A stretch of 64,000 bases of DNA from positions 10,666,001 through 10,730,000 of the forward strand of contig OX485804.1 of the NCBI GenBank assembly GCA_950295325.1, read 5' to 3'. Shown one piece after another: positions 1-64,000 of this stretch (its first letter is position 1; each line of letters opens with the position of its first letter). The stretch comes from Polytrichum commune. Taxonomy: Eukaryota; Streptophyta; Polytrichopsida; Polytrichales; Polytrichaceae. The notes under the pieces are model-generated. The model saw nothing but the letters and a program-made list of their open reading frames with translations. It made no database searches and had not been told where the DNA came from. The position numbers and the translations under genes were made by a program.

Positions 1-1044
1 TGTTGGTATTTCGCAATTATTATGGAGAGGGATAATCATGGAACACCATAGGCTCCCCGCTCCCAACAACGGTGAAGTTAGCTTCAAACAAAGTATGTGG
101 CCTCATTAGCCAATCAAACAAACAAGGATGTGTCCCAAATTCCAAAATGAAGTGTCCCATATCACTAGTTCGAGCCCATCATGTCTTAGCTCGTTGCACC
201 CACGCACATAAATAGATGTCCATAAACATCCTCACACTCTCTACTCAACATGCCACCATCAACAATTAATCTCTCTAGAGTGGCAATTACGCCAACATCC
301 ACACATCCTCGCCATTCCTAAGTTCCAAAACGTTTAGTAGATTCCTATAGTTGCCACTTTGAGATACAATCTGCACTATACAATCGGCTCAATATATACT
401 ACTTCAGGATATAGTCGGCACTTTACTCCTACTAATCAACGTGTATCCAACCAATACACATTCAAGGAGTTCAGCCTCCCCTCCAAGTAGATTCACTAAT
501 GCAACACAAGGTTCCTTCCGGTGTGTGAATGTAACCGGTAGAAGTCGGACAAGATGAAAAATGAACCCAAATAACACCCACGTACCAAGTTAGTGGTGGA
601 CTTGAGCCTCAAACATTTTGCGTGCACCCAAAAATGCAAAGCATGCATATTAAGGCCGGGGACCACCACGAGCGAGAGATCACAAGAACCTCAAAATCTT
701 CCAAGTTTGGGCACTCCAAAATAAAAGGGTAGTTCGGTTATGGGTGTGGGTTAAAATGGTATACATGTTTAGCCCTACCATTGACTTGCCACCCACGCCT
801 AGGAACACACACCGCTTATAAGCTTATTAGTTAAGTCCCATTTTTGCCTACATGAGGAGGTGAGCTAATTAAGGACACCAAAATATATAGTAGGGCTCCC
901 CCTCTTTCAAGAGGAACTTGCAATTCATTACATCTCATGCTCTAAGTATCGACGGCTACCCTAGTACAGTACCTCCATTGAACTTCACGTGGTTGTTTTT
1001 AGCCTGGCATCTCTTAACGGAGGGACGGATTTCATTGCCTACGA
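1..1044. other. Gene-free AT-rich sequence
   Basis: No open frame of convincing length or composition and no recognisable repeat terminus was found on either strand. This is likely old, decayed intergenic sequence. Confidence 0.5.
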
Positions 1045-1288
1045 GTGAACCTTTCCGTCCATCCATGGTGACATCTTGACCCCCCCCCCCCCCCACACAC
1101 ACACACCCTTATGTTGTAGGCTTGTGGCCGACTCGTGTCAAATGGCTTGGGCTACACTAATTCCGGGGTCTTCAACGATTCCGATGTCATGTAGACTAGA
1201 AGTAGTAATCACTAGGATGAACGTTGTTTTAACGGATCTTATGTTGGATGAATGGAGGTACACTAGTATTTGATAAATTCCTCTCTCC
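1045..1288. repeat. Diverged copy of the GA/CT-ended MITE-like family
   Basis: The order of sequence blocks (TCCATCCA, GACCCC, GCTTGTGGCCGA, a GGGGTCTTCAA block, TTATGTTGGATGAATGGAGG and a CCTCTCTCC end) matches the better copies at 57991-58245, 58290-58530 and 50836-51060. A run of C followed by an AC repeat at 1080-1105 has replaced or expanded the GACCCCC block. The copy is clearly old and its ends are approximate. Confidence 0.5.
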
Positions 1289-2785
1289 TTTCCTAAGTTG
1301 TGGGAAGTTAGATTCACTTTGTTGATTCCTAAATGTTTTTCAACATGTTTGTAGTAGTTGTGTGTTCTCTCTTTATACTAGATGTTATGCATTCTTCATC
1401 AAACTTTGTTTTGTGTGAAGGTGTCAAAAAGATAAAACTTGGAAGACGGCAAGCTATCAATATCTACCCAAAAAAATCACATCAAAGTCTACAGTCAAGT
1501 TGTATGGTCTTTGATAATTGTATGTATGAGAGGTCCATCTCGGGCTACAAACATGTCTAGGGGTTGAACATTATATTTGTTTTGCTCTTTACGTGGCACT
1601 CATGCACGCTTGAGGGGGGGGGGGGGTCCATCCTCTGGTTCCCCTCTGAGCGGGTTTGTCTTCTTTTGCTCTTGAGTCATTTGGGACTGGTCTTTGGTTT
1701 TCTCTCTTTAAAAAATAAAAGAAAAGAAGGAAGTACATTTCTAAACATTTTTAAACACTACTTCTTGTTTGGTTACTGCAACCTGGAGGTAAGTTAATAA
1801 GACAACCAAAAGACAATTGGTCGCCTCCCCTCCAAGTGGGTGCGTCTTCTTTGGTTTTGATTTATCCTTACCATTGGTCCCTTGGTTTTATGTCTCGACA
1901 ACAACCTAGAGACAAACTTGTGATTGTGAGGCAAATCTGCAAGGCTACATTACACTTATGATGCATTCCCATTGAGAAGCAAATACAACATGCTAATGTC
2001 AATATTGGTACCACCTTCTCCAAGTGGGAAGTGTGTTTTCAGGAAGTTTATTATTGAACCTTCGATTTAACTAAAACTTGGAGTACAAGGTGAAATGGTT
2101 GGATAGTTTATTCACAATTATTGCTCATAAGAAACAAAGAAGTTGTACCATGGATTCTTGGTGACACCAACGTTTCATTTTGGCTTTCTCAATAGAGTTG
2201 CACCATAAAATGTGTGGATGAGGAAATGCATGTGGATTACTAATGATGGATGGCAAATTGTAAAGTGATAACCTAAAAGCTCATTTCACAAAATGTGCCA
2301 TCCATAAATCACCTTGTTAGATGGGTTCTTCAAAGGCATTATGGTCCACATGAAATGCACATTTTGGCGAAGCCTTAGAACTCCATTTTGTGGGTCAAAA
2401 TTTACCAATTTCCATAATGGCACGTGCTTCATCTTTAGGAGCTCATACCCCAAGCATAACCTTTTCTCTTGTATTGAATAGAAATGTCCGTAGGCAAATG
2501 TCCCAATCTCCATGTCCATGAATTTTGGGTGTGGTGGAACATCAACAATGACTTTAGTAGTTCTTACAGGACCAAGGTACTTTCAACCACGGGTAAGATA
2601 GAATAAGCTGAAAAGGCTAACAAAACCTCTAAAACCAATTCCCCACAAAGAATGTGGGGAAATCTACATCTCCAAGAGGTTGGTGGTTATTTTATTTAAT
2701 AGACCAAGTTGTATTGTACAATGCTATGTAAATTTACACATTATCGGAATCTACAATGAAACAAAATGAAATTGATTTAAAGTCC
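1289..2785. other. Gene-free stretch with a possible retroposon tail
   Basis: No gene is supportable. At 1580-1745 a block (ACGTGGCACTC, poly-G, GGTTC, TTTGGTTTTCTCTC, then A-rich) resembles 35565-35700 in order of words, ending both times in an A-rich tail. This suggests the 3' end of an unidentified retroposon. The minus-strand open frame at 2286-2519 matches no family I know. Confidence 0.3.
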
Positions 2786-2935
2786 GGGAAGCCGAAAAGG
2801 CTAATGGGACTAAAAATACATCGTGATGATCTCTAACCATCTAATTCTCTAGTGTGGCGGAGTGCGGCAGCCTCTGTGAGATAGAGGCTAATGTCAACAT
2901 GACGATCTAATTAAAAAGAAAGACATGGGTTCCCT
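2786..2935 (-). repeat. Dispersed repeat, inverted relative to 10440-10570
   Basis: Read on the minus strand, this block (ATTAGCCTCTATCTCA, then a GCCGCACTCCGCCACACTAG block and a CATCACGATG...TTTTAGT block) lines up with the plus strand at 10440-10570. It is a diverged dispersed repeat of unknown class. Confidence 0.5.
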
Positions 2936-5566
2936 AGAACTTACATTCTCAAATAGTGATGGGAACTTGGTTCTAATGGGGTTATATAGGGGATATTCCT
3001 ACACAAAATGTGCCTCACTTCAATTGCATTATAGGAGCACAAGTGGCATAGTCTAGTGTCTCTAGAGATAGGATAGTTGTTCATCATCCAATTTCAATGG
3101 CAAGCCTATGGTTCGAGGTGCAGTAGGCAAAGATGATATTGCAGTGTGGGGAGTCAATGGTTGCTTCACGTACAATTCACATTCTACGTGAGAAAATCTT
3201 TAAGGTGGAGATAATCTAGTTTCTTCCATGAGTGATGGAAAGAGTTCCATTGTTGAGCAAGAAAAGCTTCCTTGATATCATATGTTGTTTTTGATGTGGT
3301 TGGGTTGTCATGGGTTTCCCAATGGGATAGACCCCATGATGTCTTCAACATGGTTGTCGATTTGTGCCAAATGCTTGTTCGACTAGGTGTCGGGAGAGTG
3401 AGGTTGCTTTATTAACTAACCAAGAAGGGGATGGGTGGGCAAACTGTTGTTGAAAGCCCATATGGTTGGGGATTCATGGTGTCTACGTAAACTCGTCCAT
3501 TAGGAAGGCAAAATGTAGCAAACTATCTTAAAGTTTGAGAAGAAACTAATTTAAGATCAATTGACTCCAAAAATAGCAAAAGAGACCATGAATTAATGTA
3601 GTGGACTCCAATTAAAATGAGTATATCCTCAACCTTATAGAGGACTTGTTTTTACTAAAGCCCCCCTTCATCCATAATGAATGAGTTCCCATAGATGCCA
3701 TGAACCCCAAGCCCTACAATAGTGTAATACAACGCATCACAACCAACCATACTAGGAACACGTAGAATTAAAACCAATACAAGGTAGCAATACATGTGTA
3801 TTCAACTTTCCAAGAGGCCAATTTGGTTTATTGAGGTATTCTCCCAACATTGTAAAGTGTTTATGTCTACAAGTTGCCATTTTGAATATCTCATGTCAAA
3901 AGTGATCCAATTTGTAATGATCGCATTTATCCACCATATTTTTTTAATAGAACACATGCAATGCACATTGAAGAGAATGAAGGGTTCTACTAATGTCCAA
4001 AAATGTTCTTGCTTTTGAAGCCACCATTGTCATGTATGACGGCACTTCTACTTCCTTTCGCAATGGGTTAAGTATAGTTGCGTGAGCTTGGGATTCATGA
4101 CATATGTGTCATAGATTTGTGGTGTGCCCTAACTTGACTTCATCTCACTATACTCATTTGGGTGTCTAGTGTTATTATAGGGTCGTTGACACTTGCAAAG
4201 GTGTTTGTGGTTGTGGTTAACCATCACAATCGACGACAACTACTTTTCTTTTCTTCTTTTTTCATTTTCATTTTTCATTCAAATTTGTCTTGTGTAGATC
4301 TTTGTAATTGTGATTGATGGTGGGGTTGGTCTATCAAATCACAATATGTCATTGGATGTACCTCTCATCCATCCAACAAAAAAAAATTGAAATGAAATGC
4401 ACCTTGGAGATTATTGATTTCACATTGGACAACGACCCCACAATAGTCTAGTGATTGAGAAATACTAACAATTAACCTTCAAAGAGTAGGTTGTTAACGT
4501 GGCTAAATGATTGGTGTGTTTGTATCATGTATGCAACAATTCCCTATAGTTTGAGTTTCATGCCATCAATGTGAACCGATTCATCATAGGTGGAGGCTTA
4601 GAGTGCAAATAAACCCCCTATAAGGTGTGAGGGTTGATTCATTCCAACTTAACTTTATTTTTGATGGCATTTAGGAGTTGACTAATCTTAGATACCCATT
4701 TGAAGGCTTTAGAATAATTCATTGTGTTTTCACCATCCTAATGCTTAGACACCATGAATCCTTGGCCATTCTCTCTTACTCATCATAGGATTGATGTTTT
4801 GTAGCACCTACCAAATGGGAGGGTGGAAACATTGGCTACTATCTAGGTCCTGTGAATACTAGTCTTTAGCCAATATAGCACCTAAATCATGGCAAGAGGC
4901 CCCAATTTATCAATTGAATTGAAATTAGGATGAATCAACAACAAACCTAAAGGGGGCGCACGTTCTTACACACCTCCCCAGTAGGAGTTGAGAAACCAAA
5001 TCCTCATCATAGCGAGTAAATATTCACAATGCCTAACAAGGAGGAAGTTGAACCAGGAAAGGGGGAGGGTGAAAACATTTATTACAATTCTAGAAACCAT
5101 GTAGACACCATGAATCACCAAGCTTAGAGGATGGCAAAGTGCCTTGGACTAGTGTAAGATAGATGGGTCTAATACAGTTGGCTATTCTCACTAGCCCACT
5201 TCTCCTTGGATATGAAACACACGATTAGTGATTTAATTTAGATTTGTGATGGTGAAGTTGAGATTGTAGCCCACTCTCTCATCATTTTCATAGCTCATTT
5301 GAGTAACTTATTCATTGTCAAAGTGAAATGTCTCATCCGCATCAAACAATCATATAGGAAACCTCCAACTATGTTGACTATTGAGCCTTGAATGGTGTTC
5401 ATAGACGCAATGCTACATTTATTTACTGTATATCTCATATTCTACCAACAAATGTCAAATTGATAGTTCGCACATTATAGAACATCAACAACTTCACTTG
5501 GTAAAAAATTACACAAACATAAAAATGATATAGGACCGTGCAAATCCAAATAGTTAGTGACACTAA
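2936..5566. other. Gene-free stretch
   Basis: Only short frames interrupted by stops occur here. I recognised no transposon termini, tRNA or protein motif. Confidence 0.4.
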
Positions 5567-6066
5567 GGGCCACTTCAAACATGAGCCAAGAGCCGTGACC
5601 TTGTAACGGTGAGGACCCTTGACTCTCATCCAAAGGTCATACCATGGGTGTTGGGAAAGCCATTTTATGTAATCACTAGCCCTCAAGCATAGTGTGAAGT
5701 GAGAATGGACCATATTGCGGGACCATTGCATATATTTTTGGCAGAAAAAAGAGGGGAGAATTTGGTTCAATGTAATATATCTCAAACTCTATCAATTTGA
5801 GAGAATTACTTGATGGTGTTTGTTTGTCTATCATGAAACCTACCCCATAATATATCCTAAAATTCATCATGCTGAAAAAAAAGGACTATGGATAAGGTTT
5901 CATGGTCTCCTACATAGGAGACCTTTCATCCATGGAGTCTTCTTTGGACCTTTAGACCTTCACCTTCGTGTGTGAAGTGAACTTGGACGGTCTCCGCCCT
6001 TTCGACCAATGAGAGCTCTTAGATTGCAACGGTCTCGGGCCTTCAGTCTTGTGTGTGAAGTGGCCC
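5567..6066. mobile_element. PIF/Harbinger-like MITE, about 500 bp
   Basis: The ends are inverted: GGGCCACTTCAAACATGAG at the left and the complement of GGGCCACTTCACACACAAG at the right. TAA lies directly outside the left end and TAT outside the right, close to the three-base TWA target duplication typical of PIF/Harbinger. Internal blocks (CAAGAGCCGTGACC, TTGAGGGC, the CTCCGCC segment) recur at 32408-32896 and, in the opposite orientation, at 48910-49410. There is no transposase coding, so it is non-autonomous. Confidence 0.65.
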
Positions 6067-6715
6067 TATACATCTCGTATAGTGTAGCATCGCCAGGGCT
6101 ACTACTATAGGACAATCGTAATAACTTCTTATTATTATTATTATTATTATAACTTATTGTTGCCGCGATTAAATTAGGGCGCCCATGTCCCCAATGATGG
6201 CCCGATGTTGCATTCAAGTCTCCTTCCTAATGAAGGCTTGAGTGTTGAATAAGGTGCCATGGACTATCTTGTCGACTCTCACTCAAGGCCTCTCCATGAT
6301 TCCCGAGCTTCCTTGGACTAGTCCCGCCTGCTAACTTTTACAAGCCACCCGCAGTCACGAACTTCCACTTAATTGCCAACCTAGTACATAGAAGAATATG
6401 TCTATTTATTGGGGCTCGAAATCACACTATTTATTGAATGCACCCCTTTATAGGGTGGGAAGTATCGCATATTATGAGCATGTGTATATATATATGTGTC
6501 CTTTGTCCGACCTTCAACCCCCGCAAATAGTGTGCAGCCTGGAGGCGACTCGTTTTAGTTGATTTGCCACCGGGATCGGCTTCAAACGCCCCGAATTAGT
6601 CTAGTTCAAGTAGGTTGACATGGATCGGCCACAAACTTATAAAGGGGCCGAGGTGTTATATTTAGATGCTTACTTATGCGGTATTTGGATCGTGACATCA
6701 TGTTCTAGGTTTCCC
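6067..6715. other. Gene-free stretch with a TTA microsatellite
   Basis: A short (TTA)n run lies at about 6128-6150 and an (AT)n/(TG) patch at about 6483-6497. No gene or transposon terminus was recognised. Confidence 0.4.
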
Positions 6716-7768
6716 CTTCTTTACGGAAACGTTGTGTTGGGCATATGTTTTTTGTTCGGTCAAAATCCTAGTGTTTCGAGTCAACGCGGTTACATGCATG
6801 TTGGGGTGTTTAGGTGTTTTTTTCTTTGTTGATTTGAGGTTTGTTCCGTAGATTCCTCTAGAATGATCGGTAATTTTCCTTAAAGTCTTGAACTTCAACC
6901 ACGCTATTTGTAACTACGTTAAATGTTTTGTTTATTGTTATATGAAATTTTATGTCGTTGTGTGGTAATAACACTTGTTATGAATAAGTTCACAGGTATT
7001 GTCACCCCGACGTATTTTTAGTTCATCCAGATGCCAACTATTGAAACAAGAAATTAGTGTATTCTACATCCTAACATGAATGTAATAAAACAAGTCATGG
7101 ATAAGTAACAAATTAATAACCAATGTCAAGCAATCTGACATAAACTTGAGCATGTTGGCCCTACCTTGCTCAAGAATCCTCTTGGTGTGAGGTGGGGTGT
7201 ACTGCCTACCTTGGTGTAGGTGGGCTGTGGGCTTCCTACCTACCTTCTTCACGGAAACGTTGTGTTGGGCATATGTTTTTTGTTCAGTCAAAACCCTAGT
7301 GTTTCGAGTCAACGCGGTTACATGCATGTTGGGGTGTTTAGGTTTTTTCTTTGTTGATTTGAGGTTTGTTCCGTAGATTCCTCTAGAATGATCGGTAATT
7401 TTCCTTAAAGTCTTGAACTTTTACCACGCTATTTGTAACCACATTAAATGTTTGTTTGTTGTTATATGAAATTTTATGTCATTGTGTGGTAATAACACTT
7501 GTTATGAATAAGTTCACAAGTATCGTCACCCCGACGTATTTTTAGTTCATCCAGATGCCAACTATTGAAACAAGAATTTAGTGTATTCTACATCCTAACA
7601 TGTATGTAATAAAACAAGTCATGGATAATTAACAAATAAATAACCAATGTCAAGCAATCCGACATGAACTTGAGCATGTTGGCCCTTCCCTGCTCAAGAA
7701 TCCTTTTGATGTGAGGTGGGGTGTACTGCCTACCTTGCTGTAGGTGGGCTCTTGGCTTCCTACCTAGC
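6716..7768. repeat. Tandem duplication of a 528-bp unit
   Basis: The sequence from CTTCTT at 6716 to 7243 is repeated almost without change from 7244 to about 7768, a constant offset of 528 bases (for example ACGGAAACGTTGTGTTGGGC at 6723 and 7251). The few differences are single bases and short indels, so the duplication is fairly recent. Each unit carries a fragment of the dispersed GATTCCTCTAGAATGATC repeat, a piece of the TA-site MITE interior and the 3' part of the SINE-like repeat on the minus strand. Confidence 0.85.
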
Positions 7769-8408
7769 TAGCTAGTTTTTTTTTCCTGTCAAGTAGAGAG
7801 AAGATTTCACAACGGGAAACGAATCGCTGACCACTCCATTTGGAAACGGGTACCACTCCACTATTACCCGGTAGTTTAGGGTCATTTCGGACCATGGATA
7901 ATCAAAATTTGGATGTAGATGTTAGAATCACAACATCTACATTTTTAGTGAAGTGTGATTATTATGAAGCCCTTCACATTGAAATGCATGTGAACATCTC
8001 AAACTTGAACATTGGTGGAGTGGTACCCATTTGCAAATGGAGTGGTTGGCAGTTCGTTTCCTGTTGTGAAATCTTCTCTCTACTTGATGGGAGAAAACTA
8101 GCTAGGTAGGTAGGAAGCCAAGAGCCCACGCACCGCAAGGTAGGCAGTAAACCCCATCCTGCACCAAGAGAATTCTTGAGCAGGGTAGGGCCAACATGCT
8201 CAAATTCATGTCGGATCGCTTCACATTGGTTATTTATTTGCTAATTATCCATGACTTGTTTTATTACATACATGTTAGGATGTAGAATACACTAATTTTT
8301 TGTTTCAATAGTTGGCAACTGGATGAACTAAAAATACGTCGAGGTGACAATACATGTGAACTTATTCATAACAAGTGTTATTACCACACAATGACATAAA
8401 ATTTCATA
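7465..8408. repeat. Foldback: two inverted arms of about 400 bp around a 150-bp loop
   Basis: The left arm (7465-7863) reads as the reverse complement of the right arm (about 8013-8408), starting from TATGAAATTTTATGTCATTG at the left and its complement at the far right. The inner part of each arm is a copy of the SINE-like repeat also present at 34344-34551. The outer part resembles the interior of the TA-site MITE at 56273-56659. The loop (7864-8012) is unrelated to either. The pair could extrude as a large hairpin. Confidence 0.85.
8013..8250 (+). mobile_element. SINE-like repeat with tRNA-type internal promoter, right arm of foldback
   Basis: An A-box-like motif TGGTGGAGTGG (8013-8023, fits TRGYNNARNNG) is followed about 39 bases later by the B-box-like GTTCGTTTC (8052-8060, one mismatch to GWTCRANNC). 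A body shared with 34344-34551 then runs to a TTGGTTATTTATTTG tail. The opposite arm carries the A box on the minus strand at 7853-7863. Assignment as a tRNA-derived SINE is inference from the boxes and the simple-repeat tail. Confidence 0.5.
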
Positions 8409-8480
8409 CAAGGTAGGGCTCAAATTCACACCCGATTGCATGATGTTGGTTATTCATTCATTCATTCATTCATTTATGAT
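8409..8480 (+). repeat. SINE-like 3' end with ATTC tail
   Basis: GGTAGGGCTCAAATTCACAC...GATGTTGGTTATTC matches the 3' end of the SINE-like repeat and runs into five copies of ATTC. It is a severely 5'-truncated copy placed immediately after the foldback. Confidence 0.55.
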
Positions 8481-10439
8481 GACCTATCACTCAAAATCTT
8501 ACCTTATAAACCCTTCAATAGTGACATTTGCTCAAAATGCTAAGTGAACTACTTTTACTTGTGGTATTGTCTAAAATATCCAGTTGACATGTTGGGATCC
8601 CAACTTTCTTAGACTCAAACCCTAATGCGAAACCACCCTTAAGATACATTGGAAGGTCAATCAATGGAAAGCATGTTGTGGAAGATATGTGGGTGTTGCA
8701 CTAGCAAAACTACAATGATGCATCAACGAAAAAACCAAATTGAAATGTGGACCTCCCATTATTTACTTATAATGATAAAAGAAAAACACATGTTTGTTGG
8801 TTCCTTGAACTGAATACAAAAGTCCTTCCAATTGTTGCAACTATTGAGTGTGGAGTAGTTAATAAAACTTTATAAACATAGTCGAGTCCCAATATCTTTT
8901 AAACAGATGTTTCCAATCCACAAAAGTAACCAATTATCACCGGCCACATCTTGGGCACGCGCCACATGGCACCACCACATTGATCGGTGTCTATCACGCC
9001 ATGGCTCTTGTAATCAAGATTTGATGGTGTCAAAGGATTTTCCACGAATATGATGATTTGCGCTTTCCTACATCCTATTAAAAAACACTTGAAAAATCTT
9101 GGGTTTTCAAGGAGTATCGAAAGGTTGTTGCATGTGGTAGGGTCTTAAGTTACACCTAATCAATCGGGTGTGGTCCCAATTTGAGGTGCATGTCGTAGAA
9201 GCGTTTTTGAAACAATGCCTATTTCAGTCAATTGAAGGAAAGAAGACCGATTACGTAAAAGTCTCTTTGATTCCTTGATGACATCATGCCATGACCACAA
9301 CATATGACAACTTACAAGGTCGTTTCTTTGACCCTAAAAAGCCTTGCTCAATGCTCATGCAGCCAAATCTTGAAGGTGGCTGAAAACCTTTTGGTATGCA
9401 TGCATGAGATTGTGATGTTTTTTTTGGTTATCGCTAGTTTTTAGAGTTTAAAATCCTCGTCCCTTCACTATGACCAAGAGTGTTCTTTGCTCACCGATTA
9501 TGTTATAGTTAGTTTCTATGTGGAAGCCTCAATCAATCAAACAAATATGGGAATATTTATCCAACAAAGCTTTCAAGAGAGGTGGGCACGATGAGGCAAT
9601 CCGTTTTGTCTTTGTCATATGATTTAAATCAACCATGATTATACCTCCGTAGGTCATGGACATCAATAGGGCTCCGACATGTGGCAATAGCATTTGTTTC
9701 GTAGTCATACTCAGTAAACCCACTTTGGATTCATATACAAGCCTCTCTCTCTCTCTCTATATATGAAAATGCTTTAAAAACGCTAAAAATCAATTTGCAC
9801 TTTAAGCATAAGCATTGGAGGATGTCTACTATTACTACGTCAATCATGGTATTTAGTGTCAAATACTATTGCTATAATGTTTTACTAGGATTGGTAGAAA
9901 CATTTTACAAGACAAGTACATTGCTTAAGAACAATTCCTTAAAAGTACCAACACCCTAAGGGTGCATTTTCATTGAGAAGTGGACAAGGAATGTTGGTAT
10001 TATCAAAAATTTATGGCAGAATCTTTTTGTGTCCATGAAGAGCAAACTTGCATTGGCTTTCCACCCCTTCCACCTTGCAACATGGGTCTTACAAAGCACA
10101 AAGTTGAAGGATAAGCTACTTGAATCCCCCACGAGTACACTCTTACTTTGGAGAGCCCGGTATCAACATGACATATCATCGTTTCATTTTTTCCTTAATA
10201 GAAAACCATTCTAATACAATTTTACAAAGTGAAAAATTGCATGTTCAATGACAAAGCCCCATAAATGTACTACACTAATTATTTGATCTAGTGTGGCACA
10301 TAATATTCATCATCGACCCACAACAACGAGCATTAAGCTAATTACCGTGGGCCACAAGTGATTTTCATGTAAGAAATTTCCTAATTAGTGATTATTACTG
10401 TGGGTAATCACTTTTTAAAAATACAGTATTAGGGATTCT
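8481..10439. other. Gene-free stretch
   Basis: No gene is supportable. A lone terminus of the TA-site MITE family (CAATCATGGTATTTAGTGTC) lies at about 9841-9860 with no matching right end. A CT/AT microsatellite is at 9742-9765. Confidence 0.4.
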
Positions 10440-11077
10440 CATGTCTTTCTTTCAACTGAACCATCAAGCGAATATTAGCCTCTATCTCAAGGAGGTTGTC
10501 GCACTCTGCCACTCTAAGGAATTAGTGAGTTTGGCACCATCATGATGTTCTTTTAGTTCCATGAGCCTACATTCATCATGACAGTTGTCTAGACCCAACC
10601 TTACTTTCGTGGATGAAAAGTCTAGATGGAATCCTACATGGCAGGTTATGGATAAGGGTGCATGGTCTACCGGAATTTGCGTCAAGCCCACCTCCAAGAG
10701 GTGGGCTTGACGAAAATTCCGGGAGACCATGATTTTTTTTAATATTTTGTCCAACATGACAAATTTCAGGACATATTTAAGGGCAAATTCCATAATAGAT
10801 TCCAATATAGATTCCATGACACAAAAATACCACCAAGTAACGCTCTTGGATTGATAGAGTTTGAGACATATTAAATTAAACCAGATCCTCCCCACTTTTC
10901 AGCCAACAAAATATGCAATCGTCCCGCAACATGGTCCATCCTCACTTCACACTATGCTTGAGGGCCCGTGACTACATAAACCATCTTTCTCAACACCCAT
11001 GGTACAACCTTTGGATGAGAGTCAAGGGTCCTCACCATTACAAGGTCACGGCTCTTGGCTCATGTGTGAAGTGGCCC
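10440..11077. mobile_element. Rearranged PIF/Harbinger-like MITE with strong internal hairpin
   Basis: The right end (GGCTCTTGGCTCATGTGTGA then AGTGGCCC, followed by TAA) is the right terminus of the 500-bp PIF-like family. Internal blocks match 32408-32896. The left end is replaced by a copy of the repeat seen inverted at 2786-2935. The centre holds a long perfect-stem hairpin at 10661-10731. The minus-strand open frame here (10482-10895) is a by-product of the repeat. Confidence 0.55.
10661..10731. repeat. Hairpin with a stem of about 33 bp
   Basis: CATGGTCTACCGGAATTT at the left pairs with AAATTCCGGGAGACCATG at the right, and CGTCAAGCCCACCT pairs with AGGTGGGCTTGACG, leaving a loop of only about four bases. 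In sibling copies (32633-32665, 49165-49205) only one side of this stem exists. The hairpin is therefore a feature of this copy. Confidence 0.85.
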
Positions 11078-12789
11078 TAATCCCACTTTCGTTTGAAACC
11101 AATCTCGCATTCTCCTAGAACTGCTCCGGAGACATACATGTGGTTTAACCCTTAAATTCCCATGTCTAATTTCCCTCACGTTTGCCCCCAGAAACGTGAC
11201 CTCAATTTTAGAGTTTGTAGTTAAAAATATTTTTTTTGACACATCCAACTGTATAGATATTTGCATGTAAGAGGTGACTACTTACAATCCAATTTTTAAA
11301 CTTTGAAGTATTTGCTATCTAGGAGATAGTAATAGGAATGTCAATAGTGGTCTCGAGGGGCATCAATTTCAAAATTAAACTAGGGTTGGTATTTTGATCA
11401 AACCTCCACTCAAATCATCTCCAAATGGCAAAATCTTACCCTTGTTCGAAAGAGGGGCAATATACCTACTCAAATAAGCTCACGAAGCCATTCTTTCGTG
11501 ATTTTTTTGGGAAGCTTTACAATTTGAGGCAACAATGCCACAACTGTGCACCTTCGACATAGATTTACACCCACCAACACACGTCCAACTAAAAATTTCA
11601 ACCATAGATGTTTGAGTGTCATGCAAAATTTCAAATCGATTGGGAATCATTTGCACACATGGATCAACAAAAATACATGTTTAGGATATGTTGCCCCTAA
11701 ATCGAGGAGGTGACAATTGTGAAGTAGGCATTTGTGGATCGGTTCCATTATAAACCAATTGAGAGCACACTCCCATATTTAAATTAATCCAAAATATAAC
11801 TATGTTAAATCAAAATGATCCACATGGTTGGACAAAGCGTACTTGAAACATGAACAAGAGGAGTATTTGAAATCATCCAGACACCATCCAAAGTGGTGTT
11901 GAAGGGGTCAGAGCAAACTATTCACAACCAAATTATGATTGCATAGGACATTAGGGGTTAAGGTGTGGTCAAACTATATAATCGGGAGACATGAATAGGG
12001 AACGCTTTTAGGTGGGGGAATAGATTTAGTGCCCTCTTCCTTAGACTTGTTTAAACCTTTGATGAATTCTAAGGTCCATCACCATAAAAATAAAATGTGT
12101 GGGCTATAATGATATGATGGATTGTGTTTTCACAATACTTGGGTATAAGTGGTAGAGGCCCAAAGTCAAAGAGTGGGCATCTAGTCTTGGCTTATATGGA
12201 CACTCTTAAAATAAACCACCTACTTGAACTTCAAGGTGGTGCCAAGATGACATTGATTAGCATTGCCTTTCATTTCGTAGGGTTGTTTACATCGTGGACC
12301 ACAAAGTTGTCCCATGGCATATGGCATTTTTCCATGGTCACACTTCATGGTCACAATACTATGATCAAATTTATGAATGCAATTTTAAAGCCTTTGGGCT
12401 CATTTTGCACTTGGTGCAAACACAACTTGGACCAAGAAGAGTGACCATGCAACAAAAAGTAGATATGTTGATTATTTTGAATATACATCCAAAAGGGCAA
12501 TTTTTGATTTTTGATGTTTACCTTCTTCCTCTTTCTTGTCATAACAATTGCATTTGGAAGGGGAGGGGGGGGGAGAATCAAAACAACATCTCTCTACCAT
12601 GCTCCCTTCACTTTTGCAACCAGAGAGTATATTTTGCCTCTCTCACTGCAAAACCCGTTGGACCACGACAATGGATAATGTAGGCCTAAAAAAAAAGACA
12701 AACCTTTGGGGGAGCCCAAGTCCCTGATCACTCTTGCAATTTATTTTTTCCCTCCTTGATATGAATTTAAGTGGTCTCGGAACCATTGC
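11078..12789. other. Gene-free stretch
   Basis: Open frames at 12124-12444 and 12294-12683 overlap in different phases, and neither resembles a known protein. A run of G lies at about 12559-12573. No transposon ends were found. Confidence 0.35.
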
Positions 12790-13030
12790 TCGGGAAGAAC
12801 CGGTGGTTAGTTACACATAAACCGGTTGAGTTTACACATAAACCGGTTGAGTTTGAGAAATAACCGGTTGGAGTTGGAGAGTTCAGGAGAATTACTGATC
12901 ATTGTAGAGGAATCTGTAGAATATACCTCAAGTGAATCAAACAAAACCAGAGGATGTCATGATGTAACCGATTGGATTTAGAATCACTAAGATCTTGACC
13001 GACTATGCCCATAACCTTCCCAGACACTAA
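12790..13030 (-). repeat. CCGGTT dispersed repeat with short internal tandem
   Basis: Three or four copies of an ATAAACCGGTTGAGTTTAC-like unit of about 20 bp are followed by a block matching, on the opposite strand, 23450-23520, 26165-26290 and 6830-6900 (GATTCCTCTAGAATGATC region). A MITE-interrupted copy is at 49760-50660. The class is unknown. Confidence 0.6.
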
Positions 13031-13877
13031 TCGGACACAAGTTCAATGGCCAATCACAAATTCTAGGGGAGCAAGGGACGACTTCATGATCCATGATGTA
13101 AAAAAAACTAAACGGCCCCTCAATGACACGCGCCCTAAACACCACAATTAAAGTGGATGCTCGGGTTTAAATTAAGCGACTGACGTGGGTGGGGAAGCGA
13201 GTCTCCACCACAAAAGCTAGCAAGGTTCTTTACGAACATTCGCTACATTTAGTGGTAGGCACTCGCCCTAGTAGTACGTACTAGTGGAAAAATAGAAAAG
13301 AATATAATCTTGTTAAATAAACAAGGCCATGAATAAAGCACTCTAGTACTGGAGCCCCAGCTGGCCCCTTCCGGCACTCACAGCCTCACACAAAGGAAGT
13401 GTAGGGTTATAAAAACGAGAGTTAAAAAGGAAGAAAAAAGTAAAAGAAAAAGGGGTAATAAAGAAAAGTATACTAGTCGAAAGTTTAGGGCTCTAAATAT
13501 ACTTTAAACTTACACCTCCCAGGCTTTCGGTACAAGCCAATAGCATGCCCTCAGTCCCATTTTATTAACATTATTTTCCACCCTTGGGCTCAGTCCTCCA
13601 CTCAAAGTTATGGGTCCTTCCTCCCGCATGCACCTCATTAGGGTAGCTTAATTCGGGGGTGCTAATTAAGCTAGCACTTCATTACGCGTTGACCCATCTT
13701 CCCTTTAAACCACCCATTCATGTACTAAAGTTATCAATGTTATACTTTAACACTATAAATTGTATGGTGTTTTGTTGATACCGTTCCTCACCCCCCCCAA
13801 ACCCAATATTGGCATGTTCCTTGATTAGGTTCTCTACTTCATTTCACGGGTCATTGGTGAAGGGCGAGAGGGAACTA
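13031..13877. other. Gene-free stretch
   Basis: No gene or terminus was recognised. A short A-rich patch (13425-13470) and a run of C at about 13791-13798 are the only notable composition. Confidence 0.4.
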
Positions 13878-14430
13878 CCACTAAAGTATTTTAGTTTGTG
13901 TCACCGTTTCTATTCGTCTTGCTTGATATTAATTGGAAATCTTATGTGTGGTGCCACGTAACCTTACTCACCAACATTGGCCCTCTAATATGACAGTGGG
14001 ATGTTGGGAGTTTGTCCTGAATCCGAGTCTCTTTGCGTAGTTTTTGGAGCGTTCCACTGTTACATTATGAGGGCCTGTGGAACGAGAGTTGTACGATAAG
14101 TGGTGTTATGCACCGGCAGTAAATGTAAACCTAGGATTGTTTGTCATTCTTTGTAAAGTATTTGCACGTTTGTTGATTTACAAGGTTGTAAGTATTCTCA
14201 TTTACTAAGTGACCTATCGTCCAAATTTCAATCATCCATGACAACCTTTCATTACATAAATTTTGGGATGCATAATATATCAAAATTTGTTTCAATAATT
14301 GGCATGAATTTCATCCAATTTATAGGCATCCATAACAATACTTGTAAATGTATTCATTGGAAGTGTCATGAGAATAATTATCACTTGTGACATAGAAATT
14401 ACCACATGACACTAAATACAATATTTAGTG
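13878..14430. mobile_element. TA-site MITE (TTAGTGTCAC family), about 550 bp
   Basis: It is flanked by TA on both sides (13876-13877 and 14431-14432). The right end is CACTAAATACAATATTTAGTG and the left end CCACTAAAGTATTTTAGTTT then GTGTCACC. The interior (TCTTGCTTGATATTAATTG, CATCCATGACAACCTTTC, TTGTTTCAATAATTGGCAT) matches 56273-56659 and 17016-17364. It is longer than its siblings, apparently because of extra sequence at about 13990-14150. Confidence 0.65.
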
Positions 14431-15509
14431 TATCGCGTACAAGTGTATCTCTCATCCATCTAACACAAAAGCTTGACCTCCTAAGGTGTGTGGGTGTTTG
14501 TTTTGGTTGCCTACTAGAATGCGGAGGGCCATGATCATGAACCACTAGACTTCCATACGCCCACTCAACACTTCAAATAACAATAATGGTTGGCACATAC
14601 GAACCTTACGCCACCATATTTCATCTACATTTACCCATATTCCCACCATAGTCTGGTCACCTAAGTTTGACAAATTGACGAAATTGGGAGGGTCTATGTG
14701 GTAGTTTAAAGATAATGAGTGTCGTCATTAATATCCCTTGTATAATATGCATTTCAATCTTATTATGGAACTTGACTGATAATTGTTGTGCTTTATAGTT
14801 TTTAACCGGATGAACTTTTTGCAGCCCCATGCAATGGCTAAAGTTATATGTGGATTTGAAAGTGCATGCAATAGGGCCACATACTTTTACTCCAACCCAT
14901 GAAAACAATGGTCCTCGCAATGATGATTGTGGTGTGGCCCTAGTCTCACTGCACATATGAGCGGCCATGGAACCTGCTCCATCATTCTCATGCGATGAAA
15001 AATAGTGGGTGTGATTAAGACACGTGTTTACAATATATTGGACTCATGCTCAAATCACTTAATTATTCTAGATTCAATGGTCAACACGGTTGGGGATTCT
15101 ATATGACCATTTAATGAGCACGAGAATCTTTGCTTTGACAATGCATAAAAATACTCATACGAGCTCCAAAAATCATAAGGAGAGTTGCTACAACCTCAAT
15201 TTAATTGTTAACCATCTTGAGCTCAAGTCTCATAGTATGTTTCATATCTTACAAGAAGTGGGGTAGTTGGAAAAAGTAACAATTTAAAGACCCATCTACC
15301 TAACATTAAAATTGGTCATTCAACAATTGGCTACCCAGCTGCAATAGTGAAATGCTTGCATAGTTTGTGAAAGTGGCCATTTTAAGAACGCCTCACGGTG
15401 CACATCAAATACCAATCTTGAGCCATAGTGTTAAATTGGGAATATCAACCACCAAGAGAATAGACCCTATACATATTCCACATGCTCGCTCTACTACAAA
15501 TCACTTTAA
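14431..15509. other. Gene-free stretch
   Basis: A fragment of the GA/CT-ended family (GTACAAGTGTATCTCTCATC, TTGACCTCCTA) lies at 14448-14485. The minus-strand frame at 14657-14968 matches nothing I know. Nothing else was recognised. Confidence 0.4.
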
Positions 15510-15839
15510 GGGCTGGTTTACACTACGGTGGAGAAGTCCACCGGTCATGAAAAAAAGGGCGTTTCTCAATTGTGATTGGTCGAAAATGCAACTCTTGACC
15601 GGTGGGTGTTTACACTAGGTGAAGAAAACAATGGTGGTGAACTTTTCTCATGGATGATAAAATGACATGGCCACCTACATGGCAACACTTTTTGGAGTTG
15701 GCCTTCTCTGGAGGAGGAGTTTTTTGTCCGGCCTCTTGAGGCCGGAGAAGCCCAACTCAATAAAAAAATAAAATTCAAAAACAGATTTGGACCGTAGATT
15801 TCAGATCTGGTTTTTTTCAAAACCTAAGGTGTTGGCAAG

Positions 15840-15923
<84 letters not shown>

Positions 15924-16718
15924 GTAGTGGCTCCTTAGAGATTTTTTTTTGTGCAATTTTTTTTCGTAATGGCTGGTTACTCACAATTTCAGTTTATTGT
16001 GACACATATCCACTTGGCCGGTCAAATTTCCACACCACCTTCTCCTTGCTCCCAAACAAAAAATATGCCATAATCATAATTGAAGCATTATGGTGATACA
16101 TGATGGTTTTTTGTATCGCCATAGTTGAAACGATAAAATACTTCAAAACCATAAAGATCATAAGAGAGCACAAAATCTCTCTTCTTCGATTATCCATGAT
16201 TGAAGATCAAAGATTAGAAGAGAGAAATTGATGAGGATGATTAAGAGGAGAGCATGTCTTAAATAATACCAAAGAGTAGTGCTTTGTCCAATGTGTATGG
16301 GCTTTCCCCTCTTCATTCTTAAACACCCAAGGAGACATTTATTTCCTACATGGGCCAAACTTGACAATTGGCAATTTGGCAATTTTCATTATCTTTTGAA
16401 TAAAATTGAACATTATATTAAACAATTCTTATGAACACAATTCTTGTTGAAATCTTTTGATACAATGTGAATGTAGAGAATTATTGTTTTTTATCACAAA
16501 AAATCTTCACCATTAGGTGAACTTCTCTTCACCGGTGGACTTCTCCGCTAAACTTCTCCTCTAGGTGTTTAGACTTCAACCGGTCAAGACTCCTTAAGAA
16601 ATATTTTATTGGCTTTAATTCTTCTCCTGCACATCCACCATTTGCCTCATATAACCATGTCTTGGCCAAGCATTCTTGACCGACCGGATGCCTTCTCCAC
16701 CGTAGTGTAAACCGGCCC
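15510..16718. mobile_element. PIF/Harbinger-like non-autonomous element, 1.2 kb, with exact TAA duplication
   Basis: The left end GGGCTGGTTTACACTACGG (then TGGAGAAG) is mirrored at the right by CTTCTCCACCGTAGTGTAAA then CCGGCCC. TAA lies directly outside both ends (15507-15509 and 16719-16721). Subterminal blocks with CACCGGT and GACCGGTGG are also inverted. No transposase reading frame remains. An 80-bp CT microsatellite (15841-15920) sits inside. Confidence 0.8.
15841..15920. repeat. (CT)n microsatellite, about 80 bp
   Basis: An uninterrupted run of roughly 40 CT units, the longest simple repeat in the window. It lies within the 1.2-kb PIF-like element. Confidence 0.98.
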
Positions 16719-16721
16719 TAA

Positions 16722-17015
16722 GTTGTGGGACCATTAAGCTTAGGGTGAATTTCCATGTAGACCACTTGCCCACCAGATTCTAGAACATAGTGGGATGGAG
16801 GTGTTTGTATGTAGTTAAGCACAAGCCGTCATCCAACCACATTATGGCGGTCCGCTAGAATGTGGAGGGCCGTGGATACGGGCGGCCAAATTTCCATGTG
16901 CCCACTAAGGAATTTTTAACCAACAAGTTCCGGACACTGAAGGCTTGAAGATCTGGTTTTAGAAGGAGGAGGAGGTTAGTAGGTGGGCCTGGATTTGAGA
17001 AGTTGCGAGTAGCTA
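16722..17015. other. Gene-free spacer between two elements
   Basis: Short sequence between the PIF-like element and the next TA-site MITE. No gene or RNA was seen. Confidence 0.4.
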
Positions 17016-17364
17016 CACGAAATATGATATTTCGTGTCACCTATGTTAATTGTCTTGCTCAATACTAATTGTAAATTGCGGTATAGTGTCACCAACAATA
17101 AACGTTAAGTCAACATTATTTGTCATTCCTTATAAATTATTTGGGAGATTATAGATTCATAGTGTTGCAATTATTGTCACTAACCAAGTGATTTTTCATC
17201 CAAATTTCAGTCATCCATGACAACATTTCATGACAAGTTGCTAAGGAGGTAGGGTTTGGACAAGGGATGAACTCTTTCATCATTCATGACAAAATTTGCT
17301 CACTTATTCGTAAGAAATGTCATCCAAAACGTTACCATAGTGACATTAAATATCATATTTAGTG
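17016..17364. mobile_element. TA-site MITE (TTAGTGTCAC family), about 350 bp
   Basis: TA precedes the left end (CACGAAATATGATATTTCGTG, itself a palindrome). The right end CATTAAATATCATATTTAGTG is followed by TG, one base off TA. The interior matches 13878-14430 and 56273-56659. Confidence 0.65.
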
Positions 17365-19311
17365 TGGTTGGCACATGCAAAACCCTATTTCACTAGATTC
17401 CCTCTACATTTGGATGGGTTTGTCCTTATTCACACTAGAATATGGTAGGCAAGTGGTCTACATGGAAACTCATCCTTTATGAACTTACAACACACAAGAT
17501 TTTGTGTAGAATATCAGAGGATAAGATTCTATTTGGTCAAGATGACGTGTTATTAATAGTTGATTCCTTTATACTGGGGTGAAGATCTCATACACTTTAT
17601 ATGTTGAATATTTGAAGGGGAGAACCCAACTTTTATTTTGCGAGGATGGATCATGGGAACATGTGAATTCCTACTATTTTGTTCAAATTCAACCTTCAAC
17701 ATACAATTGGAGATGTCCGCATTGACAACACGTCCCAATAGTGTTTGGTGATGCTCTAACCATGTTTTAGGATTGCCAAGGTGAAAATTTACAAAGTAGG
17801 TATCCACGCATTATTATTATTTGCAAATTAGAGATGTTATTTCCTTTTTGAACTCACCCAACTCCCTCAAAATGCAGGAGGACAATATCAACTCTACTAT
17901 AACAAGAGAATTCGTCACCAATTATCTCATAATTTTGACTAATATAAAGTTATGGTTTCAATTTCTTCTTATTTGGAACTCTTATGTATTGCCAAAAAAC
18001 TAGTTCTTACTCGTGCAATCCCAACATGTTGCACCCCATGCATATGAATTATGATAACATCATATGAAGTCCCATGTGATTTAACCTAACCCCTTTGCCC
18101 ATGTTCTTAGAGTGATGGGATAAGGGCCTCACGCCCACTAATTACTCCCATATTGCATATGTGATTTGTTTTTATGTATTCTAGAATGAATCATGAAACC
18201 TACAACTTGAAGTGCTCATATAGAGTGAATGTGTGGAACACATAGAGGGATTGATCCACCTTCAAGACAAAGTTGCAAGATTTAATACTCATTGACATCT
18301 TTAATTTTTTAAGACAAAATTTTATTGCCAATAAAAACAAATAAGAATGCAAGGCCACCATGGATAAGAACAAATAAAAGCTTGCCAATTGTCTAGAATG
18401 CACATGTTGGAACCATACAACACCACAAAATACTCTTAGACATTAATGCTTGCCAATGGTCCACAATGTGTGGTCATGGCTTAATAAAACTCCGATACTA
18501 AGTGTTGTCTTGTGATTTCCACTAACTTCCATATGCTTGCCAATGTGATACTACTTACGATGCCTAGTCATTGAGGCGTTGTGAACGGAGGGTGTGTGGT
18601 CGTGGGCAAACCACATCCAACCCATGCGTTCACAAAGTCCCGCCCTACAATGCAAAAAACCATCCAAGCAACCCGAACAAAAGTTTGGTGGATGAAGTAT
18701 TAAAGGATGAATAATCAATGTTTGCATAATGAAGCATTTGGTTGTTCATTCCAGTTGTACAGGAGGTATTGCATAGAACCGTAGAGGTTCATGAAAGGAA
18801 CTCTAGAAGGAACTTAAGGAACACTTTGGGAACCTCTAAAATTCTACACAGTACCTCCCATACAACTAGTTATATTTAATTCCATTACATAAATCTTCAT
18901 TGAAGAGGGCTTGGGTATTGTGGTTAATGCACCCTGCACTACCATTCGGGAAGGAGGAAATAGGGGTATGAATTCTCTGGCCCTTCACACGCTCGAGATA
19001 GCAAGTTTGATGGAATATTCAGTTAGGTTTTTCATCCAAGGCTTTGCGAGAAGGTGAAGGTGGAAATCCCATCCGACCTGAAGCATTATAAACTTTGTTC
19101 AAGGGCGAGAGAAGGTGGGAGTTGGGATAGCGTAAGAGTCTTGAGATATGGTAGAATGCAATCGACGGTGGAGATTTGCTCTATCCACAACCACACGGAA
19201 GGCGTCCGCAATGCCACAATGACACGGACTTTCCTAGGCCTTGCACAACTCCACATGGAAGTTACCGAAATATGGGTCACACTAATAATTCGGTCCTAAA
19301 CCTTCCCCCGG
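17365..19311. other. Gene-free stretch
   Basis: Several frames of 60-85 codons occur (17553-17807 minus, 17821-18003 plus, 18200-18403 minus). None shows a recognisable motif, and the composition is like the surrounding intergenic DNA. Confidence 0.35.
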
Positions 19312-19462
19312 GCACATAACATTATTCATATTCATAGGAATGTTTTGTGGGACTGACAATATTATGCAAAATATTCCCCACACTCTATCTAAGTGTGGAG
19401 AATATTTTGTAAAATATTATTAGTCCCACATAACGTTGCTATGGATCTAAATAATGTTATGC
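19312..19462. repeat. Long imperfect palindrome, about 150 bp
   Basis: GCACATAACATTATT...GTGGGACTGACAATATT...ATATTCCCCACACT is mirrored across a loop of about seven bases by AGTGTGGAGAATATT...AATATTATTAGTCCCAC...AATGTTATGC. The arms are about 70 bp. It is likely a small hairpin MITE, or a gene-silencing-type hairpin if transcribed. Confidence 0.8.
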
Positions 19463-20221
19463 ACATGTAGTAGTGGCAATAGTAGTAGTACTTATATTTA
19501 CGCATCCCAATCTAACTAGATGGGTGAATGTTTACAACACCTACTAAAGGAGAGAGCGAACCATGGAGGGGAAGGTGATAAGGTTGAATTTTATTGTAAA
19601 ACATTAATATTACTATTAAAAACTAAAGTGATTCCTAAATAGGGGTTAGAGATCTCGAATTGGTCTACATTGTTTATGGTATTTAGTGTCACATACTGTT
19701 TGGAGCTACGCATTGCTATAACGGTTTATTGCTTAGAATTTTTTTCTGTATTATAATTCACATAGCTTTGATAAAATGCGGTGCATTAGAATGGCTTTAT
19801 ATTAGGACACAAGACCAAACAAACTCCAAAACAAAACAATCTTATTAGTTGAGAGTAAAATTTTGGACACAAAGAGTTTAAACTAGTTTCAAAGCACAAG
19901 AGTTTACTCCCTCTTTATTGGTCGAACAAGAAAGTATTGTATTATATGAATGTCGTATTGTCAATAATATGACATTTTGGCCTCAAATCTCACACTATGA
20001 AGGTCCTTTTTTGAAATGACCTATTTCAATGTACATTCTCGTATTGTATACATAGTCAAGATACATAAGTATGAAAGAATATTTATATTGAAGAAATGTG
20101 CTCACAATGCTCCCTCAATGTTCCCCAAGGTTCCCATTAAATGTTTCAAACTACTAATAACACATGAACCTTGAAATTCACATGGATCATGTTACTTATG
20201 CACCATGGATTACCTCTATTA
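19463..20221. other. Gene-free stretch with orphan MITE end
   Basis: An orphan left terminus of the TA-site family (CATTGTTTATGGTATTTAGT then GTCAC) is at about 19667-19735. No matching right end was found nearby. No gene was seen. Confidence 0.45.
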
Positions 20222-20359
20222 GGGTCCAACTGCACCACCTAGTTAAGAGAATTAGCTAGCTTATGAGTTAGTGAGGGTTAGCTAACTAAAATTCTAGCTA
20301 ACTAAAATCATGACCGCACCACCTAGCTAGAAGAATTAGCTAATAAAGTGAGCTAGTGA

Positions 20360-20590
20360 CATCAACTACTATAGAGGGCTCTCTCTTCCAACACGTAATT
20401 AATGATTTCTCCCTTAAATCTTGCCACGTGTCATGCTCAAATTCGCCACAACCCACTTGTATCCCATGTGGAAACTACATTCCGGCACGTGTAAAGCTGA
20501 AATAAGGAGCCCTCGATGTTAACTCGTATGCAAGGCTAACCAAATGCATAGCCGCACATCAATGTTACCACTACCAAAGGTTGACCAATT
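20360..20590 (+). repeat. GCCACGTGTCATGC dispersed repeat
   Basis: The block with GAGGGCTCTC, TTGCCACGTGTCATGCTC, CACTTGTATCCCATGTGGAA and TTCCGGCACGTGTAAA recurs inverted at 21175-21405, in direct orientation at 41740-41890, and inverted and diverged at 54105-54225. Confidence 0.65.
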
Positions 20591-21424
20591 TAGGGTCTAG
20601 TTGCACATCCAGTTAAGGCTCTAGTTTGAGTAAGTAACCACTCAAATTAGTTTTATTGCGCCCGCACTACCCAATTAAGTGAGTTAGCTAACATTTTAGG
20701 TAGCTAACCTATGTGAGAGCTAATCTATCTCATGGCCGCACCACCTAGCTAATTTTATGGTTAGTTTCTTCATAAAAATAGAAGTTAGGTAAGTTTTGAG
20801 ACCTTGCTTTTGTGAGGAAACCTTAACTCATCCATACCCCTAATGCTAAGTAACTTCCAAATGAGTAGTCCAAGTTTTTGTCTTGAATGCCCATCATTCA
20901 TTTCCCCCATCTCTTATTTGTTATGCTATGAACCGGACCACACTATTCCTTACGTCATCCTAAATTAACAAACACTTTAAATGATAAAATATTATTAATA
21001 TAACAATTCCAATGTTCAAATTATGTAACCTACTATTTTTTAGTTATAATTATATTTTTAATTAAAAAAAACACAAATGGTGCGGGCCACATAATTAGAA
21101 TGTATCATAATTAGTGCCATATTCATATATGGGCAAGTTGAGCAAAAGTTTGGTTGGTAAATCTTCATTCCTCTCTTACATTGTACAACCTTTGCTTAGT
21201 GGTAACCGGGATGTGTGGTTGTGTGACCAATTCGCTCGCATATGAGTTACAGTAGAGGGCTCCCTATTTCGACTTTACATGTGCCGGAATGAAGTTTCCA
21301 TGTGGGATACAAGTGGGTCATGGCAAATGTGAGCTAACACATGGCAAGTTTTGAGGGGGGAAATCATTATTTTGTGTTCGAATAGAGAGCCCTATTCGGT
21401 AATTGGTTTTTTTTTGGGTACAAA

Positions 21425-22385
21425 TTGAAAAAATCAATTGCAAGAGGTAACCCAAAATACAACCAACACGGGTGAGCCAGCGCAACCCGAGTGGAAATCA
21501 AGAAATAATGTTCATTTGCAATTTATCAATCCAAGTGACAACTAAGTTACTCCGAGTCATAATAAGGTTTTTGACCCCCCATGTTGAGTCAAATTTGTTA
21601 AGGACGTCTTGGTAGGCCACATTTGGGGCATGTTGCATATCCTTGAAAGTTTGTTTCCACTCAATCTTACCATAATCCTGCAAAGCGTCTCAAATGATTT
21701 GATGTGTTTTCTCAACGGCCATAACAAATTGGTGAAAAACATATCACTTCATTGGCAAGAGATAATCAACAGAAGACCACTTCTCAAAAAGAACCAAATG
21801 CGACTAAACCGTTTAAGTGTATTGCACCTAGGTTGATAAAAAAGGCATTGCATCATAGAAAATGACTTCCACGGGCCGATATTCTTATTATTGGCAAAGA
21901 GTTGCCAAATGATGTTGGCAGTGTATTGCCACATGTGTTGAGTTAGTGGACAGTTGTAAAACTTGTATTTAACAATTTCCACCAACTGGGGACCACAATG
22001 AGAGTAACTCTTGTCAATCTCCATTGAGATTTTACCACACCATTCATAAACCACAACCGCCTTATGGATGACCGACTAGAGCAAAGCCGCCACTTTTTGT
22101 GCCTTAGCTTTATGCTAGATGATATTCCACTTGGGGGAGGTGGAGGGAGGGATTTTATTCTGCCATTTGTGTGGAACTAACTTCTTGAGGGTTGTCTACT
22201 TAGTAATCCACTTCCTCCCCTCTTTGGCTGAGTAAGCACAAAAAGGGGTAACCTTTGGCCATCACCAACGAGCAGGGTCAAAGAAGAGTTGATCATATTT
22301 CCCATAGAACAAGTTGAATTTAGTTTTGTTGCTCCCTCTTGTGAGGCTATCCACCGTAACGTGTGTCATCCAACCCTCGAACAAC
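21425..22385 (-). pseudogene. LINE fragment: zf-RVT-like C-terminal region
   Basis: Reading on the minus strand and allowing frameshifts, one finds a DPARWWWPKVTPFCAYSAKE block, a KWNIIWHKAKAQKVAALLW block, a CPLTQHMWQYTANIIWQLF block, IWFFLRSGLLLII and WGVKNLIMTRSNLVVTW, then a stop and a short 3' tail of TTGCAATTGATTTTTTCAA type. This order fits the zinc-binding region after the reverse transcriptase in plant LINEs. Closely similar blocks occur in the same order at 51498-52586 and 33510-34066. Frameshifts and stops show it is dead. It is 5'-truncated and I could not identify a target-site duplication. Confidence 0.75.
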
Positions 22386-23070
22386 TTCATTGTTAGCTAA
22401 TTCTCTTAGCTAGGTGGTGCAGCTAGACTCTCAAGAGAGGGGTTAAAGTTCACCAATTTAAGAGAGGACTTAAGGTTGACCAACCAAAGTTTTGCTCAAC
22501 TTGCCCAAATTTTGAATATGACACTAATTATGATACATTTTAATCATTTGGTCCAAACCATTTGTGTTTCATTATGATTAAAATGTATTAAAACAATTTA
22601 ATGATTATTATTTAATAATAGGATCATCTAATTTTATACTTTGAAATTTGATATTAAAATAATATATATTTCTATAAAAGCATATGTTAATTTAGGACAA
22701 TGTAAGAAAGAGTGTGGTCTAGCTCGTAGTGGAACGGAGAAGATACGGGGGAAATGAAAAGTTGGCATTCAAGACAAAAACTTGGGGTACTCATTTGTAA
22801 AAGTTAATTAGCATTAGGGGTATGGATGAGTTAAGATTTCTTCACAAAAGCAAGATCCCAAAAATTATCTAACTTTTATTTTTATAACCTTTTGTTATTT
22901 TAACCATAATTTTAGCTAGGTGGCGGTCATGAGATAGATTAGCTCTCACATAGGTCAGCTACCTCATATGTTAGCTAACTCTCTTAACTGGGCAATGTGG
23001 ACACAATATAACTAATTTGAGTGGTTACTTACTCTAACCAAAGCCTTAACCGAGATGTGTGGTTGAACCC

Positions 23071-23935
23071 TTACATGACAAAGCGGGCCTAAAAAATTGA
23101 TCACATTACGGACATCGTAATCGTAGTATGGAGGTAAATTAACACTAAAAAGTTTGGTTGACATGAAATGCATTGTATAGTCGAAGTGTCATAATATAAG
23201 GAGGGTAGATTGTACTTCATGTCCACCAAATAATTTGCCATTTCAAGGAGGCTCAAAGCTTGGAACACACAAGTATACTAAAGCATCAAGACACTTGACT
23301 CTTTCTTTTTTACACTAAAAATTAAAAGAATTTGTTTTGGATTTTGTTTTGTTTCTGGTGGTCAAGCCATGTAGCAGGTTCAGTGTTTGGGGAGATTTTT
23401 CCAAGTCCAACAACTGGTTACATGTTGTGATATTTCGGGTTTTTCTTGACTAATTTGAGGTATATTCCATAGATTCCTCTAAAATGGTCAGTAAAGTTTT
23501 CGAAGTCTTGAACTTCAACTTGTAATTTGTCAAAACTCATGTCCTGATCACACCAAACTTTCCGTCCGGTTCCAGCCGTGAAATCGCTCGGGATTATGTT
23601 CAGAAGTAGATGTTGAACCACCACTTTTCTCAATGTTACAAATGGACATGTTGACAGATGGTGCCATAAGTGGTTGGTGTGATCAACCCCTCCACTAGTT
23701 CATATGTAACTAGCGGTCAATTCTCCCCGTTGATTGAGGAAGTTATGTATTATTTGAAGAGAAAAAAAAAGATGATCACGAATAGAGTCCATAACAAAAT
23801 AAGATGGTCATCCATGCAACAAATTTATCAACCAAATTCCATCTCAAAGTTTGAGTGTCCTTGGCTTGCAAATGGCATCCACTTTGTGGTAGGACCGATG
23901 GCGGGCACAAACTCCACACCTTATACCATCATCGT
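23071..23935. other. Gene-free stretch with a dispersed-repeat fragment
   Basis: A fragment of the repeat containing GATTCCTCTAAAATGGTC and GTCTTGAACTTCAAC lies at about 23450-23520 on the plus strand. Nothing else was recognised. Confidence 0.45.
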
Positions 23936-24550
23936 GGGGTGCAAGCATGGTAAAGTGGACCAAAAAAGTGCTCTGGTATACTAAAACCATAATTTTTTTG
24001 GTCAAAGGCCTAAAAGTAGTAGCAAAGAGTTATTTAAATTGGATTTTTTTTTATGATGACCTCTATTGTTGTGTTAAATACTCAAATGTAGAATATCAAG
24101 TTGAGATCTTCAATACTTAGCATCAAAAGTGATGCTCAAAAACAAATGGTTGAGTCTGGTTTTGGATGTAGATTTCATGACCTTAGCTATTTTGAAGTTA
24201 GATTTTTTTTATATTCCTTGAATTCATTATCTACTTGAGGGCATCACCACAAAACTTTGTAAAAAACCATCAATTTAATGTACTTTTATCATATTTTAAA
24301 CAAATTTTAGACAGTCACTTATTCAATATCACCTACTTGCACGCCACTTGCATCATCTTCTAAAATAGGTAGACTTTTCTTGGAATTCTTTTTGTCATCA
24401 TAAATTTCTTGGCTTTGTAGATCAAGATGTTTTTAAAATGTCTATGGTTTATTTCTTCACAAAATTCAAAGTTAGTACATAAAATTGAATCACTTTCACT
24501 TAACACTAGGCAGGGATCAGGACTTGTCCACTTTACCGTGCTTGCACCCC
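23936..24550. mobile_element. Possible 615-bp element with 25-bp terminal inverted repeats
   Basis: GGGGTGCAAGCATGGTAAAG then TGGAC at 23936-23960 is mirrored by GTCCACTTTACCGTGCTTGC then ACCCC at 24526-24550, with one mismatch. No clear target duplication and no coding content was seen. It may be an unclassified DNA transposon derivative. Confidence 0.55.
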
Positions 24551-24816
24551 GTGTTTGTATCGTAGTGGACGAGGACGAGTTCTTCTTCTTCTTCTTCTTG
24601 AGTTTTTGATTTCGTTTCATGGAGTGCAAGGAATCCCGTGCCATCGTGGAACTTTAAAAGAAAGAATTCCGAAAAAGATGAGGGGTTGCCCTCGCGATTG
24701 ACGTAAAGTGGGAGAATCGGGTGGGCCTTCTTCGGGAGGGTAGGCCCGCCTTTGTATTCCGTAAACGTACGGCTTGCTTTAAAAGTCCATGAAGGGCTCA
24801 AGGGTCTTGCGGTGAG

Positions 24817-25062
24817 AATGAGAGAGAGGGAATGATCGCATACAAGCCTACGATTTTTTCATTCAATATAAAAGTCTTGAAATAGTACGATATTTGGAGG
24901 TTGCTATTTTATAGTTTATTTGATATTGTAATTTGTTTTGAAGATTTTGAATTAGTTTGGTCTAAGTTATTTGAAATGAATTAGCCACAAATTTACAGGG
25001 GGTCAAGTTTTTAGGTTGGATGGATGAGAAGTGCTCTCATATGCGATGATTTCCTCTTTTCC
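24817..25062. repeat. Diverged copy of the GA/CT-ended MITE-like family
   Basis: It begins GAGAGAGAGGGAATGATCGC then ATACAAGCCTACG and ends GGTTGGATGGATGAGAAGTG then CTCTCATATGCGATGATTTC. These are the two inverted ends of the family seen at 58290-58530. The interior has diverged strongly. Confidence 0.5.
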
Positions 25063-27788
25063 ATAGATCTGGCTTCATTTTAGGCACTTCCAACTCCAAA
25101 TGTAACTTTGAATGTTGTATCAGATAACAAACCACCATGGTGTAGTCTCAGGGGGGGGGGCAATGTGTTAAAAAGTTAAGGATATAGGTGCGAACAACCA
25201 CTATTTTATAGGGGGGTATTACTTTCAATTCTCTTCTTTTTTTTCACATGCTATCATTATGCAAATTTCTACTTTGGGTTAATAGAAAAATGGCTTGCAT
25301 TACTTATAATTCCAAATTACCTATTATTCCATACCCTATAGTACTTTAAAGATGTCCAATGTCATTTTTGATACCCTATATTACTCTGAAGTCCAATTAT
25401 AAAATTTTGCCCCCATGTTTTTAAAATACCCTATCATTTGTTCGCACGTATATTGCTACTCCAACCAATGACTACCCCCCCCCCCCCCGAGGGTGTAGTT
25501 AGCAATTGCAAATCACCAAGAACGTCTTTCCAAGTTTCATAATCTAAGTTGACATGCACAAATCACGGGAGGTCATAGTGCATATATTGATTCTCTCTAA
25601 CTCTCAAAGGATATAAGAAAGAATCCCTTGTTGGGACAACTTTATTCCAAACATGTATTCCAATCTCACCATAAGACATCTCCTTTGGTTCACCACTCTT
25701 AGCTACAACCCTTGCTATATACGACTCAACTTTGGTTTATAATCCAAGCACCACTTTTCCAATCACGATCCGGGTGGTCTTTCAGATTTCAACTCAAATA
25801 GTGTCAATAATCACACATATAATCATTTGATTATGATCAATTTAAGGCACTTGGAACTTGAGGTAAATAATTTGGACATGTTTTCTATGTGTTTAACATC
25901 TTTACATGTTTGTATCACTCCCTCACATACAAACTTGTTTGAATTGGGGGGGGGGGGGTGTATGTCTCTTGAAACTATCGAGTATCTTCAAAATAAAGGT
26001 CATTTTTTATGTTGCGCTTCATAATATTAACATGTCGTATCTTAGTATAAATGCTCGCATACTAAAGGCATTTCTTTAATCCAATGCCTAGGGACATTTT
26101 TGGGCATGATCGATCAACATTCTAGTGTCACCACTGAGTCCAAACAATAGCATGTTGTGATCTTTCGGTTTTTATTCTTTGATTTGAGGTATATACTATA
26201 GATCTTCTAAAACGATTAGTTATTTTCCTAAAGTCTTGGACTTCAACCGGGTTATTTCTCAATCTCAATCGGTTCGTTTGTAACTAGAGTAGAGGCATCT
26301 ATGACCAATCACTTAGGAGATTATGTGCCCGATTTGGAGATGTTTAAGGCGGTGTAAATTTTTTTCCCATCTAGGAAGATTAAAATCAAGAGGATTGCAA
26401 ATTCTTTGGTAATTTTATTCCTTAAATTGAGAATATTATGATTTTTGGAAGCCAAAAGTTGGCCCGAAAATATTACCAATTTCTCAAGTTTGCCATAACA
26501 ACTCATTATAACCACCCATTCCTCCTCACTCTAGCACTCAAAACCAAGACATGCGTCATGGCACATTGGCTCTAGCCCGATCGAAATTTCAATACCCTAT
26601 ACGACTAGTCAATGAACACAATAATCATCCTTTTGACAATGAATAGGATATTCATATGAGCAAAAATCATTAGGAAAGTGGCGATGGCTAAACCATCTCG
26701 TGCTAATAACATGTTTTATACTCTAGGAGAAGTGGGGTAGTAAGAAAAAGTAAACATTCAAGACACAACTAAGATAAATGTACCAACAATATTCCAACAA
26801 AACAATCATACAAACATCTATATTTGAGTGATAGTTCATTAAGCATAGAGAGAGGTGTGTTTAAAAGAGATTGAACTACATACTCAAAGTATACCAACCA
26901 TTCCATATTCAACAGTCAACATGACTGGAAGGACTTAATTGATCACTCGATGAACACGAGAAACTTCACTTTGATATTGAATAAGGATTTTACATGCATT
27001 GGACTTTAAAAAGCACGAGACAAACTGACTATGAACACAATTTGGTTTGGTTTTGAGAATCATTTCGCACTAATCGCGGGTTATATATATCCTAAGAGAA
27101 GTGGATGTAGAGAGAAAAAAGTATCTAAATAACACGCATCCATCCATCCACCTTCAATGAGGGTCGGCTCTCTCTTTTGTGTATCACGAAGCGACCCCAC
27201 CGATGCGTCCAAAGAGATGGCCTACTACGGTCACGGTCGTCAAAATATATTGTGGGAATATTACCCTTTCTTTTGAGGCTAAATAAGCAAAGCTAATTCC
27301 CTTTCCAAGCTCCCTCCACAAGGTGAGGAGCGAGCGATGGCCACCGATGTGGAATGAGAGCTTTTTTAAATGCCAAAACCATAATGATTCAAAAGCCGTA
27401 GTAGGGACACACTTGTCGTGGTTTGGTTGATGGCGGTGGGCCAACGGGACCCAACTTGCATTTGCACTTTATTCCAACGTCCCGGGATTATGACCCCATG
27501 CTCATATCATGTATGTATGCGGCAACCCGACATGAATTCAAAGTTGTCCTAAGTTAGCTAGGGAACTTCTAGTGGGTCGGTGGGGGTTAAATCACGGTGA
27601 ACTTCAAGTTCCTCTCAACACATATATATACCATAGGCATATAGTAGGTGGAGGAAAATCCAATTAATGTGTCAAAAGTTGGTCCAACACTTTACAATTA
27701 ATAACTATAAAGCATTTACACTATTTCCGGGGATTATTTTGAGGGACAAAAACTAGGTTTGTTCACCTATATCCAAACATGTGTAGTA
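25063..27788. other. Gene-free stretch with G/C tracts
   Basis: Runs of G or C of ten or more bases occur at about 25149, 25486 and 25946. A fragment of the CCGGTT/GATTCCTC repeat lies at 26165-26290. No protein frame is convincing. Confidence 0.4.
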
Positions 27789-28393
27789 CAGTCTACCCTC
27801 TATAAATGTTAACCCTTGGGAGTGGATCAAAGTTAACATTTATAGAGGTGTTAACAGTTAACAATTCTAAAATTATTTTTTTGAGCAATATACAAATCTT
27901 AACATTTATAAATATAAGCAATTGTGAAGAGTCCTTGTGAGAGAATACCATTCATAAAATTGCAAACCCAATCAAAACTTTATTCAATATCAAGTTTACA
28001 AATCACGGGTGAAGTATGAATCAATGGTTCTTTGGTGAGATTCATTTGCATGCACAACTTGCAAATATTTCTCAATCTGCACCAACAAACCCACATACTT
28101 GGACACATCACATGAACATGATTCCATGTACCTTCTAATGATACCAAAACTAGATTGCAAGTCACTATAAGATGGAATGGGTTCCACCTCACACTCCTCT
28201 CCCTCACAATCATATTATGGTTGTATTTCATTCGTTAACATTTATAGAGTCAAATTTACAAAGAAGGGAGTACCATTTTGTTAACAATTAACACATTTAA
28301 CATTTATAGTGTGCAATATGTGGGGAGTAGAAGAAAGTTAACATTTAGAGAGGGTTAACACTTATAGGTGTAACATTTATAGAGGGTGGAATG
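27789..28393. mobile_element. pogo/Emigrant-like element (Tc1/mariner superfamily)
   Basis: The left end CAGTCTACCCTCTATAAATG and the complement of the right end CATTCCACCCTCTATAAATG are inverted, each followed by TTA and flanked by TA (27787-27788 and 28394-28395). Second inverted blocks AGTTAACATTTATAGAGG (27833-27850) and AAGTTAACATTTAGAGAGGG (28333-28352) lie just inside. The CAGT...CCTCTATAAAT pattern and TA target are what is known for plant Emigrant/pogo elements. The interior holds the end of a transposase frame on the minus strand. Confidence 0.7.
27996..28217 (-). pseudogene. Remnant of pogo/Tigger-type transposase C-terminus
   Basis: An open frame of about 73 codons ends at a stop at 27996-27998. 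It contains SYSDLQSSFGIIRRYMESC, VSKYVGLLVQIEKYL and finally HQRTIDSYFTRDL. The amphipathic IRRY...IEKYL stretch and the closing QxTIDSYF resemble the tail of pogo/Tigger (CENP-B-like) transposases, which often end in a QTTI-x-x-FF-type motif. The DNA-binding and DDE domains are absent. A stop lies directly upstream, so this is an internally deleted derivative. The family assignment is from memory of motif shape, supported by the flanking pogo-like ends. Confidence 0.5.
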
Positions 28394-28405
28394 TAGGTGT
28401 GCAGA

Positions 28406-28406
<1 letters not shown>

Positions 28407-28442
<36 letters not shown>
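28407..28442. repeat. (TG)n microsatellite
   Basis: About 18 uninterrupted TG units starting 14 bases after the right end of the pogo-like element. Confidence 0.97.
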
Positions 28443-28446
<4 letters not shown>

Positions 28447-31029
28447 ATAAGATTTAGTTTGTAACCCCTCCATGTCAGGTGTCCACAATCCATGTGGGAT
28501 TTGTAAATTTGAGAGGTGAAGCTCCTATGGTCCTCTTGTATGTATTTGTTTGTATTTTTCATATGAAAACTTTCAACCAAAAAGTACTCGCTGGAAGTGG
28601 TATTATTTTGATGTCCAAGTTTGAATATTCTTTGCACAATCAAGCTCCAAAAATATGTTTAATAACATGTTTCCTTTTCAAACCTCCTCTACCTCTTGAA
28701 CATGCTTGCTCAACTATGTTTATATCCTTTGACACAAAATCTACAAATCACAAAACCAAATCTTTTTGGAGGTGGTGCTTTGGTTCACATCATGATTTTT
28801 CTTAGTCGGACACATTCCAAATATGTGCAAGTTTTGTGTGTAATTGAGGTCCAAAAAAGTATCAAGGACATAGACCGAGTTCTTAACACACAACCTTGTA
28901 ATGTCACATGACCCAATATTGTTGGGGATGACTTAGGATGACCTTGAATAGAATGTGAACCCCTCCTCCACATAATGTTTGGTAATGAACTATCAACACT
29001 ACTCAATCTTGTGTGAAGTGAAAATTTTCATTATATTCAATAATCATGTCGATTATTTATATTAAAATAAGAAAATATGTCTATAATCTCCAAATTCATG
29101 CGGTATTTAAGGTTGGAAATATTTTGTCCCAATTGGCTATCCGGCTACTGTAGAAGCATTAAAGTTGACAAAATCTTTGTGTTTTATTGTTGTCATATGT
29201 TTGAAGAGCAAAATATGTGGCCATGTTCAAGTGAGCACTTTTAACCTTATGTATATATTTTGGTTGTTGGATTGGCTTAGGGTTGTTTCATCTAAGCAAT
29301 TGTGAATTACAAAAATTCTCATATTTACTCCTAAATGCAATTGGGTTAATCATGATCCCAATATTCTATAGAAAACATTTGGTTTGGGAGTATAATTCAT
29401 GGGTTTTGACCACATCTTCAATAAACATGCTTAATGGGATTGATGACCACTAGGATGCACATTAATTTGCGCAATTTGGTGTTGCAATCTAGGCCAAGCA
29501 AATTTTTGAGATTTCACATGCCATCACAAGTTTTTGCATGGCAAGTTTTGGCCAATTGGGTTGAATTTTTGTGTGATAGTAATGGTTAGGATTTGAAGAT
29601 TATCTACCAATGGGAATTTCCAATTTCATATTTTTTGAATGTCTATCCAATTAGACAAAATTTTGGACTCAATGAAGGCAACATATATTGTTAGGTCATT
29701 GCGAGCATTGCAAAAGAAATACATTCAAGTGAATTGTTGATTTTAGAAAGGATTTTTTTTTGTAGTGAATTGATATTGAGACAACGAAAAGATATCCCAT
29801 AGTTTTCTCATATTTAATAATTTTGATAGAAAATTTGTCACTTTTTTCACTTCCAAAAAGTCGCCAATGTTGCCCGTTTCATACCACCTCCTAACATATT
29901 AGCATAATCTACCTATATATGACATACATACAATCATAGGAATTTAATAGACAACAAGCAGCTCACATCAGTAAAATTGAATTCCACTAAATATGCATCG
30001 CATGCCTTCAACAATTACGTAAACCCAGTCAATAAATTCATTTGTTTTCAACCCAAAAATGCTAAAGTGCATTTAGGGTTTGATGATTACATGGTGGTAT
30101 GTGTCAATCACACATACAATTCAAGGCAATGTTAGTGAGGCAACCACCTTCACATGCTCTACCAATATCACGAGGCACAACTCCAAATGGAGCATAGTAA
30201 AGAGTCCATAAGAAATCCAAATGCCTAAGAAGCCCAATTGTGCCAATACATGTATTTTTGTGAGCTTTGTGGGTTGAGTTTGATCCTCAATTTTGTTTCT
30301 TTGATTTGAATGTGTGGGTGAATTTGTATTTTTTAAAATCACACCATAATGTTTTGTGGCATTTCTTTTAAAGTGCATACCAATCGGACTCCAACCTCGT
30401 GTTCATGATTGGGCATGGGCACGTGCCTCATGCTTGCACCTTCTCGGCGAAAGGACAAGTGTGTATCTTCCTCAATACATTTAGTTCTTTCACCAATTTT
30501 TTTTCCGTCAAATTTGTTGCATTATTTGGGCTAAATCGACTGTTGGGATGCACAATATGTGCTCATGAAATACTTACCCCAAAACAAACAAAGGGCTAAT
30601 CTCCAACATTGTCTAGGTTGCATAGTAGGGCTTCGAAATCTCAAAATGTGGCTATATCTTAATCTAAAGTTGCATGTGCTTGGAAATCTTGAAAGCATTC
30701 CAATGGTGCATTGCTTGTCTCCATTGGTGCCCAAATGCATGCAACTTGATAAAGAAAATCATGCTAGAAAAATTCCACATTATGGGACATCTTATCACTT
30801 ATTTCTTAATTCCACATGAAAATACTAGAATGACTCGAGGTTTTAAGGTACAAGTCACCTATATGACCTAAACATCTACACCGTTGGATTTAGCATCCAA
30901 TAGCTAAATGTGGCCTTTGAAATTGTCAAATTTTACTCATTGATCAGAAAATTAATCCATGTAATTTTGAGGAGACCAATAGTGGTAGGCATTTAGGAAT
31001 TAATATCTCATTCTCATTATATTAAGAAT
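28443..31029. other. Gene-free stretch
   Basis: Several overlapping frames of 60-108 codons exist (for example 28479-28805 plus, 30121-30378 minus). They lie in different phases with no recognisable motif. I support no gene. Confidence 0.35.
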
Positions 31030-31840
31030 GTTGTCTTTTGAAAACCTAGTTGGCACCATGCCATGCTTTTGCTTGGTGGTAGTTTGGAGAGGGATGGTAA
31101 GTCTAGTGTAAGAAATGAAATGGAGTCAATTTTGAAAAGCTTGGGAAGCGAGAAGGTGATAAGGGAATGCAATGTCACGTTGAATGATATTTCTCAATCT
31201 CCACAAGATTTGTGTTTTCATGTCATGCACTATAGATGGAACAGAAACTACGATCCATTTGATTTCAATAACAAGCTTGATTGGCTAGACTAAAATGCAC
31301 ATGGATCAACAATATTCAAATGAAAGTATAAGAGTATTAGATATCATGTTATGAACGTCAAGTCTTGTTTTGTGTAGCTTGGGAAGACTCAATAAATAAC
31401 ATCAATTTTTCAAACACCATGAAAGCAAAATCTAAGCGCAAAGGCCCATGGAGACCTCTTCATTGGCAATATGGGATCTTTGGAAAGAAAATTATGTTCT
31501 AACTTAACAAACTTTCTAGAATTTTGTTGCTTTTTGAGAAAGATCATGTTGTGGCCTATTTGGGTGGAAATGGATGATCACATGTTTAACAACAACATAT
31601 GGGACAGTAAGAAAACTAAATAAATGTTATGGCAACGCTTGCTTGAGAATGCTAGGAATGCATGGAAGGCCACTCACAAAGAAACATACAAGGCGACCAA
31701 TTACATTGATCTTCTTGGAGATTATGACAAAATATGGGGAGGAAACAAGCTTCTCTATCACAACAAGAACATTAGAACTATGCATTGGAATGTCAAAGCG
31801 CCTAATGTTGGCTTAGTCAACCATGGTTAGGATGTATACA
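31030..31840 (+). pseudogene. LINE fragment: C-terminal region, plus strand
   Basis: From about 31520 the frame reads FCCFLRKIMLWPIWVEMDDH, then MFNNNIWDSKKTK, a stop, MLWQRLLENARNAWKATHKE and TYKATNYIDLLGDYDKIWGG. This follows the same order as the WFFLRGGLPWIIW...NDMVFN...WGVKNLI region of the copies at 51498-52586 and 21425-22385, but is more diverged. The open frame at 31063-31293 may be more upstream LINE sequence or unrelated. Frameshifts and stops are present. Confidence 0.5.
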
Positions 31841-31994
31841 ATTGGTTTTACCAAGTGCATCCAAGAGAGTCCACCAAACTCTCTTTAACATGTCATTGGC
31901 GATCTTGTAATGGTTATCAACGTTGGAATAAAAGTTTCAATTATCTCCAAAACAAAACAAATTCCTCAAACAAATATACACTATCATTTCAATG

Positions 31995-32356
31995 TGCACT
32001 CTAAACTCCATAATATTCACCTCCTTAATGTCACTCCTCCTCTTATATCCCAAAACCCCAGGGAACGAATGTTTTCAGTTTAAATTTCACTCTTTGTTGC
32101 CATATTTCCCTCCCATATGTCATGGGTTTTGATATTAAAACAAACCACCGAATAATTCAAACCACACGCTTGCATATGTCACATTGCCATCATCGTAAGT
32201 ATCGTCATTATTGCAATGTCGACTTTGTGTTATTCCATAATGTTATATCCTAAACTATTTTTTTTTAATCATGCATTCATGTTAACACTATAGAATTCCT
32301 TAATATCACATGCACGTTGGTTGCTACAATTGTGATATTACGGAGTTTAGAGTGTA
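31995..32356. mobile_element. MITE with CACTCTAAACTCC ends, copy 1
   Basis: The left end TGCACTCTAAACTCCATAAT and the complement of the right end TACACTCTAAACTCCGTAAT are inverted. The whole interior (CACCTCCTTAATGTCACTCC, CATGGGTTTTGA, TGTTATTCCATAATGT, GAATTCCTTAATATCAC) matches 43346-43706 at nearly identical length. TA at the right, and TG in place of TA at the left, suggest a TA target. Confidence 0.75.
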
Positions 32357-32407
32357 CCTAGTAGTGGCTATTACAAGATACTGGAATAGTTGATGTTGCA
32401 CAACTAA

Positions 32408-32896
32408 GGGCCACTTCACACACGAGACTAAAAGCCCATGACTAGTACACTTCAAGCACTCTCTTTGGTGGAAAAGGCGGAGCCGGTCCAAGTTCGCTTC
32501 ACACTACATTTGAGGGACCAATGAATGCAAGATGGATGTAAAGTCTACATGGATTCCTACATGGCATCGAATAAATCATGTTTCCTAATCACTTGGACTA
32601 CTTTCAAAACCACCTCCTGGAGGTAGGCCTAACACAAAACCGGGAGACCATGGCACTCTAAACACTCACAACCGTTGGTTTATTCTATTTTAATATTTGC
32701 GAGGACCTGCATGAATAGAAATTCATTGAAATAGCATTTGGTTGAGGGCCCGGTCACATATGACTTCACAGTAAACTTGAGGGTCCGTGACCACACTACA
32801 TGATTTTGGGGGTGTCTTGGGATGGCCTTTGGACACTTTCATTTGGGCTCTCACAATTTAATGGTCACGGCTCTTGGCTCGTGTGTGAAGTGGCCC
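32408..32896. mobile_element. PIF/Harbinger-like MITE, about 490 bp, with TAA duplication
   Basis: It starts GGGCCACTTCACACACGAGA and ends CTCGTGTGTGAAGTGGCCC, with TAA directly outside each end (32405-32407 and 32897-32899). It is the cleanest copy of the family also seen at 5567-6066 and, inverted, at 48910-49410. No coding content. Confidence 0.8.
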
Positions 32897-33495
32897 TAAT
32901 AAGCTGCATTTGTTGTTGTCATGACGCTTGGATAATTAAGTTACAATGCTAATCTTAGGTGTGATGTTGGGTGTAAACACTCATAGAGTAGACCTAACAA
33001 ATAGTCAAACACCTAATCCAATCATTATATAGTAACTAACCTCTTTGACCTCAAAATCAATCAACAAAATGAGAGTGCAATGAAAGTGAAGTTGACATTT
33101 TGGCCTTGGCTAAGTTGGACTTCTGTCTCAAAAAAAATGAAAAAATGAAAAAAATGAAAAAAGTGAAGTTGACTTTGAAAGTCCAAAAAGCCCAAACTTC
33201 CCATCCCTAAAACAGGCCCAAGAATACCCTGATGACCCTTCCATTATATACCATCTTAGTTGGCCATTTATTCCATGAACCTTTTTTTTTCCTTTTTTTT
33301 TAGACATAAAGCCAACACCAAGAATGAATCCATCAACTTTTTCTTTTCTTTTTTTAAGAATATTATTTATTTATTTTGAGAGTCATGGAATTATGCCAGA
33401 AACATACTTGAAAAACGATTGTTGAACATTATTTAAAGCTTCTTCATTCACATGAGTCTATACTATTTACAAATCGTACGGGAATAGGCCCCTAT
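32897..33495. other. Gene-free stretch with retroposon-like tail
   Basis: At 33100-33165 the words TTGGC...GTTGGACTTCTGTCTCAA run into an A-rich tail of GAAAAAAT units. The same words and tail occur at 63235-63305, suggesting the 3' end of a dispersed retroposon. No gene was seen. Confidence 0.35.
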
Positions 33496-33509
33496 TCTAA
33501 AAGGGGGGG
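33496..33509. repeat. Target-site duplication, left copy
   Basis: TCTAAAAGGGGGGG here matches TCTAAAAAA followed by nine G at 34067-34084, apart from homopolymer length. The two flank the inverted LINE fragment. Confidence 0.6.
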
Positions 33510-34066
33510 CTACTTTTTCTTTTCTCCACACATATGAAAGCAAACTCAGTTGCAAAATGAAAAGTCCAATCACCTCAAGTGAAACACAACAAAACAAGCG
33601 GACTTAAGAAATAATGCACACTTGGGGCCTAACTTTTCAAGTAACCACTAAATTGTTACAAGTAACAATAAGACCTTTGACACAAATCTTCAGTTGGCCT
33701 TTGGCTCAACAAATGTGATGCTATGCGGTTAAACATCGTTTGGCAACTCTTTGCTAAAAGAGGTAACCTTGGCCCTCGGAAATCTTTTTCAAAGATGCAA
33801 TGCCTCGTTGATCAACTTCTAAGTAATTCGTTAAAATTGTTCTGTCATATTTGGTTCTTCTTGAGGAGTGGTCTTTTGTGGATTATTTGGCGTCAATGAA
33901 ATGATATAGTTTTTAATGCTCTTTAATGGCCAGTGGAGAAAACACACCAAGTTGTGTGGGATTCCTTGCTTTGACTCTAGTAGTCTTGAGAGGCACTGGA
34001 CTTTTGCGGATTTGGAAAAAGCAGCAGTTGTTGCTTATGAGGATGTTCTTAAAATTTTTGACGATA
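33510..34066 (-). pseudogene. LINE insertion with 5' inversion
   Basis: From 33689 down to 33510 the minus strand gives KICVKGLIVTCNNLVVT, a stop, CIIS, a stop and a TTGCAACTGAGTTTGCTTTC tail. This is the LINE 3' end as in the two other minus copies. From 33690 to 34066 the plus strand gives LNIVWQLFAKRGNLGPRKSF, CHIWFFLRSGLLWIIWRQ and AAVVAYEDVLKIFDD, which lies immediately upstream of that segment in the other copies (AYQDVLNKFDSTWGVKNLI). The upstream part is therefore inverted with respect to the 3' part. It is dead: in-frame stops and a frameshift are present. Confidence 0.75.
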
Positions 34067-34084
34067 TCTAAAAAAGGGGGGGGG
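34067..34084. repeat. Target-site duplication, right copy
   Basis: Matches 33496-33509 apart from two extra A and two extra G. Confidence 0.6.
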
Positions 34085-34343
34085 ACTATGACTTGCCAAG
34101 TGTTTGTGGTCGAAGGTTTTGTTGTGACTTGTCCAACTGGTGTCAGGCCCCATGAGACAAATACATGGCTAGTTGTTTGGCTCACATGTTTTTACTTATT
34201 AAATTTCAATATTGTTTCAGTGATAGAACGTCACATGTTTGTTCACCCTTGCATAGTGAACAATAACCAGATTGAAAACTGTTCATTTTGCAAGAGTGGC
34301 CCAAAAAAATGAAAATCGATTCTTTTAAAATTCTCAACACCAA

Positions 34344-34551
34344 GGTCCAAGATGACCCTAAACTACTGGGTGATAGTGAAGACGTTCCCATTTCCGAATG
34401 GAGTGGTTGGCAGTTCGATTCCTGCTGTGAAATCTTCTCTCTACTTGACAAAATAAAAACCAGCTAGGTAGGTAGGATTCTTGAGCATGGTAAGGCCAAC
34501 AGGCTCAAATTCACGTCGGATTGCCCGACGTTGGTTATTTATTTATTTATT
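34344..34551 (+). mobile_element. SINE-like repeat with A and B boxes
   Basis: An A-box-like TAGTGAAGACG (34374-34384, fits TRGYNNARNNG) and a B-box-like GTTCGATTC (34413-34421, exact fit to GWTCRANNC) start 39 bases apart, as in tRNA-derived RNA polymerase III promoters. The body is shared with both arms of 7465-8408. The 3' end is TTGGTTATTTATTTATTTAT, a simple-repeat tail. Length is about 208 bp. It carries no coding capacity and would need LINE machinery to move. Confidence 0.55.
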
Positions 34552-34733
34552 CTCGACACTAAGGGTGCAACACCCTAGTGCCAAACAATGTTATGTTGTT
34601 TTGTTAGACTAGTATAATATGGGAGGTAGCTAGTGGAACACTTGGTTTCAATGCTTGCCAATGCATCGATACGTCTTTTTTGGTAGAATGTTACGATCAA
34701 AAAGTACACGATGCAAAAACTGGCATTTCATAG
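34552..34733. other. Short gene-free spacer
   Basis: Nothing was recognised between the SINE-like repeat and the palindrome. Confidence 0.4.
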
Positions 34734-34866
34734 CATTATTAAGTAGTGTGTGTCCATCCATGTGGGCCCTGAGAATATAACCACTTTGAATATGCACTAG
34801 CTGGCGCATCCCATGGTTATGTTCTCAGGGGGCCCACATGAACGAACGCACACTACTTAATAATGT
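34734..34866. repeat. Palindromic MITE-like hairpin, about 130 bp
   Basis: CATTATTAAGTAGTGTGTGT...CATGTGGGCCCTGAGAA at the left mirrors TTCTCAGGGGGCCCACATG...CACACTACTTAATAATG at the right, with a central loop of about 25 bases. The outer TTA/TAA pairs would fit a three-base target site. Confidence 0.8.
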
Positions 34867-35177
34867 TCTATCCTTGAAACATATATAGAAAAAACAAAAA
34901 TTGTATAAAATCTTAGAAGACAATATTTTCTGACATTACAATGATTATGTTGAAGGACTCTATTGTGTATTGATCCAAGAGTTGAAAAGAAGCCGTATTC
35001 AACTATGTAGAAATTTTGGTCACAAATACTTTATAAAATTCTCTAACATTTATGAAGCTTAGCCCACCTAATGCTGATCTCACCCTATTGTTGTTGTATT
35101 TGTTGTTATGTAGTGCAGCTCTTTATACACTAACCCACAATGATATGTAACGTAATTAAGCGAGCCTTAATCAACTA
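34867..35177. other. Gene-free stretch
   Basis: AT-rich sequence without recognisable features. Confidence 0.4.
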
Positions 35178-35330
35178 CACCGTTTATGGTATCTAGTGTC
35201 ACTTACTATTCGAAGTTATATAGTGCTATAATTGTTTATTGAGAATGTAATATTTTACCAAGAAAAGTCTTATTATGTTTATAGGAAGAAGTTCTTGCAT
35301 TGCATGATTCTAAATAGCAAGTATATGGTG
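35178..35330. mobile_element. TA-site MITE, deletion derivative
   Basis: The left end CACCGTTTATGGTATCTAGT then GTCACTTACTATTCG is preceded by TA. The right part ends in ATATGGTG followed by the TA at 35331-35332, which is also the left TA of the next element. It appears to have lost much of its right half. Confidence 0.6.
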
Positions 35331-35332
35331 TA

Positions 35333-35548
35333 CACCGTTGATGGTATATAGTGCCACTTATTATTCGGGGTTAAGCATCACTACATTTTTTAATTTTTAT
35401 GTAAATTTTTACCAAGTAAAGATGTTATTGTTGTTTAATGTGCAAGCAACCAATGTGACCTTTGATTGTGAAAAATGAGGTGTAAATCATATAGTTAAAG
35501 CACTGTGTAATTCCATATAGTGAGTGACATCAAACATCATAAATGGTG
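35333..35548. mobile_element. TA-site MITE (TTAGTGTCAC family), 216 bp
   Basis: The left end CACCGTTGATGGTATATAGT and the complement of the right end CACCATTTATGATGTTTGAT are inverted and flanked by TA (35331-35332 and 35549-35550). The interior ACCAAGTAAAGATGTTATTG recurs at 41199-41418, which is of similar length. Confidence 0.75.
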
Positions 35549-38500
35549 TACTCATGTTACTTTTTACGTGGCGGTTGGCAATATGGCATGTTTTAAAGGC
35601 TTGGCCTCCCCTCAAAGTGGGCACACATTCCTTGGTTCTTAATGCATTTGGCATTGGCTTCTTGGCCTTTTGTTTCAAAAAAGAAGAAGAGAACAAAACC
35701 AACTACTCATATCAAATGGACACCTATATTCGAGTGGCACATAAATAGGTGGCAATTCAATATTGTCCACAAAAAGGGCACCCATCTTGAATATATTGGA
35801 CCATGTGCTCAAAAGATGTTAACCGTTCTATGTTCAATAGTCAACATAATAGAGGGAGACTTAATGAGACCAACTTGGCAATGAAGAGACTCTTTACTTT
35901 GATAAATAATAAGATATTCATTCGAGTTCCAAATTCATGAGAAAAATGGGTGCATGCATGATCTGCTCATCATCTTGCAAAGACTGTGTGTTTCATATCG
36001 TCCAAGAAGTGGGCGGGAGAGGCAATTTAGGATTTAAATATCTAGATGTATGCATGAGTTTTGGACAGTTCCAATCGCCCACATGATTGCAAAACTACAC
36101 AAATGTGGTGGTTGGCAAACATGAAATACAAATATTCAAAATTTTGGTCGTTGTGTTGTTGCTTTTGTTGTTGTTGTTTGATGTTTTTGTCCCCACAAGT
36201 GCACATCCCTTATTACTTATGGACAAATGGTTTGTCCAAATACACTTAAATGTCAATTCAAATGTGTATGTTGAAGGTTTGTTTACATTTCCGTGATGTG
36301 AATTGCATGTGTAACTTCCACCTCTTAGATAACGTTGCACGCCCACCATGTCCAAATATTGTTTTTGATTTTTTGATATTTTTATACTATCGTCGGCTAT
36401 TTGAGCTTTGTAAGGCAAGATGGCATGTTTGTCTAGAAGTACACCAACATAATCTTTATTGCTCACCAACTATGGTAAAGGAGGTCCCCCTTTGTAGACC
36501 TTAGTTGGAGAAATCCCAACCATGGCCTTGGCTTGGAGAGGTCTTTACCATAAAATCGGTGGACAACAAGAGATTTTAGTTGTAAACACATGGACAAGCA
36601 TAATATTATACACTTCAAAGCCTCAAAAGATGACAATAACATGAAAACCATTAGGGAATGGTGGGCTCACTTGTAAGAGTTGATTGTCACAACGATCAAT
36701 AGGCCTAGAAGGATGTATTTACAACACATGTCTTCAAAATCGGAGGTTGATTGAAGTTTTTCCATTGAGGATTTGATGTCCCTTGTTGACATGTGAGACG
36801 CGCCTAAAATCTCACCTCTCTTGTATTTTAATGACAACTATCATGTGTGGTCCACTATCTTTGTCCCAATTCATAGCAAATCGTGAAAGGATGTGAACAT
36901 TGTATAGTCCATCATGCACCTTTGTCCTTGACCATTTGGAGCTTTCCAACAATTCCCAAATATCCCTTTGTGAACCTAGGGCCAAGAGAACGCCACCAAA
37001 AACAAGAATGCAAACAATCTTCCACGTTCTTGTTGAAACCTTTCAAAGCTCTTGGAACTCAAATCAAGTCTCTTTATATTGTTCGGATACGGTGCATCCA
37101 CATAATCGTATTTTAAACCAATCCCATGACGCCCGGAAGCAACCAAAAAAATGAGCAATATGTCTTTGGTTCTTAAACGAGAGATGAGAGTTTGCAATTC
37201 TAACACCTACATACTACATGCATGAAAACCATAGTTCTATTGATATATGGGATTAGGATCATTGCACATATAGAAACCCAACACTTCAAGATCTTGATTT
37301 TGCAAAAAGTGTGTATGCGTGGGGGTGGGGGTGGGGGGTTAAATGTGGAATCATGATTTCATATTTGCATATTTTTGAGGGGAATACTTTATTGATCCAA
37401 CCATATGAGCACATGTCAGTCAATATAGTTAGTGTCCCAAATTTCACAATTTTGTACTCTATGTTTCATCCATCGTATGTGCCTTATGGTAGGACAATGG
37501 TGTCCCATAATATAGCGGTTAAACCCTAAAACCCATGTCGACGTCAAAAATGGTCAGTTCAAGGCGTCGAGATTGCCTCAACGTCATGTACACACTTTAA
37601 TGTTCGAAGTTGGTTTCTATTTTTGATCACTTACAATCACAAAACCAATCATCAAGGAGGCTCCCATTCAATTGGGACATTGGTGTCCCGCCATAAGGTT
37701 CATATGAGGGACAAAGGTTATTATGATTAAATCAAATGTCCATGGTATTTTTTAATTGAAATTTGTTTGACTTAGATTGATGCTTCTATTGATATTGAAT
37801 ATTAGAGAAGTTTAGCTATATAAGTAAAATTAGAGTTTGACAATAAATCTTAGAGATGTATGAAGTTATGGTATACAAAACCATATCAGAGGGAAGAACA
37901 CATACGGAAGTTAAGGTTATCTATTTTGTTTGATGATCCTTGAACTATTCGTATATTTTGCAAAAGTGTCATTGATTGGCATAAATTGTAATAATCGATT
38001 GTTAATCATTTATTGATTACTTTTACTTATAGAAATATATTCACTTTTATACATCATTAGTTTGTACATTGGCCATGTTTGTAGATATAATGAATCAAAA
38101 TTTGTCAAGAAAGTTATTGGTTATGTATGACTTGGTCTTTTACATAGAATCCATCACCGAAAGATGGCAATAGCCTACAAGTGAAGTGACTCACCACTTA
38201 GCCTCCAATCGAGGCTAGCATTTCTATCTATCTCTCTAGTTAAAATCAACTATAATTGTAATATATGACCTCGGGAAAAAGAAAAGAAAAAATTATTACT
38301 ATGAATTATTCCACTAGTGCATTATAACAAGCTTGAGATGTTCTAAAAAACAAAGATGTCATGAAAAAACAACCCACAATTGAGTTTTTATTTTATTTTA
38401 TTAAATGTTTGTATTAAACAAATTAGATAGATTTAATTATTTTGCAGACAATGAAATCAATTCTCATGCGATGATTCAAATGTGGATGTCTTGATATGGA

Positions 38501-41198
38501 ATTGAAAGTATTGCCCAATACATTTACATACATTTTATAATTTCATCCAAAGCTCTCCCTAAACCATGGAGGGTTTGAACTACAATTGATTGGATAAGTT
38601 AGAGCATCCCTTTTTTTTGGATTGTAAAAACACGAATCTTGAAACAACGTACAATATATTTCCTCCATGCAGTTTTATGTGACCATCTCTCATTGTTTGT
38701 AGCTTGTGATTAATCCGACATCGTACCATTCAAAATAATACAATTCCACAATTGGGAGGAGTGTTGTTGAGGATGTCCTCTATGGTCATATTATCTCACT
38801 TGATTTTTCAAAAGTTATAAGTAGTTTGCATTATGGAGTCTTGGACATGTTGAGTAGTCTTTCAACACCTAACATTTGACATGTCAACCAACAAACACAA
38901 TCATATAGACAACCGTGTAGGTAGTTCTAAAAGCATCATTTTATTGTCGAGTGTATAATATCACCAATATTGAGTTAATTAAAAAAATCACTTTCTTGAT
39001 AGCAAACAAAACGATTTCTCAATACCAAATTGTTCTCTACCAAAAAAAATGTATGGAAAAAACGACAAGGTTTGATAGTTATTTGTGGATAACCCGAAAT
39101 TATCACATGGATTTCCGTGTTCAGGTGGTGGACTTCTCAAAACCAACATATGTTTATTGTGCAACATTGTAGGGTGTTGGTTTTGGGTGGCCTAATTTTT
39201 CTGGCATGCTCTAGGCCTTCAATAATTTGTGCATTGATTATTCAACATTATTTGATGCGCTTTGGTTCAACAATGCAATGTGAGATTCTATACGATCTAA
39301 ATCAATGTGGTCACAACATGTCAACTTGTTTACCTTTTACCACATGGCACAATATCTACATGCATAATGGACAACAGGGTCATTAAAAAAGTTAGAGGGT
39401 GAATGTGATGTGAGTTTCCAAATAACCAAGTTGATTGTTTAACCAAAATGTGACATAAATTGGGAATTCTTAGTTAAAATGTTGACTTTGACAAGTCAAT
39501 GAGAAATTCCCAGTGAGAAAATATAGATTGTCGTGGATTCCAAGTACGTCGTGTCATCCATTGAGACCTTTGAGACCAAAGTTTAGACAAGAAACTTCTC
39601 TCAATTTCTTTGACTATGAGGAATGAGGGCCTACAAGTCCCAACCATCTTTCAAGTTTAGGATTGTGTGACCATGTTAATCAATAATTGGTTAACCCATA
39701 TAGGTCGAGAAGGATTTTGTTGAATATATTTTTCTTTGGGTAGTTACTTATTTTTCATCATACCAACTTACACATGTACATTGCAATCTTTTGATTTGGA
39801 ACACATGGATGACTAGAATTGTGTGTAAACAATCCCAAATTCACAAAGATGCTTGCGTACAGACAAATCCACCATAAGAGGTTCAAAGTGTCTTCAACAA
39901 GTTATTGAATTGGACCATGCCTTTTAAAACAATTTAGGGAAGATTGCGCTTTAGTTTTTAGAGGCACCAAATTGCCTACGCTTTGGAGAACTTTTTGGCC
40001 AACTCTACAGTAGACAACCCTTATTTGGTTACTTTTCTTATTTGAGTAGTATGTGGTTTAGCGCAGCTCCAAGAACATATACCAAACACACTTTTTAGAT
40101 TTTTTTGTACAATCCAAAAATAGATTGGATTGTATGCTCAAAACACAACAATCAATCTAGGCTCAACGATTCACATAATCAGAGGGGGCCCATACGACCA
40201 TTTCCTTTATTTAGGGGAAAGGGGAGGGGGGGAGGGGGGGAGGGGAAACAACCTTTCAAGACCCATCCACCTTAATGCATGAGACTTGTTGGTTTTTATC
40301 AATTACGATTCCAAGGTAACTTAATTCCTTCTCCCCCTTGTTCTCCTACCCGCGTGTCCGCACCGTTATGCAAATGCCAAGTACCCGAAACTTGAGAATT
40401 GGAATTAAGGTGCCAAACATTCATAGCACCTTTGTAGACGACACGTGTTATTGGGACAAGCCAACAATAAGAGAAGGCCAATGACATCCACACACTACTA
40501 TCAAGCATGAATGATGATGGGAATGGTATTATAATATTAGCATGTTAATGGGAGCAACCACGTCCTCATTGGAAGAGGGAGCACAAAAATAGTGGGCCTC
40601 TTGTAAATGGTATCTTACAATGAAGTTTGGGATTGTGTGCAATTGGACTTTTGTGGGTGGAGTTGGACACGGACCGTATCGTGATGGAACCCTTTAAAGC
40701 ACTATAGTCACAATGAGTACAAAGGCATCTCCATTGCCACTACCCAAACTCCCATTCTCACTCCAAAGTGGTGGTCGGGGGCTTTGAAAACTTCCATCAT
40801 GCTACAATTTCAATATTGCTACTTTATACGTGATAATAGAATATCGAAATGTGTAGGAATGTAATGTATGTGTGTGCGTGAAAGAGAAGGTGTGTGTTCT
40901 AAGATCAACAAAGAAATTTATGTGCATGTAGGATATTATTGTGGCACCTTCATGGATTTGATCTAACAAGGCTTGACATATCTTGTGTGAAACCCTAGGT
41001 TAACTCATGCCATTGCTTAGAGTTTCCAAGTGTTCTAGCTCTACAATGATATGTTCAAGTGTAAGTGGACACTTCTCTCTCTAAATTCAAATTCCACGTC
41101 ATCTTCTCATATTTTCCCCTTGAAGCACATCACAACACGTGACACTTTTTGGAGAAATCACAATCAATTTATGTCTAATTTGATCCACATGTAGGGTA
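35549..41198. other. Long gene-free stretch
   Basis: No supportable gene, RNA or intact element was found. A retroposon-like 3' block with an A-rich tail lies at about 35565-35700 (compare 1580-1745). G-rich tracts lie at about 37320-37336 and 40220-40243. Frames such as 36095-36469 (minus) and 38951-39172 (plus) carry no known motif. Confidence 0.35.
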
Positions 41199-41418
41199 CA
41201 CTAAATATGATATTTAGTGTGACTTACTGTTCGGAGTTACATGTTCCTCTATATTTTTACTATTAATATACTTTTTTTTTACCAAGTAAAGATGTTGATG
41301 TTCTATAGTGTCCAAACAACTAGTTCGACCATGGTTGGTAAAGCATGAGATGCACAATAGATAGTTGTAGCACTGCATAATTCCAAATAGTAAGTCACAC
41401 TAAATATCATATTTAGTG
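41199..41418. mobile_element. TA-site MITE with palindromic ends, 220 bp
   Basis: It is flanked by TA (41197-41198 and 41419-41420). Each end is a perfect palindrome: CACTAAATAT, a single base, then ATATTTAGTG. The inverted match continues inward (TGACTTACTGTTCGGAGTTA against the complement of TAATTCCAAATAGTAAGTCA). It is the best-preserved short copy of the family. Confidence 0.85.
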
Positions 41419-41739
41419 TACCGAATGTGGGACCAAGCCATTGGAATGCTATCCATTATATCATGGGTGAATTCTCTTAATACCTATCATAGGGGAGGAC
41501 AAAGATGACAAAAGCCAACATAATGCATGAATATGTATAATATTTTAGTGAGACATAAGTCCTTGGTTGTGGTTAGAGACCCCAATTTAGTATAGTAGGA
41601 TCCAATAAGAACAAATTAACAACATGCCTAAGAGGGCCATGTTTTACCGCACCCCTTGTAGATGGTGTAGTTATGAACCGATATTCCAGTTCTACTTGTC
41701 TTATTTATTATTTATTTATTATTTATTCCTAAAATTTTG

Positions 41740-41890
41740 GTTGTTCACAAGTACCATAGAGGGATCTCTAATCTGACCAAAACAACAATAATCCTTCAAT
41801 TAATGCCACGTGTCATGTTCACATGGGTTGAAACCCATTTGTATCCCACATGGAAATTAAATTCTAGCACTGGTAGAAATAAAGTAAAGT
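41740..41890 (+). repeat. GCCACGTGTCATG dispersed repeat, copy
   Basis: ATGCCACGTGTCATGTTCAC, CATTTGTATCCCACATGGAA and a TTCTAGCACTGGTAGAAATA block match 20400-20500 in order and spacing. The copy is diverged. Confidence 0.55.
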
Positions 41891-42476
41891 TTCCTCTACA
41901 GTATTTAAATACGTTTACAACTTCTCCACAAAGCTTAAACTATATGTAATCCAAATTATGGGGTGAAAAATGATGACGAGGTAAAGTTTGCAATGTTTGA
42001 AGTCCCATAAGGACCTTTGAGCCTTTTAAGTATTGTCATAAGAAATTTTAGCATTGGATTGCTTTCCATATTGTTCCTAGATGAAAACTTTGTGAACCTT
42101 CAATGCAAATCAATTGAAGCATTGAGTAGATATTGTTTCAAGAATGGAACATCGAACAACTTCTCTTGATTAAAGAATGTCATCTCTAGCTCAACATAAA
42201 CGTGCCTTACTTATGATGTATTTGAATTGAATGTGAGGGTCGTCATCTAACATCGGCTTTAAAGAGAAAGAAGACTATCGTGCACTACTTATATCAATGA
42301 TATAACATAACAAAGAATTTTGTGATTTTATTTTTTTCCTTGGACTTCAAGTGTCATTTTGAATTTCGTGCGACAATGAGGTGATTTGTTCAACAAACTT
42401 CTCGTGATGTCAAGGAAAGTTCACCCCACCCCCACCTCCACAATCAAAATACATAATAAAGAACTACACCGTGTAA
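41891..42476. other. Gene-free stretch
   Basis: Nothing recognisable apart from a C-rich patch at about 42424-42438. Confidence 0.4.
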
Positions 42477-43002
42477 GGTGTTTAGTGTCCCATGCGTAAT
42501 AGTGTCACTTACCCTATTTTTCTGACGCATGCTAGGTCATATTGATAATAAACAAATTCATCACTAGTGTTACCTCATGACACTTGGCGTTCAATTGCAC
42601 TTACTAATATCTCAGCACGAGTATGTTTAATAATGTTATGAGGTGCATGCCTATGTTACACATGGTCTACCAATTGACTGAAGTATACACAAATGACATT
42701 TTCCATTAGTATGTTCAAGAATATCCTCCTCTTGCATAATAAAATGTAAACACATGACACTTGCCATTAGTACGCTCAAAAATATCTTCTTCTTGCATAC
42801 TACAATGCAAGACTATCATCTAAAATATCCCAGTTTGCTAATCTAAATGTCATATTGTAGATATTTCTCATGTAAAGAAGTAACTTATGTTGACAAATGA
42901 AATCATATTGGTATTTAGTGAGTGTGACACTTTGAAACCTCCAGGCATCTAGTTTAGGCCCTTTGCAAATAGTGTACGTGACACTAAATACCCTAAATGG
43001 TG
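42477..43002. mobile_element. TA-site MITE (TTAGTGTCAC family), about 525 bp
   Basis: The left end CACCGTGTAAGGTGTTTAGT and the complement of the right end CACCATTTAGGGTATTTAGT are inverted, with TA on both outer sides (42475-42476 and 43003-43004). The interior holds two diverged direct repeats around ATATCCTCCTCTTGCATAAT and ATATCTTCTTCTTGCATACT. No coding. Confidence 0.75.
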
Positions 43003-43345
43003 TAGATATGCACATCTCAACCTCAATAAAGCAAACGCAAATGAAATGTTATCGGTTCATTATTTAAGCTCATTCTTGTTCTTACAATTCCCATCACAAA
43101 TCTAGGTGCAAAAGAGTACACGACACACTCTACAACATTATCACATATTCTCACGGTCCAATAATTATGACCTACCATGGATTTGGGAGCCTAATGCTTT
43201 GTTTTTATCAAGATCGCAAGAAAATGAAATGGTGACAATCATTGGAGTGATGAAGCACACATGAATACGATAGTATAATTCCATCCAAGGATGCACATTT
43301 TCAACCATTCTTGAATGCTTTTGAGGATTTTTCCTTACAATGTTA

Positions 43346-43706
43346 TACACTCAAAACTCCATAATATCAACCTCCTTAATGTCACTCCTTTTGTTATCTA
43401 CCGAAACCCTAGGAAACATATGTTCTCAATTTGAATCTCACTCTTTGTTGTCACATTTCCCTCCCATATATCATGGGTTTTGACAATAAAATAATCACCC
43501 AAAATTTCAAACCACGCGCTCGCATGCATCACCATGTCATCATTGTAACTATTGCCGTTATTGCAACGTTGACTCTATGTTATTCCATAATGTCACATCC
43601 TACACTACTTCCCTCGTATCAAGCATCCATATTAACACTACAAAATTCCTTAATATCACGTGCTCTTTGGTTACCACAAGCTTCACATTAGAGAGTTTAG
43701 AATGTA
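43346..43706. mobile_element. MITE with CACTCTAAACTCC ends, copy 2
   Basis: It starts TACACTCAAAACTCCATAAT and ends GAGAGTTTAGAATGTA. The interior matches 31995-32356 throughout in the same orientation and length (about 361 bp). Confidence 0.75.
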
Positions 43707-46700
43707 CATGAAGAAAGATGAAATGTTTTGGTTATTAGTTTCCTAGATTCTTACAACCCGGCCCCTTTGTTTTTTTGTTGTTGCCAAAAGCTATAGGGCC
43801 GGACTACCCTAAGCTGCGAATAAGGGTGACTATCATGATGATGCAAGTGTGAGATTTTTCTACATTTATCAAAGTAAGTTCAAAGGTGCATAGGTTTCTC
43901 ACGAGCTTGGAATCGATAAGTTAGTGTCAAAGACAACTTTGAAAGGAAAGCAAACACAAGATATTTTGGATTGTTCACCCTATAAAGGACAAAGGAAGTT
44001 GTCCTTAGCTTAGGAGGTTAACTATGTAGACCAACCTACCATGAATGCAACACTTGGCATATTCCTAACACCTTGTTGTAGGACAAGGGGATTCATTCAT
44101 GGTGTCGAGTTTGTGGTAGGCATGTGAGTTGAAGGTGAATATGCTAGGAAATATCATTTCTTTTAACAAACTATACTTATAGTCCACCCACATCTACTGG
44201 TGCAGGTCACTAGCAAACGGGTGCTACCAACACCGATTACATCTAGTGGCTCCCACTGGTCAAATTGGAGCTCAAAGTGGTCCTCGCTGGTAGGAGCCAT
44301 TCGTTGATCACCCATGCCAACAAACGTGGGCATCCTATTGGAAAACAACATTAGAAGTTCCAAAATTCCTTATTGAGTTGTAGCTAGGATAAATAAGCCG
44401 TACGTTTATAAGGGATAGTTCTTAACCCCCCTCCCCCCCCCCCAAATATGGTTTAAATGAGTCCCAAGCCATTCATCTCATAGCAAATGCACATTGCAAT
44501 CTTCCGGTTGCCAATAAGTGCCTAACCACCACATTTTAACTTTGTTGACCAAGATCCAATTGGAAACAAATGGCAAATGGGAATTTGATGTTTTTCTTTA
44601 CTATTCCACTACAAGCATAAGAGTCACGGGCTAGCTATTAACTTGTGCCATTGAGAATTTGTCCTATGCCACTAGAAAATATGTAATTCTATAACAATGC
44701 TAAACCTGCACAATGATGTCACCATGCATGACAAATACCTAAGGCTCATATGTTGGTAGTGTCTGATTCAATAGAATCCATATGACCAGGGCATGTAACG
44801 ATACCATGTTCACGCGTGTGATCACCACAAACATATGCATCATGGGCAATTGACACGTGTCATTAGAGAATTGCCTTGCATCACTGTAATAAGTCTATAA
44901 ATCTACCAAAGTGGTAGATTTGCATATTTTCTTTTATTGGCACAGGTATATCACCTAGAACTCATATGTAGGTATTGATTTGGCAACATTACAACCTCCC
45001 CTTTCTTTTCTCCTAGTACATAAATTTGATATGTGTTGTTGTTGAGCGGGTAGGGCACGGATCCAAAAGTACCTATGTTTACAATCTAATAGATATGCAT
45101 GTTTCTATGACATGTGTGCAACATGTGGATTGTCAGATGTCTCACCATCTTTGTGTAGTTGGATTTGCATTTAGAACATACTTTGTTCATGCATGGTCCA
45201 CTTTGGGATGTTGGGCATCAGAGAGTGACTTAGGTGATGGAAACATGTGTAAAACACATTGAGAAGTCTGTAGTATGTGGTCATGTGTAACTAAGGCTAG
45301 AGATTGTGAAAGCAAACACTTGCAAGAGACGTGAAGAGAGTTCATAGGATTCAATTTGTATTTTGGACAATTCAAATTCAAATTTCTATGTGGTCTAGAA
45401 CCCAAAAAAGAATAAATTCTTACAATCCCAATAGTTGTAGAACACATACGAACTCCAACAAATTTTCACTTTAAAAAAAGAATGCTAACCTTAATAGAAC
45501 TTAAGATGTTTGGAGTTTTTGAAATATGACCACACACATATGAGTTAAATAAAATTTATTTAAAAAAACAAAAAAACAAAGTGTGGTAGTCACTTTGAGT
45601 TGTAGGAGTTACACATGGTCACAAAATACATTGTATGGGACATATGTCTATTCACAAGCTAGAATATCCTAGCATGCGGACACCCCTACCCAAAACCCCT
45701 TTCCTAGGAACCACTTAATCGTTATCCCCACATTGCTATAAAATTGTTCCCTAAGCTCCGGCCACGTTACGAGAAGATTATTGTCCTTGACCTTTGCCAC
45801 ATGATGAAGAACAAAGCGAGTTGGAATTGCAAGCTCACATTACCTTAGAATTCCAAACTTGTATTGGGCATTCCATAAATTCCTTTGAGGTGTTTAGCAT
45901 CTGGCTTCAAAATTACATTTAGTTCATATTTTTATTACAGTAAATCCAATAAACCAAAACATCCAATGAAATATGGATTTGAAAACAAAAAAAGAAACAA
46001 AGAAAACCAACCACAACATTTTCAACAACATTTAGTGTTTGGTTTTTATTCATTGTATAACAATGTCCTCTTTGGTTGCAAGTTGTAAATTCAGATCGAG
46101 TATGCTTATTTTATAGCTAAAGTCCATCAACATCTACCTAACTTGATTGTTTGAAAACAAACATGGTGACATTGTTAAAGAATGTTTAAAAAAAATATCA
46201 ATGAAGGATTTGAGCCAAATTTTAATACATCAAAATAATGGAATTCTACAATAATCGTTAGAGCATGGGGTGCTTCAACAACTTTTTATTTGTGTTAGGA
46301 ATAGGCCTCTCCACCTTATATTTATATAATTGTACCCAATTGTGGCTAGACCTAGCCAAGGCTAGCCCAAGTCGGGATGGGAATGGAACAACATCCCAAG
46401 CAAATAATGAAAGAGTTGGGATTGAAAAGATGGAGGCCGGCCAACTTCAAGTACTACTTGTAGTACAATACTAGCCTATATGGTGCTCCATTTCCTAGCA
46501 CTTAAGTTATATGGCTTATGAGCCGTTTCCTTAACCTAATCCCTCAACATTGGAGGGTCTTGGGATTAGAAGAAAAAAGAAAGAAAAAAAGGTTAAAAAT
46601 TTGAGGGTTAATATATGTCAAGGAGAAAACTTTTAAAAAGAAGGTTGGAATGAAATGATTAAAAAACACATTTGTACAGTTGGATTATGCATCCAAGTTT

Positions 46701-48909
46701 CCCACAAATGGTATAGTATTCTAAAGTGATTTTGGTCTAGAAATCCATCATAATTACAAATAACATTCGTTTCACTTGATATTCTGTGCATGTGCACACC
46801 GTGATGTATGTATCATGCCCTTCAAGGGATGCCATGGAAAGCTCATCATTTCCAATTTATCTTAGAGGATCGAGCCATGTGTATTACAATCTTATTCATT
46901 TTTAGAGAATTTCCAGTTGTTTTGAGATTCAACTTCTACCCCACATGTCTATTTCTATTCTCATATGATGTGCAAACTTTTGGCCTACAACAATATAATG
47001 TGTAATTGCCTTGATGTAATGGCTTACATTTGACGAGCCTCCGGCCATTCGTACTCACAAGGTACACTAGTTGGGTCTAGAAGTCTAGGAGATGGGCCCT
47101 TGTAAAAGCCTACTACTTAGTAGTCTATTGACACTTTCAAAAGAGAACCAATGGTCCTTTGCCCTCTTCACCCCCCTTTTTTTTAAGGCAAGCTCCTCCG
47201 TCCACTTGGTGGGTAATAAGTGCAAGATTGCTCTCTTCGTATGGCTCTCGCATCCATCAAGGTACAAATGGTCTTGTGTGGTAGCCCTACTATGAGTGGA
47301 AAATTTATGGTCATGAGTGTGTCACACTTTTGATGCATGTCCCCACCCAAACCCTAACCTCGAAATAGAGGAGAGGTCCACCCATCTATCATATGTGCAA
47401 TCTTTGAGAACACAACAACATGGCCTTCTCTTGTGTTTGTTCGCTGGCATGTTATTTCATTGATAAAAAAAAATCAGAAAAGAAGAAGAAGCAACAAATG
47501 AGCTATTCATTCAAAAGGAGAAACATATCGTCTGTGGGCACATAATAGTTAATCACCAAGAATAACATTGTTACAAAGCTTGATAAGGTTTGGTTTGCAA
47601 ATCATGTTGATTTTTGTTACTTCATTTTTATTATTACTTCTTGACATCACATAAGCCTGCTATATATTACATGTTTGCAGTGAAAAGTATCCAACAAATA
47701 AAATTTCACTTAAAAGGTACAATTTTATCAAAGTTATCGTGGATAGAAGATATAGGGTTTATTATTCAAGTTGATTAATATCAAGTATAACGTGATTACG
47801 TTAACTCGAGTTGGGGAAGAACTACTCTATGTATTGACATGGTGATCACATGGTTAACACATGCTCATGAGATGGGTGGGTTTACATATATAATGACTTC
47901 AAATGGTTTCTACAACACACATACATATCCATGTTCAAATGTATATAGTTGGAAATAAAAACCATTTAAAAAAAATCAATAAGGGGAACCATTCAATCAT
48001 TCAGTCAACTGCTAAACCCTAACTCCCATCGCTCACACATACATGGTCATAGAAAATCATGTGTCATGCCCACAAGGGAGCATGCTCAACCTCCAAGTGA
48101 TTTTGAGGACTTTGCATCCCCTACACTATCCATAATCATTTGTGGTTTGGTTTGCTATGGTTGGGAGTGAAGTGACATGGGCCACACATGGTTTGTCCAA
48201 GATTATGTATTGCAATCCCCAACACTCATGAGGCTTACTAGACGAAGCATATGAGTTTACACCCGAAGAGGTTGCAAATAACACTCAAAATTAGGACGAC
48301 TTGTGTAACGTGTTACAACTTATTCAAGCATTCAATGAATCCTATTGGGTCTGATTAACAAGGAGACAAGTTGATCGTCTCCAACGTGGTTGCTTGGACC
48401 CTCAAGAAGAACCACAATGCCGCATCTATAACAAGGAGAAACTTTCCTAAGGAATTTGTTATAGGACCTTCAAGAAAGGAGAATATCAGTCATATTTCAC
48501 AAACACTCATTGGATTGTCAATTGCGTTGGTTGCAATCAACTTGGTTAGACAATTGCTTGCAAGCATCTAGTTTCTAAACTAGACGACTATTGAGGAGCA
48601 ATTGCTCTGGGCATATGATTTTCAATGAGCAGGCGACTTCACCATGAACTACTTATTAGCAATGGACATTTTACCCTAAGGTAAGTTGTTTTGCGCCCCC
48701 CCCCCCCACCCCAATACGTGATGTTTTTGGGTCCAGTGTCACATCACCATCATAAGACACGACGGATATTGACGTCGGATCCATGGAATGTAATTGGTTT
48801 GCAACTTGTGCTTATCCACATGAGAACACCTCCAACCCATTACTATCTAGAACATAGTGGGTGAGGGGGCTACATGGAAACTCGGTCACTTTTGGATGGT
48901 TCTAACTTA
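43707..48909. other. Long gene-free stretch
   Basis: No supportable gene. A run of C lies at about 44429-44441 and another at 48697-48709. Frames at 45026-45262, 45187-45447 and 47085-47295 overlap on opposite strands and look like chance. No RNA gene was recognised. Confidence 0.35.
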
Positions 48910-49410
48910 GGGTTGCTTCACACATGAGACAAGAGCCGTGACCATGAAGTTATAAGAGCCCTAAAGAAATGTCCAAAGGTTGTCCCAAGACACTTCCAAA
49001 AATCATGTAGTGTGGTCATGGGGCCTCAAGTGTAGTGTGAAGTCATATATGACCGCTGCCCTCAACCTAACGCTATTCCAATGAAGTTCAATTCATGCAA
49101 GATCCTCGCACATAATGAAATATGATAACTCGACGGTTGTGGAATTTCGGAATGCCATGGTCTCCCGGTTGTGTGTTTGGCCTACCTCCAAGAGACGGTT
49201 TTTAAAAAGAGTCCAAGTGACCATTCGATGCCACGTGGGAATCCATGTAGACTATTACATCCGCCTTGCATTCACATACATGCTCCGTTGGTCCCTCAAG
49301 CGTAGTGTGAAGCGAACTTGGACCGGCTCCGCCTTTCCCACCAATGAGATGAGAGTTCTTTGCTTGAAGTCCCATGGTCACGGGCCCTCAGTCTCGCGTG
49401 AGAAGGGGCC
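48910..49410. mobile_element. PIF/Harbinger-like MITE, inverted relative to 32408-32896
   Basis: The left end GGGTTGCTTCACACATGAGA and the complement of the right end GGCCCCTTCTCACGCGAGAC are inverted. TTA precedes the element and TTTA follows. The interior (GCCATGGTCTCCCGGTTGTG, GGCCTACCTCC, TGGACCGGCTCCGCC) is the reverse complement of the copy at 32408-32896. The open frame 49115-49525 is a by-product of this repeat. Confidence 0.75.
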
Positions 49411-49759
49411 TTTAGCCAGGCATCCGGGATTCCATTTCTCCTCCCTCCTTTTCAAAAATAACAACACATACAGTATACAGTATATATGTGTATATATATA
49501 TATAAGCTTAGGACTTGAAGTTTAGAGGTGCGTGGTCATAGGGTAATAATAGGTGGGGGTGGGGTACAGCCAATGATTTGGCGGAATGGGCGCCGCTGAT
49601 TGGCTCTGATTACCTGGTGCAAATATAGAGCACAAAATCACAGAAAGAATGGGGCTGCGGAGATTTTGTATTTGGACTAATTTTATTTTTAGGCATCCCC
49701 CTTTCAAGGACACCCACCTCCCATTATTAGACGGAGCGCCTCGTATGTTGTATTTTTCT
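49411..49759. other. Gene-free stretch
   Basis: An (AT)n/(TG) patch lies at about 49484-49503. The minus-strand frame at 49522-49713 carries no known motif. Confidence 0.4.
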
Positions 49760-50028
49760 GGCCCTAAAGCAATGCCCCGGGAAGAACAATGAAATGGGAC
49801 CGCCTGCTAACTTACACCATGCGTCGTATTTAGTGTCACTCGTCGTTAGGAGCCATGTTGTGCTCTATAACGTTCTACAATAGATCTCATGGTTTTGTTG
49901 GCTCTGTCTGTAGGACAAAGACTATGCATCAACTTCGTCGTTTCAAGAGCAAATTTCCTAACTACTTTGCGTTCACACTTGGACGTTACTTGTTCTTGTT
50001 ATTTTTGGTCCACTTTATTTAATGTGGA

Positions 50029-50067
<39 letters not shown>

Positions 50068-50660
50068 ATTGCTCCCTAAAATGCATTGAAAGAAATCTAG
50101 TTAACTATAGTTATTTTGGCAGTTCTTGATTAATCATTTAAAAAAATTTGAGTGATAAATGAGTAGCTTCAATCCTTGACCCGCATTTGAGAAGAAGGTG
50201 CCCAAAATCCAAGAAAAGTTTGGTATAGTGAATGACCATGGATTGGCACGAGCAAAGTGGACAACTACAATTGTAGTCTCTCATAGCCTCACGGTTCTAC
50301 CGTTTTCCTGTTTGTTACCAACAAAAGTCGAATTGGTTGTTTAGTCTCTATAGAACATCACCATCTTTTCTTAGTAGAAATTCACACTAAGAAACTACAA
50401 TGTTATAGCAATGTGTATGTAACCTCGATTAGTTCGTGACACTAAACACCATGAACCGTGTAGTTTTTCGTATGAACCGGTCGGGTTTGAGATATAACCG
50501 GTTGAAGTTCATCAAGGCTTGAGGACAATTTCCCATCGTTTTAGAGGACAATGTATACTGAGTATTAATAAAGGGAAAATTGAGAGGTGTCAACACGTAG
50601 CCAGTTAAACTTGGACACACTAGAATATTGATTGATTATGCCCATAAATATCCCCGGGCA
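49760..50660 (-). repeat. CCGGTT dispersed repeat interrupted by a MITE
   Basis: CCCCGGGAAGAAC at 49776 and GAACCGGTCGGGTTTGAGAT with ATAACCGGTTGAAGTT at about 50474-50510 correspond to adjacent sequence in the copy at 12790-13030. Here they are separated by the TA-site MITE at 49815-50460. The later GATTGATTATGCCCATAA block also matches 13000-13015. Confidence 0.6.
49815..50460. mobile_element. TA-site MITE (TTAGTGTCAC family), about 645 bp
   Basis: The left end CACCATGCGTCGTATTTAGT and the complement of the right end CACGGTTCATGGTGTTTAGT are inverted and flanked by TA (49813-49814 and 50461-50462). Inner inverted words include GCTCTATAACGTTCTACAAT against the complement of ATTGTTATAGC-like sequence. 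It contains a CT/AT microsatellite (about 50031-50067). Confidence 0.75.
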
Positions 50661-50835
50661 ATGGCTTCTAAGTTAACTTTTTTAGCAACACTCCGTAACT
50701 TTACGTAGAAAAAACTTAATTCGCCGGTGTCGTTGTTTATTAACTTGAAGTTGTGGGACCCCTAAATTGAAATCTCATCACAAGGTTACAAGCGGTTTTA
50801 AAAGGACACTTTTTGCTTCTAAGCCCACTTTCTTG

Positions 50836-51060
50836 GGGGAGAGAGAATTATCGTATACAAGCGTACCTTTCATCCGTCCAAGATAAAAACCTTTACCTCT
50901 TTATAGGTTCGGTGTCCATTCATCTCCAATGAGTGGACTATTTCGGGGTCTTCAAACCTAATTCCGGTGTGAAGTCAACTACGAAACACAATCTTTGGGC
51001 TTCATACTATTTCATGGCTTTTATGTTAGATTGATGAGAGGAAGTACGCTTACAGTATAA
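50836..51060. repeat. GA/CT-ended MITE-like repeat
   Basis: GGGGGAGAGAGAATTATCGT then ATACAAGCGTACC at the left mirrors GAGGAAGTACGCTTACAGTA at the right. The interior (CTTTATAGGTTCGGTGTCCA, TTTCGGGGTCTTCAAA, GGCTTTTATGTTAGATTGAT) matches 58290-58530. Confidence 0.65.
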
Positions 51061-51483
51061 AATAATTGTGTCTCTCCCACTTCTTGTAGGATTATGAAAC
51101 ACATATTAAGTGCAAGATGATTAGTGAATCCAAATCGTGCCCGTAGCCACTTTCGTCCCTTTTTCAATAATGGCTTATATGAATATCCATGTTCATTGCC
51201 AAAGTGGAAATCCTCCAAGTTGTTAAATGACCGTACAAGTCCTCCCCAATTATGTCGACTATTGTGGCTAAAGTGGTGAATAATTTAGAGCCCAAAGTCC
51301 AATCTCATTTCAACACGTGTCTTGATGGTGTCCATTCTTAGATACATATCCAACCATTTGCCACTCAAATATAGGTGTCCTTTTATAAATAAAAATTATA
51401 AAGTTTAACACAATTGGGAGTAAGGACATAAAATCTCACTTTGAACTCGTACAACTTTTGCATCTCTTCTCTAGTTTTAAACC

Positions 51484-51497
51484 TTGAAGTGACAATT
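51484..51497. repeat. Target-site duplication, left copy
   Basis: TTGAAGTGACAATT, identical to 52587-52600. Confidence 0.85.
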
Positions 51498-52586
51498 GTT
51501 TTATTTTTTGGCACAAATTAAAAAGATTCAATTGCAAGAATAAAACCAAGAACCAAGGGGCATCAAGAAATAATGCCCATCCATGGCCTAACCTTCCAAG
51601 AGACCACTATATTATTATGAGTCACAAATAAGACCTTTGACACACCACACTTAATCAAATTCCTCAAAAACATCTCAATAGGCAATGTCTAGGGCTTTTC
51701 CAAGTATTTGAGAATCGGTTTCCACTCAATCCTACCATAGTCTAGTAAAGAGTTCCACACCACTTGGTGTATCTTCTCCACATGCCATTCAAAGGTCGTT
51801 AAAAACCATATCATTCCATTGGTGCCAGATAATCCATGGAAGGCCACCTCTCAAGAAAAACCAAATGTGACTAAACCCTTTAATGTCTTGCAAAGAGGTT
51901 GACCAAAGAGACATTGCATCATTGATGAAATATTTCCAAGGGCCAAGGTTACCTCTTTTGGCAAAGAGTTGCCACATAATGTTAGCATCATAATGCCACA
52001 CTTGTTGAGCCCAAGGGCAGCTGAAGAAACATGTGCTCCGCTGACTCCACATATTGCGCACCGTAATGAAGATAATCTTTGTTAATCTCCACCGAGATTC
52101 TCCTACGCCATTCATTCACCGCCACCGCCGTATGAATTATTGCCCAAAGGAAAACCGCCTTCTTTTGTGCCTTGTGTTAGTGTCAAATGATATTCCATCC
52201 TAGAGAAGTGGATGGAGGATTTTCATTTCATCATTTATCATGGATCGACTTCTTGAGGGCCTCTTGAGTAGCAATCTATTGCCTCCAGAGCTTGGCCAAG
52301 TACGCAAGGAAGGAATAATCTCAAGCCACCACCAATTTGCCGGGTCACAAAAAGTTGGTCCAATATCCAAAAAAAAACAACGTGACTTGAGTATGGGTAT
52401 TGCCTTGTGTAAGTTTGTCCACCATGACTTCAATGTCCATGTTGAGAAAGCCATTGGGGATGTTGCATTCCTTGCATTTGATTTCAACTTTGTGAGAGTA
52501 GAAGTATTGCGAACCGACGGTGAACTTGTAAGAACCCTAATGCCATCATCCCTTAGGTTGTCCCATGAGTAGGTAGGACTGACATT
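51498..52586 (-). pseudogene. 5'-truncated LINE insertion with 14-bp target duplication
   Basis: On the minus strand, with frameshifts, the blocks are CFFLDIGPTFCDPANWWWLE, RNMWSQRSTCFFSCPWAQQV, WHYDANIMWQLFAKRGNLGP, HIWFFLRGGLPWIIWHQWND, MVFNDL and a SKVLFVTHNNIVVSWKVRPW block, then a stop and a tail ending TTGTGCCAAAAAATAAAAC at 51498. This is the region downstream of reverse transcriptase (zf-RVT-like) and the 3' end of a plant LINE. The same blocks appear in the same order at 21425-22385. The 14-base direct repeats on both sides show target-primed insertion. Stops and frameshifts mark it as dead. Confidence 0.8.
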
Positions 52587-52600
52587 TTGAAGTGACAATT
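52587..52600. repeat. Target-site duplication, right copy
   Basis: TTGAAGTGACAATT, identical to 51484-51497. A GA microsatellite starts 20 bases further on. Confidence 0.85.
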
Positions 52601-52617
52601 TTGGTGATGTGCAATTG

Positions 52618-52619
<2 letters not shown>

Positions 52620-52670
<51 letters not shown>
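52620..52670. repeat. (GA)n microsatellite
   Basis: About 25 uninterrupted GA units. Confidence 0.97.
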
Positions 52671-52674
<4 letters not shown>

Positions 52675-55600
52675 CACCCAACCCAACATAATAAAACGTT
52701 GTGAAATTAGAAGTGCCCACACTAGGGCCACACCCCATGAGCTCTTCAACTCTTCAAAATGATAAGGATTTGTGGAAGCAAATCCGAGTATAAGGTAGAT
52801 GTGCCTATAGTAAATCGAACACAACAACATCTTGGACACTTGTATTTGAGTGGTATGTGGTTAAGGATGAGTTTTAAAATTGGCATCATGAAGACATTAG
52901 TCTACACCTTGATCTATGCTAAACAAATATACATTCAATAATCAACATGATTGGGAGGGGGGGGGTATATGGGCACTTAATGAGCACATGAATCTTCAAT
53001 TTGATAGCGAATAAGATATTTATACGAACCTTAAAAATTATGAGACAAATGACTATGGCACAATTTGGAATTGTTAATCATCTAACACTAATTGCGTGTT
53101 GTTTTCTAGCCTACAAGAAGTAGGTGCGGAGAGAAAGGTATCCATTTAAGACATGTCTACCTTACATTGCAAAAGGAAAGGCACACACCAAACATTTGAC
53201 ATTCAAGTGCATTTGAACAAACCACTTGTCCAACACAACAACCACAACTTCGAACGATTGTATTCCATGTTCACCAATCACCAAAGTTGTGTAATTTTGT
53301 GATATGATGTATGTCATGTTGACAGTAAGAATTGTCCAGAATTCATGCATAAATCTAGATATACTTGAATCATGGTTAAGCCCCCAACAGTGAGATCTAC
53401 CCCAATTTTGAATTCATCTCACAACAAATTATGAGTGTATAAAAAATGGTGCACGTAGTTAAGTTCCTTGCCTCTTCAACATTAAAGTGATGGAGAAACT
53501 TTGCGCAGGTGGCAATCTAGCTTTTGAATAAAGTCTTTGTGTGTGAGATCTTTAAAGGTGATGATATTAGGGCTATGGACAAAAAACTTTTGTTGGTACT
53601 TGCACATGCCTATATTGATACCCCTCCAAGAACTACAACATATAATTCTGCATTTCTTCCTACAATAATAAGTATTAGGAACTACACATAAAAGCCATGT
53701 CTCGGAAACATTCATGGTAGTACTAAGTAGTAGCTTTGGTGCAATGATGACAAAATGGGGGCGAATGTCGATTCTTTGTCGACATTGGAGTGAAATGACA
53801 AGGCACTTTATTCACCCCAAGTATTTGAGGTCCGCTAATGTAGTGTGGACCACACTATGGGTGGGTTTACACTAGGGTTCAAGACCAAAGAAACGCCAAA
53901 GTCAAGTGATCCTATTGGTCAAAAGTAACATGTTGGTCTTAAGGAGTTTACAGTAAGGCATGGGTCCAAGTATGAAGAAAACGATGTGGTCCTACTATGA
54001 GATCATCCCCCCCCCCAAAAAAAAAAACTCTTAGCGGGTCCTCGCTCAAGAAAACACTCCTCCTAATTTGAAATAATTTTGGAATAATTTCATATTTACT
54101 AGTGTTGGAATATAGTTTCCTCGTGGGTTACGAGTGAGTCCCGTCCAATGTAAGCATGACACGTGGCAAATTGTGACAGTATCCTTCGTCAGAATGGAGA
54201 GCCCTTTACAATATGCTATAAGAACATAATTGAGTGGGCCACATTAATTCGTGGATGCCGATGCAATGCGACTATGCTAAGTTAGCATTTGATTGTGGTG
54301 TGCAAGCATGGAACTAGACCACACATGCACACCCACTCCTATACACCTCTGAAATGGTCGTGAGGGCCACGCTATTCAATGCAATTGATTTTGTTACATC
54401 ACTAGCCAATTTCAATGGAAACAACCTGGTTGTTTGCAATAGACCTCCAACTTAGTGTGGTCCTATGTCATTGGAGTTTCACCCGAGTTTTCGGTAGCCC
54501 ACACTAAAGCTCCATACTTATACAATGTTGGGGACATGCCAACCGCTTGCAACCAACCCGCATCTTGTTTCCATGTTTCAAAGAAGGGAAAAGGTACGTA
54601 CAAGGGTAGCTCAACGTGGGTGGCGAGGTAACACCAACGTCGCGAACAAAGCATGGATCAAAGCAACGAACAACAACAACAACAACAACAAACTAGGAGT
54701 AGGGCGTAGCACCTAGCCCCGAGTTTTGTGAACCTAACAAGCTACCCTCCCTCCATCGTAGGTAAAAAGATCGGGGCCGATAATTTGGTTTGGGCATTTC
54801 TTTTGCTTTACCTTTTGTTGCCTTTAGAGTGACACCGTTGCTTTTGCCTTGTCCCCCTCCCGGATGAATGGACAACCTCAAACCAACCTCCCGGGCCCCG
54901 GACCACCCCTTCTAGCCCGGGCCTAGCTAGTCCTCCCAAACCTACAATGGAATCAAATGAATACATAGAGCCTTGGTGACTATGGTAAGAACCTCACGGC
55001 ACCATAAGTGTGGGATTCTCAACTCTAACGGGGGTATTAGGATGGTTTCAACTTCGTTCCTTATTATTATTATTATTATTGTGAGGGAGGGGGTCAAGTG
55101 TTTAGGGTTCTTTCATGTAAGTTACACATGTCTCAAGTGGACATTTTTCGGTGTGAGATTAAGCATTTTTGCGAGAGATTTTAAACACTCCAATTGTACA
55201 AGGTACTTGCAAATGCGTGTGAAGGAGAGAGCAACAATCCAAGGTGGATTAGGATGTCATGAGAATTTGTTATGAATTTCAAAAGAAGGTGATTCTTCTT
55301 CTGAGTTCTACATGTAAATTAGCCATGCAACCCCCCTCCCCATCCATCGGAAGGCACTATGCACGGGTCGATCACTCCATTGTCAAGTTGAACACCACGT
55401 GCGACCAAAAAAAATCTTCTTTTGGTAAGTTGCACCACCAAAATGGGTCAAAATTTTATCAAATGTTTTTCATGAGTAGATATACACAGTACCTATGACA
55501 TAGTTAATAGTGGTAACTAAATTTGATGATTTTTTTTTTTCATAAAACACACCGTTTCTAACTAGAATGACTAAAAATTGAACTAAAACAATTACTATAT

Positions 55601-56272
55601 ATATATATATGACTAAAAATTTCAAAAATATATACAAAAGATACTATCAATGGTTATGTATATGTAGAAAAAATATCATAAATTTTAAATTTATATATGG
55701 CATGTAATATAGGGGTAGCAAACTTTGTCCGCACGTGGTGTCCACTTGACAATGAAATGACCTACCCGTGGCACTATGGAGCAATGAAGTGTTGATTAGT
55801 CTTTATTCCACATCAAAGTTCTCACATATTTTGATATGCAAGAAGTGGCACATCCATTTGAAGAAAATGGTACCATTGCTTGAGAAGTAAGCAATTTTTG
55901 TAGGTGCTTAATTTGGATGCATAGACGGTCTTGTTATATACATGCTTATGTAGCTTGTAAACGAACTTGAACAAGACACAAAGAACATTGCACATTGATT
56001 ATTATTGTGCAAAAACATAATTTACAATGTTTTTGCCACCTCACAAATTGCATAAGGTATGCGGGTGTTATTCGGTTAATTTTTCATCTTCTATTGATCA
56101 CATTTATATTTTCAAATATGTGTTGCATTAACAAATCTATGATCGAACATCAAGAAAAATTTGAATATTGGACCTCCCCTTAGTTAATTATGGTTGGTAG
56201 AAGTACATGTTCGTTGATCCTTTACCAAATACATAGATCCTTCCAATCATGTCCACTGTTAAGCAATTAGTA
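52671..56272. other. Gene-free stretch
   Basis: A diverged, inverted copy of the GCCACGTGTCATGC repeat lies at 54105-54225. Short (AAC)n is at 54671-54690 and (TTA)n at 55062-55080. A run of G lies at 52957-52965. No protein, RNA or intact element was recognised. Confidence 0.35.
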
Positions 56273-56659
56273 CACACTAATTATTGTATTTAGTGTCACC
56301 AAATCTATTTGTCTTGCTCGATACTAATTGTAAACCGCTTGTGCAGTGTCACTGACACCAAAATGTCCAAACCATTATATTAGTTGTTGTTACTTGTAAA
56401 AGGATTTGGGCATAATAGATTTACAATGTTATCACATGTGAAATGATTTCCTTTTGCATTTCAATCATCAATGAATAGGTTTCATTACAAAAATGTTAGG
56501 ATGCATGATTACCAAATGTTGTTTCAATAATCAGCATTTGGATGACCTAAAAGTAAGTCGGGTTGACAATACTTGTAAACCTGTTCATAAGAAGTGTCAC
56601 ACTAGAAGCTACCACAAGTGGCATCAATTAGCATATGACACTAAACACAATCTTTGATG
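56273..56659. mobile_element. TA-site MITE (TTAGTGTCAC family), 387 bp
   Basis: It is flanked by TA (56271-56272 and 56660-56661). The left end is CACACTAATTATTGTATTTA then GTGTCACC; the right end is GACACTAAACACAATCTTTG then ATG. The interior (TTGCTCGATACTAATTGTAA, TTGTTTCAATAATCAGCATT, GACAATACTTGTAAACCTG) matches 13878-14430, 17016-17364 and the outer arms of the 7465-8408 foldback. Confidence 0.7.
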
Positions 56660-57612
56660 TAGTTATCACGGGCTTCAATGGTTGCCACTCCAAAACCATT
56701 AGGAGTGAATGGGCAATGCAAGTAGCTCCAATGCTTTAAGTAACATGGCAATGTTTCTATGGTATTTCTACAAGGTGAAGGAATATGAAGGGCCGTAAAT
56801 GGCTATTGGGATAACTACATAAAAGCATACTTTAAACTCCAAATCACCTATCTATGTGGTTTACAATTGCTAATCGGATTAGATGATTCAACGTTTAATC
56901 CAACATGTGTAATTGTAAGCGAAGTTGGAAGTACTCAAAACATGGCCACATAACCTTACCTACATTTTTAAACAAACAAAAAGTTTGTGTAGATTTATTC
57001 TCAACGTTGGAAATAACTTGGCTTCATCTCTCTAACAATGAATGCCACTAAGCGCGTATCGCAACATATGTTGTTGGGTCCCCTATTAAAACTTGATTTG
57101 TTAGCAACGGGATCCCAAGCTTCCATGGTAAAAACATGCAATGAAAAGAAAAAAAGAAAAAAAAGAAATATCCACGTCATGACAAAGAGACGTATCCCCC
57201 CCCCCCCTCTCAACTACTTGATTGAAGTGCAAACTTGCAATCCCATTAGTGCAGAGGAGAGGTCCCCTTGAACAAAGTTTCTATGTGTGAGGATTATTGC
57301 TTACCATTTTTCAAGCATCTAAATCTTGTGGAGTCTAGCCTTGTGGAAGTTATTTTCCCTTATTAGATACAATTATTCACATGTCGGTTCAAATTCACTT
57401 GCAAGTGGCGCTCCTTCCCCATGGTTCATCTGGTTGAACTAACCATTGGGACCCATTATTCCTCCCTCCTTTCCTCCTCGTTCATTTCTCTCTTCTCCCT
57501 CATTCCACCCACTTAACAAACCATAGTGATTGAATAAGTGTAATGTTTCTTCCAATGCTGGAAACAAATGGCTTCATCCTCCAATAGTAATAGACAAACA
57601 TAGAAATGGATT
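56660..57612. other. Gene-free stretch
   Basis: A run of C lies at about 57197-57207. No gene was supported. Confidence 0.4.
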
Positions 57613-57659
57613 GATGGATGGATGGATGGATGGATGGATGGATGGATGGATGGATGGAT
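57613..57659. repeat. (GGAT)n microsatellite
   Basis: About 11-12 GATG/GGAT units without interruption. Confidence 0.97.
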
Positions 57660-57990
57660 ATATAAATAAATAAATAAACACTAAGTTGTGTTGTAGCAAA
57701 CATACTTAAAATGAAAGTCCCTTCATCCATGGGCTAGTGCAACCTTTGGGAGTGGGTTCTACCTTGGGTGTTATCCAAAAGTGAATATCATTGAGCATAA
57801 GCTCTTATTATCACTAGTCATATTAAGTTTCCCAACACCTATCATCAAGGATGTGGTCAAAAGAGATGTCTCTTATAAGTTTGTTGTTGATTCATTCCAA
57901 TTTAAACTCCCTAACTTTTTCAAGATCATGATCCCCATTTCAGATGGTCATTCAATCCATAATATTCAATGTTTAGGCCGACCTTGTTGG

Positions 57991-58245
57991 GGAGAGAGGA
58001 GAGGGAGGATTTTCACATACTAGCGTACCTCTCGTCCATTTGACATGAAGCTTCACCTCCTATAAGTTTGTGGCCGATAAATCTCAAATAAGTCAGAGTA
58101 GGCCAATTTGAGGTCTTTGAGCTAATTTTGATGCTAAACAATGAAAAAGACACAACATCTAGGTTGCATATTACTTTGAGATGTTTATGTTGGGTGAATG
58201 AGAGGTACACTCATATGTGACAACTCTCTCTCTCTCTCTCTCTCT
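57991..58245. repeat. GA/CT-ended MITE-like repeat, copy next to its sibling
   Basis: It begins in GGAGAGAGGAGAGGGAGGAT and ends in a (CT)n run at 58226-58245. The inner ends ACTAGCGTACCTCTCGTCCA and TGAATGAGAGGTACACTCAT are inverted. The interior matches 58290-58530 in direct orientation. Confidence 0.7.
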
Positions 58246-58289
58246 AGGAGGTGTTGTGAAAGTCCACTTTACCCTTGCCAATATCGACA

Positions 58290-58530
58290 AAGAGAGGGAG
58301 TTATCGTATACAAGCGTACCTCTCATCCATCCAACTTGACCCCCTATAGGTTTGTTGCCGATTCATCTCAAATAACCTTGAGCAGACAAATTCAGGGTCT
58401 TTGAAGCTAATCATAGTGTCGAATCAACTCTAAAAAAGTAACATCCGGATTACATACTACTGGAGGGCTTTCATATTGGACGGATGGATGATTGAATAAG
58501 GTACGCTTGTATATGAGAACTCCCTCTCTC
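58290..58530. repeat. GA/CT-ended MITE-like repeat, best copy
   Basis: The left end AAGAGAGGGAGTTATCGTAT then ACAAGCGTACCTCTCATCCA and the complement of the right end GAGAGAGGGAGTTCTCATAT then ACAAGCGTACCTTATTCA form inverted repeats of about 45 bp. Length is about 241 bp, with no coding. It lies 44 bp after its sibling and about 1.2 kb upstream of the FLZ start codon. Confidence 0.75.
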
Positions 58531-58560
58531 CAATCTCGATTGTCCGTGGAATTGGGAAAG

Positions 58561-58561
<1 letters not shown>

Positions 58562-58591
<30 letters not shown>

Positions 58592-58596
58592 CAAGG
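58562..58596. repeat. (AAAAC)n pentanucleotide repeat
   Basis: About six units of ACAAA/AAAAC in a row. Confidence 0.95.
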
Positions 58597-58799
58597 GAAT
58601 TTGGCTTTGCCCTAAAATGACATAGTGTAAAGGTAATAATTTTAAATTGAAAAAATTTCACTGCGCTTCACCCAACGTTATTCATTAGATTGGAACGTGC
58701 ATTACATGGACCCTATGACCACTCAAAGACAGTCTCTCCACCATACCTCGATCCCATAGCCAACAAAAGTAAGGCAAATGAGACCGGAAGGGAGGTCCT

Positions 58800-59439
58800 T
58801 GAGTTAGCAGCGGAATGAATGAAGAAGGAAGGGCGAGTGAAGGAGGCGAGAGGAAGGGAAGGGGAAAGCCAAGCCAAGCCAAGCCAAGCCAAGCAAGGGA
58901 AAGCAAAGCAAATGATGAACAGGGAGCAGGGCACACGCGTGCGGTGGGAAAGCCGGGCCACGCTTGAATCACGGGCCGTCAGTCGCGGGCGGGCGGGCGA
59001 GAGGGGAGGGGCCGGGCCGGGCGTGGGCGGGCCGGCGTCCTGAGCGCATATGAGAGCCTGCGCCCTGCCGTCTTCGGTCCCCCTTTGATTCTCTCTCCCT
59101 CTCTCTCTCTCTGTCTGTCTGTCCCTTTGCTCTGCTCTGCTCTTCTCCCCTCTCTTCCTCCTCGTCTGACGCAAGGTAGCCATAGCCATCCCTTCCCTCC
59201 CACTTCTCCCTCTCTCCCTCTCTTCGCCACTCGTACCTTAGTCGGTGCCATTGTCGCCCCGCGCTTGTAAAAAACCTCCAGGTAGGTGTATATTGCTTAT
59301 CTCTACAAAACACGCTTCTCAATCTCACACCTCGTCTCTGCTTCTCTTCTTCTTGCACCCTGTCTCGTAGGTTTTTCGCAGTTCGCGCTCACCCGAGTGG
59401 AATATGAACTAAGAAGAGAGAAGGACAGTGTGAGTGTGT
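58800..59439 (+). promoter_or_regulatory. GC-rich promoter-proximal region and CT-rich leader of the FLZ gene
   Basis: Base composition shifts sharply here. An (AAGCC)n run (58868-58897) is followed by a G/C-dense block (about 58925-59045) and then a long pyrimidine tract of CTCTCTC, CTGTCTGT and CTCCCTCT words (about 59085-59225), as often seen in plant 5' leaders. No clear TATA box was found. CAG|GTAGGT at 59279-59287 would be a strong splice donor for a leader intron, but the acceptor cannot be chosen by eye. The start of transcription is not determinable here. Confidence 0.45.
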
Positions 59440-59523
59440 ATGACGGACGAGGAGAACTTCTTAGAGCTCGAGTATTGTTATGTGTTTGCGGAGCGCAAGC
59501 GGGGGATCGGGGGTTTGAGTTAG
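59440..59523 (+). CDS. Upstream ORF of 27 codons in the FLZ leader
   Basis: ATG at 59440 opens a frame beginning MTDEENFLELEYCYVFAERK and ending at TAG 59521-59523, 249 bases before the main start. Other small upstream frames are ATG-AAC-TAA at 59404-59412, a 12-codon frame at 59480-59518 and MQGSEW at 59542-59562. If the leader is unspliced, these would lower translation of the main frame. Whether the peptide is conserved cannot be judged here. All could vanish if a leader intron covers them. Confidence 0.35.
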   Translation: MTDEENFLELEYCYVFAERKRGIGGLS

Positions 59524-59772
59524 TGACGAAAGTTATCTGATATGCAAGGAAGCGAGTGGTGAGCTCGAGAGCGACGAGAGGCGCGAGGTTTGAAGAATTT
59601 TTGCGTGAAGTTGAGGAGCCGGTGTTGGAGTGGAGTGGAGTGGAGTGGAGTGTCGATCGGGTGATATTGTTATTATTATTATTATTATTATTGTGTGTGT
59701 GTGTGTGTTGGAAGCGACTAGAGGGAGGAAACAGAAACAGAGGTAACAGAGAGTAGCAGGACGGGGTCGAAT

Positions 59773-61239
59773 ATGACTGGGAAGAGGACACGGGCATTGA
59801 CACGCACAGCGAGCGTGTCACAGCTAAGCTCGGGAGCGTTCTCGCAGGAGTTTTCTCCATTGCTGGAGAATCCAAAGGAGAAGCTCAAGCCAACCACCAT
59901 TGGTAACAGGGAACAAGCTTTCTGTGCACCCCGCGTGGTGATCGGCTTCGAACCCAAACCTGCTACCTGTGACCGTGCGTTATGCACGAAATCGGCTCCT
60001 TCGTCACCGTGCTATTACCAGGAGAAGGCAGCCTCGCCTCGCAGCGGGCTCAACAGCTTGTTGTCACGGCAGCAGCGGGGAATGGGGGCTGGGAGTGTGA
60101 ACGGGAGCAAGAAGGCAAGCGAAGGCGTGGGGCTTGGTATTGTATTGCATGGAACTGGAACTACTGCCACTACAGCACCGACGCCACATCCTGATGATGT
60201 TGTGTCTGCGGTTGAGGATGTCAAAATCAATATATTGGAAAGAGAGAATTATCATCACCATCATCATCTTCAGCAGGGCGGTGACCACACTATTGTTCCT
60301 GTTCGTGAGGACATCATTACCACTAGCCCCCAAAGATCGAGGTTTACCGTCAGTCAGCAAACTCCTCCGCCTCGCAGACATAGCCATCCGATCCCTATCT
60401 TGGCTGCAGGCTCCAGCTATGTGCAACCCAGTGGTGATGACGTTGTTGAAGTTTTACAACCAGTGCAAGGATCGCAGCTTCCTCAACAGCCAGTTGTAGT
60501 ACGTCCTCCGATTGGTTGGATGGAGAGGGAGGATCTCATGGTAGACAGGCATGACACATTCTTACTTGCACCTTCACCAGTGAGGAGCGGCCACATGGGT
60601 GGAGGAGAAAATCATCGTAACAACAGCGCTGCTTTGCAAACTGCACTTACTGCGGCCGTGCACTTCCTCGATGAATGCTCTTTCTGTAAGCGTCACCTTG
60701 CGGAAGGAAAGGACATCTTCATGTACAGGTATCGGCTCCCATCCCATCCTCATGCTTTCTTAAGATGATACGATGAAGGGACCAAAGAGTCTCTTAAGAT
60801 CCGTTTTAAAGACATCATGCTGTGGTGGTGGCACGTAGGAAATGGATCCGTACATGAGTATAGCCTTGTTGCATCGATTTTGTTGCCTTCATGTTCTGTT
60901 TTGCATAATTTCTTTCAGCAAGTGGTTGTTAGGTGAATTTGGTTTTTGCGTCTGAAGGTTTCAGTTGCGGAAATTGCTGCTGTGGATGGATGGGAACTTG
61001 GGTTTACGAAGTGTATGGAATTTGAAAAGAGTTCGGTATGTTTGACTGATGGGATGTACTGGTACTTGGTTTGGCTGTTCAGGGGAGATAAAGCTTTCTG
61101 CAGCCCGGAGTGCAGGTCTAAGCAAATCACGCTGGATGAGCGTAGCAGGAACTGTTCTTCTGCGGCGCTAAAGACGGGGGGAGGTGCACCATCTCGCCGT
61201 TCTCGGGTCTCTGCAGCATCATCTGCCGCAGCTGCATAA
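59773..61239 (+). CDS. FCS-like zinc finger (FLZ, DUF581) protein, two exons
   Basis: The coding sequence joins 59773-60728 and 61083-61239 and gives 370 residues. The FLZ domain spans about residues 298-338: FLDECSFCKRHLAEGKDIFM, then YRGDKAFCSPECRSKQITLDE split by the intron at Arg319. Zinc ligands are Cys302, Cys305, Cys325 and Cys329. The N-terminal part is long and looks disordered, with a basic start (GKRTRALTRTAS), a GVGLGIVL segment at 118-125 of a type seen in other FLZ proteins, a His5 run at 161-165 and Pro/Gln-rich stretches. The C-terminus is Ser/Ala-rich. Known FLZ proteins bind the catalytic subunits of SnRK1 kinase and act as adaptors in energy and stress signalling; a like role is inferred. 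The first in-frame ATG is used. A donor AG|GTATCG and an acceptor TTCAG|GG fit. No neighbouring gene lies in the window. Confidence 0.9.
60729..61082 (+). other. Intron inside the FLZ domain, 354 nt, phase 2
   Basis: It begins GTATCGGCTC and ends GGTTTGGCTGTTCAG. Splicing restores FMYRGDKAFC, the FLZ signature. If retained, the frame reads YRLPSHPHAFLR and stops at 60766-60768, leaving a 331-residue protein with only the first cysteine pair. Confidence 0.88.
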
Positions 61240-62567
61240 GAAGACCCTCAATTTTGCTGCATGTCCGCCATTTGGAAAACACATCAAAAGCCATCACGGA
61301 TGTACTAGAGGATACTTTTTTCTTAAAGTATGTACAGTGGAAATCATCATCATCATCAAGAGGCTTCATCTGCCGGGGTTTGTAATGTACGCATCATCTT
61401 TTTAGGAGGAGGTGAAGGAGGAGCAAGACGGCGACGACGACGACTATATAATGTAGAGGCGGAGACCAATTTTTTGTGCTAATGGAGGAGTCGAAAAAAT
61501 TAAAAAAGTGTACAATGACACTGTAGATAGGGAGGGGGTTAGATGATTTCTTCTCATCAGCTGCCAAGGGCTTGTGAAAGAGGAAAAAGCAGTTTTGTAC
61601 AGTCACCATTTGCTCCTGCATCCATGACATGCCATCTCCAGCAGCAGCTGCGGAGAGGCGTCAGGAAGGTTTCTCGAGGGCTGGCTTCTTGAAGACTGTT
61701 TATTGGGAATCAGTCATGCAGTTTGTCTTCGAGGAAACAATAAGGGCGTACGTACATGTCCTTTGAGGGTTGTAGCAGGCACCGATAGTTTAAAATGGAT
61801 GAGGGAGAGCTGATTGTAGCTAGCGATGATACACATGATGGCTTTTGTTGTCAACATGCATTGAAAATGCAAGTAATTTGATCATTTTACTTGTCTGTCA
61901 GCGTCAGTCGAGATCTCCTTTGTAGCTCGGTTCATACGCAAGCTCCTGTTTTTCAAGGAGATCTCCAACACCTGACATGGAGAGCGAGAGAGAGAGGGAG
62001 AGGGAGAGAGAGAGAGCTTGTAGGATTTTAGCGACTCACATGCAAGTCTTTGTAGGAAGACCCGTGATATTCATGGAAACAGGGTGATCTGTTTTCGGGG
62101 TTGTGATACGTCACCCCACTATCTGTGTGAATAACGTAACTCTTCTTATGAGAGTATTTCCATGCCTCAGAAGTATCTATTGCATGCGAATTGATTGTTT
62201 CCGAAGTAAGAAGAAACATTGAAACCGATCTACTCCCTTGCACTTCCTTCTCTTTGATGCTCTCTACGTCTATTGTACCTCCATCACTATTTTGCAGTCA
62301 TATGAAACTGAAAACACATGGATGATTGGAATCATTAGTGTGTCACAATGTATTCATGTACTACTCTGCAGGACACACAAACTTCTAATGAAAGCTGTGG
62401 GCTATTCCTGAATTGCGAATCAGAGGGCTTGACGTCCTCAAGGAGGCAATGAGATGAGTTTAGGGGTCCTTGATGCGAAAGCTGTGACCAATGGTAAGGA
62501 AAGATGCTCTGCAGCTACTTTGTTTATAGTTTTGTTGACTTTGCAGGGTTTCTATCTATGACAACTC
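61240..62567 (+). other. FLZ 3' untranslated region and downstream spacer
   Basis: No frame of interest follows the TAA at 61237-61239. The first few hundred bases (with GAC/GAG-rich patches around 61405-61445) are probably 3' UTR. Its end cannot be fixed by eye: no perfect AATAAA occurs close by (AATAAG at about 61738). A GA-rich patch lies at 61981-62016. Confidence 0.4.
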
Positions 62568-64000
62568 TTGGGCGACCCACAAAAGGCCAGAATCTGTAAC
62601 TCCAGTTTTAGCTCAGGATCTTCACTTTGGAAAGTTTACAAGCATAATAACATACACCTGGGCTGGAACAATCACGGAGTGTTGGGTTGTGATGTCTTTG
62701 TTGAATTCATTGATGATTTGATTGATTTGAAAGTAAATAGAGAGTTAGAAATAGGTGTAAGATGATGCAGAAGGTGATCCTTGTAAATACTTTCTGGGTA
62801 ATCTTTGATATTAGAGGTAAAAAACTTCAGGATTAGCCCTGGCTCCGGCATCTTGCACTTTATAAATGTTATGGCTGTAATTGTAATAAACTGGGATGGA
62901 ACAAATATGGAGGGGTTGTAGGGGTGTGATGATGTTTATTTGTTGTGAATTCATCTATGACTTGATTGATTCGAAAGTAAAGCGTGCACTGCATGGAGAG
63001 TGATGGAAAGCCTACGATGATGAATAAGAAGATCCTTGTAAATATTTGCTGGTTGTCTGCCAGAAGAGGTCAGAATCTGTAACTCGCAGGTTTAGCCCAG
63101 CATCTTCACTTCATGAGTGTTACGTCTGTAATAGTAATAAACTAGGATTGAACAATCACGGAAGAGGTGTTGGGTTGTGATGGCGAAAGTAATGTATGTG
63201 CTGCATTGAGAGATGGACTCAGGCGTTTTTTTTAATTCATCTTGGCGTTGGCCGGGTTGGCCTTCTGTCTCAACAAAAAAGGAAAAAAAGGAAAAGAAAA
63301 AAGAGGGATGGAATCAGGCGCACGATGACATATAAGATGATTGATCCTTGTACATAAATTGGAACTCCCAGTTTTTTAGCCCCTTCAAGCATATGAGCCC
63401 TGCAAATTTACTGCTGCGGTAAAAGTGTATATTCTTCTAGTGATGCATGACAATTGCTGCGGACTCCTATATATGCTGGCAGTGGGCCCAACTCCTTCCA
63501 GTACTTTGGAAAAGTTATGACTGTTCTAAAAAATAAAATGGGATGGAATAATTACAGAGGGTGTTGGGTGGTGACGATGTTTGTTGTGGATTTATCTATG
63601 GTTTGATTGATTTGAAAGTAAAGATTGTGCCGCATTGAGACTTGAGAGTGATGGAGTTAGGCGTACGACGTCTGTCTGTCGTACAAGATGGGATCCTTGT
63701 AATAATTTGGAACTCCCAGTTTTAGCCCAGCATCGTCACTTTGGAAAAGTTACGACTGCAACGAAAAGGAAAAGAAAAAGGGATGGAACAATCACGGAGG
63801 GTGTCGGGTTGTGATGGCGACGGTTGTTGCACATTCATCTCCTTGATCGATGTGAAAGTAAGAGTGCGCCCCTCATCTAGAGTGATGGAATTAGGCTTAC
63901 GACGACATGTAAGACGACTACTCCTTGTAAATAATCGGAAACTCGCATTTCTAGCCAGCACCTTCACTTTGGAAATGCCGTGACTGTACTATTAAAAAGA
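62568..64000. repeat. Degenerate tandem array, units of about 230-350 bp, running off the window
   Basis: The words GATCCTTGTAAATA, CTCCCAGTTTTAGCCCAGCA, TCTTCACTTTGGAAAAGTTA, GGGATGGAACAATCACGGAG, GTGTTGGGTTGTGATG, GATTTGATTGATTTGAAAGT and GAGAGTGATGGAATTAGGCG recur in this order about five to six times. The CCTTGTAAAT anchors are at about 62780, 63034, 63347, 63695 and 63924. Spacing varies from insertions, including an A-rich insert with CTTCTGTCTCAA at 63250-63305. No coding. Confidence 0.85.

Follow-up and report, generated by a model that had tools for sequence, protein, structure and literature searches.

A degraded LINE copy with an inverted front half in Polytrichum commune, probably formed by twin priming

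The locus and its LINE family

The DNA analysed here, referred to as the window, is a stretch of 64,000 nucleotides from Polytrichum commune (contig OX485804.1, positions 10,666,001 to 10,730,000). Three stretches of one LINE family occur in it. Two of them are colinear and are used as references, while the third is the locus described in this work, a short, old and degraded LINE copy in which the front half is flipped relative to the back half. The features of the locus and of the reference copies are presented in Table 1. Approximately the last kilobase of the LINE is seen in the window, the copies being 5'-truncated.

Table 1. Features of the inverted LINE locus and of the two colinear copies in the window.
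Feature	Position	Strand	Remarks
Left copy of the direct repeat, presumed target-site duplication	33496-33509	.	TCTAAAA-G7; direct repeat with 34067-34084
LINE 3' arm (ORF end, 3' UTR, poor A/G-rich tail)	33510-33684	-	blastn and pairwise alignment
Inner (inversion) junction	33681-33690	.	arms meet at 33684/33687
Inverted LINE 5' arm	33687-34066	+	element 52027 down to ~51657-51650 (coordinates of copy 51498-52586)
Right copy of the direct repeat, presumed target-site duplication	34067-34084	.	TCTAAAAAA-G9
LINE-like stretch outside the right repeat	34098-34132	+	alignment to 51652-51620 and to the locus's own minus arm
Colinear reference copy, 5'-truncated	51498-52586	-	own 14-bp duplication; weak zf-RVT match
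Second colinear reference copy	21407-22385	-	weak zf-RVT match; target duplication not found

The duplication that flanks copy 51498-52586 is perfect (51484-51497 and 52587-52600), and its score is reached by 11 of 5,000 random pairs. For copy 21407-22385, the search for a target duplication gave nothing above chance, with 4,299 of 5,000 random pairs being as good. One frame in each colinear copy resembles the Pfam family zf-RVT, and both matches are weak (E=0.00039 with 21.5 bits and E=0.012 with 16.7 bits), lying below the curated cut-off of 27.5. Two frames of the plus arm of the locus matched no Pfam family at E<=1. An Rfam scan of the window returned nothing at the gathering thresholds, and a scan of viral contigs with one LINE peptide gave 37 pattern matches, with no relative among them.

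The surroundings of copy 21407-22385 are themselves repetitive. It is flanked by inverted repeats of about 600 bp (20604-21183 and 22454-23059, 79.5% identical), and further inverted pairs are found nearby at 20375-20534 / 21235-21393 and at 20213-20279 / 22372-22440. This LINE copy may lie inside a foldback-type element.

Other features of the window

Several other repeats accompany the LINE family. The region 6715-8411 contains a 528-bp tandem duplication (6715-7242 and 7243-7766, 94.7%), after which comes a partial copy in inverted orientation, where 8015-8411 corresponds to 7462-7861 at 91%. Parts of 7624-7897 and 8023-8239 recur in a short repeat at 34340-34554, and the stretch 56458-56597 matches other parts of the tandem region around 7624-8239; this short repeat family is possibly a MITE. 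Palindromic stretches, 78-90% identical to their own reverse complement, are present at 19315-19461, 10661-10731 and 34734-34865.

Among nine open frames scanned, the only match was that of frame 59722-60765 to zf-FLZ, a plant-specific family (E=7.2e-10), in line with a plant host. It covers 26 of the 54 profile positions and lies near the end of the frame; because the match is partial at this place, the gene may continue in a further exon.

Arms and inner junction

The original prediction placed the 3' end of a LINE on the minus strand (33689-33510) and the segment that should precede it on the plus strand (33690-34066). Both segments were confirmed, with slightly adjusted limits, the former running from 33684 to about 33510 and the latter from 33687 to about 34057-34066. 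When the region 33201-34400 was compared with the window by blastn, the plus arm aligned in the opposite orientation with both reference copies (33687-33993 with 52027-51722, 77.67%; 33732-33950 with 21916-21699, 74.8%). The minus arm aligned with copy 51498-52586 in the same orientation (33592-33684 with 51551-51644, 77.66%), and pairwise local alignment can follow it out to 33553 or 33515. Depending on the scoring, the plus arm is 76-79% identical to copy 51498-52586 and 70-73% identical to copy 21407-22385, and the corresponding values for the minus arm are 75-83% and 68-69%. Both arms are nearer to copy 51498-52586, from which they are about equally diverged.

The facing ends of the two arms were located by pairwise local alignment under three scorings. 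In two of them, the plus arm ends at 34057 (corresponding to 51657) or 34062 (corresponding to 21588), and the minus arm begins at 33684 (corresponding to 51644) or 33681 (corresponding to 21575). The ends thus located lie 12 nt apart in both reference copies, and read by eye the distance may be 5-9 nt. Under the third scoring, which tolerates gaps, the plus arm runs past this break to 34108 or 34110, the query itself ending at 34110. The adjacency of the two segments in the colinear copies, which the original prediction had also put forward, is borne out, with at most about 12 nt between them, and the wide separation in the element that would have spoken against the prediction is not seen. 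Of the ends that adjoin in the element, one lies at the outer edge of the locus and the other at its inner junction, with the direct repeat outside, so that the arrangement claimed for this place is indeed present.

At the inner junction, the letters CACA (33681-33684) are found by eye on both sides in copy 51498-52586; in copy 21407-22385 one side reads TACA and the other is without CACA. This is a possible 4-nt microhomology. The tail of the minus arm (33510-33525) reads CTACTTTTTCTTTTCT on the plus strand; it is A/G-rich and is not poly(A).

The flanking direct repeat

Aligned with a single gap, of 2 nt in the A run, the two copies of the repeat agree in 14 letters, and the G run is longer in the right copy. 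Among 20,000 random pairs drawn from the window, 17 reached their score, as did 15 of 5,000 when wider edge zones were allowed. The edge zones of three other structures gave no direct repeat (1,002, 2,776 and 4,394 of 5,000). The repeat, which the original prediction took for a duplication, goes beyond chance, but only moderately so, because poly-G runs are over-abundant in the window. G/C runs of at least 7 occur 16 times, against about 2.8 expected under a first-order model, and those of at least 9 occur 12 times, against about 0.17. When the 12 bases upstream were compared among 119 pairs of runs, the top score was shared by three pairs, the flanking repeat included. The repeat is genuine support of moderate weight, less than its length suggests. 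Examples of the poly-G/poly-C excess elsewhere are the runs at 1080-1094, 1614-1626, 25475-25488, 25946-25958 and 57196-57207.

The repeat was also compared with the element at the place where second priming would have occurred. It agrees with copy 21407-22385 in 10 of 14 positions, which is the best value, reached by three, among 966 positions, and which 49 of 20,000 letter shuffles matched; the agreement with the closer copy 51498-52586 is 5 of 14. The likeness to copy 21407-22385 could reflect annealing for the second priming. Judging from the sequence, the presumed first nick would be G-rich, not T-rich.

LINE-like sequence beyond the right repeat

Thirteen nucleotides past the right repeat, a LINE-like sequence appears on the plus strand (34098-34132). 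Its part 34098-34129 is identical to 51652-51620 of copy 51498-52586 in 27 of 34 columns, and its part 34105-34132 and the first bases of the minus arm of the locus itself agree in 23 of 28 columns. The resemblance resumes at the element base that adjoins the outer edge of the plus arm. Scores as high as those of 34085-34140 were given by 0-2 of 1,500 random window stretches under two scorings, and by 7-82 under two more permissive ones; against copy 21407-22385 the same stretch had no match (216-656 of 1,500). In a scan of both strands of the window with 51653-51590, it was the only place, apart from the known copies, that scored as well, and a scan with the first 60 bases of the locus's own arm found one further place, at 22975-23003. 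Taken alone, this sequence says that the plus arm continues rightward with a 31-nt insert (34067-34097), and the arm may not end at the right repeat. Either a colinear plus-strand copy carrying this insert or a LINE fragment already present in the target would fit.

The first of these options leads to the alternative of two LINE copies standing head to head, one on the plus strand, from 33687 to about 34317 with the 31-nt insert, and one on the minus strand (33510-33684). Such a pair may have arisen from independent insertions or, as proposed in sections of PMC2837659, from one dual priming event involving two RNAs. It would account for the continuation of the element at 34098-34132, and some signal further to the right agrees with it. 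Taken whole and summed over three references, the right flank 34085-34320 was equalled by 2-20 of 1,500. A tile in 34230-34330 matches the locus's own 3' arm (0 of 400), positions 34278-34293 are complementary to 33550-33565 in 15 of 16 letters, and there is an A-rich end near 34317.

Across the rest of the right flank, the evidence for a LINE is mixed. The part 34140-34320 alone was equalled by 8-835 of 1,500, depending on the reference, or by 5-103 when the references were summed, and no tile in 34133-34240 reached the reporting score. Extension of the plus-arm alignment into this flank gains little compared with random flanks: four of the eight scoring-reference pairs are equalled by 9-91 of 600, a fifth by 46 of 600, and the remaining three show no gain. 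Two nhmmer profiles of the 3' end matched nothing in 34067-34400. The 3'-end motif CATTATTTCTTGAT, exact in both colinear copies and present with two mismatches in the locus's own arm, has no counterpart in 34085-34340 when up to four mismatches are tolerated. Moreover, the outer ends of a head-to-head pair have no fitting direct repeat (2,776 of 5,000), and its two 5' ends would need to meet within about 2 nt. We regard this alternative as unlikely.

Twin priming as the preferred explanation

The best explanation of the locus is that it is a 5'-truncated and 5'-inverted LINE insertion produced by twin priming, and we consider this probable. The strength given here is a judgement and not a computed posterior. 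What is said here on nicking, on annealing within the RNA, on the joining of the cDNAs and on the sequence of these steps is taken from the established twin-priming model, as described in sections of PMC2837659 and PMC2912911, and would apply to this locus as follows. The element endonuclease would nick what is here the plus strand, and from this first nick, at the left repeat, the 3' end of the RNA would be reverse-transcribed for about 175 nt (33510-33684). A second nick, about 14 nt away, would expose a 3' end able to anneal inside the RNA. A second cDNA primed there would run upstream for about 380 nt (33687-34066), and the two cDNAs would be joined at 33684-33687. Filling in of the staggered nicks would give rise to the TCTAAAA-polyG repeat. 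The resulting duplication of about 14 bp has the same length as that of the sister copy 51498-52586.

The geometry of the locus, with two arms in the observed order and orientation, adjoining in the element and enclosed by the repeat, is better accounted for by twin priming than by the rivals tested. This part of the original prediction stands, but the LINE-like stretch 34098-34132 outside the repeat, the poor tail and the nick that is not T-rich speak against the reading, and the tests of the right flank weaken the claim. A poly(A) tail and a T-rich endonuclease site are typical of mammalian L1 and are not required by the twin-priming model. Microhomology at the priming site or at the inversion junction is likewise frequent in twin priming and not obligatory.

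Neither of the main readings does without a coincidence, of an order near one in a thousand. For twin priming, 34098-34132 has to be chance or an older fragment in the target. The reading with a colinear plus-strand copy makes the flanking repeat a chance product and, in addition, has to bring two 5' ends together within about 2 nt. Twin priming is preferred because of this last point, together with the missing 3' motif. If it is correct, the empty site would be a single TCTAAAA-polyG tract, followed directly by ACTATGACTTGCC, with both arms absent.

A variant of twin priming makes use of the older fragment. A LINE would have inserted beside an opposite-orientation fragment of its own family (34098-34132, perhaps extending to about 34317), with homology guiding the second priming. 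The antisense strand of the old copy would hold the incoming RNA, and the second nick would prime beside the paired stretch. We consider this variant quite improbable. In favour of twin priming itself, the whole-flank test of the left flank (33250-33495) gave no signal of an older LINE (104-291 of 300 shuffles). Two overlapping tiles in 33390-33509 stood out against one reference (1 and 2 of 400); they are not colinear and were taken as chance. When the joined flanks were compared with the window by blastn, only the flanks themselves and short matches of 14-34 bases were returned.

The same arrangement could also come from a colinear insertion on the minus strand that underwent a partial inversion afterwards. 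Recombination could have taken place, for example, between 33658-33684 and 34105-34132, which are inverted repeats of each other (23 of 28 columns) and bracket the inverted arm. A later inversion, however, offers no reason for one of its breaks to fall at the flanking direct repeat and the element edge, and it leaves the right-hand repeat to be explained, which makes this possibility very improbable. An assembly error at the homopolymer tracts at both edges (G7 and G9), a kind of sequence that is error-prone in some sequencing methods, is extremely unlikely. The arms differ by about 22% even from the copy closest to them in the window and hence cannot be a duplicate of it put in the wrong place, and the joins coincide with element-adjacent positions.

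Comparison with known systems

Twin priming and the 5'-inverted L1 insertions ascribed to it were reportedly described by Ostertag and Kazazian in 2001. A survey of 5'-inverted L1 elements in human and chimpanzee counted, in the part of PMC2912911 covered here, 639 such cases among 2,068 L1 insertions. The locus in P. commune shares with them the inverted 5' arm, the 3' arm in element orientation, facing ends that are adjacent in the element and a duplication of about 14 bp. It differs in its plant host, the degraded state of the copy, the poor tail, the G-rich rather than T-rich nick and the LINE-like sequence past the right repeat.

The dual-priming or poly(T)-headed L1 loci, as presented in sections of PMC2837659, resemble this locus in having two pieces of one LINE family placed head to head, a likeness that would hold if the plus arm reaches the A-rich end near 34317. 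Here, in contrast to those loci, the outer ends are without a duplication, and a single short A-rich stretch is found, on the right side only. With plant LINEs that have a zf-RVT C-terminus, the family may share this C-terminus, to which its matches are weak, and it resembles them in an A-rich tail and in the 14-bp duplication of the sister copy.

Other studies concern the conditions under which inversions arise. According to sections of PMC4245944, 5' inversions depend on both the host and the LINE species, and in the cell assays presented there they came, with one exception, from human L1 in human cells. Inverted L1 inserts in the same sections carry mostly duplications of 10-20 bp, a range that includes the duplication of about 14 bp seen here. 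At the inner junction, twin-primed inserts with deletions as well as with duplications are reported in parts of PMC12350158. As for plants, a literature search found no twin-primed or 5'-inverted LINE among the titles listed, in a collection to which most subscription journals do not belong, and plant cases may exist; inverted plant LINEs are not discussed in the covered parts of the review PMC3747384.

The mechanism is already known, best from mammals, and the locus most likely adds one plant example to it. A single degraded locus is an example and not a measure. If the reading is true, a plant insertion flanked by some 14 bp of duplicated target would mean that 5' inversion is not a mammalian peculiarity, and it can be predicted that plant LINE families with duplications of such lengths carry a measurable share of inverted copies.
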